Shown one piece after another: positions 1-64,000 of a DNA stretch of 64,000 nt. The first letter of the stretch is position 1. Each line of letters begins with the position of its first letter. The notes beneath the pieces are model-generated. The model did not search any database. It was given only the letters and a program-made list of their open reading frames with translations, and was not told the DNA's origin. Source of the DNA: Candidatus Melainabacteria bacterium RIFCSPHIGHO2_02_FULL_34_12. Lineage in GTDB: Bacteria > Cyanobacteriota > Vampirovibrionia > 2-02-FULL-35-15. Location of the stretch: positions 53,619 through 117,618 of the forward strand of contig MFRM01000019.1 of the NCBI GenBank assembly GCA_001784555.1, given 5' to 3'. Made by a program: the position numbers and the translations under genes.

Positions 1-1
1 A

Positions 2-439
2 ATCACGGCAGACATCCCACTGGTAGGCTCAGTAATCACTATAAACGATTTAAATAATTTATCGTTTGAAGAACTAAGAGCAAGTTTACAAGATGCATCT
101 GAAAAAGTATATTTAGAGAAAGAGAAAGAACTTGGAAAAGAAAATATAAAAGAAATTGAACGCCAGGTAATGCTTCATGTAATCGATAGTAAATGGGTAG
201 AGCACCTTCATAATATGGATGCTCTGAGAGAAGGCATACATTTAAGGGGCTACGGGCAAAAAGATCCCCTTATGGAATATAAAAATGAAGCCTTTGATAT
301 GTTTGAACAATTACTTCAGGATATTAAGCGTGAAGCAATAATATTATTAATGCATGCTCAGATAGAAAAAAATCAGACAGAGGCAGATTCCCCGCCAAAG
401 GCGGGTCCGCCTTTGGCGGATACACCTGCCCAAATATAG
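2..439 (+). CDS. secA: Protein translocase subunit SecA, C-terminal part (gene truncated by window start)
   Basis: Frame open from base 2; RQVMLHVIDSKWVEHLHNMDALREGIHLRGYGQKDPLMEYKNEAFDMFEQLL is typical of the SecA helical scaffold domain. Confidence 0.95.
   Translation: MTADIPLVGSVITINDLNNLSFEELRASLQDASEKVYLEKEKELGKENIKEIERQVMLHVIDSKWVEHLHNMDALREGIHLRGYGQKDPLMEYKNEAFDMFEQLLQDIKREAIILLMHAQIEKNQTEADSPPKAGPPLADTPAQI
392..419. repeat. Perfect 13-bp inverted repeat CCGCCAAAGGCGG-GT-CCGCCTTTGGCGG inside the secA 3' end
   Basis: Arms 392-404 and 407-419, read directly; translated as PPKAGPPLAD. Confidence 0.9.
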
Positions 440-460
440 GGCAATCACATAGGATTGCCC

Positions 461-1801
461 TTACATATCTTTAGCCACAAAATCAGTGGCATAATCTCCA
501 GAAATAAATTTCGGATGTTCAAGTACCTTTAGATGAAATGGTATTGTGGTTTGAATACCGGTTATTGCAAATTCATCCAGAGCCCTTTTTGCCCGGCTTA
601 TTGCAGCTTCACGATTATCATCATGAACAATAAGCTTTGCAATCATGGAATCATAATATGGAGGTATTTCATAGCCGGTATAACAATGACTGTCTACTCT
701 TACACCTGGTCCACCAGGGGGTATATAACCATCAATTTTCCCAGGTGATGGTGCAAAGTTTTTATCAGGATCTTCAGCATTTATTCTGAACTCCATTGAA
801 TGTCCGGTTATTTTAACATCATTCTGTTTAAGCCATAATTTTTCACCAGCAGCAATTCGTATTTGTGACTTAATTAAATCAATAGACGTAACCATCTCAG
901 TAACAGGGTGTTCTACCTGAATTCGTGTATTCATTTCCATAAAATAAAAGTTTTTCGTATTCATATCAAGAATAAATTCAACTGTTCCTGCATTTCTATA
1001 CTTTATTTTTTTTGCAGCAAGGACAGCTGCATTTCCCATTTTTTTCCTCAGTCTTTTATCAATGTGCATGCCTGGGGTTTCTTCCAGAAGCTTCTGATGT
1101 CTTCTTTGCACTGTACAATCTCTTTCTCCCAGATGAATAACATTTCCATGCTCATCAGCAAGAATCTGAATTTCAATATGTCTAATTTTCGTTATATACT
1201 TCTCAAGATATATTCCAGGATTGCCAAATGCATTATTTGCTTCCTGAGAAGCTGAGTCAAGCCCACTTGTCAGCTGATCTTCATCCTGAGCAATTCTCAT
1301 ACCTCTTCCGCCCCCGCCTGCAGTAGCTTTTAAAATTACTGGATAACCAAGTTTTTTAGCACTTTGTATAGCTTGTTCTTTATTATCAATCAAACCATCT
1401 ATTCCAGGAATAACTGGTACTCCTAAATCCATCATTATTGATTTTGCTGTAGCTTTATCACCCATTGAAGAAATATTTTTCGAGGTTGGACCTATAAACT
1501 TTAATCCGTGCGACTCACACATTTCAGCAAAATTTGAATTTTCTGCAAGAAACCCATACCCAGGATGGATTGCATCAACACGACTTAAGAGAGCAGTACT
1601 AACAATAGAAGGAATATTTAAGTAACTGTTTGCAGAACGTGCCGGACCTATACAATAAGCTTCATCAGCCAGTTGCACATGAAGAGAGCTGGCATCTGCC
1701 TGAGAATAAACTGCAACAGTTTCAATTCCAAGTTCACGTGCTGCTCTAATTACACGAAGTGCGATTTCACCCCTATTTGCAATAAGTATTTTTTTAAACA
1801 A
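461..1801 (-). CDS. accC: Acetyl-CoA carboxylase biotin carboxylase subunit
   Basis: [29 protein letters not shown]-grasp [24 protein letters not shown]. Confidence 0.97.
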
Positions 1802-1811
1802 GGGAATTGAT

Positions 1812-2180
1812 TTACTTTAGTTCTACCTTACCGCCAGCAGCCTCAATTTTCTTTTTAATTGATTCTGCCTCATCTTTCTTTACGCCTGCTTTTACTGGTT
1901 TAGGAGCACTATCAACAAGGTCTTTTGCTTCTTTAAGTCCAAGTCCTGTTACTTCACGTACTACTTTCAATACCTCAATTTTCTTATCACCTGAGCTGGA
2001 AAGAATAACTTCAAATGAATCTTTTTCTTCGACAGGTGCTGCTGCAGCTACTGCTGCAACTGCTACTGGCGCTGCTGCAGTAACTCCGAATTTCTCTTCC
2101 ATCATTTTTTTTAGTTCTGATGCTTCAAGAACTGTTAATGTGGAAATATCTTCCAATAATTTTTCTACTTTATTTGGCAT
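1812..2180 (-). CDS. rplL: 50S ribosomal protein L7/L12
   Basis: [16 protein letters not shown] hinge and [25 protein letters not shown]-terminal domain. Confidence 0.97.
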
Positions 2181-2220
2181 ATTTTTCTCCTTTTTATTCC
2201 CAAACTTTCACAAGAAAAGC

Positions 2221-2754
2221 TTATGCAGCTTTTTCTCCTGAATTCTTCTTTGCAACTTCCTCTGCAAGAAGTGCAATATCCCTTATTAAACTTTCAAATG
2301 TACCTGCAATTGCAGTCGTATTTGCAACAAGCAAGCCTGCAATTTGGCCAAGAAGGACTTCTTTTGGAGGCAGATTTGCAAATATTGTAAGTTCTTCTTT
2401 TGTAAGAAACTTCCCGTCTAAAACTCCCCCTTTAATTTCACCTTTTTCAACTTCTTTCACAAATTCAACAAATGTTTTTGCACATTCATTCGGATCACCA
2501 AAACCAAGCAAAAGCGCTGTAGGTCCTTCAAGAGATTTTTCAAGCTCCTGAATATTTGTATCCTTTAGTGCAAGTTTTATCAGGGTGTTTTTAGCAATCT
2601 TGTATTCAGCTTTGCTCTTAACTAATCTTCTTCTGAGATCTGTAATCTCTGAAACACTAAAACCCTGATGATTAGTTGCTATTGCAAGTGCAATTTTTGA
2701 GAATTTTTCTTTTAAATTAGAAACTACATCTTGTTTAGTCAGATTTTTACTCAT
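2221..2754 (-). CDS. rplJ: 50S ribosomal protein L10
   Basis: L10 N-terminal domain; directly upstream of rplL. Confidence 0.95.
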   Translation of the reverse strand: MSKNLTKQDVVSNLKEKFSKIALAIATNHQGFSVSEITDLRRRLVKSKAEYKIAKNTLIKLALKDTNIQELEKSLEGPTALLLGFGDPNECAKTFVEFVKEVEKGEIKGGVLDGKFLTKEELTIFANLPPKEVLLGQIAGLLVANTTAIAGTFESLIRDIALLAEEVAKKNSGEKAA

Positions 2755-2770
2755 TTTTTACCTCTTTAAC

Positions 2771-2794
2771 AAAAAAGCCCCAGAATATGGGGCC
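2771..2794 (-). terminator. Attenuator-like rho-independent hairpin in the rplJ leader
   Basis: Minus strand GGCCCC..GGGGC followed by TTTTTTG, 17 nt upstream of the rplJ start. Confidence 0.7.
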
Positions 2795-2890
2795 AAAGAC
2801 AAATTTAGGTTAATTTTTCAATTACCTCGACTAGGTTTGTTCTTTTAAAGACCAGCTTAAACCAATCTCCTAGTTGTCTCTGGCAAAACG
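2795..2890 (-). promoter_or_regulatory. Probable ribosomal protein L10 leader
   Basis: Minus strand CCAGAGACAACTAGGAGATTGGTTTAAGCTGG..AACCTAGTCGAGGT upstream of rplJL; position and CTAGG/CCTAG pairing fit an L10 leader. Confidence 0.55.
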
Positions 2891-2947
2891 CAAAGATAAT
2901 CTTCTAATATATAAAAAGATTTGTCAAATTGTATTGCAATTAATTGT

Positions 2948-3238
2948 CTAATACCTGTTGTAATACTGTAATCCTTCAAGTCTTGCATAAATTAATTCAT
3001 ATGGACTTTTAATTTCTCCAAAATCAGATGAAACAGGTAAGCCAGCTTTTGACTTTCCCCTGCAAGATAAACAATGATTTTCTTTATCATTAGCACCTGT
3101 TTTTAGCAATGGAGAGAATACTGCATCTTCTATCTCATCTAACGGTACAAGCTGGAATTGTTGTTTTAATTTTTGCGGCTGGACATAATTAAAACCGTAA
3201 ATTTGAGGTAATGTTTTTTGACTTACTAAGCCTGTCAT
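2948..3238 (-). CDS. Hypothetical protein (96 aa)
   Basis: ORF with ATG start in otherwise unassigned region. Confidence 0.45.
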   Translation of the reverse strand: MTGLVSQKTLPQIYGFNYVQPQKLKQQFQLVPLDEIEDAVFSPLLKTGANDKENHCLSCRGKSKAGLPVSSDFGEIKSPYELIYARLEGLQYYNRY

Positions 3239-3345
3239 TTTCTTAAGTCCACCATTTTTAGAACTAATTAATCTTAGGTATAACCCAGAGGTTATTTATC
3301 AACAGCAGGTTAAGTAAGGGTTATTACTTAACTTTTATATAACCT

Positions 3346-3582
3346 TTAATATTGCAAAAATGACCAGTGAGCATAAACAACTCCCTGTGGAGTAAATCTT
3401 CTTATAATGGTTGAAATTAAAGGTAATTTAGCTTGTGCTCCATCGATTCTATTTTCAGCCAAATCTTTATTTTTCTTTATTTCTTTACACAAGCCAAGAT
3501 ATCCAAATACATTTGCTGGCAATGAAAATGAAACTTTTCTTTCTCTTTTTTGAATTAAAAAGTGTTTATTATGGACGCTCAT
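3346..3582 (-). CDS. Hypothetical protein (78 aa)
   Basis: ORF only. Confidence 0.4.
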   Translation of the reverse strand: MSVHNKHFLIQKRERKVSFSLPANVFGYLGLCKEIKKNKDLAENRIDGAQAKLPLISTIIRRFTPQGVVYAHWSFLQY

Positions 3583-3750
3583 AAAACCTCAATATCTATT
3601 TACCCCTTAGTGGTAGCACTTTTCAGGGCATACCCTTACAAAAATTAAAGAGATATGAAATCAAAACCAAATTTAACTCAACTTTAACTTAACTGTAAAA
3701 GCTTATCTTTAAATTACACACAATATTTATTTAAATTGTAGCCTGATTAT

Positions 3751-3905
3751 AAAGCGACTTCCCTAAAATCAGCTAACCCGGCAGCAAGCTACCGGGTTTT
3801 ACGCCGATTTTTGCTTTCAGCACCAGTCGTCGCTGCTAAGGAAGTCGCTTTGAACTCGCTCGCTCCTATCTCTGGGAGCAAGCTCCCGAGTTTTTCGCTT
3901 CGCTC
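3751..3905. repeat. Structured element E1 (long-range stem plus two AGCAAG-loop hairpins)
   Basis: AAAGCGACTTCC (3751-3762) pairs with GGAAGTCGCTTT (3840-3851); inner AACCCGG..CCGGGTT (3775-3798); GGGAGCAAGCTCCC hairpin downstream; homologous to E2 at 52696-52855. Confidence 0.75.
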
Positions 3906-3940
3906 GTATAAAAATCTCTTAGTACAAATTGCCCAGTATA

Positions 3941-4240
3941 TTAGGAGAATTTTGCATGTTCAAGTAAAATTAATTTTTTTTGATCTAAATAAACCCAAAG
4001 ATCGCCTGGCCGCCACATTATGGTTTCTTCTCCCATATACATATAAATCAAAAGTCGTTTAATTATTTCTCTTGCTTTGTTGTTTTGTTTTCCTCTAGGA
4101 TCATTAGCTAATTTAGTCCTAAGAAGGATAGCTTCTTTCCTGGTCTGACAAAATGCAGGCCCAGGATTAGATCCTCCAGATCTGCATAGTATTGCTACTT
4201 TTCCATTTGGTTGTGACCAACCTAAAACATAAACACTCAT
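3941..4240 (-). CDS. Hypothetical protein (99 aa)
   Basis: ORF only. Confidence 0.4.
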   Translation of the reverse strand: MSVYVLGWSQPNGKVAILCRSGGSNPGPAFCQTRKEAILLRTKLANDPRGKQNNKAREIIKRLLIYMYMGEETIMWRPGDLWVYLDQKKLILLEHAKFS

Positions 4241-4277
4241 ATTTTTATATAACCAAAATTAGAAACCATTTATTATC

Positions 4278-5486
4278 TCAATAATTTAAGAATAGGTTTT
4301 CTCCTATAATGGTTCCCTTAACTGAACATTTCTCAATATCCCAGAGGACTAAATTTGCTTCTTTTCCAGCTGCTATATCACTTATGTTAGAGCTTATTGG
4401 CAGATTTAAATGACTCCTAATAGGCTTTGAAGCACATAATAAGGCTTCCTCAATATTTGTAATTTTCCACTTAATAAGATTTCTGACACATTCATCTATT
4501 AAGATTTGCCCACCACCTAATACTCCTTTTGATTTTGACTTTTCAAAGAAATCTCTTGAAACTGAATCAGACACAAGAGCAAATGAGTTTTCTTTTTTAT
4601 GTTCTTTCAAAAGCCTTACAATTTCTTTATGCACATGGATTCCATCTGCAATAACCATACATAAAACATTTTTATTTTGAAGCAAGTAAAGCATAATTCC
4701 ATCTTTTTCAGGATCTATGTTAGTAGGATTTGCGAGTTTCTGATTTATAGTATCTAAATTTAAAGTTCTATTATCTCTGTGTGAAAAACCTTCTATTCCC
4801 CTCATAGCATTAAACATATGTGTAACAGATCTAATTCCAAATTCCTCTACCGCAATTTGCCCTTCTTTATATGTAGCATCTGTATGTCCAATAGAAACCA
4901 GAATATTATTTTTTTGAAGTAGTTTTATTGCCTCTCCAGTTTTATCCAGTTCAGGAGCAAGAGTAAAAATAATTACATTTTCCTTAATATAGGGTTCAAT
5001 ATTTTTTGCTGTTAAATCTTTTTTTGCATATTTACTTTCATGAACTCCATATTTTGAAATAAAGACACCTTCAATATGCATACCAAGAATTTTTGCACCA
5101 GCACTATTTCCAGATTGCTTAATATAGGAATTTATATGATCAATAAAATTAAATATTTTTTCATCACTTGAAGTAATAATAGTAGGGCAAAAGCCAACGA
5201 CACCTCTCAAAGCCAGTTGCAAGCGAAGTCTATCAATTTCATTGAAAGATGGAGGAGGCACATCCCAAAAATTACATAAATCATGGCCATTAATCTGAGG
5301 ATCAATAAACCCTGGGCATATAATACAATTTGAAGCATCTATTTCAGTAAGATTTTTTGTTTCTAAGCCCTGGTCTGAGTACGATATCTTTCCATTTAAA
5401 ACAATAAGTTCGTTATTAATGTTCAAGCCAAGGACTTTAACAAACTTTGTTAATTTGAATTTACTTAACCTTGTTGTTTTAACCAT
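4278..5486 (-). CDS. nagA: N-acetylglucosamine-6-phosphate deacetylase
   Basis: CPGFIDPQINGHD; GMHIEGVFIS; SIGHTDATY; THMFNAMRG; ADGIHVH; LVSDSVS. Confidence 0.92.
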   Translation of the reverse strand: MVKTTRLSKFKLTKFVKVLGLNINNELIVLNGKISYSDQGLETKNLTEIDASNCIICPGFIDPQINGHDLCNFWDVPPPSFNEIDRLRLQLALRGVVGFCPTIITSSDEKIFNFIDHINSYIKQSGNSAGAKILGMHIEGVFISKYGVHESKYAKKDLTAKNIEPYIKENVIIFTLAPELDKTGEAIKLLQKNNILVSIGHTDATYKEGQIAVEEFGIRSVTHMFNAMRGIEGFSHRDNRTLNLDTINQKLANPTNIDPEKDGIMLYLLQNKNVLCMVIADGIHVHKEIVRLLKEHKKENSFALVSDSVSRDFFEKSKSKGVLGGGQILIDECVRNLIKWKITNIEEALLCASKPIRSHLNLPISSNISDIAAGKEANLVLWDIEKCSVKGTIIGENLFLNY

Positions 5487-5800
5487 ATTCTTAATCTAGC
5501 TTGATTTTTGTTGACGCAGTTGTAAATTGTTAAGTTCTAGATTTTTATTTATTTGGTAAAGAATGAAACAAATTTGCCTACTTTTATCATTTTCTTACTT
5601 GATTTCTTATTTAATTTAATCAACTAAAACAAAACATGTATTACCTAAGTGTATATTTTATTCAAAATATCTATATCATTTAATTTTAAACAAAAAAAAT
5701 TAAGGTTAAGCATTCATCTACAAAAGTCTTAAAACCTAGACAGGACAAGGATTTTAGCATATGATTTATTTCAGACTTAGCAAATAAATGGAGGAATTTT

Positions 5801-6079
5801 ATGAACAAACAAGACTTAATTCTACAACTAGCTAACAAAGAAGAATTAACACAAAAAAAAGCTGATGAAATACTTAGTACTACCTTAGAAGCAATAATGA
5901 AATCAGTTTCAAAGGGAGAAAAAGTAACACTTGTAGGATTTGGAACTTTTGAAGCCAGAAAAAGGAAAGAAAGAAAAGGCAGAAATCCTAAAACAGGAGA
6001 AGAAATCCAAATTTCAGCAAGCACAGTACCAAAGTTTTCAGCTGGTAAACAATTCAAATCATCTGTAAACAGAAGATAA
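5801..6079 (+). CDS. hup: HU family DNA-binding protein
   Basis: MNKQDLILQLANKEELTQKKADEIL..GFGTFEARKRKERKGRNPKTGEEIQI. Confidence 0.96.
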   Translation: MNKQDLILQLANKEELTQKKADEILSTTLEAIMKSVSKGEKVTLVGFGTFEARKRKERKGRNPKTGEEIQISASTVPKFSAGKQFKSSVNRR

Positions 6080-6103
6080 TAAAAACATAACATAGAAAAG
6101 GTT

Positions 6104-6140
6104 GCAGGGGGCGTTGTATACAATGCTCCCTGCTGCTTTT
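6104..6140 (+). terminator. Rho-independent terminator between convergent hup and rsmI
   Basis: GCAGGGgGC..GCtCCCTGC hairpin followed by TGCTTTTA. Confidence 0.7.
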
Positions 6141-7056
6141 ATTTAATGTATTTATCTAGATATAAATCATACAGTCTTTTAGCAGATAAATTATATTCTT
6201 TAGCAAAAGTTTTTGATGTCTCTTTCAATGAATGTCCTTCTGTAATGTGATTTTTCATATGAGAAAGAACATGCTCCATGTTCAAACTCTCTGCCTGTTT
6301 ATTTATATGTAATATGACTACTATTTCACCTTTAAAAGTTTTATTTTCAAGTAACCAGATTAAATCAGGAATTTTTCCTTTCCAAAGTTCTTCATATATC
6401 TTTGAGATCTCTCTTGCAATAAATATCTCACTATCAGGATATATATTATTAATCTCTGCTATATATTTTTTTATATCGTGAGGAGCAATATAAATAACTA
6501 TATTTTTTGATCTGTTTTTTAAAGAGCAAAGTGTATCTTTTCTCTTACTTTTATTTTCCGGCAAAAAACCAATAAATAAAAATTCACTATTTTCACTTTC
6601 AAAGGGGCATACACTTAAAGCTGCAAGTAAAGCACTCGGTCCTGGTACAGGAATTACTTTTATATTCTGATCCATTGCAGCTGCTATAAGAGTTTTACCT
6701 GGATCAGAAATAAGTGGTGTACCTGCATCAGAAACAAGCGCTATATCTTTCCCGGAAACAAGAAGAGAAATCGCTTCACCAGCTGATTTATGTTCATTAT
6801 ATTTATGATGACTTTTAATTTTTGTTTTAATTGCATACTTATTTAAAAGTCTTGAGGTTATTCTTTTATCTTCACATAAAATTAAATCTACCTTTTTTAA
6901 GGTCTCTAAAGCTCTAAGTGTAATATCAGTTAAATTACCTATCGGTGTAGCAACTACATAAAGAGCCGGCGATGGGGCGAACCGGCGGTGGGGCGAATTC
7001 CTCTCTAAAGGTACATTCGCCGACTCGCCCATTCGCCCATCCACCGGTTCTTTCAT
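6139..7056 (-). CDS. rsmI: 16S rRNA (cytidine(1402)-2'-O)-methyltransferase, with repeat-encoded N-terminal extension
   Basis: LYVVATPIGNLTDITLRALETLKKVDLILCEDKR; SDAGTPLISDPG; VPGPSALLAAL. First ~30 aa derive from the 8-bp repeat array. Confidence 0.93.
   Translation of the reverse strand: MKEPVDGRMGESANVPLERNSPHRRFAPSPALYVVATPIGNLTDITLRALETLKKVDLILCEDKRITSRLLNKYAIKTKIKSHHKYNEHKSAGEAISLLVSGKDIALVSDAGTPLISDPGKTLIAAAMDQNIKVIPVPGPSALLAALSVCPFESENSEFLFIGFLPENKSKRKDTLCSLKNRSKNIVIYIAPHDIKKYIAEINNIYPDSEIFIAREISKIYEELWKGKIPDLIWLLENKTFKGEIVVILHINKQAESLNMEHVLSHMKNHITEGHSLKETSKTFAKEYNLSAKRLYDLYLDKYIK
6965..7050. repeat. 8-bp-period GC-rich array, two inverted halves
   Basis: cggcgatg|gggcgaac|cggcggtg|gggcgaat|..|attcgccg|actcgccc|attcgccc|atccaccg, read directly. 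Confidence 0.85.
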
Positions 7057-7856
7057 ATATCCGATCCCATAAAAAAATCAGGATGAGTAAGGTTGTCTAG
7101 AATTTGATTTCGGATATTAATCAGATGAGAATCCTTTAAATCTCTGGGTCTGGACACTGCTACTGTAGCATCAAACAAAAGCTTACCAGGCTTACCACCT
7201 ATAACAAGAATTCTGTCAGCAAGTTTAAGTGCTTCATCTACACTATGTGTTACAAAAATTACTGTTTTTTTTGTTTTCATCCATAATCTAAGTAATTCAT
7301 TTTGCATATTTTCTCTGGTCTGTTGATCTAATGCCCCAAATGGTTCATCTAAGAGCAACACCTCAGGTTCAACAGCAAGGGCTCTGGCAAGAGCTACTCT
7401 CTGCCTCATCCCTCCTGAAACCTGATTAACAGGATAATTTTTATATTCAGACAATCCTACTAGATTTAAATATTCCATAGCTTTTTTTTGTGGTTTTTCT
7501 TTACCGTGATTTTTAGTGGTTAATCCAAATGCTACATTATCTAAAATGTTTAACCAGGGAAACAAAGCATATTCCTGAAAAACCAGTGTCCTAGAACTAT
7601 CTGGCCTTTCTACTAGCTTTGAATTAAAGATTACCTTACCGGAAGAAGGTTTTAATAATCCTGCTATCAAGCTTAAAATAGTGGATTTCCCGCATCCGGA
7701 AGGTCCTAATACACAAACAAATTCTTCCGCAAAAATATCAAAACTTAAATTTCCCAGGATATGATTATCACCAGAGGAAGTTTTAAAATTCTTTACTACA
7801 TTTTCAAACTTAATCTTAGGCTCAAGCATAAAACAGTTATTCAACCCCCCAAGCAA
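7053..7856 (-). CDS. ABC transporter ATP-binding protein, nitrate/sulfonate/taurine type
   Basis: Walker A GPSGCGKST; VSGGMRQRVALARALA; LLLDEPFGALD. Confidence 0.93.
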   Translation of the reverse strand: MLGGLNNCFMLEPKIKFENVVKNFKTSSGDNHILGNLSFDIFAEEFVCVLGPSGCGKSTILSLIAGLLKPSSGKVIFNSKLVERPDSSRTLVFQEYALFPWLNILDNVAFGLTTKNHGKEKPQKKAMEYLNLVGLSEYKNYPVNQVSGGMRQRVALARALAVEPEVLLLDEPFGALDQQTRENMQNELLRLWMKTKKTVIFVTHSVDEALKLADRILVIGGKPGKLLFDATVAVSRPRDLKDSHLINIRNQILDNLTHPDFFMGSDI

Positions 7857-8640
7857 TTCGGACTCTTTTTTCTATTATTCCAAAAAATACATTTTCAGTA
7901 AAATAACCAATGATACCAATAGTAGTTATCATTGCAATAACCTGAGACATATCTGCTAATGCCCTTCCAAGCTCTAATGTCTGACCTATCCCTGCGCCAC
8001 TTACAAATAACTCTCCTGCAATTAAAGCCCGCCATGCAAATGCCCAGCTAAGCCTTAAACCAGTAACTAATTCAGGTATCATTGCTTTAATGATTACATT
8101 TTTATATAAATGAAGCCCCCTGCTTCCTAATGTCTGAGCTGCTTTAATTAAGTTTGAAGGAATATTTTTCATAGCATTCTTTGTACTTAGTGCTGTAGGT
8201 AAAACCGCTTCAAGAATTATAATAAAAATAACTGCATTATCAGATATTCCAAACCACAAGAGTGCTAATGGAACCCAAGCTACACTTGGAATAGATTGAA
8301 GTGAAAGAATAGACCTGCCAAAAGTAATGTCGAGGAAATAATACCGTGCAAGCAAAATACCAGTAACTATTCCTATGCCAAGTGCCATGAAATAACCAGT
8401 TAAAACCCTTATCATCGAGTAAAAAATTGAAATTAGATAATTACCCTTTATAAAACCAATATAAAAACTTTCAAATACATCAAGAGGTCCAGGAAGTATA
8501 TAAGACGGTATTTGGGTTATGGCTACAACCAGATACCATATTAAAAATAAAGCCAGGAAAAAAGTAATTCTAATTAAAGTAATTTTCATGCCCGTTAAAT
8601 CCTTTTTTATAATACCTTGCTCTTTATCTAATTTCTTCAA
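7837..8640 (-). CDS. ABC transporter permease, SsuC/TauC type (start may be 8589)
   Basis: BPD-type TM protein; SIPSVAWVPLALLWFGISDNAVIFIIILEAVLP; RLSWAFAWRALIAGEL. Confidence 0.9.
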   Translation of the reverse strand: MKKLDKEQGIIKKDLTGMKITLIRITFFLALFLIWYLVVAITQIPSYILPGPLDVFESFYIGFIKGNYLISIFYSMIRVLTGYFMALGIGIVTGILLARYYFLDITFGRSILSLQSIPSVAWVPLALLWFGISDNAVIFIIILEAVLPTALSTKNAMKNIPSNLIKAAQTLGSRGLHLYKNVIIKAMIPELVTGLRLSWAFAWRALIAGELFVSGAGIGQTLELGRALADMSQVIAMITTIGIIGYFTENVFFGIIEKRVRIAWGVE

Positions 8641-8776
8641 AATCTTTTCTTATATTTAAATTGACAATATCACTGAAAGTACGTTTTTGGAAGGATTTTT
8701 CAATGATTTTAATGTCTATGTCTTTATTTGTAATTTTTGAAATAGCTTCAGCTCGATTGATTTTCAGATCATCAGT
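8624..8776 (-). pseudogene. Possible C-terminal remnant of an ABC substrate-binding protein
   Basis: KINRAEAISKITNKDIDIKIIEKSFQKRTFSDIVNLNIRKDFEEIR resembles SsuA/TauA-like C-termini and sits directly upstream of the permease without an N-terminal portion. Confidence 0.45.
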
Positions 8777-9629
8777 CCTTATCTGGAGCAGGAACAGGTT
8801 TAGCTTCATCTGGAGCAGGAACAGGTTTAGCTTCATCTGGAGCAGGAACAGGTTTAGCTTCAGAAATTGCAGCCATAACAGCATTAAAAATAATCAGATA
8901 ACTACGTACTAAATGAGAATGACCCTGTTCATGGAGTTCGTTAAAAGGCAGGTTATATTTTTCATTATCTTTCTCCCAGCGCCTATTTCGTATCATGATG
9001 TTATGAAGTTGTTCACAAAACCATAAAGGTGTATTTTCATCACGTAGGGTAACAACATTACACGTTGCTTGGCCACTAGTAGTAAATTGAACTGGTGCTT
9101 TATCACAACTCTCATTTAATTTTTTCAGTACTGCTTTAGCATCCTCAGTAGTTCCATCCCAATCAAGCTCAACATTTGGATGTCCTGGTCGAAATCTTCC
9201 TGCCCATGCTATTCTTAACCACTGCTCAATATCTGCAAGACAATTCTGCTCTTGCAATCCAGAAGTATCATGATGCTGATTTAATAGATTAATTGATGCA
9301 GTAGCATTCAGCAGAACTATAGCGACGAAATCTATTACCTCTTGCCAAGTACCTGGATCAAAGATATCTTCAGAACGCTTTTCTACTGGTGGTGAAAAGA
9401 AATCCCAAACTTGAAACTCCCGGATTTTTGGATATAGATTTCTTAAATGCTGAGCAAAATCAGCAGGAGCATTAAATTGCTCTTTTTCCCTCTCATCACA
9501 TATTGTCTGAGCCTCATCACAAACAGGCCCAACTAGGTGATCATACTCAGGCTCCTTTGTACGACGGAGTACCCTACAGCTAGCAACAAGAGATTGTTTT
9601 ATCTCATCAATTTTAATAATAGTAGACAT
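8772..9629 (-). CDS. Uncharacterised protein (285 aa) with C-terminal EAKPVPAPD tandem repeat
   Basis: Long ORF; no family recognised. Confidence 0.7.
   Translation of the reverse strand: MSTIIKIDEIKQSLVASCRVLRRTKEPEYDHLVGPVCDEAQTICDEREKEQFNAPADFAQHLRNLYPKIREFQVWDFFSPPVEKRSEDIFDPGTWQEVIDFVAIVLLNATASINLLNQHHDTSGLQEQNCLADIEQWLRIAWAGRFRPGHPNVELDWDGTTEDAKAVLKKLNESCDKAPVQFTTSGQATCNVVTLRDENTPLWFCEQLHNIMIRNRRWEKDNEKYNLPFNELHEQGHSHLVRSYLIIFNAVMAAISEAKPVPAPDEAKPVPAPDEAKPVPAPDKD
8782..8862. repeat. 27-bp tandem repeat, 3 identical copies
   Basis: tctggagcaggaacaggtttagcttca at 8782, 8809 and 8836. Confidence 0.97.
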
Positions 9630-9747
9630 AAATTTCTTATTAACTCAATATATAATTATATAAGTAATTGTTTTTTCTTAATAAGTTTCCTGCTCTACTT
9701 CCCCGTAGGTACATGATTAATTTTTTTTAATGTGATGATGATAATTA

Positions 9748-10200
9748 CTATAAATTTCCTACAAAATCTAGAAGGTCATTATTAGAAGGTATTCCATCCA
9801 CAATCTTTTGGATTTTTCCATTCTTATCAATAATAAAAAGCTTTCTGGAAGGATATCCCTTTGCTTCTTGAAATGTTGAATACTTCTTTGCAACCTGTCC
9901 TCCGAGATCACATAGAAGAGGATGGGTAAAGTTGTATTTCTTAGAAAATGCTTCATGACTTTTTAAATCATCACAACTTATTCCAAATACCTGTGTATCT
10001 GCCTCTTCAAATTTTGAGAGATCATCTCTAAACGCACAATTTTCCGTGGTACATCCAGGAGTATCATCTTTTGGATAGAAGGCCAGGATTACATTTTTCT
10101 TATTCTTAAACTGAGACAAAGAATATTCACTACTTGGATATGCTTTTAATTTAAAGTCGGGGGCATCTTGTCCTACGGTAAGTGTTGCTTGGGTAGTCAT
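9748..10200 (-). CDS. bcp: Thioredoxin-dependent thiol peroxidase (Bcp-type peroxiredoxin)
   Basis: FYPKDDTPGCTTENCAFRD. Confidence 0.95.
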   Translation of the reverse strand: MTTQATLTVGQDAPDFKLKAYPSSEYSLSQFKNKKNVILAFYPKDDTPGCTTENCAFRDDLSKFEEADTQVFGISCDDLKSHEAFSKKYNFTHPLLCDLGGQVAKKYSTFQEAKGYPSRKLFIIDKNGKIQKIVDGIPSNNDLLDFVGNL

Positions 10201-10252
10201 AAATTTCCTCCTTGTTGAGACGCCCCAGTGGGGCGTCTTTACGATTATCTTT

Positions 10253-10855
10253 CTATTCCATTAGTCTTGATCCAGCTGTTTTCCAGCAAATATTTTGCCA
10301 GAAAGCATCAATATATTTTCCACGTTCTGTGGCTTTATAATCCCCGATATATGCATGTTCCCAGACATCCATTGCAAGAATTGGTTTGTAACCAGCAATA
10401 TTACCTATTTCGTGATCTGCTACAAAATGATTTGAAAGTTTTTTTGTAGAGGGATCCTGAAAAAGGATTGCCCAGCCAATGCCTCTCATTTTTCCAACAT
10501 TTTTAAAATCATTTTCAAACGTAGTCCAGTCCCAGAAACATTCACATATTTTTTTATAGAGTTTTGAATTTTGATCTATTGCGACTCCGCCCGGAGTCAT
10601 ATTGTCAAAATAGTATTCATGAAGAACCATGCCATTATATTCAAAACCATATCTTCTTTTTAATTCTCCATATTCAGGTGTACCGGATTTTCCACCTTTT
10701 GTAAGTTCTTCTACTTTTTGATTTAAAATATTTGTATTATTTACATAACCACTATAAAGCTTAAGGTGTTCTTCTAATTGAGCATCTGAAATACCCTTTA
10801 ATTCTTTTAAATGTGAAAATGTTTTTGGTGTATAACCTGTTGTTGCTGTTGCCAT
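10253..10855 (-). CDS. sodB: Superoxide dismutase, Fe/Mn family
   Basis: LHEYYFDNM..GIGWAILFQD..LAMDVWEHAYIGDYKA. Confidence 0.94.
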   Translation of the reverse strand: MATATTGYTPKTFSHLKELKGISDAQLEEHLKLYSGYVNNTNILNQKVEELTKGGKSGTPEYGELKRRYGFEYNGMVLHEYYFDNMTPGGVAIDQNSKLYKKICECFWDWTTFENDFKNVGKMRGIGWAILFQDPSTKKLSNHFVADHEIGNIAGYKPILAMDVWEHAYIGDYKATERGKYIDAFWQNICWKTAGSRLME

Positions 10856-10948
10856 TTTTTATCTCCTTGTAAAATTGCTATATAAAAGGATAACCAATTC
10901 TACAAATCTTGATCTGTATTTTCATAAATAAATCTTGATAAATACAGA

Positions 10949-13828
10949 TTAATACAAAACCTTCTTTAAATATTGACCAGTATAAGACTTATTAACTTTT
11001 GCTACTTGCTCAGGCGTTCCTTCACAAACTATTTCCCCACCCCTATCACCGCCTTCTGGTCCTAAATCAATTATCCAGTCAGCTTGTTTAATAACATCCG
11101 GGTTATGCTCAATAACCACCACTGTATTCCCTGTATCAACCAGACGATTTAAAATCAATAATAAATGATCCACGTCATACCAATGCAATCCTACTGTAGG
11201 TTCATCCAGAAGATAAATTGTTTTCCCTGTACTTCGCCTGGAGAGCTGTTCTGCTAGTTTTACCCTCTGAGCTTCTCCGCCAGAAAGCGTAGTAGCTGGC
11301 TGACCAAGTTTAATATATCCAAGTCCTACATCAAAAAGTGTCTGAAGTTTGGCTTTTGCTTTGTAAACGGAATCAAAAAACACAAGAGCTTCTTCCACTG
11401 TCATATCCAGAACATCACTTATAGAAGCTCCTTTAAATTTTACCTCTAATGTTTCACGGTTATATCGTTTTCCTTTACAAACCTCACAGGTTACAAAAAC
11501 AGAAGGTAAAAAGTTCATTTCAATTTCATTTAAACCTTCACCGCTGCATGCCTCACAGCGACCGCCTTTTACATTAAATGAAAATCTTCCTTTCTGGTAT
11601 CCTCTTGCTTTTGCTTCATTTGTCATTGAAAATATCTCTCTGATTACATCAAAAAGTCCTATATATGTAGCCGGGTTACTTCTGGGCGTTCTTCCAATAG
11701 GACTTTGATCAATTACAATTACCTTGTCGATTTGTTCAGCACCAACAACTTCATCTATTTCTAAAGGCAATGGAACACTTCCGTAAATTTTATGCCTTAA
11801 ATATTCAAACAACAAATCATTTATTAAGCTGGATTTTCCCGAACCGCTTACTCCGGTTACAGCAGTCAATTTTCCCAGCGGAACTTTAACATTTATATTT
11901 TTTAAGTTATTTAAATGTGCATTTTTTACCTCTATAAAATTTCCGCTTCCATCTCTTCTTTTCTTCGGTACTGCGATTTCTTTTTTACCTGACAGATATT
12001 CACCTGTTATGGAATGAGATGATGCAATAATATCGGGTATTCTTCCTTCTGCAATTATTTCACCGCCATGTAAACCAGCCTTTGGACCAATATCTATAAT
12101 CCAATCTGCTGTCCGGATAGTTTCTTCATCATGTTCCACCACAAGTAATGTGTTACCGAGATCTCTTAAATATTTTAATGTGTTTAGTAATCTCATATTA
12201 TCTCTCTGATGCAAACCAATTGACGGTTCGTCTAAAACATATAAAACTCCGGATAAACCAGATCCTATCTGCGTAGCTAGTCTTATTCTCTGCGCTTCGC
12301 CTCCCGACAAGGTATTTGCAGCTCTGTTAAGAGAAAGATAATCCAAGCCTACATCTATAAGAAATTTAAGTCTGGCTTTTATTTCTATTAATAACTGATG
12401 AGAAATGGTTTTTTCTTTTGACGTTAACTTTCCTGGAAGATTAACAAAAAAATCCATTGCTTCTCTTATAGAATAATCACAAAGTTCAGAGATGGAAGCA
12501 TCATTTACAGTTACTGCAAGAATTTCAGGTTTAAGTCTCTTCCCCTGACATGCCTTGCATGTTTTTTTTGTCATGTAACCTTCCAGATCTTGTTTGTGTT
12601 TTTCCGATTCTGTTTCTTCATAGCGTCTTTTTAACTGATTTAAAACTCCTTCGAAATTACTTTTATAAGTCCAGACCTCATCTCCTTCCCACGAATCCAC
12701 CTTAAATTTAATTTCATCTTCTTCCGAGCCATAAAGAAGAGTCTTTTGAATTTTTTTCGACAGTTCTTTCCAAGGTACATCTAGATTAAATTTGTAATGC
12801 TTTGCAAGAGATTCAAAGAGCTGTTTATAATAAGGATTATTAGTTTTTGCCCACGGCAGTATTGCTCCCTCGTTAAGTGATTTAGACAGATTTGGCACTA
12901 CAAGATTAGGATCAAATTCTGCATGATATCCAAGTCCATGACATGAAGAGCATGCCCCATAAGGACTATTAAAACTAAATGCTCTGGGTGAAACTTCTGC
13001 AATTGAGCCGTGACCAAAAGGACATGCAAGTTTTTCACTGAAAACAAGATCTTTTTTTCCATGGAGATCTTCTATAACTACAATTCCATCACCACGTTTT
13101 ATAGCCAGAGAAACACTGTCTGCAATTCTTGATCTTGACTGGTTTTTAATTACTACCCTGTCTATAATTAATTCAATGTTATGTTTCAGGTTTCTTTCAA
13201 GTTTAATATCTTCTTCAAGCTGGTAAGTTTTTCCGTTAATTCTTACCCTGGCAAATCCTTCTTCCAAGAGTGCACTGAAAAGCGCCTGATATTCTCCTTT
13301 TTTTCCCTGAACAAGGGGAGAAAGAATGTGAGCTTTTGTACCTTCTGGAAGTGCAAAAATCTGATCGATTATTTGATCGATGGTTTGAGGTTTTATTTTT
13401 TCACCGCATATATGGCAGTGAGGTATTCCAATCCTTGCAAATAAAAGTCTCAAATAATCATAAACTTCTGTAACTGTTGCTACTGTAGAACGGGGATTAT
13501 GGCTGGTGGATTTTTGATCTATTGAAATAGCAGGACTTAAACCTTCAATGGACTCAACATCAGGCTTATCCAGTTGACCAAGAAACTGCCTGGCATACGA
13601 GGAAAGGCTTTCAACATATCTTCTTTGTCCCTCAGCAAATATGGTATCAAAAGCAAGCGAGCTTTTCCCTGAACCGCTAACCCCGGTTATCACAACAAGC
13701 TTATTTTTTGGAATATCAACATTTACATTTTTTAAATTATGCTCCTTTGCACCTTTAACTCGGATGAAAAGTGCATTAGTATCAAATATATTTTGTTTTG
13801 TCTTTTCAATAAGTTTTTCTGGTGTCAT
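10949..13828 (-). CDS. uvrA: Excinuclease ABC subunit A
   Basis: Two ABC domains with Zn-finger CxxC motifs; DTIFAEGQRRYVESLSSYARQFLGQ; TLSGGEAQRIRLATQIGS. Confidence 0.98.
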   Translation of the reverse strand: MTPEKLIEKTKQNIFDTNALFIRVKGAKEHNLKNVNVDIPKNKLVVITGVSGSGKSSLAFDTIFAEGQRRYVESLSSYARQFLGQLDKPDVESIEGLSPAISIDQKSTSHNPRSTVATVTEVYDYLRLLFARIGIPHCHICGEKIKPQTIDQIIDQIFALPEGTKAHILSPLVQGKKGEYQALFSALLEEGFARVRINGKTYQLEEDIKLERNLKHNIELIIDRVVIKNQSRSRIADSVSLAIKRGDGIVVIEDLHGKKDLVFSEKLACPFGHGSIAEVSPRAFSFNSPYGACSSCHGLGYHAEFDPNLVVPNLSKSLNEGAILPWAKTNNPYYKQLFESLAKHYKFNLDVPWKELSKKIQKTLLYGSEEDEIKFKVDSWEGDEVWTYKSNFEGVLNQLKRRYEETESEKHKQDLEGYMTKKTCKACQGKRLKPEILAVTVNDASISELCDYSIREAMDFFVNLPGKLTSKEKTISHQLLIEIKARLKFLIDVGLDYLSLNRAANTLSGGEAQRIRLATQIGSGLSGVLYVLDEPSIGLHQRDNMRLLNTLKYLRDLGNTLLVVEHDEETIRTADWIIDIGPKAGLHGGEIIAEGRIPDIIASSHSITGEYLSGKKEIAVPKKRRDGSGNFIEVKNAHLNNLKNINVKVPLGKLTAVTGVSGSGKSSLINDLLFEYLRHKIYGSVPLPLEIDEVVGAEQIDKVIVIDQSPIGRTPRSNPATYIGLFDVIREIFSMTNEAKARGYQKGRFSFNVKGGRCEACSGEGLNEIEMNFLPSVFVTCEVCKGKRYNRETLEVKFKGASISDVLDMTVEEALVFFDSVYKAKAKLQTLFDVGLGYIKLGQPATTLSGGEAQRVKLAEQLSRRSTGKTIYLLDEPTVGLHWYDVDHLLLILNRLVDTGNTVVVIEHNPDVIKQADWIIDLGPEGGDRGGEIVCEGTPEQVAKVNKSYTGQYLKKVLY

Positions 13829-13894
13829 TTGCTTACTCTTATCTTATAATTAAAAAGTTGTATTTGCAAATTTTATAAATGGAGTTACGAAATA

Positions 13895-16045
13895 ATGAAG
13901 TCTGTCTTAAAAATAAAACTATTTTCAATACTTATTCTGCCTATATTTTTAACGTCCGTTTTCTTTTATTTAAAAAGCAATTCAACGGACACAATACCTG
14001 ATGAAAAACCTGAAGCAAAACAAAAACTTGAAGTCATAATCTCAAAAAGCAAAATCAATACTACAGAAGCCATTGAAAGACTAGAGGAGCTAAACGATCT
14101 TCCTGAATATACTGAATATAAAAAAAACTATGTACTGGCAAGATTATATGAAAAAAACCAAAAAACACCGGAAGCCCTTTTGTTATATAAAAAAATTATT
14201 GATAAAAACTATCCTTTGAAGGAAAGAGTGATTTTTCATTATGCAAACTTAAGCGCAAAAAACGGAGATGACAATACTGCTCTTCAATATTTTAATAAAC
14301 TTTTATGGGATTTCCCTAATTCAAAATCCGTTCCTCAGACAAAGTATTACCTAGCTCAAACACAGCTTAGACTCAGGTTTACCAAAGAGGCATTGAAGAA
14401 TTTAAAATCACTTAAAAACGAATTCCCCGAGACCCAGTTTGGAATAGCAGCAAATTACTATCTGGGAGAAAATGAATATAACAAAAAAAATTATAATGAA
14501 GCTATTGATCTTTTTAGAGAATATCTGAGGCTAAGTCCTGATGGCAGATTTGCAAATGAGATTGCTGAAATGATTACTCATAATGAGGGCATATCTCTTA
14601 AACCCATAGATTTTACCTTATTAGGAGATGTGTTTTTTCATAAAAAAGATTATAAAAATGCAGCAGGATATTTTAAAAAGTCAAGAAATACAAAAAAATA
14701 CTATAAGCTAGGCTACAGTTTATTTAGAATAAACAATAAAAACGAAGCTGCTTTTTATTTTAAAGAGTTTGCGAAAAAATATCCGAAATCACAGGATGCT
14801 AAATGGTCACTTTTTTATGCTGCAAGATGTATTCCTGCATTTATGCAGACACAATTCTGGTCCAGTGCAAAAAAAGATATTCCAGAGCTTGTGTATTACA
14901 CTACATATAAAGAAGCTTTATCAATAACCGATAAAACAAAAAGAAAAGAATTATTAGAAAAATATATTGAAACATTTCCAAGTACTAAATTTACCCTTGA
15001 CGCAGTGTGGGAAATAATTTGGGGAAATATTCAATCCGGAAATTATCTTGAAGCTGTTTCTATTGGAGAAAAATATTTTAACGAATCTATAAATTCAGAT
15101 TTTGTAAACTCTGAAACCAGAGCAAAAATCGGATTTTGGCTTGGGAAAATTGCTGAATTAAAAAAAGACAGGGAGAAAGCTCTTAAATATTATAAAGAAG
15201 TAAGTGGTTTAATTTTTGATAGTTATTATTCTTTTAGAGCAAAACATAGAATTAATGGACTGACTTCTGGCAAAGATCCTATGTGGAATCAAGAAAAGAA
15301 ATATGAGGATTTAAAACATTATGACTGGTCAATCCCGCCTATAACAAAACCTGAAATTATTAAAAAGCGTTATGGTGCAACCATCTATGAACTTATAAAT
15401 CTTAAGCAGTATGACGAAGTTTTTGAATTGATTGGAAAAACCAAATCACCTTCGAAACAAATAACTATCTGGCTTCAGGCATTAAATAACGAGTATGAAC
15501 CCTCAATAAATCTTGCAAATAAACTTGGGCATCTTTATAACTATAGTCAAAAAAACACTATGTGGAATTTTGCATATCCTCTTTACTTCTGGCAACATAT
15601 TATTAGTACTTGCGAGATTCACTCCACCCTAGATCCATTTTTAATATGTGGCGTAATCAGACAAGAATCCAGATTTGATAAAAACGCTCTTTCGGTTTCA
15701 AATGCAAGAGGTTTAATGCAATTAATTTTACCCACTGCAAAAACAATTTCAAGACAGTTAAATACAAGCCTTGGATCAGGTGAATTATTATTTGATCCTG
15801 GAATAAACATATCCTTGGGAATCTATTATTTAGATGGCTTGATGGAAGAATTTAATAATCCATTATTTGCAGTTGCAGCTTACAATGCTGGTCCTAATGC
15901 AGTAAAAAGGTGGATAAATTCTTTCAGCAAAAAAAGTACGGATTTGGATTATTTTATAGAAGAAGTACCGTATGAAGAAACAAAAAATTACATAAAAAAA
16001 GTTTTTTCGAGTTATTGGACTTACAATGAACTTTACGGGATTTAA
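13895..16045 (+). CDS. TPR-containing lytic transglycosylase (Slt-like)
   Basis: N-terminal signal/TM, TPR-like repeats, C-terminal GVIRQESRFDKNALSVSNARGLMQLILPTAK..AAYNAGPNAVKRW. Confidence 0.93.
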   Translation: MKSVLKIKLFSILILPIFLTSVFFYLKSNSTDTIPDEKPEAKQKLEVIISKSKINTTEAIERLEELNDLPEYTEYKKNYVLARLYEKNQKTPEALLLYKKIIDKNYPLKERVIFHYANLSAKNGDDNTALQYFNKLLWDFPNSKSVPQTKYYLAQTQLRLRFTKEALKNLKSLKNEFPETQFGIAANYYLGENEYNKKNYNEAIDLFREYLRLSPDGRFANEIAEMITHNEGISLKPIDFTLLGDVFFHKKDYKNAAGYFKKSRNTKKYYKLGYSLFRINNKNEAAFYFKEFAKKYPKSQDAKWSLFYAARCIPAFMQTQFWSSAKKDIPELVYYTTYKEALSITDKTKRKELLEKYIETFPSTKFTLDAVWEIIWGNIQSGNYLEAVSIGEKYFNESINSDFVNSETRAKIGFWLGKIAELKKDREKALKYYKEVSGLIFDSYYSFRAKHRINGLTSGKDPMWNQEKKYEDLKHYDWSIPPITKPEIIKKRYGATIYELINLKQYDEVFELIGKTKSPSKQITIWLQALNNEYEPSINLANKLGHLYNYSQKNTMWNFAYPLYFWQHIISTCEIHSTLDPFLICGVIRQESRFDKNALSVSNARGLMQLILPTAKTISRQLNTSLGSGELLFDPGINISLGIYYLDGLMEEFNNPLFAVAAYNAGPNAVKRWINSFSKKSTDLDYFIEEVPYEETKNYIKKVFSSYWTYNELYGI

Positions 16046-16291
16046 TTTGTTTCACAAAGATAACCATTCTTCACAAAAATATGTCTTTCATATAGCTCTC
16101 ATATAAAGTATTAACTTTTCAGAATTTCTTAATAAAAAGATTCGATTATTTACAGGAAAACATTATTAATTTTTGAACTAATATATTAATGATTATTTAA
16201 TTCTTAATATTTGTTTATAAGTAATTAATATCTAGTAACTTTTTAATTGGGAAGCATCTTATAAGCTGGCAAATAAAAATGGCGGATATAA

Positions 16292-16651
16292 ATGACAATA
16301 GCAACAGAATATAAAACATTTGAAAAAGAAATTGCAAATCTTACATTTATGAATAATACATTTGAACAATTTATATCCAGTGCAATTAATGCAGGCGATG
16401 ATCAAACCATCTCACAAGTAAAACAAGAAATAATAAGTCAAGGAAAAGACAATATTCAAACAAGAATTCATATCAAGAAAGCCATTAAAATGGCTATTGC
16501 AAATCTTGAATCTTTAATTAAAGAGGCAGAAAAAAGTAATAGTAATAAAAATATGGCAAAGAGTCTAAAAAATAGATTTTTGACACTCGTAAGTATTTTA
16601 GATAAAACACAATTAGAATGGCAAAAACATGATCTCGCCATAAGACTTTAA
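16292..16651 (+). CDS. Hypothetical protein (119 aa), predicted helical
   Basis: ORF 12 bp upstream of the sixA-like gene. Confidence 0.6.
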   Translation: MTIATEYKTFEKEIANLTFMNNTFEQFISSAINAGDDQTISQVKQEIISQGKDNIQTRIHIKKAIKMAIANLESLIKEAEKSNSNKNMAKSLKNRFLTLVSILDKTQLEWQKHDLAIRL

Positions 16652-16663
16652 TTAATATTTAAA

Positions 16664-17185
16664 ATGCAAGAAATTTTTATTCTTAGACATGGTCATGCTG
16701 AAGATAATGAAGGTAGTACTGTAAAAAATGATTTTGACAGGAAGCTGACAGAAGAAGGCAAGGAAAAAATTAGAAAGATCTCCTTGTTTTTAAATAAGCT
16801 TGAAGAAGAAATTGAATTAGTTATCTCAAGTCCTTATATAAGGGCAAAAGAGACAGCAGAAATTCTTATAAGTAATCTAACTCCAAAACCAAATTTAAAA
16901 ATAGAAGAGTTCCTGTCCTCCGGCGCAAGCTGCAAGGAAATCGTAAAAGGACTTATGCCTTATTTATCCTTAAAAAAGGTACTCCTTGTAGGTCATGCAC
17001 CTGATCTATCTACATTTCTTGGCAAATTAATAGGAGCCGAACATGTAAAACTCAAAAAGGGAGCCTTAGCAAAGATTGAACTTAATAACAGTATAGAGCT
17101 TTCAGGAGAACTTGCCTGGCTTATTACCCCTAAAGTTGTAAAAGAATTCAAGCTTAAAGAAAAAGCAGTTATAAAAGGTATTTAA
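16664..17185 (+). CDS. sixA: Phosphohistidine phosphatase SixA-like (histidine phosphatase superfamily)
   Basis: IFILRHGHAEDN RHG motif; SSPYIRAKETAEIL; LLVGHAPDLS. Confidence 0.88.
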   Translation: MQEIFILRHGHAEDNEGSTVKNDFDRKLTEEGKEKIRKISLFLNKLEEEIELVISSPYIRAKETAEILISNLTPKPNLKIEEFLSSGASCKEIVKGLMPYLSLKKVLLVGHAPDLSTFLGKLIGAEHVKLKKGALAKIELNNSIELSGELAWLITPKVVKEFKLKEKAVIKGI

Positions 17186-17442
17186 GCAGAAATAGCTTTT
17201 CGTAATCTCTTTAAAGATTTTCTTTTTTTAGAAAGATCTATGCCTTTTCTAATATCGATATAAGTTTTTAATACTGATGCTGCTACTTTTATTTTTACAG
17301 GTCTTCCGTTTATTTTAGTTCTAACAGTCTGTAAGTTAACTTCAAATTTTCGCTTCGCAGTAGGATTATAGTGTGCTCTTAAAAAAGAATATCTCATTCC
17401 TGTTTGAGCTTTTTTACCTGATAGTGAACATTTTCTTGACAT
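17182..17442 (-). CDS. rpmB: 50S ribosomal protein L28
   Basis: MSRKCSLSGKKAQTGMRYSFLRAHYNPTAKRKFEVNLQ. Confidence 0.93.
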   Translation of the reverse strand: MSRKCSLSGKKAQTGMRYSFLRAHYNPTAKRKFEVNLQTVRTKINGRPVKIKVAASVLKTYIDIRKGIDLSKKRKSLKRLRKAISA

Positions 17443-17479
17443 TTTTCTCCATTCCTCACAATTTTTCTATAACTAAAAT

Positions 17480-17701
17480 TTATGAACCGTAATTAATATA
17501 AGGAAGAAGGCTCATTTGTCTTGCTCTTTTTATAGCTTTAGTTACTAATTTTTGTTGCTGAGCAGACAAACCTGTAATTTTTCTTGGAAGGATTCTTCCT
17601 CTTTCAGTTATAAATCGCCCTAACATTCTGACATCCTTTATATCAATATCATTTGTGCCATTTTCATTTAATGTCAATAATTTTCGTTTTTGAAATGCCA
17701 T
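17480..17701 (-). CDS. rpsR: 30S ribosomal protein S18
   Basis: MAFQKRKLL..DVRMLGRFITERGRILPRKITGLSAQQQKLVTKAIKRARQMSLLPY; start moved to 17701 from the longer ORF. Confidence 0.93.
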   Translation of the reverse strand: MAFQKRKLLTLNENGTNDIDIKDVRMLGRFITERGRILPRKITGLSAQQQKLVTKAIKRARQMSLLPYINYGS

Positions 17702-17940
17702 GGTCATCCTTTTTATCTTGTTTTGCCAAAAGGCAGACAAATAGATTAACAAAATAATATTGTAAATTTCAAGTGCTGTTTATTTTAAATGTAAATCATC
17801 AATTATGTATATATTCATGTTTTAAAGCCAAATTTTACATACTACACCATTAAGTGTATTAATCTAAGATTTAAGGGTAAACCCTCTCTTACTTAAAGCG
17901 TAATTAACCGTAAAATCTATAATAGATTGAACTTTAGGGA

Positions 17941-18756
17941 ATGAAGATAGAAAGTAATATGAAAAAGAACATTGTTCACATAACATTGCTAATACTTTTA
18001 TTGGTCTTATTCAATGCCATATTCAGCATTAATGCATATGCTCAGGAATCAAATCCTTGTTTTTCAAAAGTCATAAACCCAGACGGCTCTGTAATACTTA
18101 AAGTAAATGCTCTTGCAGCATGTACCGATGAAGATGGTAATTCCGGCAAATGTGAACTATTAACTGGATCATGTCTGGCTCAATCAAAAACAATTAATTC
18201 CTGCCTAACAAGAAATTTTAATACTGATGGAACTGTGGTTTATGTAGTTATGGGCGGTGCAAGTTGTACCACCGATGATGGCAAATCAGGTAAATGCGAT
18301 CCAAGTTCCGGACAGTGCGTAACAAACCTTCAGACTAATCCTTGTTTAAATATTTCATTTCCCGGAGGAGCATCAACTTTTACAATAAAGGCAAACGTAC
18401 AATGCACTACAAAAGAAGGTGCATTAGGAAAATGTGTTCCAATAAGCGGTACATGTACCACAGAAAATATCTTGCCTGAATGTTACGTGGAAATTTCTCC
18501 AGGCAACTTCAGTGTCAAAGTAAACAATGCATGTACAGTTAAAAATCCAGATGGTTCATCCGCAGCCGGTAAGTGTAATGATGATGGAGTATGCAAAACT
18601 GCTTCAGGTGCTACTGGCTGTTGTCCAAACGGTTCTTTGCATACATGCTCAATAAGTGGCTTAACACCGGTTTGCTCAAACAGTACTCCAAGTACTCCAT
18701 CATGCTGCATAGACAGCATATGCGATCAAACATTTGTAGTTTGTCCAAGCAATTAG
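17941..18756 (+). CDS. Secreted Cys-rich repeat protein
   Basis: Signal peptide, then about four repeats of NPC..DGS..V..CT.EDG..GKC....G.C. Confidence 0.75.
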   Translation: MKIESNMKKNIVHITLLILLLVLFNAIFSINAYAQESNPCFSKVINPDGSVILKVNALAACTDEDGNSGKCELLTGSCLAQSKTINSCLTRNFNTDGTVVYVVMGGASCTTDDGKSGKCDPSSGQCVTNLQTNPCLNISFPGGASTFTIKANVQCTTKEGALGKCVPISGTCTTENILPECYVEISPGNFSVKVNNACTVKNPDGSSAAGKCNDDGVCKTASGATGCCPNGSLHTCSISGLTPVCSNSTPSTPSCCIDSICDQTFVVCPSN

Positions 18757-18864
18757 TTAATTAATTAGTTAGTTAAATATTGATTAAGATTTTTTTAATC
18801 AATTTTATTACTCTTATTACTTTATATATTCAAATATTCAAACAACTATTTAAGAATACAAATC

Positions 18865-19938
18865 ATGACAGTGGGTACAATAAGCAATCAAGAAAGCGCT
18901 TGTCAAGCAACATTTGACGAGAGGCCAATAGCGGCACCTCCTGCACGCTTAAGCTCATTTAAAAAGAAAGACGGTTTTGAATATTTAAATTGTAAGGAAA
19001 AAGAATTAAGAGTTAGTACAGAAAAGAAATTTGAAACCAAGAACCCGCTCGGAGAAATTATTAATGTTATAAGAAATATATGGAAAAATATCAGAGTATT
19101 TAACCCTTTCACGCATTTGTTTAACTATCTTGAAAAAATAAGGTGCGCAAAATATATTGAATCAGCTAAAAATAGAAACAATGCAAAAACAAAAGAAGAT
19201 TTAACCCGGTATCATACATCGTTACTTTTTAAAGACTCAAATCCTGATGATAAAGCCTTATTTAAAATGCATATAACAGAAGGACAGGATCCAAAGCCAT
19301 TGGTTGTTTTGTTTCTTGGCAACGCACAGACTCATAACTGGTCAGATGAAAATGCCGGACTTATAAAACTGTTTAATAAAATTAAAAATAATAATGATGC
19401 TGATATTCTGATTTTCAGGGTCGGAAACGCATCAGATGAATTAAAATATAAATTTGGGATTTCAGAAAATTGTTCATTAAATACAAATGTGATTTACGAA
19501 CATACAAAAAACATAATTGAAGACTGTATAAATGGAAAAGGTATTTTTGAAGAACATTTACATTTACACTTAAAACCATCAAAAATAATATTATGCGGTT
19601 ACAGCTGGGGCGGAGGAACTATTGATAAGTTACTTAAAGACAACTGGAATAAAACTAATAATGTACCAATAGGAGCAACAGCATACATAGATGCAATTAA
19701 ACTTGGTTCTTTTAATCTTGGCTGTCCTATTGACAGGAGACCTTTATATTCACAAAATCACATTAATTTTTATCAAAATAATTCTATGTTTTTAAATGGT
19801 TCGGAACTAAATGGAAACAACAACCATGATATATCCGAGAATGTGCAAGATACACAGACAGATCACCTAAATATTGATGATAAAACCAGCATATTAGATA
19901 AAATCTATAGATTTATTAAAAAACACACTAAGAAGTAG
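18865..19938 (+). CDS. Uncharacterised alpha/beta-hydrolase-like protein
   Basis: PLVVLFLGNAQ..ILCGYSWGGGT nucleophile-elbow-like GxSxGG. Confidence 0.55.
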   Translation: MTVGTISNQESACQATFDERPIAAPPARLSSFKKKDGFEYLNCKEKELRVSTEKKFETKNPLGEIINVIRNIWKNIRVFNPFTHLFNYLEKIRCAKYIESAKNRNNAKTKEDLTRYHTSLLFKDSNPDDKALFKMHITEGQDPKPLVVLFLGNAQTHNWSDENAGLIKLFNKIKNNNDADILIFRVGNASDELKYKFGISENCSLNTNVIYEHTKNIIEDCINGKGIFEEHLHLHLKPSKIILCGYSWGGGTIDKLLKDNWNKTNNVPIGATAYIDAIKLGSFNLGCPIDRRPLYSQNHINFYQNNSMFLNGSELNGNNNHDISENVQDTQTDHLNIDDKTSILDKIYRFIKKHTKK

Positions 19939-20120
19939 ACTCTAGGTATTAAAAAGTGAAAAAACCTTATTTTTTGCATTAAGTCAAAGTTAAATAAACT
20001 ATAACATGTGAAGCATATATCACATCCTGAAAACAAGCATAAATGTATTGTTTAATAGTTAATTTATTGAGGTATTTAATAATTAAAGCATTTTAGCTTT
20101 TCTTAAAATATTATTTAAAT

Positions 20121-21614
20121 ATGACTAAAAAATATCTACTGGTTATTTTAATTATTTCTCTGTCATTTTTTAACTGCTTCAGTGCAAGCACTACTGATGA
20201 TGAATTAATTACTACTTATAAACATAAGGTAGAAAAAAATATTTTCCCAATAAGTGATTTTACTTTTGAAGAACTTGTTAAATTAAGCAAAACAGCAGAG
20301 CCCGACGAAAATTTAAAACTTAAATTAGCAAATCACCTTTTAATGACTCATGTAATAAACAAAAATTACACCGAAACATTAGATCGTCCTTATATAAGGG
20401 TGGCTCATTGGAATATAGAAAGAGGTTTTAATATAACCGAAATAGAAGATGCCTTGCTAAAAACAAATGATTTTGAAACAAGCCACCTGAAAAATTTAGG
20501 TGACCGTCACTGGAAACATTTCAAAGAAGAGCTTCGTACTTTTGCAGATTCAGATATTTTATGTCTTAGTGAGGTTGATATAGGACTTCCCCGCACAGAG
20601 TATAAAAATATTCCGGCAGAACTTGCGGATCTTCTCGGATGGAATTACGCATACACTACAGAATTCGTAGAAGTAGGTCCTTTGTTTCTAAATCAAAAAG
20701 TAGATGAGAAAAAATATAAAGGATTACATGGAAACGTTATTATATCCAGATTTCCTATTATTTCAGCAAGAGTTATCAGACTTCCTGATTTTTACGACTG
20801 GTACAGGAATGAAGTAAAGTTAAAAGATCCACCGCTTGAAAAATTTAGAAAAATTGGAGCTAAGTTTATCTTTAGACAACATATTGAAAGATTTGAGGTA
20901 AGGCATGGTGGAAGACATGCAATTATTGCAGATATAAAATTACCAAACGACAAAGTTTTTACCATAGTAACTTCACATCTTGAAGACAGGACTTATCCGG
21001 ATTTACGTTTTAAACAATTTAAATATTTACTTGACACCATAAAAGACATTAAAAATCCTGTGGTTTTAGCTGGAGATTTTAATACTTCGACTACAGATAC
21101 CAGATCTACCTCGGTAAAAAAAGAAATTGCAAAGAGGATCCGAGATCCTCATTTTATTTTAAGACAGGTTGCTACCTTTGTTATCCCCGGAGTGCCTGTG
21201 GCAAGCGGGTTGGGAGCCATAGCATTCAGTAAACTTCTTCAGTATAAAGATCCTTTCTTTCTAAATATTCCAATAATATTTCCAAATCATGAAAGAAAAT
21301 TCTATTTACATTTAAAAAAATTCACTTTCAGTGACGGACATGGTTTTGATTTAAGCGGTGATAACAAACACAGCTCAAACGGCAAAAGGGGACTACTGGC
21401 AAATTCAAATCAAAGACACTGGAAAGGATTTAAGAGCACATATAAACTAGAAGAGCCCAGAATTATTGCATATTTTAAACTGGACTGGTTCTTTATAAAG
21501 CCACATGGAGATCAATTTAAGCCTTTTAACGGAAGAACATTAAAAACTTTTAACAGATCATATCCAGGCGGAATCTCAGACCATAATCCGATTACTGTGG
21601 ATCTAAAATTTTAG
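20121..21614 (+). CDS. Secreted endonuclease/exonuclease/phosphatase family protein
   Basis: Signal/lipobox-like LSFFNC; HWNIERGFN; DILCLSEVDIGLPRTEYKN; LAGDFNTS; GISDHNPITVDL. Confidence 0.85.
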   Translation: MTKKYLLVILIISLSFFNCFSASTTDDELITTYKHKVEKNIFPISDFTFEELVKLSKTAEPDENLKLKLANHLLMTHVINKNYTETLDRPYIRVAHWNIERGFNITEIEDALLKTNDFETSHLKNLGDRHWKHFKEELRTFADSDILCLSEVDIGLPRTEYKNIPAELADLLGWNYAYTTEFVEVGPLFLNQKVDEKKYKGLHGNVIISRFPIISARVIRLPDFYDWYRNEVKLKDPPLEKFRKIGAKFIFRQHIERFEVRHGGRHAIIADIKLPNDKVFTIVTSHLEDRTYPDLRFKQFKYLLDTIKDIKNPVVLAGDFNTSTTDTRSTSVKKEIAKRIRDPHFILRQVATFVIPGVPVASGLGAIAFSKLLQYKDPFFLNIPIIFPNHERKFYLHLKKFTFSDGHGFDLSGDNKHSSNGKRGLLANSNQRHWKGFKSTYKLEEPRIIAYFKLDWFFIKPHGDQFKPFNGRTLKTFNRSYPGGISDHNPITVDLKF

Positions 21615-21664
21615 TCGGAATATAATTGGTCTTTTAAAAGCACTTCTCGTGAAATGATAACCAC

Positions 21665-22666
21665 TTAACCAGGATTTCTGTATGATTTTCCTTCTTCTGC
21701 CTTAAAAGGTTCTCCGTTAGATCCTTGAAATTTTATTGGGATTAAATCACTGTTATTAAAACCTTTAGGTACATCAATCTGAACATGCAAATGCGGAGAG
21801 GTTGATCTTCCGGTATTCCCTGAAAAACCAATCAATTCACCTGCTTTTATTTTTTGACCTACTTTTACATTTACCCCGTTCTTTTTCAGATGAACATATT
21901 TTGCAAACGAACCATCATCAGGATGATAGATATGAATATGGTTTGCTTTATCACTTGCTACATGAAGCCCTCCACCTTCATTAGAGTCTTCTTTTACCGA
22001 TACAACTACTCCATCTCTCATTGCAAGTACTTCTGAGCCTTCCGGCATTGCAAAGTCAATAGCAAATGCATTGCTTCCTGTATGTGTCAGCTTACCGCCT
22101 TCACCCTGAGCTACAATCCGTGTTCCACTAAATGGAAATTTGTAAGTAACCCGGTCATCATGCTTACTATTAGAAGAACCAACTTGGACCAGTGAATCAT
22201 ATTTTAAACTCCATGCTCCAGATTTATTCTGCGGCACAACAATAAAAGCTTCTACAGATGAACCATTCTGCCCAGATTGTCGTGCAGGCAGAATAATTTG
22301 CTTACTTCCCTCTTTAATATTTTCTCCATTTAAATCAACCCTGATTTCCATCGGCATAAAAATATTATTTTTAACGTAATATGCATACCCGGCTGTACTT
22401 CCGGATCTATCTCTTATTTCATTTTTATAAATTTCTACAGTTCCCATATCAGGCATTTCAATGGTGGCATCCAATGTTGCAGTTTTGGGAATAGGCATTT
22501 GCTTTACTGAAGTATCTCTCGCATTACGAGTAGCCACTTCACCATATGAAGTCTTCCTATCCACATTAGAACTTCCCGGACGGGATTGATTAGGAACCTG
22601 GCTTACTTGTTTATTCCGGTTTGTATTAGCGTTTTTAAGCAGTGGATTAAAATTTACTTCTGACAT
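21665..22666 (-). CDS. M23-family peptidase
   Basis: HTGSNAFAIDFAMPEGSEVLAMRDGVV and SPHLHVQI metal-site motifs. Confidence 0.9.
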   Translation of the reverse strand: MSEVNFNPLLKNANTNRNKQVSQVPNQSRPGSSNVDRKTSYGEVATRNARDTSVKQMPIPKTATLDATIEMPDMGTVEIYKNEIRDRSGSTAGYAYYVKNNIFMPMEIRVDLNGENIKEGSKQIILPARQSGQNGSSVEAFIVVPQNKSGAWSLKYDSLVQVGSSNSKHDDRVTYKFPFSGTRIVAQGEGGKLTHTGSNAFAIDFAMPEGSEVLAMRDGVVVSVKEDSNEGGGLHVASDKANHIHIYHPDDGSFAKYVHLKKNGVNVKVGQKIKAGELIGFSGNTGRSTSPHLHVQIDVPKGFNNSDLIPIKFQGSNGEPFKAEEGKSYRNPG

Positions 22667-22860
22667 ATTAATACCTCAGAATTTGAGCTAAACACATCTT
22701 GATTAAACTTAAATTAAATATAATCTTACAAACACTTTTTCCCATAATATACTGCAGATTAGAGCTCTATCAGTCCAGCAAAAAAATAGAAATATTTCAA
22801 ACTTTGTATGCCGGCATTCTGAGGCTAATGACACATTCAAAACTAATAAGCAAACATAAT

Positions 22861-22971
22861 CAGGACTTACGCAAAAATGAACTGTGGTATGGTGCCCTGA
22901 GCGACGTGTGCCCTTTAGGGCGGGAAAGGAGCGAATGGGTACCATACCCAGTGAACTTTGCGTAAGTCCTT
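22861..22971. mobile_element. MITE copy 1 (111 bp)
   Basis: TIR AGGACTTACGCAAA/TTTGCGTAAGTCCT; identical to copy 2 except one base; flanked by ATAAT on both sides (22856-22860, 22972-22976). Confidence 0.9.
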
Positions 22972-22975
22972 ATAA

Positions 22976-24274
22976 TTATTCAGACTTCATCTTGGTATCT
23001 ATAACCACATAGTCATGGTGTCCTTCATTTGTTGTAATAAGTCCTCCTGATGGAACAATTAGAATATTTTTTTCTCCTAGGGCTGACATCACTGACTGAG
23101 GTAACGGCAATCTGTTTGTATCATTTAAAACAATAATAGAAGACCAGTTTGACATACCGTTAAATCCACTAGCATGATCAACAGATCTAATTGAAATCAC
23201 TTTTTCATCACCAAATTCTTTACGTAGTTTAGTACCCAGAGTTTCAATTTTTCCCCAATGTGAATCAGTGACTGGTTCTTCTGAAGTATGAAAACTACCA
23301 CCGTAAAATATAATCCTGGTCTTTGGATCAATATTAGCTACAGTTAAATCAAACATTTTAGTATCACGTCTCTGAGCCTGAACAGGAGTTATTCCCTCAT
23401 ATATTTTCCGGGAATCCGTATCATCATCTTTCACATCACCTTTATGAAAATACGGCAGATAATCAACTGATAGAACTTTAATTCCAAGTTTTTTAGCTTC
23501 AAAAACTATATCCGGCAAGTGTCCCTTGGCATTTATAAATAATTTCCTAAACTCTTCTTTAGTAATTTTGTTGTCACTTACAACTTCACTCACTGCTTCT
23601 TTCTGACTTTGCGGGAAAATTTTTAAATATTCCTCTTTAAATTTTTCCGGATTATCTATATTTTCCACTAAATCCTGGAATGCAATATCAAATTCAACAG
23701 CCAATATAAGTTTTTCACCTCTTTCTTCTGTTTCTTTTTTAAGGAGCGATAAAGCTTTAATGAATTCAGCAGGTGTATTGTAGTTTTTATCTAAATGGGT
23801 CTCGCCAAAAAGAACAAACTGATGCTCTCTGACTAATTTAGAAAGTGTGCTTGCAAACGGCATTTTATTTTGCCTGATATAGTCAGCCAAAATTTTTGTT
23901 GATTCAATGATATTTAATCTGGTTTTAATAAGCAATTCTAACAGCTGCACAGTATCTTTAACTTCTTCCTGATAATTTTTAGCACCAGGATCTTTCGGCA
24001 GAAAAGATTTTGCAACTCCTAAAAAATCTTTCCGTTCCTCAGCAGGAAGCTTGTCATATAGTTTCCTGAAATCATCTCCAAGCAGTTTCAGCAACTTTTC
24101 ATTTTCTTTATCTTTGATTTTTTCCGTGTCATTTTTACAAGGGACAAAACAGTCAGCAGCCTTCCTAGTAACTCCAGCCCTTTGTACACAAACTTTTTTT
24201 ACCTGCAATGGAAAAATAAGACATCTTTGAAAAAGTCGTGGAATGAAATTTAATTTTGCTTTTCGTGAACCCAT
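22976..24274 (-). CDS. ChaN/TIKI-superfamily-like uncharacterised protein
   Basis: LVREHQFVLFGETHLDKNY GETH motif; YGGSFHTSEEPVTDSHWGKIE. Confidence 0.6.
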   Translation of the reverse strand: MGSRKAKLNFIPRLFQRCLIFPLQVKKVCVQRAGVTRKAADCFVPCKNDTEKIKDKENEKLLKLLGDDFRKLYDKLPAEERKDFLGVAKSFLPKDPGAKNYQEEVKDTVQLLELLIKTRLNIIESTKILADYIRQNKMPFASTLSKLVREHQFVLFGETHLDKNYNTPAEFIKALSLLKKETEERGEKLILAVEFDIAFQDLVENIDNPEKFKEEYLKIFPQSQKEAVSEVVSDNKITKEEFRKLFINAKGHLPDIVFEAKKLGIKVLSVDYLPYFHKGDVKDDDTDSRKIYEGITPVQAQRRDTKMFDLTVANIDPKTRIIFYGGSFHTSEEPVTDSHWGKIETLGTKLRKEFGDEKVISIRSVDHASGFNGMSNWSSIIVLNDTNRLPLPQSVMSALGEKNILIVPSGGLITTNEGHHDYVVIDTKMKSE

Positions 24275-24332
24275 TATTACCCAAAATAATCTTCCAAGCT
24301 AACAGCCCTATACTTACAAAGGATGAAATTAG

Positions 24333-24368
24333 AAATCTTTACCTTAAACTTTTTTAAGGTAAAGATTT
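24333..24368. repeat. 16-bp perfect inverted repeat with 4-nt loop
   Basis: AAATCTTTACCTTAAA / TTTAAGGTAAAGATTT. Confidence 0.85.
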
Positions 24369-24436
24369 CAAGCATTTGTGCATAAATTCAGGTTTATGCA
24401 GTTAAATTAAATGTTCAGTCTCAAATAAACTAAATA

Positions 24437-24640
24437 TTATTCATCATCTTCATATTCTGTAATTGAAGATGATATGCCATTTGATTCAGTCTCTTCCTCA
24501 TCTTCTTCTAACTCTACTGCAGATACAGGTAATACAAGCGGCACCTCCGCATCTTCCTGTGCATTAGCAAAAGATGAATTAAAAATTATAATTGTAAATA
24601 AAAAAACAAATAGTCCGACACTGATTTTTTTCATGTACAT
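24437..24640 (-). CDS. Small secreted acidic protein (67 aa)
   Basis: Signal peptide followed by acidic Glu/Asp-rich tail. Confidence 0.5.
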   Translation of the reverse strand: MYMKKISVGLFVFLFTIIIFNSSFANAQEDAEVPLVLPVSAVELEEDEEETESNGISSSITEYEDDE

Positions 24641-24679
24641 TCTCCCAATAATTAGTTGACCTCATATCTTATACCCTTC

Positions 24680-24712
24680 AATAAAGTAGGGTTAGCCCTA
24701 CTTTATTTTTTT
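24680..24712. terminator. Rho-independent terminator
   Basis: AATAAAGTAGGG-ttag-CCCTACTTTATT followed by TTTTTT on the + strand. Confidence 0.7.
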
Positions 24713-24727
24713 TAGATTGACCTTATT

Positions 24728-26437
24728 TTACGCTACCGAAAAAATATCAAATACTCGATTTCTTGGGCTTAAAAACTCTCTTACTCTTGGAGCGATATTT
24801 ACCCCGTTAATATCCCATAATTGAAAACCCGGAACTTCTATTTCAATATTTAATAAATCTCTTACACCATCACAAAATTCTTTGTCATCCATTTCATTAA
24901 TTACTCTATTTTCTAAATCAACAATTTTATTTCCTGCAGCATTTATTACACATACTGGAATTGCTCTTTTACTTTCTCCTGGCTCTAAAAAACCTATTTT
25001 TAGAAATGTATTTAATGCATTGGCATGATAAGCAAGTGTTTTAATTTCTCTTATTCCTTCTATTGCACGTCCAAAACTACTTTTTATCTTAATTAAATAA
25101 ACGCAATTCCCCGTCTCAAGTTTTATATCCTCAGCTTTATCAAGCAAGAAAGTCATTTTCACTTCATTTGCTTCTGTAGAAAACTGTTTAAGCAAACTAA
25201 GTGCTGCTTCAGCTTTTATATAATAACCAAAAACATACCTGGGATCAGTTCTTTCCCTCTCTATAGCTTTTTTAAAAAGTTTAACGACTCCATCCACGCC
25301 AGAAGCATCTAATCGAACGAGATTCCCAATAAATGCTTTAGCTGCTACTAATGCATCATTTTGTTTACTAGCTAAAAAGCTTGCTATATCACCTTTTACA
25401 GAATGTGAATGTAAACTATAATTTAACGACCCATTTAACATAGAAGCAATTTCAGCATCTAACAGAAAATCAGTAACTGCTTCTCTTTGATTACCGCTTC
25501 TGCCAGAATTCAATTTAAGAGGATGCTCTTCTATAGGTATTATTCCAGGCTCTACGGCCTCATTAGTATCTACCACTGCCGGAGAAGATGGTTCATCAAT
25601 TTTACTAACTTCAACCTGAGGGACTGCAGTAGAAATAAACGTTACTATCCTTTCTGCAACTTCAGGATTAGCAGTTTTCCGAACAATAAAGTCATACAAT
25701 GCAGCTTTTGCATTATTAATTACAGTACTTTTAGTTTCAAAGGCGCGTTTTAATCTATGTGACGATGCAAAATATCTTGCTGCATGTTCAAACGGCTGAC
25801 CGTCTGCTATATCTCCAAGCATTAAAATAATTTTCTCATCTGCATCAGTAAAATCAGCGCATCTTTCAACAAGTAACATTGCAGCTTCAGCCAGCAAAAG
25901 TCCTTCAATTTCAGCCAGGTTTATTTGAACAAATCGTCTCTCTGACTTAGGCTTTACTTTTTTTGTCGAAACATGAGCTGCACCATTGGGTTTAAAAATC
26001 AGAGGACCAGAGCCTGGATTTGTTTCAGTTGTAGTTTTGTTTTTTTTCTTTTCTTGCTTAACTTCTGCATCATTAGAATTAACCGGCGAAGAAGTCTTAA
26101 GACCTATAAGAAATAAAACTTTCCTACCCAGACTTACACCACAATCCCTGGCAAGATCTTTAATGGCAACACCGACTTCATAATAACTGTAAAAATATGC
26201 TCCTATATGTCGCCCAAAAAACCCGGCAACTGCTCCAAGCTCTTGCTTCATGGCAGCCCAATTACCTGATGCTTCAGTTTTTAAAGATTGATTTTTTCGA
26301 TAAGTACCTACTGGAGTATAAACTGGTTTTACTTCTATAGATTTATTTTTCCCAAGCGGTTTTAGCGGTGATGTATTTTTAACACTGCTGGCATTAGTTA
26401 TTTTTCTGCTTTTCATAGAACACATATAAAAATTCAA
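24728..26437 (-). CDS. Uncharacterised protein (569 aa)
   Basis: Long ORF; no family recognised. Confidence 0.75.
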   Translation of the reverse strand: MNFYMCSMKSRKITNASSVKNTSPLKPLGKNKSIEVKPVYTPVGTYRKNQSLKTEASGNWAAMKQELGAVAGFFGRHIGAYFYSYYEVGVAIKDLARDCGVSLGRKVLFLIGLKTSSPVNSNDAEVKQEKKKNKTTTETNPGSGPLIFKPNGAAHVSTKKVKPKSERRFVQINLAEIEGLLLAEAAMLLVERCADFTDADEKIILMLGDIADGQPFEHAARYFASSHRLKRAFETKSTVINNAKAALYDFIVRKTANPEVAERIVTFISTAVPQVEVSKIDEPSSPAVVDTNEAVEPGIIPIEEHPLKLNSGRSGNQREAVTDFLLDAEIASMLNGSLNYSLHSHSVKGDIASFLASKQNDALVAAKAFIGNLVRLDASGVDGVVKLFKKAIERERTDPRYVFGYYIKAEAALSLLKQFSTEANEVKMTFLLDKAEDIKLETGNCVYLIKIKSSFGRAIEGIREIKTLAYHANALNTFLKIGFLEPGESKRAIPVCVINAAGNKIVDLENRVINEMDDKEFCDGVRDLLNIEIEVPGFQLWDINGVNIAPRVREFLSPRNRVFDIFSVA

Positions 26438-26517
26438 TTGTTATTTAATAAATAAGCCATTATCATATGTAAGACAGTATACTGTCAAAGATTAAAAAAA
26501 TCTGCTGTTTTATATTC

Positions 26518-26841
26518 ATGGGTTTTAACTATTCGCTATATAATATTTCTATGAAAAAATTAGTTTTGTTATTTATATTTCTAGTAAGTCAATTATTTTT
26601 CTTTTCACCTGAATCATTGGCTGTAGATGTTTCAGGAAAAGTATGTAATGCTACCACAAAAATTTGCGTATCAAATGTTAAAAACGATTTGACAGTAAAA
26701 GATCAGGAGTTGCTAGATGCCTGTCAAAGCTGTTGCTCTGCACCTAATCTTATTGGAATAAAAGGCTGTTCTGCCAGATGTAAAAAACAATGTCAAAAAG
26801 CATATAACAAAGAAATTGCAAAAGGCAAAAAACAACACTAG
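26518..26841 (+). CDS. Small secreted Cys-rich protein
   Basis: Signal peptide; CQSCCSAP..GCSARCKKQC. Confidence 0.6.
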   Translation: MGFNYSLYNISMKKLVLLFIFLVSQLFFFSPESLAVDVSGKVCNATTKICVSNVKNDLTVKDQELLDACQSCCSAPNLIGIKGCSARCKKQCQKAYNKEIAKGKKQH

Positions 26842-26857
26842 GCTTTTGATGACCTAT

Positions 26858-28150
26858 TCACCTTTTATTGCTTTTACTGAACTGTTTCTTTTCTGTTGAT
26901 TCTTTCATGCTTAACGTAGAGGCAGAACCATCGCTGACTAAATGTGTAATTTCATCAAAATATCCTGTGCCAACAAAACTTTGATGTTTAATAGCTTCAT
27001 ATCCATATTTTTCAGCCTCAAATTCAGATGTCTGTAATTTTGAATATGCTAACATTCCATGTTCTTTATAACCTTTTGCAAGCATAAACATATCGTAATT
27101 AAGCGAGTGGAATCCTGACAAAGTTACAAACTGAAACTTATAACCTAAATCTGCAAGTTCATCCTGGAATTTTTCAATTTGATTTTCATCTAAATTATAT
27201 TTCCAGTTAAAAGACGGAGAACAGTTATATGCTAAAAACTTACCTGGGAATTTTCTATGTATGGATTTTGCAAATTCTTTTGCCTGATCAAGATCAGGAT
27301 GAGATGTTTCAAACCATAACAAATCTGCATAAGGCGCATAGCATAAGCCTCTGGCAATTGCATAATCTAAACCTGCTTTAACCTGGAAATAACCCTCACT
27401 GGTTTTTTTACCTTTTATAAAAGGTCGATCACGAGGATCTGTGTCAGAAGTAAGTAGACTTCCGCTTTCTGCATCAGTACGTGCTATGAGAATAGTATCA
27501 ACTCCACAAACATCAGCAGCCAGGCGTGCTGCAGTAAGCTTACAAATAAATTCTTTTACAGGTACCAGAACTTTACCGCCAAGATGTCCGCATTTTTTTG
27601 CTGAAGCAAGCTGATCTTCAAAATGTACTCCTGAAGCACCGCATTCAATCATATTTTTCATAATTTCATATGCGTTTAGTACTCCACCAAAACCAGCCTC
27701 AGCATCAGCTACAAGAGGTACTAACCAATGTGTGTCATTGTCGCCATTTAAATGATGGATTTGATCTGCTCTGATTAGTGCATTATTAATTCGTTTCACA
27801 AGAGAAGGCACACTGTCACAAGTATATAAACTTTGATCAGGATACATGCTCAAAGAATTATTCATATCAGCAGCAACCTGCCATCCACTGACATAAATTG
27901 CATTTAGCCCAGCTTTTACCTGCTGAACAGCCTGATTACCAGTTAAGGCACTTAAAGTTCTAACGGGTTCATCTTTATGCAGAAGTTTCCAGAGACGATC
28001 AGCTCCTTGCTTAGCAATAGAATATTCAATATGAATATTTCCTCTTAATTTAGACACATTTTTTTCTGAATAATTTCGTTTAATATTTTTCCAGCGGGGG
28101 AGACTTTTCCAACCACTTGATGATTTTGAATTCTTGTAATTATTTTTCAC
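26858..28150 (-). CDS. aceA: Isocitrate lyase
   Basis: [47 protein letters not shown]. Confidence 0.97.
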
Positions 28151-28185
28151 AATTATCTCCTTTTAATAATATTTTACAATTAGTC

Positions 28186-28296
28186 CAGGACTTACGCAAA
28201 AATGAACTGCGGTATGGTGCCCTGAGCGACGTGTGCCCTTTAGGGCGGGAAAGGAGCGAATGGGTACCATACCCAGTGAACTTTGCGTAAGTCCTT
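28186..28296. mobile_element. MITE copy 2 (111 bp) between aceB and aceA
   Basis: Same sequence as copy 1 with one substitution; flanked by TAGTC on both sides (28181-28185, 28297-28301). Confidence 0.9.
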
Positions 28297-29891
28297 TAGT
28301 CGATATAATCATAAGCTTTAAGAGTTAAAAAATCAGGACAGTCTTCCTGAATACTAATTTCCTCGAATAATTTACCTGCAAGTTCATATTTGCCAGAGCG
28401 GAATTTTTCAACACCGATTGATCCTTTAATTAAATCAAGTTCTTGTTTAATAACTTCTTTTAAAAACTTAATTGATAAAATATTTCCATTTGAGATTTTT
28501 GCTTTATGTTTAAGCCATTGCCAGACTTGTGTTCTGGAAATTTCTGCAGTAGCTGCATCTTCCATTAAATTATACAAAGGAACACATCCTAAGCCACGCA
28601 ACCAGGCTTCCAGATATTGGATGCCTATACTTATATTGGTCCGTAAGCCTTTTTCTGTAATTTCTCCTTTTGGAACTGAAAGCAGATCGGAAGAAGAAAC
28701 ACTTATGTTCTCATTTAATATATTTATTTGATTTGGACCGCTAATTTGTTTGTTGAAAATCTCACTGGCTACTGAAACCAATGCAGGATGTGCTACCCAG
28801 GTTCCATCATGCCCTGCATTAACCTCTCTTTCTTTGTCCTTCCTCACCTTTTCTAAAGCTTTTTCATTTGCAAGTAGATCTGATTTTATGGGTATTTGAG
28901 CTGCCATTCCACCCATTGCATGAATTCCCCGCCTATGACAGGTTTTTATTAAAAGTTTTACATAGGAACTTAAAAAATGTTTTTCCATCGTAATCTGCTC
29001 TCTGTCAGGGAGTAAAAACTCTGGTTTGTGTCTAAATTTTTTAATGAAGCTAAATATATAATCCCATCTGCCACAATTCAATCCTGCTGAATGATCTTTA
29101 AGCTCATATAAAATTTCATCCATTTCAAAAGCTGCAAGAATTGTTTCAATAAGTACAGTAGCTCTTATCGTACCTCTTGGAATGTCAAGCTCGTCCTGTG
29201 AAAAATTAAATACTTCATTCCAAAGTCTGGCTTCCAGATGACTTTCAAGTTTAGGGAGATAAAAATATGGTCCGGTGCCTTTTTCAATAAGCATTTTTGC
29301 ATTGTGAAAAAAGAATAATCCAAAATCAAAAAGTGAAGCTGAGATTTCATTCCCGCTTACCTTAAAATGCTTTTCAACAAGATGCCAACCTCTTGGTCTG
29401 ACCATTAAAGTAGCAATTAGTTCATTTAATGAATATTGTTTTCCTTCAGGACTAGTAAAATTAATGGTTCTGTTAATAGCATCTCTTAAATTTATTTGCC
29501 CCTGGATATTGTTCTCCCAGGTAGGGCTGTTTGAATCTTCAAAATCAGCCATAAAAACATTTGCGCCGGAATTTAGAGCATTAACAATCATTTTTCGATC
29601 AACAGGACCTGTAATTTCAACTTTCCGGTTTTTAAGATCTGGTGGTATTGAAGCTACTGTCCAATCAGATTCACGAATGTTTTTTGTTTCAGGCAAAAAA
29701 TCAGGCAGTTTACCGTTAATTATTTCTTGTTCTCTAAGTTTTCTTTTTTCAAGAAGATTTAATCGTTTTTTTTCAAAGTTTTTTGAAAGCAAAACAAGAA
29801 ACTGAATAGCTGCCGGGGTTAGAATCTCGTTATAACCCTCGCTGACTTTACCAGTAATCTCAACATCTTTAACTATGGGATTTGTTTTCAA
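28296..29891 (-). CDS. aceB: Malate synthase A
   Basis: VFMADFEDSNSPTWEN; PRGTIRATVLIETILAAFEMDEILYEL; GHDGTWVAHPAL. Confidence 0.97.
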   Translation of the reverse strand: MKTNPIVKDVEITGKVSEGYNEILTPAAIQFLVLLSKNFEKKRLNLLEKRKLREQEIINGKLPDFLPETKNIRESDWTVASIPPDLKNRKVEITGPVDRKMIVNALNSGANVFMADFEDSNSPTWENNIQGQINLRDAINRTINFTSPEGKQYSLNELIATLMVRPRGWHLVEKHFKVSGNEISASLFDFGLFFFHNAKMLIEKGTGPYFYLPKLESHLEARLWNEVFNFSQDELDIPRGTIRATVLIETILAAFEMDEILYELKDHSAGLNCGRWDYIFSFIKKFRHKPEFLLPDREQITMEKHFLSSYVKLLIKTCHRRGIHAMGGMAAQIPIKSDLLANEKALEKVRKDKEREVNAGHDGTWVAHPALVSVASEIFNKQISGPNQINILNENISVSSSDLLSVPKGEITEKGLRTNISIGIQYLEAWLRGLGCVPLYNLMEDAATAEISRTQVWQWLKHKAKISNGNILSIKFLKEVIKQELDLIKGSIGVEKFRSGKYELAGKLFEEISIQEDCPDFLTLKAYDYID

Positions 29892-30058
29892 AAATTATTC
29901 ACCATGAAACATTATAACTCTCATATTATATACAAAGATTCTATAGCTCCAATGTCATCTTCAGCTAGTCCCCAAGCATAAATTAAGGACCTGTTAAGAG
30001 GTCTTTTGTTTATCCAATCAAAAAAAAGGGGTTAATGTTAACAGAAGGCAATAAATAA

Positions 30059-30937
30059 ATGAATAAATATTTTTTAATTCCATTAATCATATCCTCCTTA
30101 TTATTCAATAAGGGATTCTCTTTTAAAAAAAGTGTCTCTGATAAAATTGTAAGTTTTTTTATGTTTGTACCTGAGAAAGAACTTAAAAAGACTCCGAGTG
30201 ATTTTAATCTTATCTATGAAGAGATTGAAATAAGCTTAGATAAAAAAAATAAAATATGCGGCTGGCATATTCCTGCAGAAAAGCCGACAAAAAAAACAAT
30301 AATTTATTTACACGGAGCCAAGGGCAATCTAAGCAATTATTTGCATAATTTATCAAAACTCCACAGAACAGGTGCTGATATTTTAACTTTTGATTATCGT
30401 GGATTTGGAATGAGCAAAGGAATGGAAACAATAAAGCATTCCATAGACGATGCAGAAACTATGTATGATTATCTGGTTAAACATAAAAAAGTAAAACCTG
30501 AAGATATAAGTTTATATGGATTTTCATTTGGCGGTGCTGTAGCACTTGAGTTAGCTATGAAACGTGAAGTAAATGCAATAGTACTAGAATCTACTTTTTC
30601 GGATTTAAACAGACTCTCAGTTAGAAAATATTCTTGCTTTGTTGCTCCTCTGGTTTCAAAGAATCTACTCACCTCTGATGAGAACATAAAAAAAATAAAA
30701 GTTCCAATAATAATTTCCTATGCAGGTAATGACCAGGTCATCCCTATAGAACACAGCATGAGACTTTTTGAAGTAGCTAATGAACCTAAATTTTTATTTC
30801 AGATAAAAAACGCACAACATCAAAACATCCCGGAATATATTACACCTGAATACATTTCACTCATAAAGCAAGTGCTGATTGATGGCATTCCTAAAACCGG
30901 AATTGCAAAAGATAAGTCCCATATCCCAAGCAGCTAA
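30059..30937 (+). CDS. Alpha/beta hydrolase
   Basis: IIYLHGAKGNLSNYLHN; LYGFSFGGAVALELA. Confidence 0.88.
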   Translation: MNKYFLIPLIISSLLFNKGFSFKKSVSDKIVSFFMFVPEKELKKTPSDFNLIYEEIEISLDKKNKICGWHIPAEKPTKKTIIYLHGAKGNLSNYLHNLSKLHRTGADILTFDYRGFGMSKGMETIKHSIDDAETMYDYLVKHKKVKPEDISLYGFSFGGAVALELAMKREVNAIVLESTFSDLNRLSVRKYSCFVAPLVSKNLLTSDENIKKIKVPIIISYAGNDQVIPIEHSMRLFEVANEPKFLFQIKNAQHQNIPEYITPEYISLIKQVLIDGIPKTGIAKDKSHIPSS

Positions 30938-30991
30938 AAGACTACATTATTCTAAATTCTAAAGTTCCCAGAGAACCATCTCAATGGCTAA

Positions 30992-31309
30992 TTAATATCT
31001 GTTTCTATTTTTCTTAAAGCCACCGCCGCCACCTGAGTTGCGGAAGCCTCCTCTATCATCTGTTTTTTCTCTTGCAATACTAACATTGATAGTTCTTCCT
31101 TTTATTTCAGTTCCATTAAGTGCATCAATAGCAGACTGTGCACCATCGTCAGCATTCATTTCAACAAAACCAAAACCTCTGGAACGACCGGTATCTCTAT
31201 CAGTAATTATTCTTGCTGACAGAACTTCTCCGTATTGTTTAAACAAATCTTCCAGATCTAAGTCTGTCATTTCAAACGACAAACTTCCAACAAACAATTT
31301 CTTTGACAT
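30992..31309 (-). CDS. RRM-type glycine-rich RNA-binding protein
   Basis: KLFVGSLSFEMTDLDLEDLF..GRSRGFGFVEM RNP motifs; Gly-rich tail. Confidence 0.96.
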   Translation of the reverse strand: MSKKLFVGSLSFEMTDLDLEDLFKQYGEVLSARIITDRDTGRSRGFGFVEMNADDGAQSAIDALNGTEIKGRTINVSIAREKTDDRGGFRNSGGGGGFKKNRNRY

Positions 31310-31540
31310 ATTTATCCTTTTTTTTCCAGGTACTTGCTTGCCATTAAAATGAGGATAAAAAAAATTTAATACTCTTTTTCAGGATTACAAAGACCCGATT
31401 TTACTACCTGCTTGGTATCCAAGCTCAGTAAATATACCACACGGTTTAAATTAGTTAGCTTAATCTCTTATGATAAGGCTTAAAGTTTTTGGTTACTCAA
31501 ATATAAAATAATAATAAAACTTCTAGGTTTTAAGCGCCAA

Positions 31541-31558
31541 ACAGAGGTTTTCCTCTGT
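31541..31558. promoter_or_regulatory. Small hairpin in the long rbp/deaD divergent intergenic region
   Basis: ACAGAGG-tttt-CCTCTGT. Confidence 0.45.
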
Positions 31559-31714
31559 AATTAGGCAAAATCACTCCGCACAGATGATAAACTTAAACCC
31601 TTCTCAATTGTTTTAATGGGTACTCACAAATAAAATTAATACAAAGAATTAATAAAAATACAAGGGTCTCTATTTAAATAGTATTTAAGAACTACAAGAA
31701 GTTTAATTAAAAAT

Positions 31715-32911
31715 ATGCAGGAAAGAAAATTTAAATCTAATTATTCTTTTAACAAAAGAAGAAAAAGTTCAAATAATGGATTCTTTAAAAAGAATATAAG
31801 TGATTCCGTCGGAACAGACATATCAAAGTATGTAAGAAAGGCCATTGATATCAATAAATCTCAAGAATCTGTTCCAAAGCACCAATTCTCTGATTTTGAT
31901 ATAGATCTACGGCTTAAGAAAAATATTGCACTTAAAGGTTTTATAAAGCCAACTTTAATACAAGACCAGGCAATTCCAGAAATTTTACAAGGTAAAGATT
32001 TAATTGGAATTGCAAATACAGGAACAGGAAAAACAGCTTCATTTCTAATACCTTTGATTGAGAAGGTTATAAAAAATAGAAACGAAAAAGTTTTAATTAT
32101 ACTTCCCACAAGAGAGCTTGCATTACAAATATTAGATGAATTAAATGCATTTTCAAAATCTCTGAATATTTATTCAGCGTTATGTATTGGCGGAGCAGGC
32201 ATGGGCAGCCAAATACATGCACTAAAGAAAAATCCAAGTTTTGTAATAGGAACACCAGGCAGATTAAAAGATTTAATCGACAGAAAACTCTTAAGACTTT
32301 CTGACTTTACTAATGTAGTTCTGGACGAGGTAGACAGAATGCTTGATATGGGATTTATAAATGATATAAAACGTCTAATAGCTTTACTGCCGATAAAAAG
32401 ACAATCATTATTTTTTTCAGCAACTATTTCGAAAGAAGTTGATAATTTAATCAGGAGATTTGTAAGTAACCCTATTAAAATCTCGGTCAAATCAGGTGAT
32501 ACCGCAGATAATGTAGAGCAGGACATAGTAAAAGTAAAAGATAGAACACAAAAAATTGAAGTTCTGCATGATTTATTAATAAAAGAAGAGTTTAAAAAAG
32601 TATTGATCTTTGGCAGAACAAAAAGAGGGGTTGAGAACTTATCAAAGATGCTGCATGAAAGAGGTTTTAAAGCAGGTTCTATTCATGGCAATAAATCCCA
32701 GTCACAAAGAGAAAAAGTTTTAGGACTCTTTAAAACGAATCACCTGCAAACCCTTGTGGCAACTGATGTTGCTGCCAGAGGCTTAGACATATTGGATATA
32801 ACTCATGTTATTAATTATGACTTGCCTGCTACTTACAATGATTATATTCACAGAATAGGAAGAACTGGAAGAGCTAATAAAACCGGAAAAGCACTGACCT
32901 TTATAGGTTAG
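31715..32911 (+). CDS. DEAD-box RNA helicase
   Basis: GTGKTASFLIPL; VLDEVDRMLDMGF; SATIS; HRIGRTGRA. DEAD box reads DEVD. Confidence 0.96.
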   Translation: MQERKFKSNYSFNKRRKSSNNGFFKKNISDSVGTDISKYVRKAIDINKSQESVPKHQFSDFDIDLRLKKNIALKGFIKPTLIQDQAIPEILQGKDLIGIANTGTGKTASFLIPLIEKVIKNRNEKVLIILPTRELALQILDELNAFSKSLNIYSALCIGGAGMGSQIHALKKNPSFVIGTPGRLKDLIDRKLLRLSDFTNVVLDEVDRMLDMGFINDIKRLIALLPIKRQSLFFSATISKEVDNLIRRFVSNPIKISVKSGDTADNVEQDIVKVKDRTQKIEVLHDLLIKEEFKKVLIFGRTKRGVENLSKMLHERGFKAGSIHGNKSQSQREKVLGLFKTNHLQTLVATDVAARGLDILDITHVINYDLPATYNDYIHRIGRTGRANKTGKALTFIG

Positions 32912-32919
32912 AACACCTT

Positions 32920-34548
32920 TTAGCGTGCTTCATATAAAGTTTCAAGCTGAGCCTGGATTTCTTTATTCTCTAAGTATTCATCAAAAGTCATCTTTTTATC
33001 TATGACTCCATTTGGAGTAAACTCAATGATTCTATTGGCTACTGATTGTACCAAGCTGTGATCATGTGAGTTAATCAAAACAACTCCTTTGAACTTTTCT
33101 AATGCTCCATTCACTGAGACAATTGATTCCAGATCAAGGTGATCTGTTGGTCCATCTAGTAATAGAACATTTGCTTTACTTAGCATCATTTTTGAATACA
33201 TCAGGCGCATCTTTTCACCACCGGACAGCACATTTACTTTTTTTAGAGCATCTTCACCCCCAAATAACATACGTCCTAAAGAACCACGAAGGAATTCCAT
33301 TGATTGGTCTTCCGAAAATTGACGTAACCAATCAACTAAATTGTAATTACCCTTATCAAAAAATTTGCTGTTGTCTTTAGGTAAATAACTTAGACTAGTA
33401 GTTTGCCCCCAGGCAAATGTCCCGCTGTCTGCTTTTAGATTATTAGATAACATATCTAATAAAGCAGTTTTAGCAAAATCATATTCTCCTACGAAAGCTA
33501 CTTTTTCACCTGGAGTAACAAGCAGATCAAATCCATTTATTGCTTTTTCTCCATTGATGGATTTTGTTAAACCCTTAACGCTCAAGATCTCTTTTCCAAC
33601 ATCTCGCCCACATTCAAAACGAATATAGGGATAGCGCCTGGATGAAGGTTTTATATCATCCAGAGTAATTTTCTCTATTTGTTTTTTACGAGAAGTCGCT
33701 TGCTTTGATTTTGATGCATTTGCACTAAAACGCCGAACGAAATCTTCTAACTCTTTAATTTGATCTTCTTTTTTCTTATTTGATTCGGATAATAGCTTTC
33801 TGGCAAGCTCACTTGTTTCTTTCCAGAATTCATAATTTCCAGTGAAAAGTACAATTTGCTCATAGTCAATATCCGCTATGTGAGTACACACTTTATTTAA
33901 GAAATGACGATCGTGAGATACAACTATCACCGTAGATTTATAATTCAATAAAAATTCTTCCAACCAGGTAATTGATTTTGCATCAAGGTGATTAGTCGGT
34001 TCATCCAATAGCAATACTTCAGGATTACCAAAAAGTGCCTGTGCTAACAGCACCTTCACTTTTTGACTATCTAGCAGATCTTTCATTTTCTTATTGTGTA
34101 ATTCGTTTGAAATGTCCAATGCATTGAGTAAAATGGCAGCTTCTGCTTCAGCCTCCCATCCATTAAACCCCGCAAAATCACCTTCTAATTTGCCAAGCCT
34201 AATACCATCTTCTTCAGTAAACTCTTCTGGCGATTTTTCATAAAGTGCTTCTTTTTCTTCCATCACTTTATACAGTTCTTGATGCCCCATAAAGACCGTT
34301 TTAATCACATGGAAGTCATCATATTCAAAGTGATTTTGTTTCAAAACAGCAATTCTGTCATTTGGTCCTTTAATTACAGATCCAGTTGAAGGCGAAATCT
34401 CACCTGAAAGTATTTGAAGAAAGGTTGACTTTCCAGCACCATTTGCACCTATTATGCCGTAACAGTTATCATCAGTAAATCTGATGTTAACGTTTTCAAA
34501 TAGTTTTCTTCCACCGAAAGATAAAGAGAGATTTAAGGTTTCTATCAT
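32920..34548 (-). CDS. ABC-F family ATPase (YbiT-like)
   Basis: Two ABC domains; GANGAGKSTFLQIL; LLLDEPTNHLDAKSITWLEEFL. Confidence 0.94.
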   Translation of the reverse strand: MIETLNLSLSFGGRKLFENVNIRFTDDNCYGIIGANGAGKSTFLQILSGEISPSTGSVIKGPNDRIAVLKQNHFEYDDFHVIKTVFMGHQELYKVMEEKEALYEKSPEEFTEEDGIRLGKLEGDFAGFNGWEAEAEAAILLNALDISNELHNKKMKDLLDSQKVKVLLAQALFGNPEVLLLDEPTNHLDAKSITWLEEFLLNYKSTVIVVSHDRHFLNKVCTHIADIDYEQIVLFTGNYEFWKETSELARKLLSESNKKKEDQIKELEDFVRRFSANASKSKQATSRKKQIEKITLDDIKPSSRRYPYIRFECGRDVGKEILSVKGLTKSINGEKAINGFDLLVTPGEKVAFVGEYDFAKTALLDMLSNNLKADSGTFAWGQTTSLSYLPKDNSKFFDKGNYNLVDWLRQFSEDQSMEFLRGSLGRMLFGGEDALKKVNVLSGGEKMRLMYSKMMLSKANVLLLDGPTDHLDLESIVSVNGALEKFKGVVLINSHDHSLVQSVANRIIEFTPNGVIDKKMTFDEYLENKEIQAQLETLYEAR

Positions 34549-34656
34549 TTAAAATCCTTTAGCTGTTGAAGCGGTGCTAATCCTATCATAAATACGTCTG
34601 AAGAGTCATTTTTTTTATTTTATTATTAGTTTTTATTTGTTACTATTAAAACTGAA

Positions 34657-35907
34657 ATGAAGATTGCAATTATTGGTGGTGGTGCAGCAGGCATGATGGT
34701 CGCAGCTACTCTTCTGGAAAAAGAGATTAATGCAGAAATTTATCTGTTTGAATCAAATAACATCCTAGGCAAAAAAGTAAGTATCAGTGGCGGAGGTAGA
34801 TGTAATGTGACGACAGGAATAATTGACATGCACATTCTTCTCTCAAAATACACAAGAGGTGCAAAGTTTTTAATTCCTGCTTTTTATGCTTTTTCGCCAG
34901 ATAAAGTGATTTCCTGGTTTGAATCAAAAGGAATACCTTTAAAAGTAGAAGATGACTTAAGAGTCTTTCCAAAGTCAGATATAGGAACTGATGTTATAAA
35001 AGTCTTTGAAAAGATCTTTAAAAACAAAATATTTATTCATTTAAATGAACCTGTTATAAACTTAACCCCTCTTTCGGAAAAAGGATTTCAATTAGAAACA
35101 AAAAACAAAAGCTATAATTTCGATATCGTTATAATAACAAGCGGTGGAAATGCCTATGGACATACTGGATCTAAAGGAGATGGTTATAATTTTGCAAAAT
35201 CCTGCAATCATACAATCACTAAATTAGGTCCGTCACTAAATAGTTTCGCAGTAAAACAAGAGTGGTGTAAAACACTTGCTGGAATTAGCTTACCAAATGC
35301 AAAGCTTGAATATGTACAAAAAGATAAACCAAAAATATCCGTAAGCGGTCCTTTTCTTTTTACTCATTTTGGAATTTCAGGTCCAGTCACATTTGCACTT
35401 TCAAGTCATTTAGCTTTTGAAGAAATTTCAAAAGAAAGCCCAAAAGAAATATCATTTCTCCCGACACCAAATAGTAATTTTGATTTCTGGAATAAAGAAT
35501 TACTGGATGCCTTTTCACAATCTCCAAAGAAACAAGTCAAACATATAATTTCTAAGCATCTTCCCAAAAGATTAGCGTACGAGGTATTAGCTCTTTGTAA
35601 AGTAAACCCTGACAAAAGAGCAGGTGAAGTAAGTAAAGAAGAAAGAAAGAATATTGCAAAAGCTTCATCTGGTGAAATCAAATTAACACTAATAAGTAGA
35701 ATGAAAGGAGATGAATTTGTTACTGCTGGAGGGGTCAAACTGGATGAAATAAACAAAAATACAATGGAGTCAAAAATTACTCCGAATTTATATTTTGCCG
35801 GTGAGGTATTAGATGTAGATGGTTTAACCGGGGGCTTTAACTTACAATCTGCATGGGCTACTGGAAGGCTTGCTGGCTTAAGTATTGCAAAAAACTCAAT
35901 CAAATGA
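34657..35907 (+). CDS. HI0933-like FAD-dependent oxidoreductase
   Basis: IIGGGAAGMMVA; GKKVSISGGGRCNVT; GEVLDVDGLTGGFNLQSAWATG. Confidence 0.93.
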   Translation: MKIAIIGGGAAGMMVAATLLEKEINAEIYLFESNNILGKKVSISGGGRCNVTTGIIDMHILLSKYTRGAKFLIPAFYAFSPDKVISWFESKGIPLKVEDDLRVFPKSDIGTDVIKVFEKIFKNKIFIHLNEPVINLTPLSEKGFQLETKNKSYNFDIVIITSGGNAYGHTGSKGDGYNFAKSCNHTITKLGPSLNSFAVKQEWCKTLAGISLPNAKLEYVQKDKPKISVSGPFLFTHFGISGPVTFALSSHLAFEEISKESPKEISFLPTPNSNFDFWNKELLDAFSQSPKKQVKHIISKHLPKRLAYEVLALCKVNPDKRAGEVSKEERKNIAKASSGEIKLTLISRMKGDEFVTAGGVKLDEINKNTMESKITPNLYFAGEVLDVDGLTGGFNLQSAWATGRLAGLSIAKNSIK

Positions 35908-36185
35908 AAAAAGATAAAAATTGGCAAGTATATATAATTCAAACTAAGACTGGAAAACTTTATACCGGTATTACAACTGATATAAATAGAAGACTAAATG
36001 AACATAGAAATAAGAAAGGGGCTAAATATTTTAGACTTGAGAGTCCCCATGAAGTAGTTTTTATAGAAGTTTATAAGAATAGAGCAGAAGCGACTAAAAG
36101 AGAGCTTGAAATCAAAAGATTCAATAGAAATGAAAAACTGAAGATGATGTCTGATAGAATATTTATAAAGAATGAAAACTTATGA
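35904..36185 (+). CDS. GIY-YIG domain protein (YhbQ-like)
   Basis: WQVYIIQTKTGKLYTGITTDINRRLNEH; start reassigned to 35904. Confidence 0.9.
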   Translation: MKKDKNWQVYIIQTKTGKLYTGITTDINRRLNEHRNKKGAKYFRLESPHEVVFIEVYKNRAEATKRELEIKRFNRNEKLKMMSDRIFIKNENL

Positions 36186-37380
36186 TGTAGTTGTATGTGG
36201 TGCAGGTCCAGCAGGTTCAATAGCTGCTAGAAATGCTGCTCAACGAGGATTAAAAGTAGCTCTTATTGAAAAAGATAAACTTCCGCGCAATAAAACTTGT
36301 GGCGGTGGTATGCCAAGTACAGTTAGCAAATATTTGCAGGGACTAGATCCCTCCACTTTTGTTGAATCAAGGGTTAAGTATATGAGGCATACATGGGATT
36401 TCTCCAATCCCTCAGTTGTTCCAATTAATAGTTCGGGTCCTGAAGATCTTTCCATATGGATGGTTCAGCGTCGAATTTTTGACCATGCACTGGCAATGCA
36501 AGCTGTTGATTCAGGTGTTGAATTGCTTGATGGGTTGACAGTCTCATCTATTGAAAGAGGAAATGGTGAAATTAAAATTCGTGCCACACAAAATAACAAT
36601 GGAGCAGATTTTATAACAACATCAAAATATTTAATTGGAGCAGATGGTGCAAAAGGACAAATTGCAAAAACATGTGGCTTAAGAAATGAACGCAGAAATG
36701 CAACTGCAATAGAAGTCGAATATCCTCACGAATGGGGAAAGGGTCATCCTGAGCTAAGACCAGATATTATGCATTTAGAATACGCAATACCAGGTGGTTA
36801 TGCATGGGTATTTCCAAAAAGAGATCATTTGAATGTTGGTGCTGGAGTCGTGGATAAAAGATTTCTGAAAAATCAAACACCTCGTGAACTCATACATAAT
36901 GCTATATCTAGATATCTTCATTCCTTACAAGTTACTCATAATATAAACGATCTAGTTTTTCATGCACATCCTGTCCCTTTGTGGAATGGATGCGAACCTT
37001 TGCATACTGCTGATGGACAAATTTTACTTGTAGGTGATGCAGCAGGACTTGTAAATCCATTTTTTTGTGATGGTATTTTTAATGGGATAGTAAGTGGTTC
37101 TATTGCTGCAGAATGTGTAGCAAGCGATACAGTAGATCAATATACAGGACAAATTCATGACAAGTTTGGATCGCATTTTGATGCTTCGGAAAGATTAGGT
37201 AATTTATTTTACAGATTTTCAAGACTTCTTTTTCCAATAATTAAACGTCCCAATCATTCACACCATGCTATGGAGATGCTTTGTGGTGAGACACCACGCT
37301 TATCTAATTCATTAAAGCAAGCTGTATTTAACTGGATGTTTGGGTTTAAATCAGATAAAAAACTAAAAGCTGATATATAG
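36172..37380 (+). CDS. Geranylgeranyl reductase family FAD-dependent protein
   Basis: VVCGAGPAGSIAARNAAQRGLKVALIEKDKLPRNKTCGGG; LLVGDAAGLVNPFFCDGI. Confidence 0.9.
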   Translation: MKTYDVVVCGAGPAGSIAARNAAQRGLKVALIEKDKLPRNKTCGGGMPSTVSKYLQGLDPSTFVESRVKYMRHTWDFSNPSVVPINSSGPEDLSIWMVQRRIFDHALAMQAVDSGVELLDGLTVSSIERGNGEIKIRATQNNNGADFITTSKYLIGADGAKGQIAKTCGLRNERRNATAIEVEYPHEWGKGHPELRPDIMHLEYAIPGGYAWVFPKRDHLNVGAGVVDKRFLKNQTPRELIHNAISRYLHSLQVTHNINDLVFHAHPVPLWNGCEPLHTADGQILLVGDAAGLVNPFFCDGIFNGIVSGSIAAECVASDTVDQYTGQIHDKFGSHFDASERLGNLFYRFSRLLFPIIKRPNHSHHAMEMLCGETPRLSNSLKQAVFNWMFGFKSDKKLKADI

Positions 37381-38604
37381 TTTCGGAAACCAATCATCTA
37401 ACACTTCACTTGGAAGCCCAAGAGTTACTGGTTCTTTTTTATTACCTGAGACTAAAAGTCCTCTTTTTAAAAGTGTGGATAGTACTGTTCTTGCTTGCCT
37501 ATCTTTATAGCCAGAGATTTGTGAAGCTTTTCCTCTTTCAAATTCTCCATTTAGTACTGCATAGCGAAGTAAGGCGGTGCTACCTTTATGTAAGTCTCCA
37601 GATTTAATTTTGTCTTCAGTATATAACTCTATTCTTCTTAAAAGATTTGCAGGCTCAAGAAGTGAAGACATAAAATCTACCTGATCAATACAACACTCTA
37701 AGAAAAACTTACAAAACTTGCTAAGACCTTTTTCAGACAAATTTCCTCTCCCATCAAGATCTCCATGTCTTGGGCTATCAGCTTCAACTAACGCTGACTT
37801 ATACTCTTGCACTCTTCGAGCAAGCCCTCTAGATACAGACCAAAGACTACACCCAATTCCAATATGTTTTAAATATGAATGTGAAAGTAATCTTGCAACC
37901 CTTCCATTCCCATCATAAAAAGGATGAATCCAAAGTAGCTTGTGATGTGATGCTGCAACGGCAATAACTTGTTTTATCTTCGATAAGTTTTTAGGCTTAT
38001 ATGCCTCTTCATAACGTATCAAAAGACTCTCCAGTGATTTATATCTTGGTGCAATATGTTTACCAACCTGGACATCCCCATCTCTGAATTTTCCTGGAAT
38101 TACTTTTACGATTTTTCCAGTATCAGGATTTTTTACGACTTTAAGCTCATCAGGAAGTAACTTATAAAACTCTTTATGTATCCAGGAAACATATTCTCTT
38201 GAAACCACATTTTCTACTTTCTCTATTGTCTCCTCATCAATTTTTTTCTGTACTTCTATGTGAGACTTTGCTTCAAGCTGTAAATTTCTTTTTTCTTTAT
38301 TCTTGAAAAAATCTTCTTGAAGAGCTTTTTCTATATCTCTTGGATGCGTATGATGTCCTTCTATTAAATTGCTGTAATAGCAATTCATAGAACGAACTAA
38401 ATCACCAACACTCTTTATTACCTGTGGTTTTAGTTGTGAAGCCACTCTATTAGCCTTACTAATAAAATCAGAAACCAAGTCTTCCAATTCTTTCATGCCA
38501 CTTTCTGGCATAAGCGGTTCCATTCCTGAAATTGTGTTTAATTTGCCCATATTATTGCCGATACAAAATCTCTTATTTCTTACGATTATACCACAATAAC
38601 TCAA
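37363..38604 (-). CDS. Fic domain protein
   Basis: HPFYDGNGRVARLL catalytic motif. Confidence 0.93.
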   Translation of the reverse strand: MSYCGIIVRNKRFCIGNNMGKLNTISGMEPLMPESGMKELEDLVSDFISKANRVASQLKPQVIKSVGDLVRSMNCYYSNLIEGHHTHPRDIEKALQEDFFKNKEKRNLQLEAKSHIEVQKKIDEETIEKVENVVSREYVSWIHKEFYKLLPDELKVVKNPDTGKIVKVIPGKFRDGDVQVGKHIAPRYKSLESLLIRYEEAYKPKNLSKIKQVIAVAASHHKLLWIHPFYDGNGRVARLLSHSYLKHIGIGCSLWSVSRGLARRVQEYKSALVEADSPRHGDLDGRGNLSEKGLSKFCKFFLECCIDQVDFMSSLLEPANLLRRIELYTEDKIKSGDLHKGSTALLRYAVLNGEFERGKASQISGYKDRQARTVLSTLLKRGLLVSGNKKEPVTLGLPSEVLDDWFPKLYISF

Positions 38605-38849
38605 ACAATAACATTAGATTGCCGATAGTATTGCCGTTAGATTTGCCGATAGAATTGCTTTTGAGAATACTACTCGGTGGGTTTGGTAAATGAAGGGGGT
38701 AAGTTCTGATTGGGTTTTGGATTGGAAAGAATAGATAGCAGAGTTTAAATAAAACATTAACCCCTAGAAAGTACAAATTTAAGTTGACTCTGCAGTTGAA
38801 AACCAGTATGATTCTCTTCAAACTCCAAAGCTAGAGAAAGGTAGGTTCT

Positions 38850-39623
38850 ATGAAAAAATTTGTATGCCGAAAAGAGGAAATATATTTTGGAATATGTCTT
38901 TTAATATCCTTATTATTCTATTTCATTTGTGTTGTTTCAATTGCTGGAATTGGTATCATTTTATTTCTTGCATTCATTTCCCTAATTTCTCAAGGAATAT
39001 TCATTGGCAACCTAAGAGGCAATGGAATTCGTGTTTCTGAGAAACAATTCCCAAAAGTACATAAAATGGCAGAAGAGCTTTACGGTCAACTTGAACTTAA
39101 AGAGGCACCAGCGATATTTATATTACAAGCCGGTGGTTGGCTAAATGCTTTTGCTACAAAATTTCTTAAGGGGAATTTTGTAGTTATATTCTCTGACATT
39201 CTTGAATTAGCCTATGAAAAAGGTGATGATGCACTTACTTTTGTGCTCTGCCACGAACTAGCACATATAAAACGCAATCACACAATATGGCACATATTAC
39301 TATTTCCCTCTTTTCTGATTCCATTTTTAGGGAAAGCTTATTCTAGGGCTTGTGAATATACCTGCGATAACATTGCTGCTCATTTTCAACCAAAGGGTGC
39401 GGTTCCTGGATTATTAGTTTTAGCTGCAGGAAAAAAACTTTATAAAGAGGTAGATCTAATAAATTTCAGGAAACAGCTTGATATTGATGGAGGATTTTGG
39501 TATTGGTTTTCAGAAATTCTTTCAACTCACCCACACCTTTCTAGTAGACTTAGCAATGTAGGATTACAAGGGAATGTCCTATTTTCAGATTACACAACAA
39601 TTGAAAAACCAGTAAGTGTTTAA
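38850..39623 (+). CDS. M48-family metalloprotease
   Basis: FVLCHELAHIKRNH HExxH; multiple TM segments. Confidence 0.88.
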   Translation: MKKFVCRKEEIYFGICLLISLLFYFICVVSIAGIGIILFLAFISLISQGIFIGNLRGNGIRVSEKQFPKVHKMAEELYGQLELKEAPAIFILQAGGWLNAFATKFLKGNFVVIFSDILELAYEKGDDALTFVLCHELAHIKRNHTIWHILLFPSFLIPFLGKAYSRACEYTCDNIAAHFQPKGAVPGLLVLAAGKKLYKEVDLINFRKQLDIDGGFWYWFSEILSTHPHLSSRLSNVGLQGNVLFSDYTTIEKPVSV

Positions 39624-39735
39624 TTATTAGCTACACCACTACATCTCTTTAACTATTTCATCTAAGAATTATTAATTGTCCCTGCGTTGTTTTCAAATCT
39701 AAATGTCCTAAATAATATTAATCGGTTTGCCAGAA

Positions 39736-40617
39736 CTAGGTTTTAATTGATTCAACAGCTCTATCAAAAGTTCTAACAGCATCATTAAAAATAAATTTTT
39801 GATCTCTTGGTGTACCAGCTATAGATGCATGTCCGCCTGCATCTTGTCCAAATAATTCTCTTAAAATCTCAATTGCTGTTTTCCCTTTTGGAGGATCTGC
39901 AAAAGATAGAGTTATTTTCCCTTTGCTCGGTTTAAAAGTAACAACTACTTTAGCAATATCACCATTAGGTGTTGAATATAAATGATTCACATCTTTATCA
40001 GACTCACGTAGTATTACTCCACCCTTAAAATCTTTAAAACTCGATTTGTTTAATTCATCCTGACCAGCCCTAAAGTCATCTCCTGCAATTAAAAGTTCTG
40101 AATTACCACCAACAATTCTTTCTATCGTATCCAATCCATTATTAACATTGTCAGTAATTACAGAGATCGAGCCATCTTGACTTGGAAAAACTCTGTTTTT
40201 ACTATCCCATCCAAGAAATGCATACAATCTACGGGTATCTTCATCAGTTGCACTAGCAAGTTTAATTTTATGTAATCCACTTAAGTCATAAAACTCAGCA
40301 AGTCTCCAGAAAGTATCTGCATCAGGCTTGCGTTCTAACACAGCACCAGCACCTGCAAGCGAATCTAGATCTACATGACTTAACCCAACATCACCTTCAA
40401 AAGGATTACCACTTATTCTTGCAAAACCATTTGGATAAGAACATGGAGCAGGTTGACCAGCTCTTGGTCCATGATGAGCCATTGTAAAATGAGAACCTTC
40501 AACAACCTCATCTCCATACTCAGCTTCTATAGTGCCTGTGGGTCTCCCACTACTTAAGAGAGCCTGGCGTAAATTATTTGCATTTGAGCTTAATAAAAAC
40601 CTAATATTCATTCCCAT
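39736..40617 (-). CDS. Divergent DHH/DHHA1-like phosphoesterase (tentative)
   Basis: MAHHGPRAG, SHVDLDSLAGAG and GGHASIAG resemble DHH and DHHA1 motifs. Confidence 0.5.
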   Translation of the reverse strand: MGMNIRFLLSSNANNLRQALLSSGRPTGTIEAEYGDEVVEGSHFTMAHHGPRAGQPAPCSYPNGFARISGNPFEGDVGLSHVDLDSLAGAGAVLERKPDADTFWRLAEFYDLSGLHKIKLASATDEDTRRLYAFLGWDSKNRVFPSQDGSISVITDNVNNGLDTIERIVGGNSELLIAGDDFRAGQDELNKSSFKDFKGGVILRESDKDVNHLYSTPNGDIAKVVVTFKPSKGKITLSFADPPKGKTAIEILRELFGQDAGGHASIAGTPRDQKFIFNDAVRTFDRAVESIKT

Positions 40618-40745
40618 ATTTTTATTCGCTTAAACATTCGGAGCGGGTTAGACGATTATCGAACTTACTTAAGAGACAATTCAACAGATCTTTAATCTTA
40701 TGATACTCTTGGTTACAGTTTTTATTAGACTATTAATCTATAATA

Positions 40746-41741
40746 ATGTATATGAAAACCACAGAACCAAACAAAGGTGAAATTGTACTTTATAAGACTA
40801 AAGGTGGTAAGACCTCTTTAGAAGTTAAGCTTGAAAAAGAGACTATTTGGCTAACACAGCAGCAGCTCACTCAGCTTTTTGATAGAGATAGAACTGTAAT
40901 TACAAAGCATATAAATAATGTCTTTAAAGAGAAAGAGTTGGAAGAAAAAAGCAATGTGCAAAAAATACACATTCCAAATTCTGACAAACCAGTTGCTTTT
41001 TATTCACTTGATGTAATTATTTCAGTAGGCTACAGAGTTAAGTCAAAACAAGGTACTCAATTCCGCATATGGGCAAATCAGATCTTAAAAGATCACCTAA
41101 TAAAAGGTTACACCCTAAATCCTAAAAGACTACCTGAATCAAACTTAAAAGAATTAGAAGAGGCTATAGAACTAATAAAAGGTACTCTTAAAACAAAAGA
41201 ACTAACAAGTGATGAATCTATTGGTCTATTAAAAGTAATCACTGACTATGCTAATTCCTGGATATTACTTCAAAAGTATGACAGCAATAAACTAGAGGAA
41301 CCAAAGAAAAAGCATAAGCCAAAATATATACTTAACTATGAAAAATCAATTGAAGCTATAGCAAAACTTAAAGCTGATTTAAAGCCCAAGAAAGAAGCAT
41401 CAGATTTATTTGGTAATCAGAGAGATAAATCATTTGAAGGAATTATAGGTAACTTATATCAAACTTTTGATAGAGAAGAACTTTATCCCGCCATTGAAGA
41501 TAAAGCGGCTCACTTACTGTACTTCATAATAAAAGATCATCCATTTACAGATGGAAATAAACGTATTGGTTCATTCTTGTTTATTTTGTATTTAGCAAGT
41601 AATGGATATTTATTCAAATCCAATGGTGAAAGAAAGATAAATGATAATACTCTTGTAGCTTTAGCTCTTTTAATAGCTGAAAGTAATCCGAAACAAAAGG
41701 ATACTATGATTAAATTAGTTATGAATTTTTTAAATAATTAA
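40746..41741 (+). CDS. RhuM-type DNA-binding domain fused to Fic/Doc domain
   Basis: N-term IWLTQQQLTQLFDRDRTVITKHINNVF; C-term KDHPFTDGNKRIGSFLF. Confidence 0.9.
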   Translation: MYMKTTEPNKGEIVLYKTKGGKTSLEVKLEKETIWLTQQQLTQLFDRDRTVITKHINNVFKEKELEEKSNVQKIHIPNSDKPVAFYSLDVIISVGYRVKSKQGTQFRIWANQILKDHLIKGYTLNPKRLPESNLKELEEAIELIKGTLKTKELTSDESIGLLKVITDYANSWILLQKYDSNKLEEPKKKHKPKYILNYEKSIEAIAKLKADLKPKKEASDLFGNQRDKSFEGIIGNLYQTFDREELYPAIEDKAAHLLYFIIKDHPFTDGNKRIGSFLFILYLASNGYLFKSNGERKINDNTLVALALLIAESNPKQKDTMIKLVMNFLNN

Positions 41742-41758
41742 AATGTAAGTATAAATTC

Positions 41759-41831
41759 GGGGCCAGCGAGGCTCGAACTCGCGACCTCATGCGTGACAGG
41801 CATGCGTTCTAACCAACTGAACTATGACCCC
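41759..41831 (-). tRNA. tRNA-Asp(GTC)
   Basis: Minus strand GGGGTCATAGTTCAGTTGGTTAGAACGCATGCCTGTCACGCATGAGGTCGCGAGTTCGAGCCTCGCTGGCCCC folds as a cloverleaf. Confidence 0.97.
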
Positions 41832-42032
41832 ATGTAAGTTTTAAGATATAAGTTACAAGTTTCAAGTATAAGTTGTAACTTAGCAAAGTAATATCTATGT
41901 CACTATTTTTTATCCAGGATTCAGAAGAGCAAAATCAATTATATCTTATACCTACCGTTAGTCTTTGAGATTGTGATTTAACTTAAAAGCAACAATGTTA
42001 TTTTCTAAAGGTATATACCTCTCATACTGGAA

Positions 42033-43118
42033 TTAAAAGTTTTGTTTTAGTAAGAATTTATGTATAAATTTAAATCTGTCTGCTTTAATTTCAGGTGGCA
42101 ATGGAGGAAATGGAGCTACCAGTTCGATGGTTTGGATAGTTGATTGATCTAATTCCCAGTCCCCGCTTGACAATGTAATGTTTGGTCTGTAAAGTTCGCC
42201 GTTCTGCAGCACAAAAAATTCCAGTTCAACGATATTATTCCTCAGTGCAAAATATTTGTCCTGCGGAGGATCCCAGCCTTTATTTATTTTAGCTGCTATT
42301 TCATCATGATATTTTTTAATGGCTTTTTCAGCTTTTTTTGTATCTTCTTCAATATTTATTTTTTCTTTTTTTGTTAAATGGGGTGAGTTCACATCATAAA
42401 CAGCAACAGTATCCAGCGCAAATGTATATTTTATAGGCACCGAATCATATGGTATTTTTTCCGGAATAGCAGAAAATGGAGCAGAGTTTTTTACTGCATC
42501 TAATCCGCTTTCATCTAATTCAGGAAAATCACTTCCTTCAGCTACCTCTAAGTCTTTTATGCTGCCATCTCTATTTACGCTAAAACTTATAATTGCTCTT
42601 GTAGTATCGACTAAAAGTACATTTGGTTTTTTCCAGTTTAAATGGATTTTATCTACTACGTTTTTATAATAGTCATCTAGTTCTTTTTTATATGTTTCTT
42701 TATCAGGAGGGGGAACTTGCTTCTCTTCGTTTTTTTTCAATGCTAGAGGTGGTTCAAATCTAAATCCATAAACAATGGTTAGAATATCAAGCTTTTTTGG
42801 CAAAGGAGGAAATGGAATCGATAACTTAACTGCACTTAATGCTTTTTCATTTATTTCTTTTATTTTTGAACTTTCTATAATTTTCAAATTTTGAATTGAG
42901 CCATCTTTTTTTATCTCGAACAAAAACTTAACAACAACAGAATCCTTTGTATCCTTAAGAGCTCTTACATTTTCTGGTTTTTGATTTATCCAGTTAGTAG
43001 ATATTTTTTCTCTGACTTTGGCTGTATAAGCATCGATTTCTTTATTAGCCTCAGAATGAGCAGCTAAAGAAATACTAAACAAGAAGAAGGTAAAACATAA
43101 AGTAAAAAATTCTTTCAT
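42033..43118 (-). CDS. Secreted protein with three TonB C-terminal-like domains
   Basis: Signal peptide then three NW/V.F.v..dGsi..L.i..s....d..al.av....PFPplP units. Confidence 0.75.
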   Translation of the reverse strand: MKEFFTLCFTFFLFSISLAAHSEANKEIDAYTAKVREKISTNWINQKPENVRALKDTKDSVVVKFLFEIKKDGSIQNLKIIESSKIKEINEKALSAVKLSIPFPPLPKKLDILTIVYGFRFEPPLALKKNEEKQVPPPDKETYKKELDDYYKNVVDKIHLNWKKPNVLLVDTTRAIISFSVNRDGSIKDLEVAEGSDFPELDESGLDAVKNSAPFSAIPEKIPYDSVPIKYTFALDTVAVYDVNSPHLTKKEKINIEEDTKKAEKAIKKYHDEIAAKINKGWDPPQDKYFALRNNIVELEFFVLQNGELYRPNITLSSGDWELDQSTIQTIELVAPFPPLPPEIKADRFKFIHKFLLKQNF

Positions 43119-43281
43119 AAGACAAAATTATAACTTATAGTAATCACAAGCAGAGAGGTTTATCATTATATAAATCAATGGGTTTACCTGGTTACAATTA
43201 TAGCTGTTTCTGAGCTTCGTTTAATGGCTTTACGAACGTGGTATAATTTCAATAAGTTATAAAAAATTATAATGTACTGAA

Positions 43282-43911
43282 ATGAAATATTTAACCTTTA
43301 AACAAAAAATCAAATCCCTTCCTGTATTTTCTACGGGTCTGCTTTCTTCCTTGGCAGATGATGTGAACACACTGAAAGTTCAGCTGGTTGGCTGGAAGAA
43401 GAAAGAACTAATCATTCCACTTAGAAAAGGACTTTATGTTTTAGGAAAGGAAGAGAGAGAAATTGAACCTTCATTATTCTATCTGGCAAATCAGATTTTT
43501 ATTCCGTCATATGTAAGCATGGAGTCAGCACTGGCATTTTACGGATTAATTCCGGAATTCGTAGCACAGTCCACTTCAGTAACCGTCAGAAAAACCTGCA
43601 GGTTTGAAAATAGCTTTGGTGTTTTTTCCTACCAGCACTTACAGCCAAAATGTTATACGGGTTACAAAGCCATTAAAGATGAAAATAACTTAAATGTTTT
43701 AATTGCTGAGCCTGAAAAGGCCGTTATTGATTTTTTATATTTAAACCTTTCAAAATTTGATCAGTTTAAAAAAGATATTTTTAAAGAATCTTACAGATTT
43801 CAAAACTGTAACAAGTTAAATAAAAGAAAATTTAAATCGACAGCAAATCTTTTTGAGTCAAAAAAATTAAATATTGTTTGTGATTTGTTTATTAAGGAAA
43901 TCATTAAATGA
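43282..43911 (+). CDS. AbiEi-like antitoxin
   Basis: IIPLRKGLYVLGKEE..PSYVSMESALAFYGLIPE; overlaps the downstream AbiEii-like gene. Confidence 0.82.
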   Translation: MKYLTFKQKIKSLPVFSTGLLSSLADDVNTLKVQLVGWKKKELIIPLRKGLYVLGKEEREIEPSLFYLANQIFIPSYVSMESALAFYGLIPEFVAQSTSVTVRKTCRFENSFGVFSYQHLQPKCYTGYKAIKDENNLNVLIAEPEKAVIDFLYLNLSKFDQFKKDIFKESYRFQNCNKLNKRKFKSTANLFESKKLNIVCDLFIKEIIK

Positions 43912-44708
43912 AAGAATTAATTAAAGCCGAACTAAATAAACAATCACAATCTCAGTTTAAAAGACTGGCGCTGGCTGAATTCCTTCAGCACTTAATTTTA
44001 CAGAGCTTATACCGCCAGAATGCTTTTAAATACCTTACGTTTACCGGCGGAACCGCATTAAGACTGCTTTATAAGACAGGAAGATTTTCAGAAGATTTAG
44101 ACTTTTCACTTACCGCAAAAGAAGATATTAAGCTTACTGATTTAATTCAGCTCCTTAGAAAGGATCTGTTGCTCCAGGGAATAGAATTTGAGTCTTATGT
44201 GAAAGACGAGAAAACAGTCTTTAAATCAGATATTCGGTTTCCTCATATTTTAAAGGAATTTAATTTATCACCGTTAAAAGATCAGAAACTAACGATTAAA
44301 TTTGAAGCTGACAGAAAGCCACCGAAAGGATGGAATAAAGAGATTCTTTTTGTCAGTGCCCCGGTTTCATATTCAGTATCTGTTTTTGATTTGCCTTCTC
44401 TTTTTGCTACAAAGCTGCATGCAGTATTTTACAGAAAATATACCAAAGGCAGAGATTACTATGATCTGATTTGGTATCTGGGAAAACAGGTAAAACCTAA
44501 TTTTAAACTCCTCAATAATGCCATTAAACAAACTCATCCTGGCAAAGAAAAAGTTACAGAAAAAAACTTTAAAGAGGAATTAATCACTCATCTTGATTCT
44601 GTTAATTTCAGAACAATTAAATCTGACGTCGAAAGATTACTTATTAATCAGGAAGAACTTAAATTCCTGAATGCAGAATCAGCTAAAAGTTTACTTAGGG
44701 CTTATTAA
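43908..44708 (+). CDS. AbiEii/AbiGii-type nucleotidyltransferase toxin
   Basis: YLTFTGGTALRLLYKTGRFSEDLDFSL; LFATKLHAVFYRKYTKGRDYYDLIWYL. Confidence 0.92.
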   Translation: MKELIKAELNKQSQSQFKRLALAEFLQHLILQSLYRQNAFKYLTFTGGTALRLLYKTGRFSEDLDFSLTAKEDIKLTDLIQLLRKDLLLQGIEFESYVKDEKTVFKSDIRFPHILKEFNLSPLKDQKLTIKFEADRKPPKGWNKEILFVSAPVSYSVSVFDLPSLFATKLHAVFYRKYTKGRDYYDLIWYLGKQVKPNFKLLNNAIKQTHPGKEKVTEKNFKEELITHLDSVNFRTIKSDVERLLINQEELKFLNAESAKSLLRAY

Positions 44709-44798
44709 TTCAAAAGTATGTAGATTTTATAGTTATAATGACGCTTTTATTGTTATGAAAATCTTTTCACCGGGAAAATAAAGATAAAATAAATACGT

Positions 44799-45731
44799 AT
44801 GCGTATCGTAATTACAGGCGGAGCAGGTTTTATCGGATCACATCTGGTGGATAAATTTCTTTCTTTGGATTATCAGGTAGTGGCTATCGATAATTTAATT
44901 ACCGGAAAAAGTGAAAATCTTACCGTGCATAAAAATCTGACTTTTATTGAACAGAATATTTGTAAATATCTGGAGGTGGAAGGAAGAGTGGATTGGGTTT
45001 TACACTTTGCAAGTCCTGCATCACCTTTAGATTTTACGAAATATCCCATTCAAATTTTAAAAGTCGGCTCCAGCGGAACTATAAACGCCCTTGGTCTGGC
45101 TAAAGCAAAAGGTGCAAAGTTTTTCCTGGCTAGTACATCTGAAGTTTATGGCGATCCTCTGGAGCATCCGCAGAAAGAAACTTATGTAGGAAATGTAGAT
45201 CCTATTTCAGAGCGTTCTGTTTATGATGAAGCTAAACGTTTTGCTGAAGCTACCACTATGGCTTATCATCGTTTTCATAAAATTGATACCAGAATTATTC
45301 GAATCTTTAATACTTATGGACCCAGGATGCGACCTGAAGACGGAAGAGTAATTTCAAACTTTATCAGTCAGGCACTGACAAATAAACCCATTACTGTTTA
45401 TGGAGATGGTAAGCAGACCAGGAGTTTTCAGTATGTTACTGATCTGCTGGAAGGTGTTATGAAAATGATGGAAGTAAACTTCCATGATCCAATAAACCTT
45501 GGAAACCCTTATGAGTTTACTATTCTGGAGTTAGCAAATATTATAAAAAAACTTACCGGATCAAAAAGTGAAATAGTGTTTAAACCTCTTCCACAAAAAG
45601 ACCCGAAGATGAGAAGACCGGATATAAGTAGAGCAAAAGAAATTTTAAAGTGGGAACCAAAAATCCAGCTTGAAGACGGACTTAAAAAAATGATTGATTA
45701 CTATAAAACAATTTTAGTAGCAAATAAATAA
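44799..45731 (+). CDS. NAD-dependent epimerase, UDP-glucuronate decarboxylase-like
   Basis: [51 protein letters not shown]. Confidence 0.92.
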
Positions 45732-45735
45732 AGGA

Positions 45736-45763
45736 GTAGGGGTATACCAATGTGTTTACCCTA
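45736..45763. repeat. GTAGGGG-type small palindrome
   Basis: GTAGGGGTATACCAATGTGTTTACCCTA; aligns with the reverse complement of 62252-62287. Confidence 0.65.
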
Positions 45764-45773
45764 AAAAACCAAA

Positions 45774-46604
45774 ATGAAAATCTTAATCTCAGCAGACTTA
45801 GAAGGTGTCAGTGGAGTAGTCCATCCTGATCAGATTTATCCGGATGGAATTTTTTATAAAGAAACCCTTCAGAAGTGGGCACAGGAATTAAGTGCAGTAG
45901 TTGCTGGTTTAAAAGAAGCCGGCGCAGAACTCATTGTTATAAATGATGCTCATAATCACATGAGAAATTTAAACAGTGCAATGGTACCAAATGCTACTGT
46001 AGTTTCTGGCTGGCAAAAACCTTTTTCAATGATGGCTACAGTGGAAAATGGCTATGATGCAGTTTTTTTCACAGGCTATCATGCAATGGCAGGATCCAGA
46101 TCAACTCTGAGTCACACATATAGACCAAGAATAATAAAAGAAGTTTTACTAAACAAATTACCTGTCGGCGAAGTAGGATTAAATGCTGCACTTGCAGGAT
46201 TTTATAATATACCTGTAGCATTTATTTGCGGAGATGAAGAGGTCTGTTATGAAGCTCAGAGTTTACTTGGAGATCAAGTTGTAACTGTTCAGACAAAAAA
46301 AGGAATCAGCCGCTATGCTGCAATTTCATATCCATTTGAACTAAATCTTAAAAATTTAAAAGCCGGGGCAACAAAAGCAATTAAAGAAAAAGATAAATGG
46401 AAAGTTTATAAGATAACTTCTCCATGCACTGTTACAGTTACATTTAGTGAACCAAATCATGCGGATGCATGTGAACTTATTCCAAATGTAAAAAGAACAA
46501 ATAATACACAGGTAGAATTCACTAGCCAGCTCTATCCAAATGTATTTAAGTGTTTTCTAGCTATGGGTACTCTGGCTCAATCCAGGGATGAAGTAATTAC
46601 ATAA
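45774..46604 (+). CDS. M55-family D-aminopeptidase (DppA-like)
   Basis: MKILISADLEGVSGV; AELIVINDAHNHMRNL; FFTGYHAMAG. Confidence 0.93.
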   Translation: MKILISADLEGVSGVVHPDQIYPDGIFYKETLQKWAQELSAVVAGLKEAGAELIVINDAHNHMRNLNSAMVPNATVVSGWQKPFSMMATVENGYDAVFFTGYHAMAGSRSTLSHTYRPRIIKEVLLNKLPVGEVGLNAALAGFYNIPVAFICGDEEVCYEAQSLLGDQVVTVQTKKGISRYAAISYPFELNLKNLKAGATKAIKEKDKWKVYKITSPCTVTVTFSEPNHADACELIPNVKRTNNTQVEFTSQLYPNVFKCFLAMGTLAQSRDEVIT

Positions 46605-46730
46605 TAGTTTAGAGCTAGAGATCAGAGCTGAGAATCATGAATTTAGAACAATACTTTTAGATTCACTCTAAATGTGTTAAATTATTAAATCTGCAAATAA
46701 GTAGAGGTCTCACCTCTCAGGTTTAAAATC

Positions 46731-47171
46731 ATGGCAGCACCAAAGAAAAAGAAAAAATTACTTACTCAGATAAAACTTCAAATTGAAGCAGGAAAAGCAA
46801 ATCCAGCACCGCCAATTGGACCTGCACTTGGTCAGCATGGTGTAAACATCATGGCATTCTGCAAAGAATACAATGAAAAGACAAAAGACAAAGCCGGACA
46901 AATTATTCCAGTAGTTATCAGCGTTTATGAGGACAGGTCTTTTACTTTTATTATGAAAACTCCTCCTGTTTCAGATCTGATTAAAAAGAAAATCAAAATT
47001 GAAAAAGGTTCAGGAGTTCCAAACAGAGAAAAAGTAGGAAAGATTTCACTTAAGCAAATAGAAGAAATTGCAAAAGAAAAAATGCCTGACTTAAATGCCC
47101 TTGAAATTAAAGCTGCTATGAATATTGTCATGGGTACTGCTAGATCTATGGGCGTTGTCGTAGAGGGATAA
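46731..47171 (+). CDS. rplK: 50S ribosomal protein L11
   Basis: [39 protein letters not shown]. Confidence 0.98.
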
Positions 47172-47175
47172 ATTT

Positions 47176-47418
47176 ATGACAATGAAAGCAGACGGACCCA
47201 AAGGACATTTAGGACCAAGACCAAAGCTTGGTGCTACAGGAAGCCGTAGAGTTGATGATAAGCCTGCTGTTGTTAAAAAGAAACAAGTAGTTAGTCTACA
47301 AAATGGTCTTACTACGTTAACAGATAGGTTAGGTCTTGATGTAGCTAGAGGTGAAGTTGCATCATCTTTCAGTTCAACTGATGTACTACCACTTGGCATT
47401 GATAGAGGATTCGGTTAA
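47176..47418 (+). CDS. Hypothetical protein (80 aa) between rplK and rplA
   Basis: Same-strand ORF starting 4 bp after the rplK stop. Confidence 0.5.
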   Translation: MTMKADGPKGHLGPRPKLGATGSRRVDDKPAVVKKKQVVSLQNGLTTLTDRLGLDVARGEVASSFSSTDVLPLGIDRGFG

Positions 47419-47469
47419 AAATCAAAAGGAGGGTGGGAGAGGTAAAACTCGTTTGAACCACTAAAAAAA

Positions 47470-48195
47470 ATGGCAACAATAACAAAAAGAAGAAAACAAA
47501 TCACAGAGTTAATGGGAGATAAAAAATCCTATACTCCAAAAGAAGCACTTTCAAAACTAAAAGAAATTGCCACAAAAGCTAAAACAAAATTTGATCAGAC
47601 AGTAGATCTGGCTATACGGCTCGGTGTAGATCCAAAACAAAGCGATCAGCAGGTAAGAAGTTCTGTTTCACTTCCTGGCGGTACTGGTAAAAAAGTAAAA
47701 ATTGCAGTCATTGCAAAAGGTGAAAAAGTAAAAGAAGCAGAAGCCGCAGGTGCTGATCTGGTGGGTTCTGAAGATTTAATTGGAAAAATCGAAGGTGGGT
47801 TTCTGGATTTTGATAAGCTCGTTGCTACACCAGACATGATGGGACAGATGGGTAAACTTGGTAAGCTTCTTGGACCTAAAGGTCTTATGCCAAACCCAAA
47901 AGACGGTACAGTATCAAATGATCTAACTAAAGCAGTTAAAGAACTTAGAGCAGGTAAGGTTAGTTTTCGTGCTGAAAAAGACAGTGGAATTGTTCATGTG
48001 CCCATTGGAAAGATTTCATTTGACGAAGGGAAAATCTTACAAAACTTCTCTGCAGTAATGGATGGAATAAATAAAGCCCGTCCAAGCGGCGCAAAAGGAA
48101 TTTATATTAGATCTGTTTATATCAGCTCTACTATGGGTCCTGGAATAAAGGTAGACACTACTACCCTCGATGAGCTGCATGAGCATCATAATTAG
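47470..48195 (+). CDS. rplA: 50S ribosomal protein L1
   Basis: [51 protein letters not shown]. Confidence 0.98.
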
Positions 48196-48227
48196 GGATT
48201 AAATGAGTCAAATGTTTTACGAAACCC

Positions 48228-48298
48228 TGCCCTTGGCCAGACTCGAACTGGCACGGTCTTGTTCAGGCCAACATGAATTTTAAAGACTCCGTTGCGTC
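48228..48298 (-). pseudogene. tRNA-Leu 3' fragment (att-like duplication)
   Basis: 48228-48272 identical over 45 bp to 48894-48938 (3' part of tRNA-Leu), then degenerate similarity through the anticodon arm (gttgcgtc). Confidence 0.9.
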
Positions 48299-48427
48299 AA
48301 AAAAAACTGTTCTGTATTAGAATAGGAATAAGCCAAAATTAAAGAATAAACTTAATTTGTTTACTTTTGAGTAACTAGAGTAAATAATTAAGAATATTTT
48401 AATTTAGTAAGGGTATAATATCTACAA

Positions 48428-48646
48428 ATGAAAAATCTTAAGTTCACAATATTAATTCAAAAAGATTCTGAAACAGGTTTTTATGTAGGTTATGTCCCTG
48501 GAATGATAGGTGCTCATTCTCAAGGTAAAACCATTAGTGAATTAAAACAAAATCTTAAAGATGCAATTAGCCTTTGTATTGAAGAAGGAGAGCCTATAAT
48601 ACTTAATGAATTTATTGGTACTGATGAATTAGAGGTTGCTATTTGA
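48428..48646 (+). CDS. hicB: HicB-like antitoxin
   Basis: FTILIQKDSETGFYVGYVPGMIGAHSQGKTISELKQNLKDAI. Confidence 0.9.
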   Translation: MKNLKFTILIQKDSETGFYVGYVPGMIGAHSQGKTISELKQNLKDAISLCIEEGEPIILNEFIGTDELEVAI

Positions 48647-48864
48647 GTTTACCTATAGTTAAGTCAAAAGGACTTGAAAAGATTTTACTTAAACTTGGTT
48701 TTATAAAAACTAGACAAAAAGGCAGTCATGCATTTTATAAACATCATGACGGTAGATACACTGTAATTCCACATCATCCAAGTAGAGATTTATCACCAAT
48801 TTTAGTTTTAAAGATTTTAAAAGAAATTAATTTGTCAAGGAAAGAATTTGAAAGGTTAGTTTAA
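48643..48864 (+). CDS. hicA: HicA-like toxin
   Basis: GLEKILLKLGFIKTRQKGSHAFYKHHDGRYTVIPHH; TTG start. Confidence 0.92.
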   Translation: MSLPIVKSKGLEKILLKLGFIKTRQKGSHAFYKHHDGRYTVIPHHPSRDLSPILVLKILKEINLSRKEFERLV

Positions 48865-48893
48865 GACTCCGTTACAGGCTATATTAAGAAACA

Positions 48894-48980
48894 TGCCCTT
48901 GGCCAGACTCGAACTGGCACGGTCTTGTTCAGGCCAACGGATTTTAAGTCCGTTGCGTCTACCATTCCGCCACAAGGGCA
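48894..48980 (-). tRNA. tRNA-Leu(TAA)
   Basis: Minus strand TGCCCTTGTGGCGGAATGGTAGACGCAACGGACTTAAAATCCGTTGG..CCAGTTCGAGTCTGGCCAAGGGCA. Confidence 0.96.
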
Positions 48981-48990
48981 TGACTTCATT

Positions 48991-49539
48991 CTAATCTAAA
49001 TAAAAGACTGTAACAATCTTATGCTGCATATGAGCATATTCAATCGTTTCTTTTAATGTGTGGCTGTCATGATATAAAAATGTAATTAACTGATGTGAAT
49101 TTTCTACAATTTCACGATTACAAATTCTGCTTGCATCTGCAAGAGTCATATTTTGTCTGTCAGGATGTTCCAAGACTCCCTTTACTCCAATCAGTGCATT
49201 TTGGACTTCAGTAGGCTGCTGTCCTATAGTCTGTGGAAGAATTACCTCAAGTTTATTTTGATCTGCCCGGCAAGCACCTTTAATTACTGCTGAATTAACA
49301 CCGCTTGCTCCACCACTTGTTATAATAATATTCCCGCTAATCACCAGTGCATATGAAAGCATTTCTACAAGCTGTTGATGCATGAGTGAAAGGTTTCTGG
49401 TCCCTATAATTGCAATTCTTCTGGTACCTACGTTTTGTATTAACTTTAGTTCTTCAACTAAGGTATCAATGGTAGGCATTGTAAGCTGCCCGGTCCCGCC
49501 ACCTTTTTTCTCACTTGAAAAAATTTTTATATCCTCCAA
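48991..49539 (-). CDS. DprA-like Rossmann-fold protein, cyanobacterial type (start uncertain)
   Basis: IDTLVEELKLIQNVGTRRIAIIGTRNLSLMHQQLVEMLSYALVISGNIIITSGGASGVNSAVIKGA..ICNREIV. Confidence 0.8.
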   Translation of the reverse strand: MEDIKIFSSEKKGGGTGQLTMPTIDTLVEELKLIQNVGTRRIAIIGTRNLSLMHQQLVEMLSYALVISGNIIITSGGASGVNSAVIKGACRADQNKLEVILPQTIGQQPTEVQNALIGVKGVLEHPDRQNMTLADASRICNREIVENSHQLITFLYHDSHTLKETIEYAHMQHKIVTVFYLD

Positions 49540-49541
49540 TT

Positions 49542-51956
49542 ATGACTCAAAATAAAACTTTAAATAATTTGCTTTCCAATAATAACATCACCAGTGGCTT
49601 AAATGAAAATCAAATTGCAGCCGTTACTTTTGGTGACGGACCACTACTTGTCATTGCCGGTGCAGGGTCAGGAAAAACAAGGGTCTTAACACATAGAATT
49701 GCAAATCTGGTTTCCAATAAATTTATGCCAGAAAGCATTCTAGCAGTAACATTTACTAACAAAGCTGCTTCAGAAATGAAAGGAAGACTTTTTGCCCTTT
49801 TACCAGAAGAAACTGCATCATCAATCTGGATAGGCACTTTTCATAATATTTGCGGGAGAATATTGCGTCATGACATACAAAAGCTAGTCTTAAGCACCGG
49901 TGAAAAATGGACAAATAATTTTGTAATCTACGATGAGTCCGACAGTACAAACTTAGTGAAGCAATGCATTCAGGCACTGGAGTTAGATCAAAAAATTTAC
50001 CAGCCAAAAAACATAAAGTCTTTTATAAGTAATTTAAAATCACAAGGCTATGAAGCAAAAACTTTTGGAGATATTGCAAAAAACCACCGCGAGGTAAAAA
50101 TATCAGAAGTATTTGATCTCTACCAGAAAGAACTATCTAAAAACAACGCTCTTGATTTTGATGATTTACTTTTATTTACTGTAAAACTTCTTGAACAAAA
50201 TGAGCAGACAAGAAATTATTACCATAAAAGATTTCGTCAGGTCCTGGTAGATGAATTTCAGGACACAAATCTCATCCAGTATGAGCTGGTTAGATTAATA
50301 TCAGAAGGAAAAACAAAAGAAGAACGTTTAAATATAGACAGAAAAGATCTATGGAAAGACAGAGGAATTACTGTAGTAGGTGATGTAGATCAAAGTATTT
50401 ATTCCTGGAGAGGTGCTGATTTTAGAATAATTCTGGGTTTTCAAAATGATTTTCCAGAAAATACCATGATAAAACTTGAGCATAATTACCGCTCTACTGA
50501 AACTATTTTAAGAGCTGCCGACTCCATCATAAAAAACAATAAAGAAAGAATTGAAAAAGTACTTTTACCCACGAAAGAGAAAGGCGAAAAAATTATTTGT
50601 TTTGAAGCAGAAGATGAAATTGAAGAATCACAATATGTTGCAAAAGAAGTTTTAAGGCTGCTTAAAGCTGGCTATAAATACAAAGACTTTGGAGTGCTCT
50701 ACAGAACAAATGCCCAAAGCCGCGCCATCGAAGAAGCTCTTATTAAAAGAAATATTCCTTATGAAATTGTAGGCGGGTTTAGATTTTATGAAAGAAAAGA
50801 AATAAAAGACATAATTGCTTATCTTAAAACTATTTATAATCCAAGCGATTCTATTTCTTTAAAACGAATAATAAATGTTCCAAGACGCGGACTAGGAGCA
50901 AGCACACTAATTAAAATAGAAGAGTTTGCAAATCAAAGTAATTTTTCACTTTATAAAACATTGCTTGAAGTAAAAGATGTTCCTGGGCTTAGTGAAAGAA
51001 CTGTAGTCTCAGTTCAGAATTTTGTAGAGCTTATGGAATATTTAAGAAAGGCTTCAAGATCTCTTTCTATAAGCGATTTGTTGGATCAGATTCTTAAAAA
51101 ATCCGGATACCGGGATGAGCTGGAAGATGAAGGAACACTTGACTCAGAAGAAAGGCTGGCAAATATTCAGGAGCTTTTTTCTGTAGCAAATGAATTTGAG
51201 GCTTCAGCATCATTAAATAATGAAGACAGTGTAGGGCAAGATCTGCCCCTACTGGGTAATTTTTTAACTCAGATTTCCCTTTACACTGACTTAGACAATT
51301 TAAAATTAACTACAAATAAAATGACTCTGATGACATTACATCTGGCTAAGGGACTGGAGTTTCCAATAGTTTTTATTTGCGGGCTGGAAGAAGGTATTTT
51401 ACCTCATGTCAGATCCATTGATTCGCAGGACCACAGCGAGCTCGAAGAAGAAAGAAGACTGATGTATGTAGGTGTCACTCGTGCCAAAGAAAAACTTTAT
51501 TTTACTTATGCCAGAGAACGAAGACTTTTTGGTTCAAGAGAATTTGCACAGGTAAGTCGGTTTATTGAAGAAGTTACAAAGGAATTATTAAGCGGGTTTT
51601 ACGGCGGACTGGATAAAAAAATTAAAAACAACAAAATGCATATTTCGAAAAGAAACATTACGAGGAAATATTCTGAATACGAGATAGATGAATTGCTTGC
51701 AAAAGAAGGTGTAACAAATGTTACTAAAATAAGAAAGGTAGAAACCTCAGAATCTGAAACTCAATCCCCATCGGTTGATCAATCATGGGACTATTGTCCC
51801 TTTAGTACGGGTGATAAAGTACAGCATGAAAAATTTGGTCTAGGGCTTATTGAACAAATTTTTGGGGAAGGCAGTAAATTACTTGTAAATGTTAATTTTG
51901 AAAAATACGGGAAAAGATTATTAGATCCAAGATATGCAAAGCTGGTAAAGTTATAA
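49542..51956 (+). CDS. pcrA: UvrD/PcrA-type DNA helicase
   Basis: LNENQIAAVTFGDGPLLVIAGAGSGKTRVLTHRIA; VDEFQDTN; GDVDQSIYSWRGAD; start reassigned to 49542. Confidence 0.96.
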   Translation: MTQNKTLNNLLSNNNITSGLNENQIAAVTFGDGPLLVIAGAGSGKTRVLTHRIANLVSNKFMPESILAVTFTNKAASEMKGRLFALLPEETASSIWIGTFHNICGRILRHDIQKLVLSTGEKWTNNFVIYDESDSTNLVKQCIQALELDQKIYQPKNIKSFISNLKSQGYEAKTFGDIAKNHREVKISEVFDLYQKELSKNNALDFDDLLLFTVKLLEQNEQTRNYYHKRFRQVLVDEFQDTNLIQYELVRLISEGKTKEERLNIDRKDLWKDRGITVVGDVDQSIYSWRGADFRIILGFQNDFPENTMIKLEHNYRSTETILRAADSIIKNNKERIEKVLLPTKEKGEKIICFEAEDEIEESQYVAKEVLRLLKAGYKYKDFGVLYRTNAQSRAIEEALIKRNIPYEIVGGFRFYERKEIKDIIAYLKTIYNPSDSISLKRIINVPRRGLGASTLIKIEEFANQSNFSLYKTLLEVKDVPGLSERTVVSVQNFVELMEYLRKASRSLSISDLLDQILKKSGYRDELEDEGTLDSEERLANIQELFSVANEFEASASLNNEDSVGQDLPLLGNFLTQISLYTDLDNLKLTTNKMTLMTLHLAKGLEFPIVFICGLEEGILPHVRSIDSQDHSELEEERRLMYVGVTRAKEKLYFTYARERRLFGSREFAQVSRFIEEVTKELLSGFYGGLDKKIKNNKMHISKRNITRKYSEYEIDELLAKEGVTNVTKIRKVETSESETQSPSVDQSWDYCPFSTGDKVQHEKFGLGLIEQIFGEGSKLLVNVNFEKYGKRLLDPRYAKLVKL
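51231..51252. repeat. GTAGGGGC-type small palindrome inside pcrA
   Basis: GTAGGGCAAGATCTGCCCCTAC, in frame. Confidence 0.55.
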
Positions 51957-51968
51957 CTGTATTCAATT

Positions 51969-52004
51969 CGCCAGCCCTATCGCCCCACCGCCGGCTCGTT
52001 TTCT
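51969..52004. repeat. Short 8-bp-type repeat overlapping the plsC 3' end
   Basis: cgccagcc-ctat-cgccccac-cgccggct-cgttttct. Confidence 0.6.
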
Positions 52005-52621
52005 TTATCCGGCATCTTTAATCCTGTAAGCTCAGATAATTTTTCTGCACACTGCCATCTGGCGATCTCAAGATCTTTGCCAGGATAAAATAACTTTCCT
52101 ATTCTAACTGTTATTGGACCAAAAAGTTTATTTGATCCTACTATTCCGACAGGAAGTATTGGAACATTATTTAAATTTGAAATATATGCTGATCCAAGAT
52201 TCGGATTTCCAAGTCTTCCTGGTATTTTACTTCTGGTACCTTCCAGGAAAACTCCTACAGACCACTTTTTTGAAATAATATATTTTGTAGCTTTAATCGT
52301 AGATTTTGAAACATTTTCCCTGTCCACTAAAAATGCACCTAATTTCGAAATCGCCGAGGCAAGAAAAGGTACAGAATATAATTCTTTTTTTGCCATCCAG
52401 GCAATTGGGGACTCGACAACCGTAGATACTATAGGCGGATCATTATTTGACAGATGATTTGGCATGACAATAAATGGTTTTTTGTCTTTTGGAATATTTT
52501 CTTTTCCATAAACTTTCAAGCGGTAAAAAATATAATAAACAGGTATAAATAAGAGGTAAATGACAATATACTGATAAAATCTGGTCAGCCAATTGTATTT
52601 ATTTAGTTTATAATCAGCCAT
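51977..52621 (-). CDS. plsC: 1-acyl-sn-glycerol-3-phosphate acyltransferase
   Basis: VMPNHLSNNDPPIV; VFLEGTRSKIPGRLG. Confidence 0.9.
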   Translation of the reverse strand: MADYKLNKYNWLTRFYQYIVIYLLFIPVYYIFYRLKVYGKENIPKDKKPFIVMPNHLSNNDPPIVSTVVESPIAWMAKKELYSVPFLASAISKLGAFLVDRENVSKSTIKATKYIISKKWSVGVFLEGTRSKIPGRLGNPNLGSAYISNLNNVPILPVGIVGSNKLFGPITVRIGKLFYPGKDLEIARWQCAEKLSELTGLKMPDKENEPAVGR

Positions 52622-52695
52622 AGATTAAATGATAACAGAGGTAGAGGTTAGAGCTGTAAGTAGATTTATCTATAATTTATCTTTTAAACAAAAAT

Positions 52696-52855
52696 AAACG
52701 ACTCCCTAAAATCAGCCCTCTCTGCAGCAAGACTACAGGATATTACACCAATTTTTACCTTTGACATCGGTCGTCATATCATAAGGAGTCGTTTGTTTTT
52801 CCTCGCTTATATCTCTGCAGCAAGACTGCAGAGTATTACGCTTCGGTCAAATAAT
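52696..52855. repeat. Structured element E2, homologous to E1
   Basis: AAACGACTCC (52696-52705) pairs with GGAGTCGTTT (52785-52794); two CTCTGCAGCAAGACT..AG hairpins; shares CCCTAAAATCAG, ATTTTT and TAAGGA with E1. Confidence 0.75.
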
Positions 52856-52936
52856 AAGCTATAATTTATTCGGTAAATCCGAGCAGACGCAGGAGATTGA
52901 TCAATAAAAGCTCAAGCTTGTCTTGAGCTTTACTAA

Positions 52937-53026
52937 GGACAGATGTTCGAGTGGTTTAAGAAGCAGACCTGGAAAGTCTGTGTGCCCTTTAAAAAGGTAC
53001 CGAGGGTTCGAATCCCTCTCTGTCCG
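52937..53026 (+). tRNA. tRNA-Ser(GGA)
   Basis: GGACAGATGTTCGAGTGGTTTAAGAAGCAGACCTGGAAAGTCTG..GAGGGTTCGAATCCCTCTCTGTCC. Confidence 0.95.
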
Positions 53027-53159
53027 TTCAGCAAAGTTGACAATGAAAGACTTAGTTACTTAATAAAGCGAAGCTTGTCCAATTTATTTGGCAAGCTGAG
53101 TGGTCTTTGCAAAGCTGGCTCGAGGAGCAACGTCACCGCAGAAGCCAGCGGAAACAAAA

Positions 53160-53189
53160 ACCGAGGGTTCGAATCCCTCTCTGTCCGTT
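53160..53189 (+). pseudogene. tRNA-Ser 3'-end duplicate (30 bp)
   Basis: ACCGAGGGTTCGAATCCCTCTCTGTCCGTT identical to 52999-53028. Confidence 0.9.
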
Positions 53190-53220
53190 TCAGAGACCTT
53201 TCTGCTTAACGCTAATCCTA

Positions 53221-54296
53221 TGGACGACCTTTTAATAAAAAAACTAGATGAAATAGAAAAAACTTACAGTGAGCTGGAAAAAAAGCTTGCAGATCCTGCT
53301 GTTTATGGAGATCAGGAACAGCTTAAAAAAGTATCCAAATCAAAGAAATCACTTCAGGAAACTTATGACCTCTATCAAAAATTTAAATCTTTCAATAAAG
53401 AGCTCGAGGGTGCTAAAGAAATAATAAGAAATGAAGGAGACGCTTCGCTGATAGATCTGGCTAGATCTGAAATTGATGAGATAAGTAAAGAACTTACAAC
53501 TATTGAAGAGAGATTGAGGATATTACTTCTGCCAAAAGATCCAAACGATGAAAAAGATATTATGCTTGAAATCCGTGCAGCAGCTGGCGGTGAAGAATCA
53601 TCTATTTTTGCAGGTGATCTTCTTAGAATGTATACAAAATACGCTGATAAGCAAGGCTGGCATACAAAAATCGTAGATTTTAATTCAGGTGACATCAGTG
53701 GTTATAAGCTCGTAATAGTAGAAATTATAGGTGAAAATGTTTACAGCAAATTAAAATTTGAATCGGGTGTACATAGAGTTCAAAGAGTGCCACTTACAGA
53801 AGCCTCAGGACGTGTTCACACTAGTACCATCACAGTAGCAGTTATGCCTGAGGTAGATGAGGTTGATATAAAAATTGATCCGAGTGACATTGAAATAACT
53901 ACGATGAGATCAGGCGGTGCAGGCGGACAGAACGTAAATAAAGTAGAAACTGCAGTAAGAATAGTTCATAAGCCATCAGGTTTAATGATTCACTGTACTG
54001 AAGAAAGAAGCCAGCTGCAAAACAAAAACAAAGGCATGCAGTTACTAAGATCCAGGCTTTATGATTTAGAACTTCAAAAACAACAAAAAGAAATCTATGC
54101 AAAACGTAAAATGCAAGTGGGAACCGGAGATCGCAGTGAAAAAATCAGAACCTATAATTTTAGAGATAATCGTATAACCGATCACAGACTAAATGAAAAC
54201 TTTACTTTAGATACAGCACTGGAAGGTAATTTAGATCCTGTTATTGAAGCCTGCATAGCAGAAGATCAGAAACAGCAACTTCAGTCTTTAGTATAG
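53221..54296 (+). CDS. prfA: Peptide chain release factor 1
   Basis: [30 protein letters not shown] motif; start moved to 53221. Confidence 0.97.
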
Positions 54297-54371
54297 AAAG
54301 ATTGTATAGAAGTGTTAGTAGTAAAGCAAGATTAATCGGGATTGCCACGCCTCATTGCATTCGGCTCGCAA

Positions 54372-55112
54372 TTATACTCCAAACCTTCTATGTCGCCTAT
54401 TATATTCATCTATCGCTTTATCCAGCTCTTTTGAATCAAATGAAGGCCATAGGGTTTCTGTAGAATAAAACTCAGTATAAGCACTCTGCCAGAGGAGATA
54501 ATTACTGATTCTTTGTTCTCCACCGGTTCTAATTAACAGTTCAGGATCAGGGAAATTTTTAGTGAGTAGATTTTTACTGATTAAATCGGAATCTATATCT
54601 TCAGTTTTAATTTCACCTGATTGTACTTTTTTTGAAATTTCTTTTACTGCATGTATAATCTCTGCACGACTGCCATAGTTAATAGCTACCTGAAGTTTTA
54701 AACCCGTGTTATTTTTTGTTCTTTCCATGGCATCATTTAAAACTTTTGGAAGTGGAGCTGGAAGATCTTCATAAAATCCAAGCACACTGAGTTTTACATT
54801 ATTTTGATGCATCTCTTCAAATTCGTTTTGAATAGCTTCCTGAATTAAAAACATTAAAAAATCCACTTCATCTTTTTTTCTGTTCCAGTTTTCTGTAGAG
54901 AAAGCATAAACGGTCAGATATTTTATTCCTATATCACTTGCATATCTGGTTATTTTTTTTAGTGCCTGAACACCTTCTCTGTGTCCGAACATACTTGGAA
55001 GATTTTTAGACTGCGCCCAGCGTCTGTTTCCATCCATGATAATTGCAATATGATTCGGTAGTATCTTTTCAGATAATTCTGTATTTTCTAATTTTGGCAG
55101 CGGATTTCCCAT
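54372..55112 (-). CDS. uppS: Isoprenyl (di-trans,poly-cis-undecaprenyl) diphosphate synthase
   Basis: HIAIIMDGNRRWAQ; RTGGEQRISNYLLWQSAYTEFYS. Confidence 0.97.
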   Translation of the reverse strand: MGNPLPKLENTELSEKILPNHIAIIMDGNRRWAQSKNLPSMFGHREGVQALKKITRYASDIGIKYLTVYAFSTENWNRKKDEVDFLMFLIQEAIQNEFEEMHQNNVKLSVLGFYEDLPAPLPKVLNDAMERTKNNTGLKLQVAINYGSRAEIIHAVKEISKKVQSGEIKTEDIDSDLISKNLLTKNFPDPELLIRTGGEQRISNYLLWQSAYTEFYSTETLWPSFDSKELDKAIDEYNRRHRRFGV

Positions 55113-55135
55113 ACAATGTGATATTCTATCAAATT

Positions 55136-56338
55136 ATGGTAGTAGGCAAAATTAAAAAATGCAAAAAGGTCGTCTTAGCCTATTCAGGCGGTGTTGATAC
55201 ATCTGTAGCAATCAGATGGCTGCTTGAAAATAAGGCTGAAAAAGTTATTGCACTAGCTATAGATTTAGGTCAAGGACAGGAATTAAAACCCATACAAAAA
55301 AAGGCTCTCCAAATAGGTGCATCAGAATCTCTGGTAGTAGATGCTAAAAAAGAATTTATAAACAACTATATCTGGCCTGCACTTTTTGCAAATGCAATTT
55401 ACGGGGATTATCCACTTGCCACTGCCCTGGCTAGACCCTTAATTGCAAAACTTCTTGTAGAAATTGCAAAAGAAAAAAAGGCAGATGCAATTGCACATGG
55501 CTGCACTGGAAAAGGAAATGATCAGGTTAGATTTGATGTCTCTACTATGGCACTTGCACCTCATCTTAAAATTATTGCTCCAGCACGTGAATGGAATATG
55601 ACACGGGAAAAATCAATTGAATATGCAAAAAAACATAATATCCCCGTACCAGTAAAAAAGAAATCTCCCTTTAGCGTGGATTTAAACCTATGGGGAAGAT
55701 CTGTTGAGTGCGGTATTTTAGAAGATGCCTGGAAAGAGCCGCCTGAAGAAGCATATGAGCTGACTAGAAATCCAAAACTTGCCCCAGGAAAACCTACATA
55801 TATTACAGTGAGTTTTAGAAACGGAATTCCTACTGCATTAAACGGAAAAAGACTGGACGGACTAAAACTAATTCAAAGACTAAATCAGATTGCAGGAAAT
55901 AACGGTGTAGGAAGAATTGATCAAATTGAAAACAGAGTAGTAGGAATAAAAAGCAGGGAGGTTTATGAATCCCCTGCTGCAGTAGTTCTTCTTAAAGCAC
56001 ATAAAGATCTGGAATCATTAGTTCATACCAGAGAAACAATTTTATTTAAACAAAGCTTGGATCAAAAATACTCACAGTTAATTTATGACGGTCGCTGGTT
56101 TAATCCACTCAGAGTAGCTATAGATGTGTTTAACAAATACATTCAAAAAAGAGTGACAGGAGTTATCAGAGTAAAACTCTTTAAAGGAAATGTAATTATA
56201 GTCGGAAGAAAATCTACTTACTCACTTTATAAAGAAAAACTTGCTACATACGGAAAAGGTGACACCTTTGATCAAAGCTCAGCAGTTGGGTTTATAAAAC
56301 TATTTGGGCTGGATTTACAGAGTTTGAAATCTAATTAG
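55136..56338 (+). CDS. argG: Argininosuccinate synthase
   Basis: VVLAYSGGVDTSVAIRWL; HGCTGKGNDQVRFD; start reassigned to 55136. Confidence 0.97.
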   Translation: MVVGKIKKCKKVVLAYSGGVDTSVAIRWLLENKAEKVIALAIDLGQGQELKPIQKKALQIGASESLVVDAKKEFINNYIWPALFANAIYGDYPLATALARPLIAKLLVEIAKEKKADAIAHGCTGKGNDQVRFDVSTMALAPHLKIIAPAREWNMTREKSIEYAKKHNIPVPVKKKSPFSVDLNLWGRSVECGILEDAWKEPPEEAYELTRNPKLAPGKPTYITVSFRNGIPTALNGKRLDGLKLIQRLNQIAGNNGVGRIDQIENRVVGIKSREVYESPAAVVLLKAHKDLESLVHTRETILFKQSLDQKYSQLIYDGRWFNPLRVAIDVFNKYIQKRVTGVIRVKLFKGNVIIVGRKSTYSLYKEKLATYGKGDTFDQSSAVGFIKLFGLDLQSLKSN

Positions 56339-56876
56339 CCCACTTCACAGTACACCCAATAGCCTGTGTGTTTGCTCTGCTCACTGGTTTGTTTTCCAGG
56401 ATAGCTTCAAGCGCTTCTTTTAAATTTTGTTTTGTAACTTTTTTTGGTTCTTGCCAATTATCATCTATTCTTCCGTGATACTGAAGTACTCTGTTTTGAT
56501 CAAAGACAAATATCTCAGGAGTAAAGCTAGCTCCAAATGTTTTTGCTACTTCCTGAGTTTGATCTCGCAAATAAGGAAAATTGTATTTTTTATCTTTTAC
56601 TCTTTTAACCATATTTTCAAAACTGTCTTCAGGATAATTTATTTCATCGTTTGAATTTATAGCCACAAAAGTTACTTCTTTATCAGCAAAATCTTTTTGA
56701 AGATTAATAAGCCTGTCTTCATATGCCTGAACATATGGACAATGATTACATGTAAACATGACTACTATAATTTTGCTCTCTTCAAATTCATAGGGATTAC
56801 ACTCACGTCCGTTTGTAGCCGTCAAAGTAAAGTCAGGTAACTTATCTCCAATTTTTAAGTGTGTTTCTGTAAACAT
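56331..56876 (-). CDS. Thioredoxin-fold AhpC/TSA-like protein
   Basis: VVMFTCNHCPYVQAYEDRL; FTPEIFVFDQNRVLQYHGRIDD. Confidence 0.9.
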   Translation of the reverse strand: MFTETHLKIGDKLPDFTLTATNGRECNPYEFEESKIIVVMFTCNHCPYVQAYEDRLINLQKDFADKEVTFVAINSNDEINYPEDSFENMVKRVKDKKYNFPYLRDQTQEVAKTFGASFTPEIFVFDQNRVLQYHGRIDDNWQEPKKVTKQNLKEALEAILENKPVSRANTQAIGCTVKWAN

Positions 56877-56911
56877 ATCAATCTTCCAAGTAATTAATAA
56901 TTATATAACAT

Positions 56912-57012
56912 TGTCATTGCGAGCTGAACGAAGTGAAGCGTGGCAATCCCGAATGTTTCACATAAATTAGATCAAGATTGCTTCGTCAGGCTTTGCCTTC
57001 CTCGCAATGACA
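56912..57012. repeat. Palindromic element TGTCATTGCGAG..CTCGCAATGACA overlapping the folC 3' end
   Basis: 12-bp perfect termini; interior gcaatccc..gattgcttcgtc. Confidence 0.88.
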
Positions 57013-58184
57013 TTTAACGCTTCCCCCACTAAATACAGCGAACCGGTAATCACAATTAGGTCATTAGACATTTGTTTTGCTGCTTGAATAGCTTCTTCTA
57101 AATTAGTACATAAAATTGCTTTTGAATTGATTTTCTTAAGATACTCGGCTAGTATTTCTTTTTTTGTTGCTCTTTCTGATTTTGGCTCCGTGCAAACTAC
57201 AGTACTGCCTTCTGGAATTAGATTCTTTAAAAAACTTTCATAATCCTTATCAAGCAATCCAACTATATAAATAATTTGTTTATCAGGAAACTTCTCAAAT
57301 AACAATTTCTTCAATTCAGTTGCAGCAGCAGGATTATGCGCTCCATCTATAAGTATTTTTTCGTCTTTAAAGTACTGAAATCTGCCTGGAAACTGCAATG
57401 ACTCTAAAAAGTTTTTGCCGCCATAATCACTACATTTAAGGTTTAATTTTTCCGAGATAATTTGCCAGGTTTTTAAGGCTATTTCAATATTTTTATTTTG
57501 ATATGTTTCATATTGTTCGGTATCGACATGAATCAACTTTGTATTTAATTCTTTTGCTTTTTCTTTAATTACACTTAATGCAGGTTCATCTGCTCCGGTA
57601 ATAACAATGTTGTTTTCTTTTATTATGCCTGCTTTTTCACAAGCTATTTTTTCTAACGTATCTCCCAGATATTGCATGTGATCAAATGAGACATTTGTGA
57701 TTACAGAACAAAGTATATTTTCAGAAGAGACAATATTCGTAGCATCAAGTTTTCCGCCCATGCCTACTTCAATACATGCTATGTCTACATTTTCTTTTTC
57801 AAACAAATGAAAAGCAATCACTGTATAAATTTCAAATTCTGTAAGTTTGTCATTGGCTTCTGATTCAAAGTCTTTTATTTTTCCAAGAACTTCATTAGAT
57901 ATCTTTTCCAGATAACAAATTTCAAGTGGCTTTTCATTTATTACAAATCTCTCATTGAAATTAACCAAATGCGGGCTGATATATCTTCCTACCTTGAAGT
58001 CAGTAAAATGAGAAAGCAAGTTAGAGAGATAAAAGGTAACAGAACCTTTACCGTTTGTCCCGCCAACAATTATTGATTTATATTTTTCCTGAGGATTACC
58101 TAGATAATTCAAGCATGATTTAACTCTTCTGAGATCAAATTTGATTCCAAGATTAGTTCTTGAATTTATAAATGCTTGAAGCAC
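56967..58184 (-). CDS. folC: Folylpolyglutamate/dihydrofolate synthase
   Basis: VGGTNGKGSVTFYLSNLL; GMGGKLDATNIV; LIDGAHNPAA. Confidence 0.94.
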   Translation of the reverse strand: MLQAFINSRTNLGIKFDLRRVKSCLNYLGNPQEKYKSIIVGGTNGKGSVTFYLSNLLSHFTDFKVGRYISPHLVNFNERFVINEKPLEICYLEKISNEVLGKIKDFESEANDKLTEFEIYTVIAFHLFEKENVDIACIEVGMGGKLDATNIVSSENILCSVITNVSFDHMQYLGDTLEKIACEKAGIIKENNIVITGADEPALSVIKEKAKELNTKLIHVDTEQYETYQNKNIEIALKTWQIISEKLNLKCSDYGGKNFLESLQFPGRFQYFKDEKILIDGAHNPAAATELKKLLFEKFPDKQIIYIVGLLDKDYESFLKNLIPEGSTVVCTEPKSERATKKEILAEYLKKINSKAILCTNLEEAIQAAKQMSNDLIVITGSLYLVGEALNVIARKAKPDEAILI

Positions 58185-58187
58185 AAC

Positions 58188-59876
58188 TTAATCACGCTCT
58201 TCAGGAGAATCTTTCGGCGTAAGAGTGAATACCCCTGAAACATCATCAGCTTTTACGCTGTATTTTGCTTCCTGAGAATAACTTGAAAGCTCAACTTCAT
58301 TTTCGTCAGTTGATTCTTCTTCATATTCTTCATTTTCATTTTCGTCAAATTCGTTTTCAAACTCATTTCCTGTTTCATTATTAAGTCCTTCTTCAGTAGT
58401 AGGACTTGTTCCTTCTGAACCATTTCGAATTACTTCTTCTTCAGTTATTGGTTCCGAAATTTCTCTTTCTACCGGTGCACTTGAATCACTATCCTGCTCC
58501 TGCCTATCTTGCTGAGGACCTTCTTGTCTTCGCGGATCGTGCCTTCTTTGCATTCTGTTTCTGTTATTATTTCTTTGAGCTCTCCAGTCGCCTCTGTCAC
58601 CGCGCTCTCCTCTATCCCCTCTGTCACCGCGATCACCTCTGTAACCTTCCTGACCCTCTCTTTGTTTTCTAATTTCACCGCTTAAACCAATTTCAAAGAC
58701 AATTCCAGAACCGTGACAGCTGGAACAATGATGCCCAAAAATTTCCATTAAACTTTGACCTTGTCTTCGTCTGGTAAGTTCAACCAATCCTAGATCACTT
58801 AGCTGCCCAATTTGTGGTTTTGCTCTGTCTGACATAAGAGCGTTCTCAAATGCTTCAAGAACATTGATTTGATCTCTTCTGTCATCCATATCAATAAAGT
58901 CAACGACTATAACACCACCAATATTTCTCAGCTTCAGCTGCCTTCCGATTTCATGTGCTGCTTCCAGATTAGTTTTTAAAACTGTTTCACGAAGCGTTCT
59001 TGAGCTGGTAAATCTTCCTGAGTTTACATCTACAACTGTCAATGCTTCTGTAGTCTGGATAAATAAATATCCGCCACTTGGAAGTTCAACTTTTGTCTGC
59101 AGTGCAGTTAAAATTTCTTTTTCAACTCCACGTGAAGAAAGTATATTTCCTTCTTTATGAAGAGTTATTTCTACATCTCTGCCAGTCCAGTTTTTTAAGA
59201 TCTGCTCTGCTTTTGCCTGACCGCTTGGAGTATCTGATACTACTTCTCCGATTTCTGCAGTATAAGCATCTCGAACTACTCTGTAAATAAAGTCCTGATC
59301 CCTGAATACAAGACCAGGATACTTATGATTCTCATGTTTATCTGCAATTTCTTTCCAGAGATCCCAGAGCATCTTAAAATCTTCTTCCAGATCATATTCA
59401 TCTTTTCCTTCTGCTTCAGTCCTTACTACTATGCCAACACCAGGTGGCTTAAGCAAAGAAACCATGGCTTTAAGTCTATTTCTTTCCTGATAATCTACAA
59501 TTTTTCTGCTAACTGAAACATTTGTATTTTCAGTAGTTAAAACTAAAAATCTTCCAGGCATGCTTATGGCTGTGTTAACCCTAGGTCCTTTGTTGCTTGT
59601 AGGCTCTTTCACTATTTGTACAAGAAGTTTTTGATTTGGTTGTACTCTGTCATTTAGACTTCCATGTCCTGGTATATCACTGGCGTGTAAAAACCCCATT
59701 CTGTTATTTCCAAGATTCACGAAGACTGCATCAATACTTGGCATAATATTTTCAACCCTAGCGGTATAAATATCTCCAAGCAACAGATCTCCTCTATGTA
59801 TAAAAAATTCAATTGCTTTATCATCTTCCATGATTGCAGCTATTTTGTCTCTTTCTGATATTATTAACGATTTCAT
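58188..59876 (-). CDS. Ribonuclease E/G with RGD-rich and acidic C-terminal tail
   Basis: LLGDIYTARVENIMPSIDAVFVNLGNNRMGFLH; VDVNSGRF; VVDFIDM; CSSCHGSG. Confidence 0.95.
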   Translation of the reverse strand: MKSLIISERDKIAAIMEDDKAIEFFIHRGDLLLGDIYTARVENIMPSIDAVFVNLGNNRMGFLHASDIPGHGSLNDRVQPNQKLLVQIVKEPTSNKGPRVNTAISMPGRFLVLTTENTNVSVSRKIVDYQERNRLKAMVSLLKPPGVGIVVRTEAEGKDEYDLEEDFKMLWDLWKEIADKHENHKYPGLVFRDQDFIYRVVRDAYTAEIGEVVSDTPSGQAKAEQILKNWTGRDVEITLHKEGNILSSRGVEKEILTALQTKVELPSGGYLFIQTTEALTVVDVNSGRFTSSRTLRETVLKTNLEAAHEIGRQLKLRNIGGVIVVDFIDMDDRRDQINVLEAFENALMSDRAKPQIGQLSDLGLVELTRRRQGQSLMEIFGHHCSSCHGSGIVFEIGLSGEIRKQREGQEGYRGDRGDRGDRGERGDRGDWRAQRNNNRNRMQRRHDPRRQEGPQQDRQEQDSDSSAPVEREISEPITEEEVIRNGSEGTSPTTEEGLNNETGNEFENEFDENENEEYEEESTDENEVELSSYSQEAKYSVKADDVSGVFTLTPKDSPEERD

Positions 59877-59976
59877 TTTTTTCCTTCCTTTTAATAAAAA
59901 GTTCCTGCAAAAAATTAATTTTGCCTGAATCTTTTATTTTTTATTTTTTTAAACCTAAAATTTGTTCTTAACTCCA

Positions 59977-62900
59977 TTAAATCTGAATAATGTTTTCTTT
60001 TTTTATTTTCCAGTCAATTTGCCAGTTTTTTTGAAAATCATTTGCTTTAAGTCCTTTTGGGATAATTTGATCTAAAACCATTTCTGCTCTAGTACTTCCT
60101 GACAGAATTAATTCCAGCTCCAGCGGTAACTCATTTGTAATTTTTATCCCTTCAACTTGAGATCTAATATCTAATTGTTTCTCAGACTTATTTTTATTGT
60201 CTTTATTATTTTTTAAAACCTTTAGAATTAAAAACTTTTGAGCAAGAAAACTTTCAATTAAACTTCTTAACTCACATATATATTTTTCCCATATCTCAGG
60301 CTTATAAGTCAAAATTCTATACAAAAATTTTATATTGTTTACATCACCCAATTTTTGGTTAAAATCAACTGTTTTAGCACTTATAAGCTGGAATTCGGGC
60401 GGCAATTGCTGATTTAACCTAATTTGTAAGTCAGGATCCTCAACATAATCAGCCAGCTCAAGATGAAGCAATTCACAATCACTTTCATAATAAATAGGTA
60501 ATGGCAAAAGCCATTGCATTTTGGGCCGGGGGTTAAAACCCTCTGTAAAAGAAAATGGAATTCCTGCCCTTCTCATTGCTCTTTCAAAAAGCCTACTAAC
60601 ATCAAGATGAGAAATAAATCTTAAATCAGCTGATTTAGTATGAATGATTTCAATTTTTTGAACGGATTTAGTAGGTAAACTAATTTTAGGTTTCGCCGAT
60701 ACGCCGGTTCGCCGATACGCCGGTTCGCCGTTTCGTCCACTCGCCGATTCGCCCATTCGTCCATTCGCCGACTCGCCGACTCGCCGTTTCGCCGTTTCGT
60801 CTCCTAAATCTATTTCTTTCACGAATTTATTATTCTTCGACTTATCCTCAGTAACCAAATTTAATACACCCAGTTCAAAACAAACTCCACAGGCATGGCA
60901 TGTATTTTCTGTGCATGGTGACGTTTCAGTTACACTTAAAGCCTTTTTCATTTCTTCTATTAAAAATTTATTCAAAAGTCCGGTGTCAATAATATCCCAG
61001 GAATTAATTGATCCGATTTCTCTGTGTTTTGTAGCTTCAAAGTCCAGATCCAGATTAATTTCTTTACCTGCTTCCTTCCAGAGAGAAATATCCAGACATT
61101 CATCCCATGCATCAAACTTTGCACCTTTTTTAAATGCCGAATAAATTAATTCTGAAATTCGACGATCGCCCCTGCTCATTACAGCTTCAAGCAGTGCAAT
61201 TTTTGGATCTGTACAATTTAATTTCACCGTGCGAAGTTTATATTCTCTGATTTTTTGTTTCAGATAAATTATTTTTTGTTCAAATTCACTTGTCTTATTC
61301 TGACTAAACCATTGAAAAGGAGTAAAAGCTTTTGGAACAAAAGTAGAAATAGTACATGTAATATCAAGAGGTTTTTTGTTTTTTATTCTTGAAAGATCAT
61401 TTGCCCATTTTAAAAGATTTATAATTCCATCCAGATCAGCAGTAGTTTCTGTAGGCAGTCCAATCATAAAATAAAGTTTTACATGCCGAAAACTGCCGTC
61501 ATAAACACTTTCAATGGCTCGTTTAATATCTTTTTCTTTAAGTCCTTTGTTAATTACTTCTCTTAGCCTTTCTGTTCCAGCCTCGGGAGCAAGAGTAATG
61601 CCTGATTTTCTTACAGTATTTAATTCATTTGCAATTTCCATGTTAAATCTGTCTGCTCTTTGCGACGGCATGGAAAGTGAAATCCCTTTTTTAGAATGAG
61701 CAGCATTTAAACTAACTGCAGCTTCATGAAGTCTGGTGTAATCGCTGGCAGAAAGTGACAACAATGAATATTCATCGTAACCGGTATTTTTTAAAGCTTC
61801 TGTTGAAAGTTTTATCAATTCATCCGGGGTTCTTTCTCTGACTGGAAGATAAACATATCCAGGCTGACAGAATCTGCAACCCCTGTCACAACCTCTTCTT
61901 ATTTCCATTACCTGTCTGTCCTGAACAGATGCCAGATAAGGTATTGGACCAGAAGTAGGCTGATTACGATCACTTAAATTTACAACTCTCTTAGTGATTT
62001 TTTCAGGAATAGTCATTGCGAGGAGCGGAGTGACGAAGCAGTCTCGATCTTTTTCAGGTGAGTCGATCGGGATTGCTTCGCCGGAGCCTGCCCCGAGCGA
62101 AGCGTGGGGGACTCGCAATGACAAATCAATTGGCTTTGGTAAATAGTTTTCATTTGGATCCGGATTATAAAACTTCGGCACATAAACTCCTGGAATCTGA
62201 GCAAGTTTTAATAATAAATCTTGCTTACTTTGGACAGACATACAATCTGCTCCTACATTGGGGCAAACACGCTGGTATGCCCCTACAGATTTTATTAAAT
62301 CTAATATTTCAATAATTACTTCTTCACCATCCCCGATAATAAAAAAATCAATGAAATCAGCCATTGGTTCAGGATTAAAAGCAGCAGGACCACCAGCAAA
62401 AACCAGAGGAAAAATATCTTTTCTTTCTGCAGATAAAACCTCTAGCTTTGAAAGCTCAAGTATATTTAAAACATTTGTATAAGAAAGTTCATAAGAAAGT
62501 GAAAATCCTAAAAGATCAAAATCATTAAGTGGCTTAAAGCTTTCCCAACCCCACAGAGAAATATTTTCTTTTCTTAAAAGCGCTTCCATATCCTGCATTG
62601 GAGCATATGCTCTGTCACAAAGATAATCACTGTGACTGTTAATGATTTGGTATAAAATCTTTGTACCAAAATTTGCCATTCCAAGTTCATAGAGATCGGG
62701 GTAAATTAATGCAGTTTTTACTTTTGCATCTGACCATCTTTTTTTCGCCGTTTCGCCGATACGCCGATACTCCGATACGTTCTCTTGTTCTCTCGCCGAT
62801 ACGCCCACTCGCCGTCTCGCCGTTACGTTTTCTACCAAGTGTCCCCACTCAATTCCAAGATACTGACCTGGTTTTTGAACTTTAAGCAAAAGATTGTTAA

Positions 62901-62985
62901 CAAGGTTTAAATAAGTATCTGTACCTTCATTCTTATTATTGTTAATTTTCAATAGCGTGTCTTGCATCTTTTTTACCGCCGGCAT
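59977..62985 (-). CDS. TIGR03960-like radical SAM protein fused to TIGR03936/DUF2344 domain, with repeat-encoded insertions
   Basis: EIRRGCDRGCRFCQPGYVYLPVRER; LSLSASDYTRL; C-term ISHLDVSRLFERAMRRAGIPFSFTEGFNPRPKMQWLLPLP. Confidence 0.92.
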   Translation of the reverse strand: MPAVKKMQDTLLKINNNKNEGTDTYLNLVNNLLLKVQKPGQYLGIEWGHLVENVTARRRVGVSAREQENVSEYRRIGETAKKRWSDAKVKTALIYPDLYELGMANFGTKILYQIINSHSDYLCDRAYAPMQDMEALLRKENISLWGWESFKPLNDFDLLGFSLSYELSYTNVLNILELSKLEVLSAERKDIFPLVFAGGPAAFNPEPMADFIDFFIIGDGEEVIIEILDLIKSVGAYQRVCPNVGADCMSVQSKQDLLLKLAQIPGVYVPKFYNPDPNENYLPKPIDLSLRVPHASLGAGSGEAIPIDSPEKDRDCFVTPLLAMTIPEKITKRVVNLSDRNQPTSGPIPYLASVQDRQVMEIRRGCDRGCRFCQPGYVYLPVRERTPDELIKLSTEALKNTGYDEYSLLSLSASDYTRLHEAAVSLNAAHSKKGISLSMPSQRADRFNMEIANELNTVRKSGITLAPEAGTERLREVINKGLKEKDIKRAIESVYDGSFRHVKLYFMIGLPTETTADLDGIINLLKWANDLSRIKNKKPLDITCTISTFVPKAFTPFQWFSQNKTSEFEQKIIYLKQKIREYKLRTVKLNCTDPKIALLEAVMSRGDRRISELIYSAFKKGAKFDAWDECLDISLWKEAGKEINLDLDFEATKHREIGSINSWDIIDTGLLNKFLIEEMKKALSVTETSPCTENTCHACGVCFELGVLNLVTEDKSKNNKFVKEIDLGDETAKRRVGESANGRMGESASGRNGEPAYRRTGVSAKPKISLPTKSVQKIEIIHTKSADLRFISHLDVSRLFERAMRRAGIPFSFTEGFNPRPKMQWLLPLPIYYESDCELLHLELADYVEDPDLQIRLNQQLPPEFQLISAKTVDFNQKLGDVNNIKFLYRILTYKPEIWEKYICELRSLIESFLAQKFLILKVLKNNKDNKNKSEKQLDIRSQVEGIKITNELPLELELILSGSTRAEMVLDQIIPKGLKANDFQKNWQIDWKIKKENIIQI
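60694..60805. repeat. 8-bp tandem array (about 14 units)
   Basis: cgccgata cgccggtt cgccgata cgccggtt cgccgttt cgtccact cgccgatt cgcccatt cgtccatt cgccgact cgccgact cgccgttt cgccgttt cgtctcct. Confidence 0.95.
62012..62122. repeat. Palindromic element GTCATTGCGAG..CTCGCAATGAC inside the radical SAM ORF
   Basis: 11-bp perfect termini; 111 bp (37 codons), in frame. Confidence 0.93.
62252..62287. repeat. GTAGGGGC-type palindrome inside the radical SAM ORF
   Basis: CCTACATTGGGGCAAACACGCTGGTATGCCCCTACA. Confidence 0.75.
62746..62833. repeat. 8-bp tandem array (11 units)
   Basis: cgccgttt cgccgata cgccgata ctccgata cgttctct tgttctct cgccgata cgcccact cgccgtct cgccgtta cgttttct. Confidence 0.95.
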
Positions 62986-63063
62986 TCTTCATAATAATTC
63001 AGAATGCCGGCTTTGCATTTTGAATTATGCTCAACTATACTGGTTCAGTTATAATATTAACTT

Positions 63064-63735
63064 ATGAAGGAACAGTTCATTAGCGATGATTTTAAGTTTC
63101 CGGTAACTCTGGCAATTACCGGTGCCAGTGGCACAGTATACGGACTAAGAGTGCTTCAGTTTTTACTTGAAAATAATTACAGAGTTGAATTTGTAATTTC
63201 AGAAAGTGCATCAAAAGTAGCCTTGGATGAAATTGGTTTAATTCTTTCATTAAGCCCTGCAATTTTAAAAGAACAAGTATTATCCTATTTAGAATCCAAA
63301 GGCAAGAAAAATATAAATAAGAACTTATTAAATGTCTGGGAATTTAATGATATTTCTGCATCTATTTCAAGCGGTTCTTATCGTACAAGCGGAATGATGA
63401 TTATTCCTGCAAGCATGGGCACAATTGGTGCAATTGCAAGTGGCACCTCTGATAATCTCATAACCAGAGCCGCAGATGTGTGTTTAAAAGAAAGAAGAAA
63501 ACTTGTAGTTGTCCCCCGTGAAATGCCTTTGAACACCATTCATCTTGAGAATCTTCTAAAGCTAAGTAAAATTGGCACAATTATTGCTCCTGCCTGCCCA
63601 GGTTTTTATCACAGACCTGAAAATCTTGATGAAGTAATTGATTTTGTTGCAGGTAAGATATTAGATTTATTTGGATTTGATCATAATCTTTTCAAAAGAT
63701 GGAAAGTAGACTCTAATTTACTTGCAGTTAATTAG
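63064..63735 (+). CDS. ubiX: Flavin prenyltransferase UbiX
   Basis: LAITGASGTVYGLRVLQFLL; GSYRTSGMMIIPASMGT; CPGFYHRPE. Confidence 0.94.
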   Translation: MKEQFISDDFKFPVTLAITGASGTVYGLRVLQFLLENNYRVEFVISESASKVALDEIGLILSLSPAILKEQVLSYLESKGKKNINKNLLNVWEFNDISASISSGSYRTSGMMIIPASMGTIGAIASGTSDNLITRAADVCLKERRKLVVVPREMPLNTIHLENLLKLSKIGTIIAPACPGFYHRPENLDEVIDFVAGKILDLFGFDHNLFKRWKVDSNLLAVN

Positions 63736-63785
63736 TCTAATTTTTATAACTTAATAAAACCAATTACTAATAGTATTAAAATAAT

Positions 63786-63992
63786 ATGAAAAGTAATTTT
63801 ATGAACGATTTTTCATTTGTAGACGAAGAACTTGAACTTCTTTCTGAAGCCGGGCTAAGAAGGGAATTAAAAACAGTTCTTACTGCAGGTGGGCCATGGA
63901 TAGAAATTGCAGGAAATAAAAGAGTTCTTCAATTTGCATCAAATAATTACCTCGGTCTTTCAAATCATCCGGAAATAATAAATGCAAATTGA
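63786..63992 (+). pseudogene. N-terminus of a BioF/Kbl-type aminotransferase, apparently frameshifted at the window edge
   Basis: LQFASNNYLGLSNHPEIINA then stop; ATT GAA GAA CTC (IEEL) continues in another frame. Confidence 0.6.
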
Positions 63993-64000
63993 AGAACTCT

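Follow-up and report, generated by a model that had tools for sequence, protein, structure and literature searches.

Short repeats of three families inserted in frame in a radical SAM gene of an uncultured Melainabacterium

Rickettsia palindromic elements (RPEs) are mobile short repeats that lie in frame inside conserved protein genes (PMC2229807), and, by the account of that review, guanylate kinase remains an active enzyme with its insert in place. REPs of the GTAG and CGTC kinds are likewise known in frame in genes, with double insertions in O. terrae uvrA and R. conorii uvrB and with different REPs at about one site in recB of two Xanthomonas species (PMC3733652). The Y1 transposases of TnpA-REP subclass 2.4, which are abundant in Cyanobacteria and Bacteroidetes, carry in-frame REPs, some of them 'double foot', in the transposase gene itself between HuH and Y (PMC6006769). 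Heptameric and other 6–9 nt simple repeats of bacteria form short-unit tandem arrays that are dispersed through genomes (PMC4692102).

The window, the whole stretch of 64,000 nucleotides analysed here, belongs to the genome of an uncultured Melainabacterium (G000; 2.11 Mb in 26 contigs). It contains a radical SAM gene in which repeats recalling several of these systems occur together.

The radical SAM gene and its four inserts

The gene and the repeats within it are as follows.

59977–62985, minus strand: TIGR03960 B12-binding radical SAM protein fused to TIGR03936/DUF2344, 1002 aa
62746–62833, minus strand: 8-bp array 1, in two sub-arrays, aa 51–80
62252–62287, minus strand: GTAG-type REP GTAGGGGCATACCAGCGTGTTTGCCCC, peptide VGAYQRVCPNVGAD, aa 233–245
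62012–62122, minus strand: paired CATTGCGAG element, a CGTC-like REP pair in inverted orientation, peptide SLRVPHASLGAGSGEAIPIDSPEKDRDCFVTPLLAMT, aa 288–325
60694–60805, minus strand: 8-bp array 2, about 14 units, mostly G[GA]CGNNNN, peptide DETAKRRVGESANGRMGESASGRNGEPAYRRTGVSAK, aa 727–764

An earlier, sequence-only reading had described this frame as open through four segments of three kinds, and so it is: from an ATG start it runs for 1002 codons without a stop, intact across all four inserts. A profile search placed the ORF above the curated cut-offs of both TIGR03960 (619.8 versus 462.3 bits) and TIGR03936 (128.7 versus 71.9 bits), with Radical_SAM_N2, Radical_SAM and DUF2344 domains. The gene is flanked by a Rne/Rng-type ribonuclease on one side and a UbiX-type flavin prenyltransferase on the other, and Rfam gave no match within window positions 58000–64000. 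A match to the protein is found in 52 of 60 relatives, the nearest named orthologues coming from 'Candidatus Melainabacteria' MAGs.

The two sub-arrays of array 1 consist of the units AACGTAAC-GGCGAGAC-GGCGAGTG-GGCGTATC... and AACGTATC-GGAGTATC-GGCGTATC-..., and were recovered in part by TRF (62746–62779, period 8). Array 2, which lies in the linker joining the radical SAM part to DUF2344, was recovered at 60692–60799 (period 8, 13.5 copies, score 111). The GTAG palindrome and the 111-bp element also lie where the sequence-only reading had put them; its insert peptides needed correction at two starts, that of array 1 beginning earlier (NVTARRRVGVSAREQENVSEYRRIGETAKK) and that of array 2 reading GDETAKRRV, not GETAKRRV.

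The element at 62252–62287 has GTAG beside a short stem-loop (GGGCA...TGCCC); the hairpin has mismatches and, folded by itself, does not reach significance (z −1.4), and the element was assigned by family membership, not by folding energy. The 111-bp element with four flanking bases on each side folds at −47.5 kcal/mol (z −4.5). Its termini are TGTC at one end and AGTC at the other (CGTC in the copy of the relative G042), the stem beside the terminus is an ATTGC/GCAAT pair only and CCA is absent; we name it CGTC-like only, because the continuous 8–9 bp stem and CCA tail of CGTC REPs are missing from the window copy. The likeness to RPEs proposed earlier, with several families stacking in one gene, holds as one of mechanism. 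The GTAG and CGTC-like kinds, however, fit the REP super-families better, and the palindromic label does not suit the 8-bp arrays, which are tandem repeats.

All six frames are open in array 2, as in 14 of 2000 shuffles; array 1 and the GTAG element each have five open frames of the six, and the 111-bp element has two. The CGTC-like element is read in each of its two open frames, one (VIARS...ARND) in MetH, with a degenerate form in HisH, and the other, on the opposite strand, in the TIGR03960 gene. Frame use thus follows openness, in keeping with selection that acts once a repeat has inserted, and not with an element designed for translation.

Lineage specificity was examined by aligning eight same-family proteins with complete frames (906–959 aa, 64–71% identity). 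The four segments lie in hypervariable linkers of this alignment, and the window's sequences are absent from all eight orthologues, as the sequence-only reading had expected of lineage-specific insertions. The relatives hold short unrelated linkers at the insert places, so the inserts replace as well as add; because of these linkers, and in genomes this distant, exact empty sites and target duplications are unreadable. As judged from the alignment, the four segments are lineage-specific insertions, clear at protein level and, like RPEs, in frame within a conserved protein.

The window protein was modelled by AlphaFold together with 20 orthologues (mean pLDDT 75.5, pTM 0.79). Stretches of the window protein with pLDDT below 50 (aa 1–20, 57–79, 99–103, 247–249, 293–320, 693–698, 729–766 and 928–933) fall mainly on the inserts (aa 51–80, 233–245, 288–325 and 727–764), which are placed in low-confidence loops, in keeping with the surface loops that had been anticipated. 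Low pLDDT is partly expected for lineage-specific sequence that lacks alignment depth, so that these values are consistent with disorder rather than proof of it.

The repeat families elsewhere in the genome

We built a repeat inventory of G000 from searches and fetched stretches. BLAST of the 111-bp element against G000 gave 36 matches, counting the element itself; the corresponding pattern GTCATTGCGAG...GAAGCAATC has 46 matches there and is present in 21 of 60 relatives, its reversed control giving none among the genomes listed. The GTAG pattern GTAGGGGCN{8,24}GCCCC (GTAGGGGC...GCCCC) gave 41 matches in G000, most places being counted on both strands, versus none for its reversed control, in line with the many dispersed copies per genome of GTAG REPs. 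With at most one mismatch allowed, the 8-bp pattern gave 127 matches in G000 versus none for the reversed control; under a stricter form of the pattern, G000 and G007 are the only ones of 60 genomes with matches. Copies of each of the three families are scattered throughout the genome, beyond chance. The single GTAGGGGC that lies within a UvrD-like gene at 51245 was taken as a chance octamer.

These counts bear on whether the inserts are an assembly artefact or chance low-complexity sequence. G000 is split into 26 contigs, its nearest named relatives are metagenome-assembled and tandem arrays can be misassembled from short reads, so that exact unit counts are provisional. The elements nevertheless appear again at dozens of places, frequently within conserved genes that are intact, and with no control matches, and the same kinds occur in independent genomes of relatives, leaving this explanation scarcely credible.

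Several other ORFs of the window touch repeats. A CATTGCGAG pair at 56914–57010 overlaps the 3' end of a folC-like ORF (56967–58184) and seemingly provides its final residues (NVIARKAKPDEAILI) and stop. An RsmI-like protein (6139–7056, minus strand) has an N-terminal extension of 8-bp units (6966–7040) outside its conserved domain, and the final residues of a PlsC-like acyltransferase ORF (NEPAVGR, 51977–51997) look 8-bp-repeat-derived (compare SEPAVGR in DnaX). In ORF 8772–9629, a 27-bp unit repeated perfectly three times (8781–8862) encodes EAKPVPAPD repeats at the C-terminus.

For inserts in core genes we counted elements that are spanned by an ORF and covered by its family profile. GTAG copies lie within conserved protein profiles at 10 of 20 sampled loci and 8-bp arrays at 7 of 18, the TIGR03960 gene being counted among the arrays. 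The hosts are:

GTAG elements: TldD/PmbA-like, DUF4127, ArgS, HemN, MqnA-like, NagB-like, Ffh, QueG and two Y1 transposases
8-bp arrays: arginase-like, dihydropteroate synthase, heptosyltransferase, aconitase, DnaX (two) and GlpK
CGTC-like pairs: MetH and HisH

In alignments to solved structures, the inserts of HisH and GlpK stand out as additional or unaligned residues flanked by well-aligned parts; the Ffh element lies in a loop four residues longer than that of its structural partner, and the ArgS element region aligns poorly. The two arrays of DnaX (L152:202–1962) have opposite orientation. RimO of G000 (L124:1474–3003) stacks three in-frame palindromes near its C-terminal end (GTAAGGGCGAGG..., GGAGACGCCC... 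and a CATTCCC REP pair), so that stacking is not unique to the TIGR03960 gene. In ORF L004:477–2351, a CGTC-like pair joins two CoA-transferase stretches, with a short 8-bp array near the end, and this ORF is possibly two genes fused by a repeat. The TIGR03960 gene is thus not exceptional: many core genes of G000 carry such inserts.

Four inserts within one gene might instead suggest that it is decaying, a pseudogene in the making that tolerates anything. Against this, stops and frameshifts are absent, the radical SAM CxxxCxxC and CTENxCHACGVC motifs are intact in the TIGR03960 alignment and more than 100 invariant columns are kept. The terminal branch of the gene is about equal to that of G001 (0.188 versus 0.168), its divergence by codon position (0.24/0.15/0.46) is much as between insert-free relatives, and Ffh, DnaX and other core genes carry the same kinds of insert. 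We regard decay as highly improbable.

G000 has five Y1 matches, the best scoring 64 bits versus the NCBIfam REP-transposase cut-off of 80 bits, and two of its Y1 genes have GTAGGGGC palindromes within the ORF. The intact Y1 genes of the family are:

G000:C12:3904–4338: Y1 transposase
G000:C3:79322–79771: Y1 transposase
11 further family genes (among L166–L181): Y1 transposases

Each of these 13 has a palindrome in frame between HUH and Tyr, the arrangement of TnpA-REP subclass 2.4, with GTAG or a close variant at its foot and a stem of at least 13 in 11 of the 13; shuffled Y1 genes contain 0.15–0.70 palindromes of stem at least 9 per gene. One REP subtype is shared by the G000:C12:3904–4338 transposase (VGADQRVCP) and the window gene (VGAYQRVCP). 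The in-ORF transposase REP was dropped as a novelty, since it is already described for subclass 2.4 (PMC6006769).

The same loops in related genomes

The loop that holds the GTAG element carries differing palindromes in four of nine family genomes: G000, G003 (GTAGGGGCTTGTTGCAACAAGCCCTTAC), G007 (GTAGGGGCGTACCAATGGTACGCCC) and G009 (AGAGACGCGATTAATCGCGTCTCA). Their offsets differ, and the frame of the GTAG motif in G003 and G007 is not that of the window. G006 lacks a palindrome in this loop though it is the sister of G009 (100% support). A scan of all orthologues for palindromes of stem at least 10 found 12 versus 4.8 expected, weak taken alone; the informative matches are three family palindromes in the GTAG loop, with stems of 10–13. 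In G007 the linker of array 2 contains a 7-bp array, in G042 two CGTCATTGCGAG elements in inverted orientation and in G046 a CATTCTGAG element; arrays built of different 8-bp or 7-bp units occupy other loops in G042, G037 and G018. Seven of the eight period-7/8 arrays found in orthologues (TRF score at least 40) fall inside the four linkers, a binomial p of about 3e-5 that assumes a 17% linker share and is post hoc, for a single linker set defined from the TIGR03960 gene itself.

Loops of other core proteins are shared in the same way. In one HisH loop, G000 and G005 have CGTC-like pairs whereas G003 has a GTAG-type palindrome; an Ffh loop holds palindromes in G000 and G001; and a GlpK loop has an 8-bp array in G000 versus a 7-bp array in G007. 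In G007 (L020, L209), 7-bp arrays stand in both the TIGR03960-gene and GlpK loops where G000 has 8-bp arrays.

The filling of the same loops in several genera could reflect an ancestral set of repeat-rich loops that was inherited while its sequences were turned over by gene conversion and slippage. This seems unlikely to us, given that one loop holds different families (8-bp, 7-bp, CGTC-like and CATTCTGAG), that offsets differ and frames are not all alike, and that empty relatives are nested among occupied ones, as with G006 next to G009. Deep nodes of the family tree are weak (21–51% support), and part of the shared occupancy could therefore be ancient. It is similarly improbable that the shared loops of core proteins (the TIGR03960 enzyme, HisH, Ffh and GlpK) are more than permissive, with several unrelated families of repeats being directed to them, or retained there by positive selection, across a bacterial class.

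That several inserts lie between domains and that the 111-bp element is a stable hairpin might also be taken to mean that the inserts are selected domains or regulators, such as mRNA hairpins by which translation is slowed between one domain and the next, or loops that serve interactions. Sequences that are unrelated across lineages, often absent and of low confidence in structure prediction make such a function very unlikely.

Origin of the inserts and comparison with known systems

We consider it highly probable that the inserts are parasitic repeats, filtered by selection and surviving in frame within dispensable loops. On this reading the four segments belong to three families of parasitic short repeats (GTAG REPs, paired CGTC-like REPs and 8-bp arrays), copies of which entered the gene independently, added loops predicted to be disordered and are presumably translated. 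GTAG REPs may be spread by G000's own Y1 (HUH) TnpA-REP-like transposases, and the CGTC-like pairs by another enzyme of TnpA-REP-like kind. The 8-bp arrays, for which no source was found, might conceivably grow from a short seed via slippage or recombination. Insertions would be frequent everywhere, with purifying selection sparing those that are intergenic, or that are open, a net multiple of three and within a dispensable loop. Because selection would spare insertions of the latter kind, a radical SAM enzyme with several long linkers would act as a sink for repeats.

A search for literature on Melainabacterial repeats or loop-specific intragenic REPs found nothing directly relevant. In-frame REPs and RPEs, two insertions per gene and one case of different REPs at nearly the same site are already known; as far as our searches reach, the three unrelated kinds in one gene, the octamer arrays and the parallel use of loops in four proteins are new. 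Short mobile repeats can thus strongly reshape core proteins beyond the intracellular Rickettsiales. The same protein loops with different repeats in related genera constitute a natural experiment, in which the neutrality of protein-coding repeats as passengers can be tested directly and which yields a map of insertion-tolerant loops in core proteins.

The dispersed short-unit arrays resemble those of PMC4692102, but here the unit is a degenerate octamer, often inside genes and restricted to G000 and G007 among the 60 genomes searched. The in-gene REP between HuH and Y is common to TnpA-REP subclass 2.4 and the present transposases, whereas the G000 copies score below the NCBIfam cut-off and their REP subtype also occurs in a housekeeping gene. 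The double insertions of PMC3733652 are REPs or REP dimers; here a GTAG element, a CGTC-like pair and 8-bp arrays share one gene, and loops are used repeatedly across genera in four genes. RPEs (PMC2229807) are likewise short repeats in frame within conserved protein genes, a likeness of mechanism; in contrast to them, several unrelated families, tandem arrays included, meet here in a single Melainabacterium gene, and the same loops are struck in parallel in related genera.
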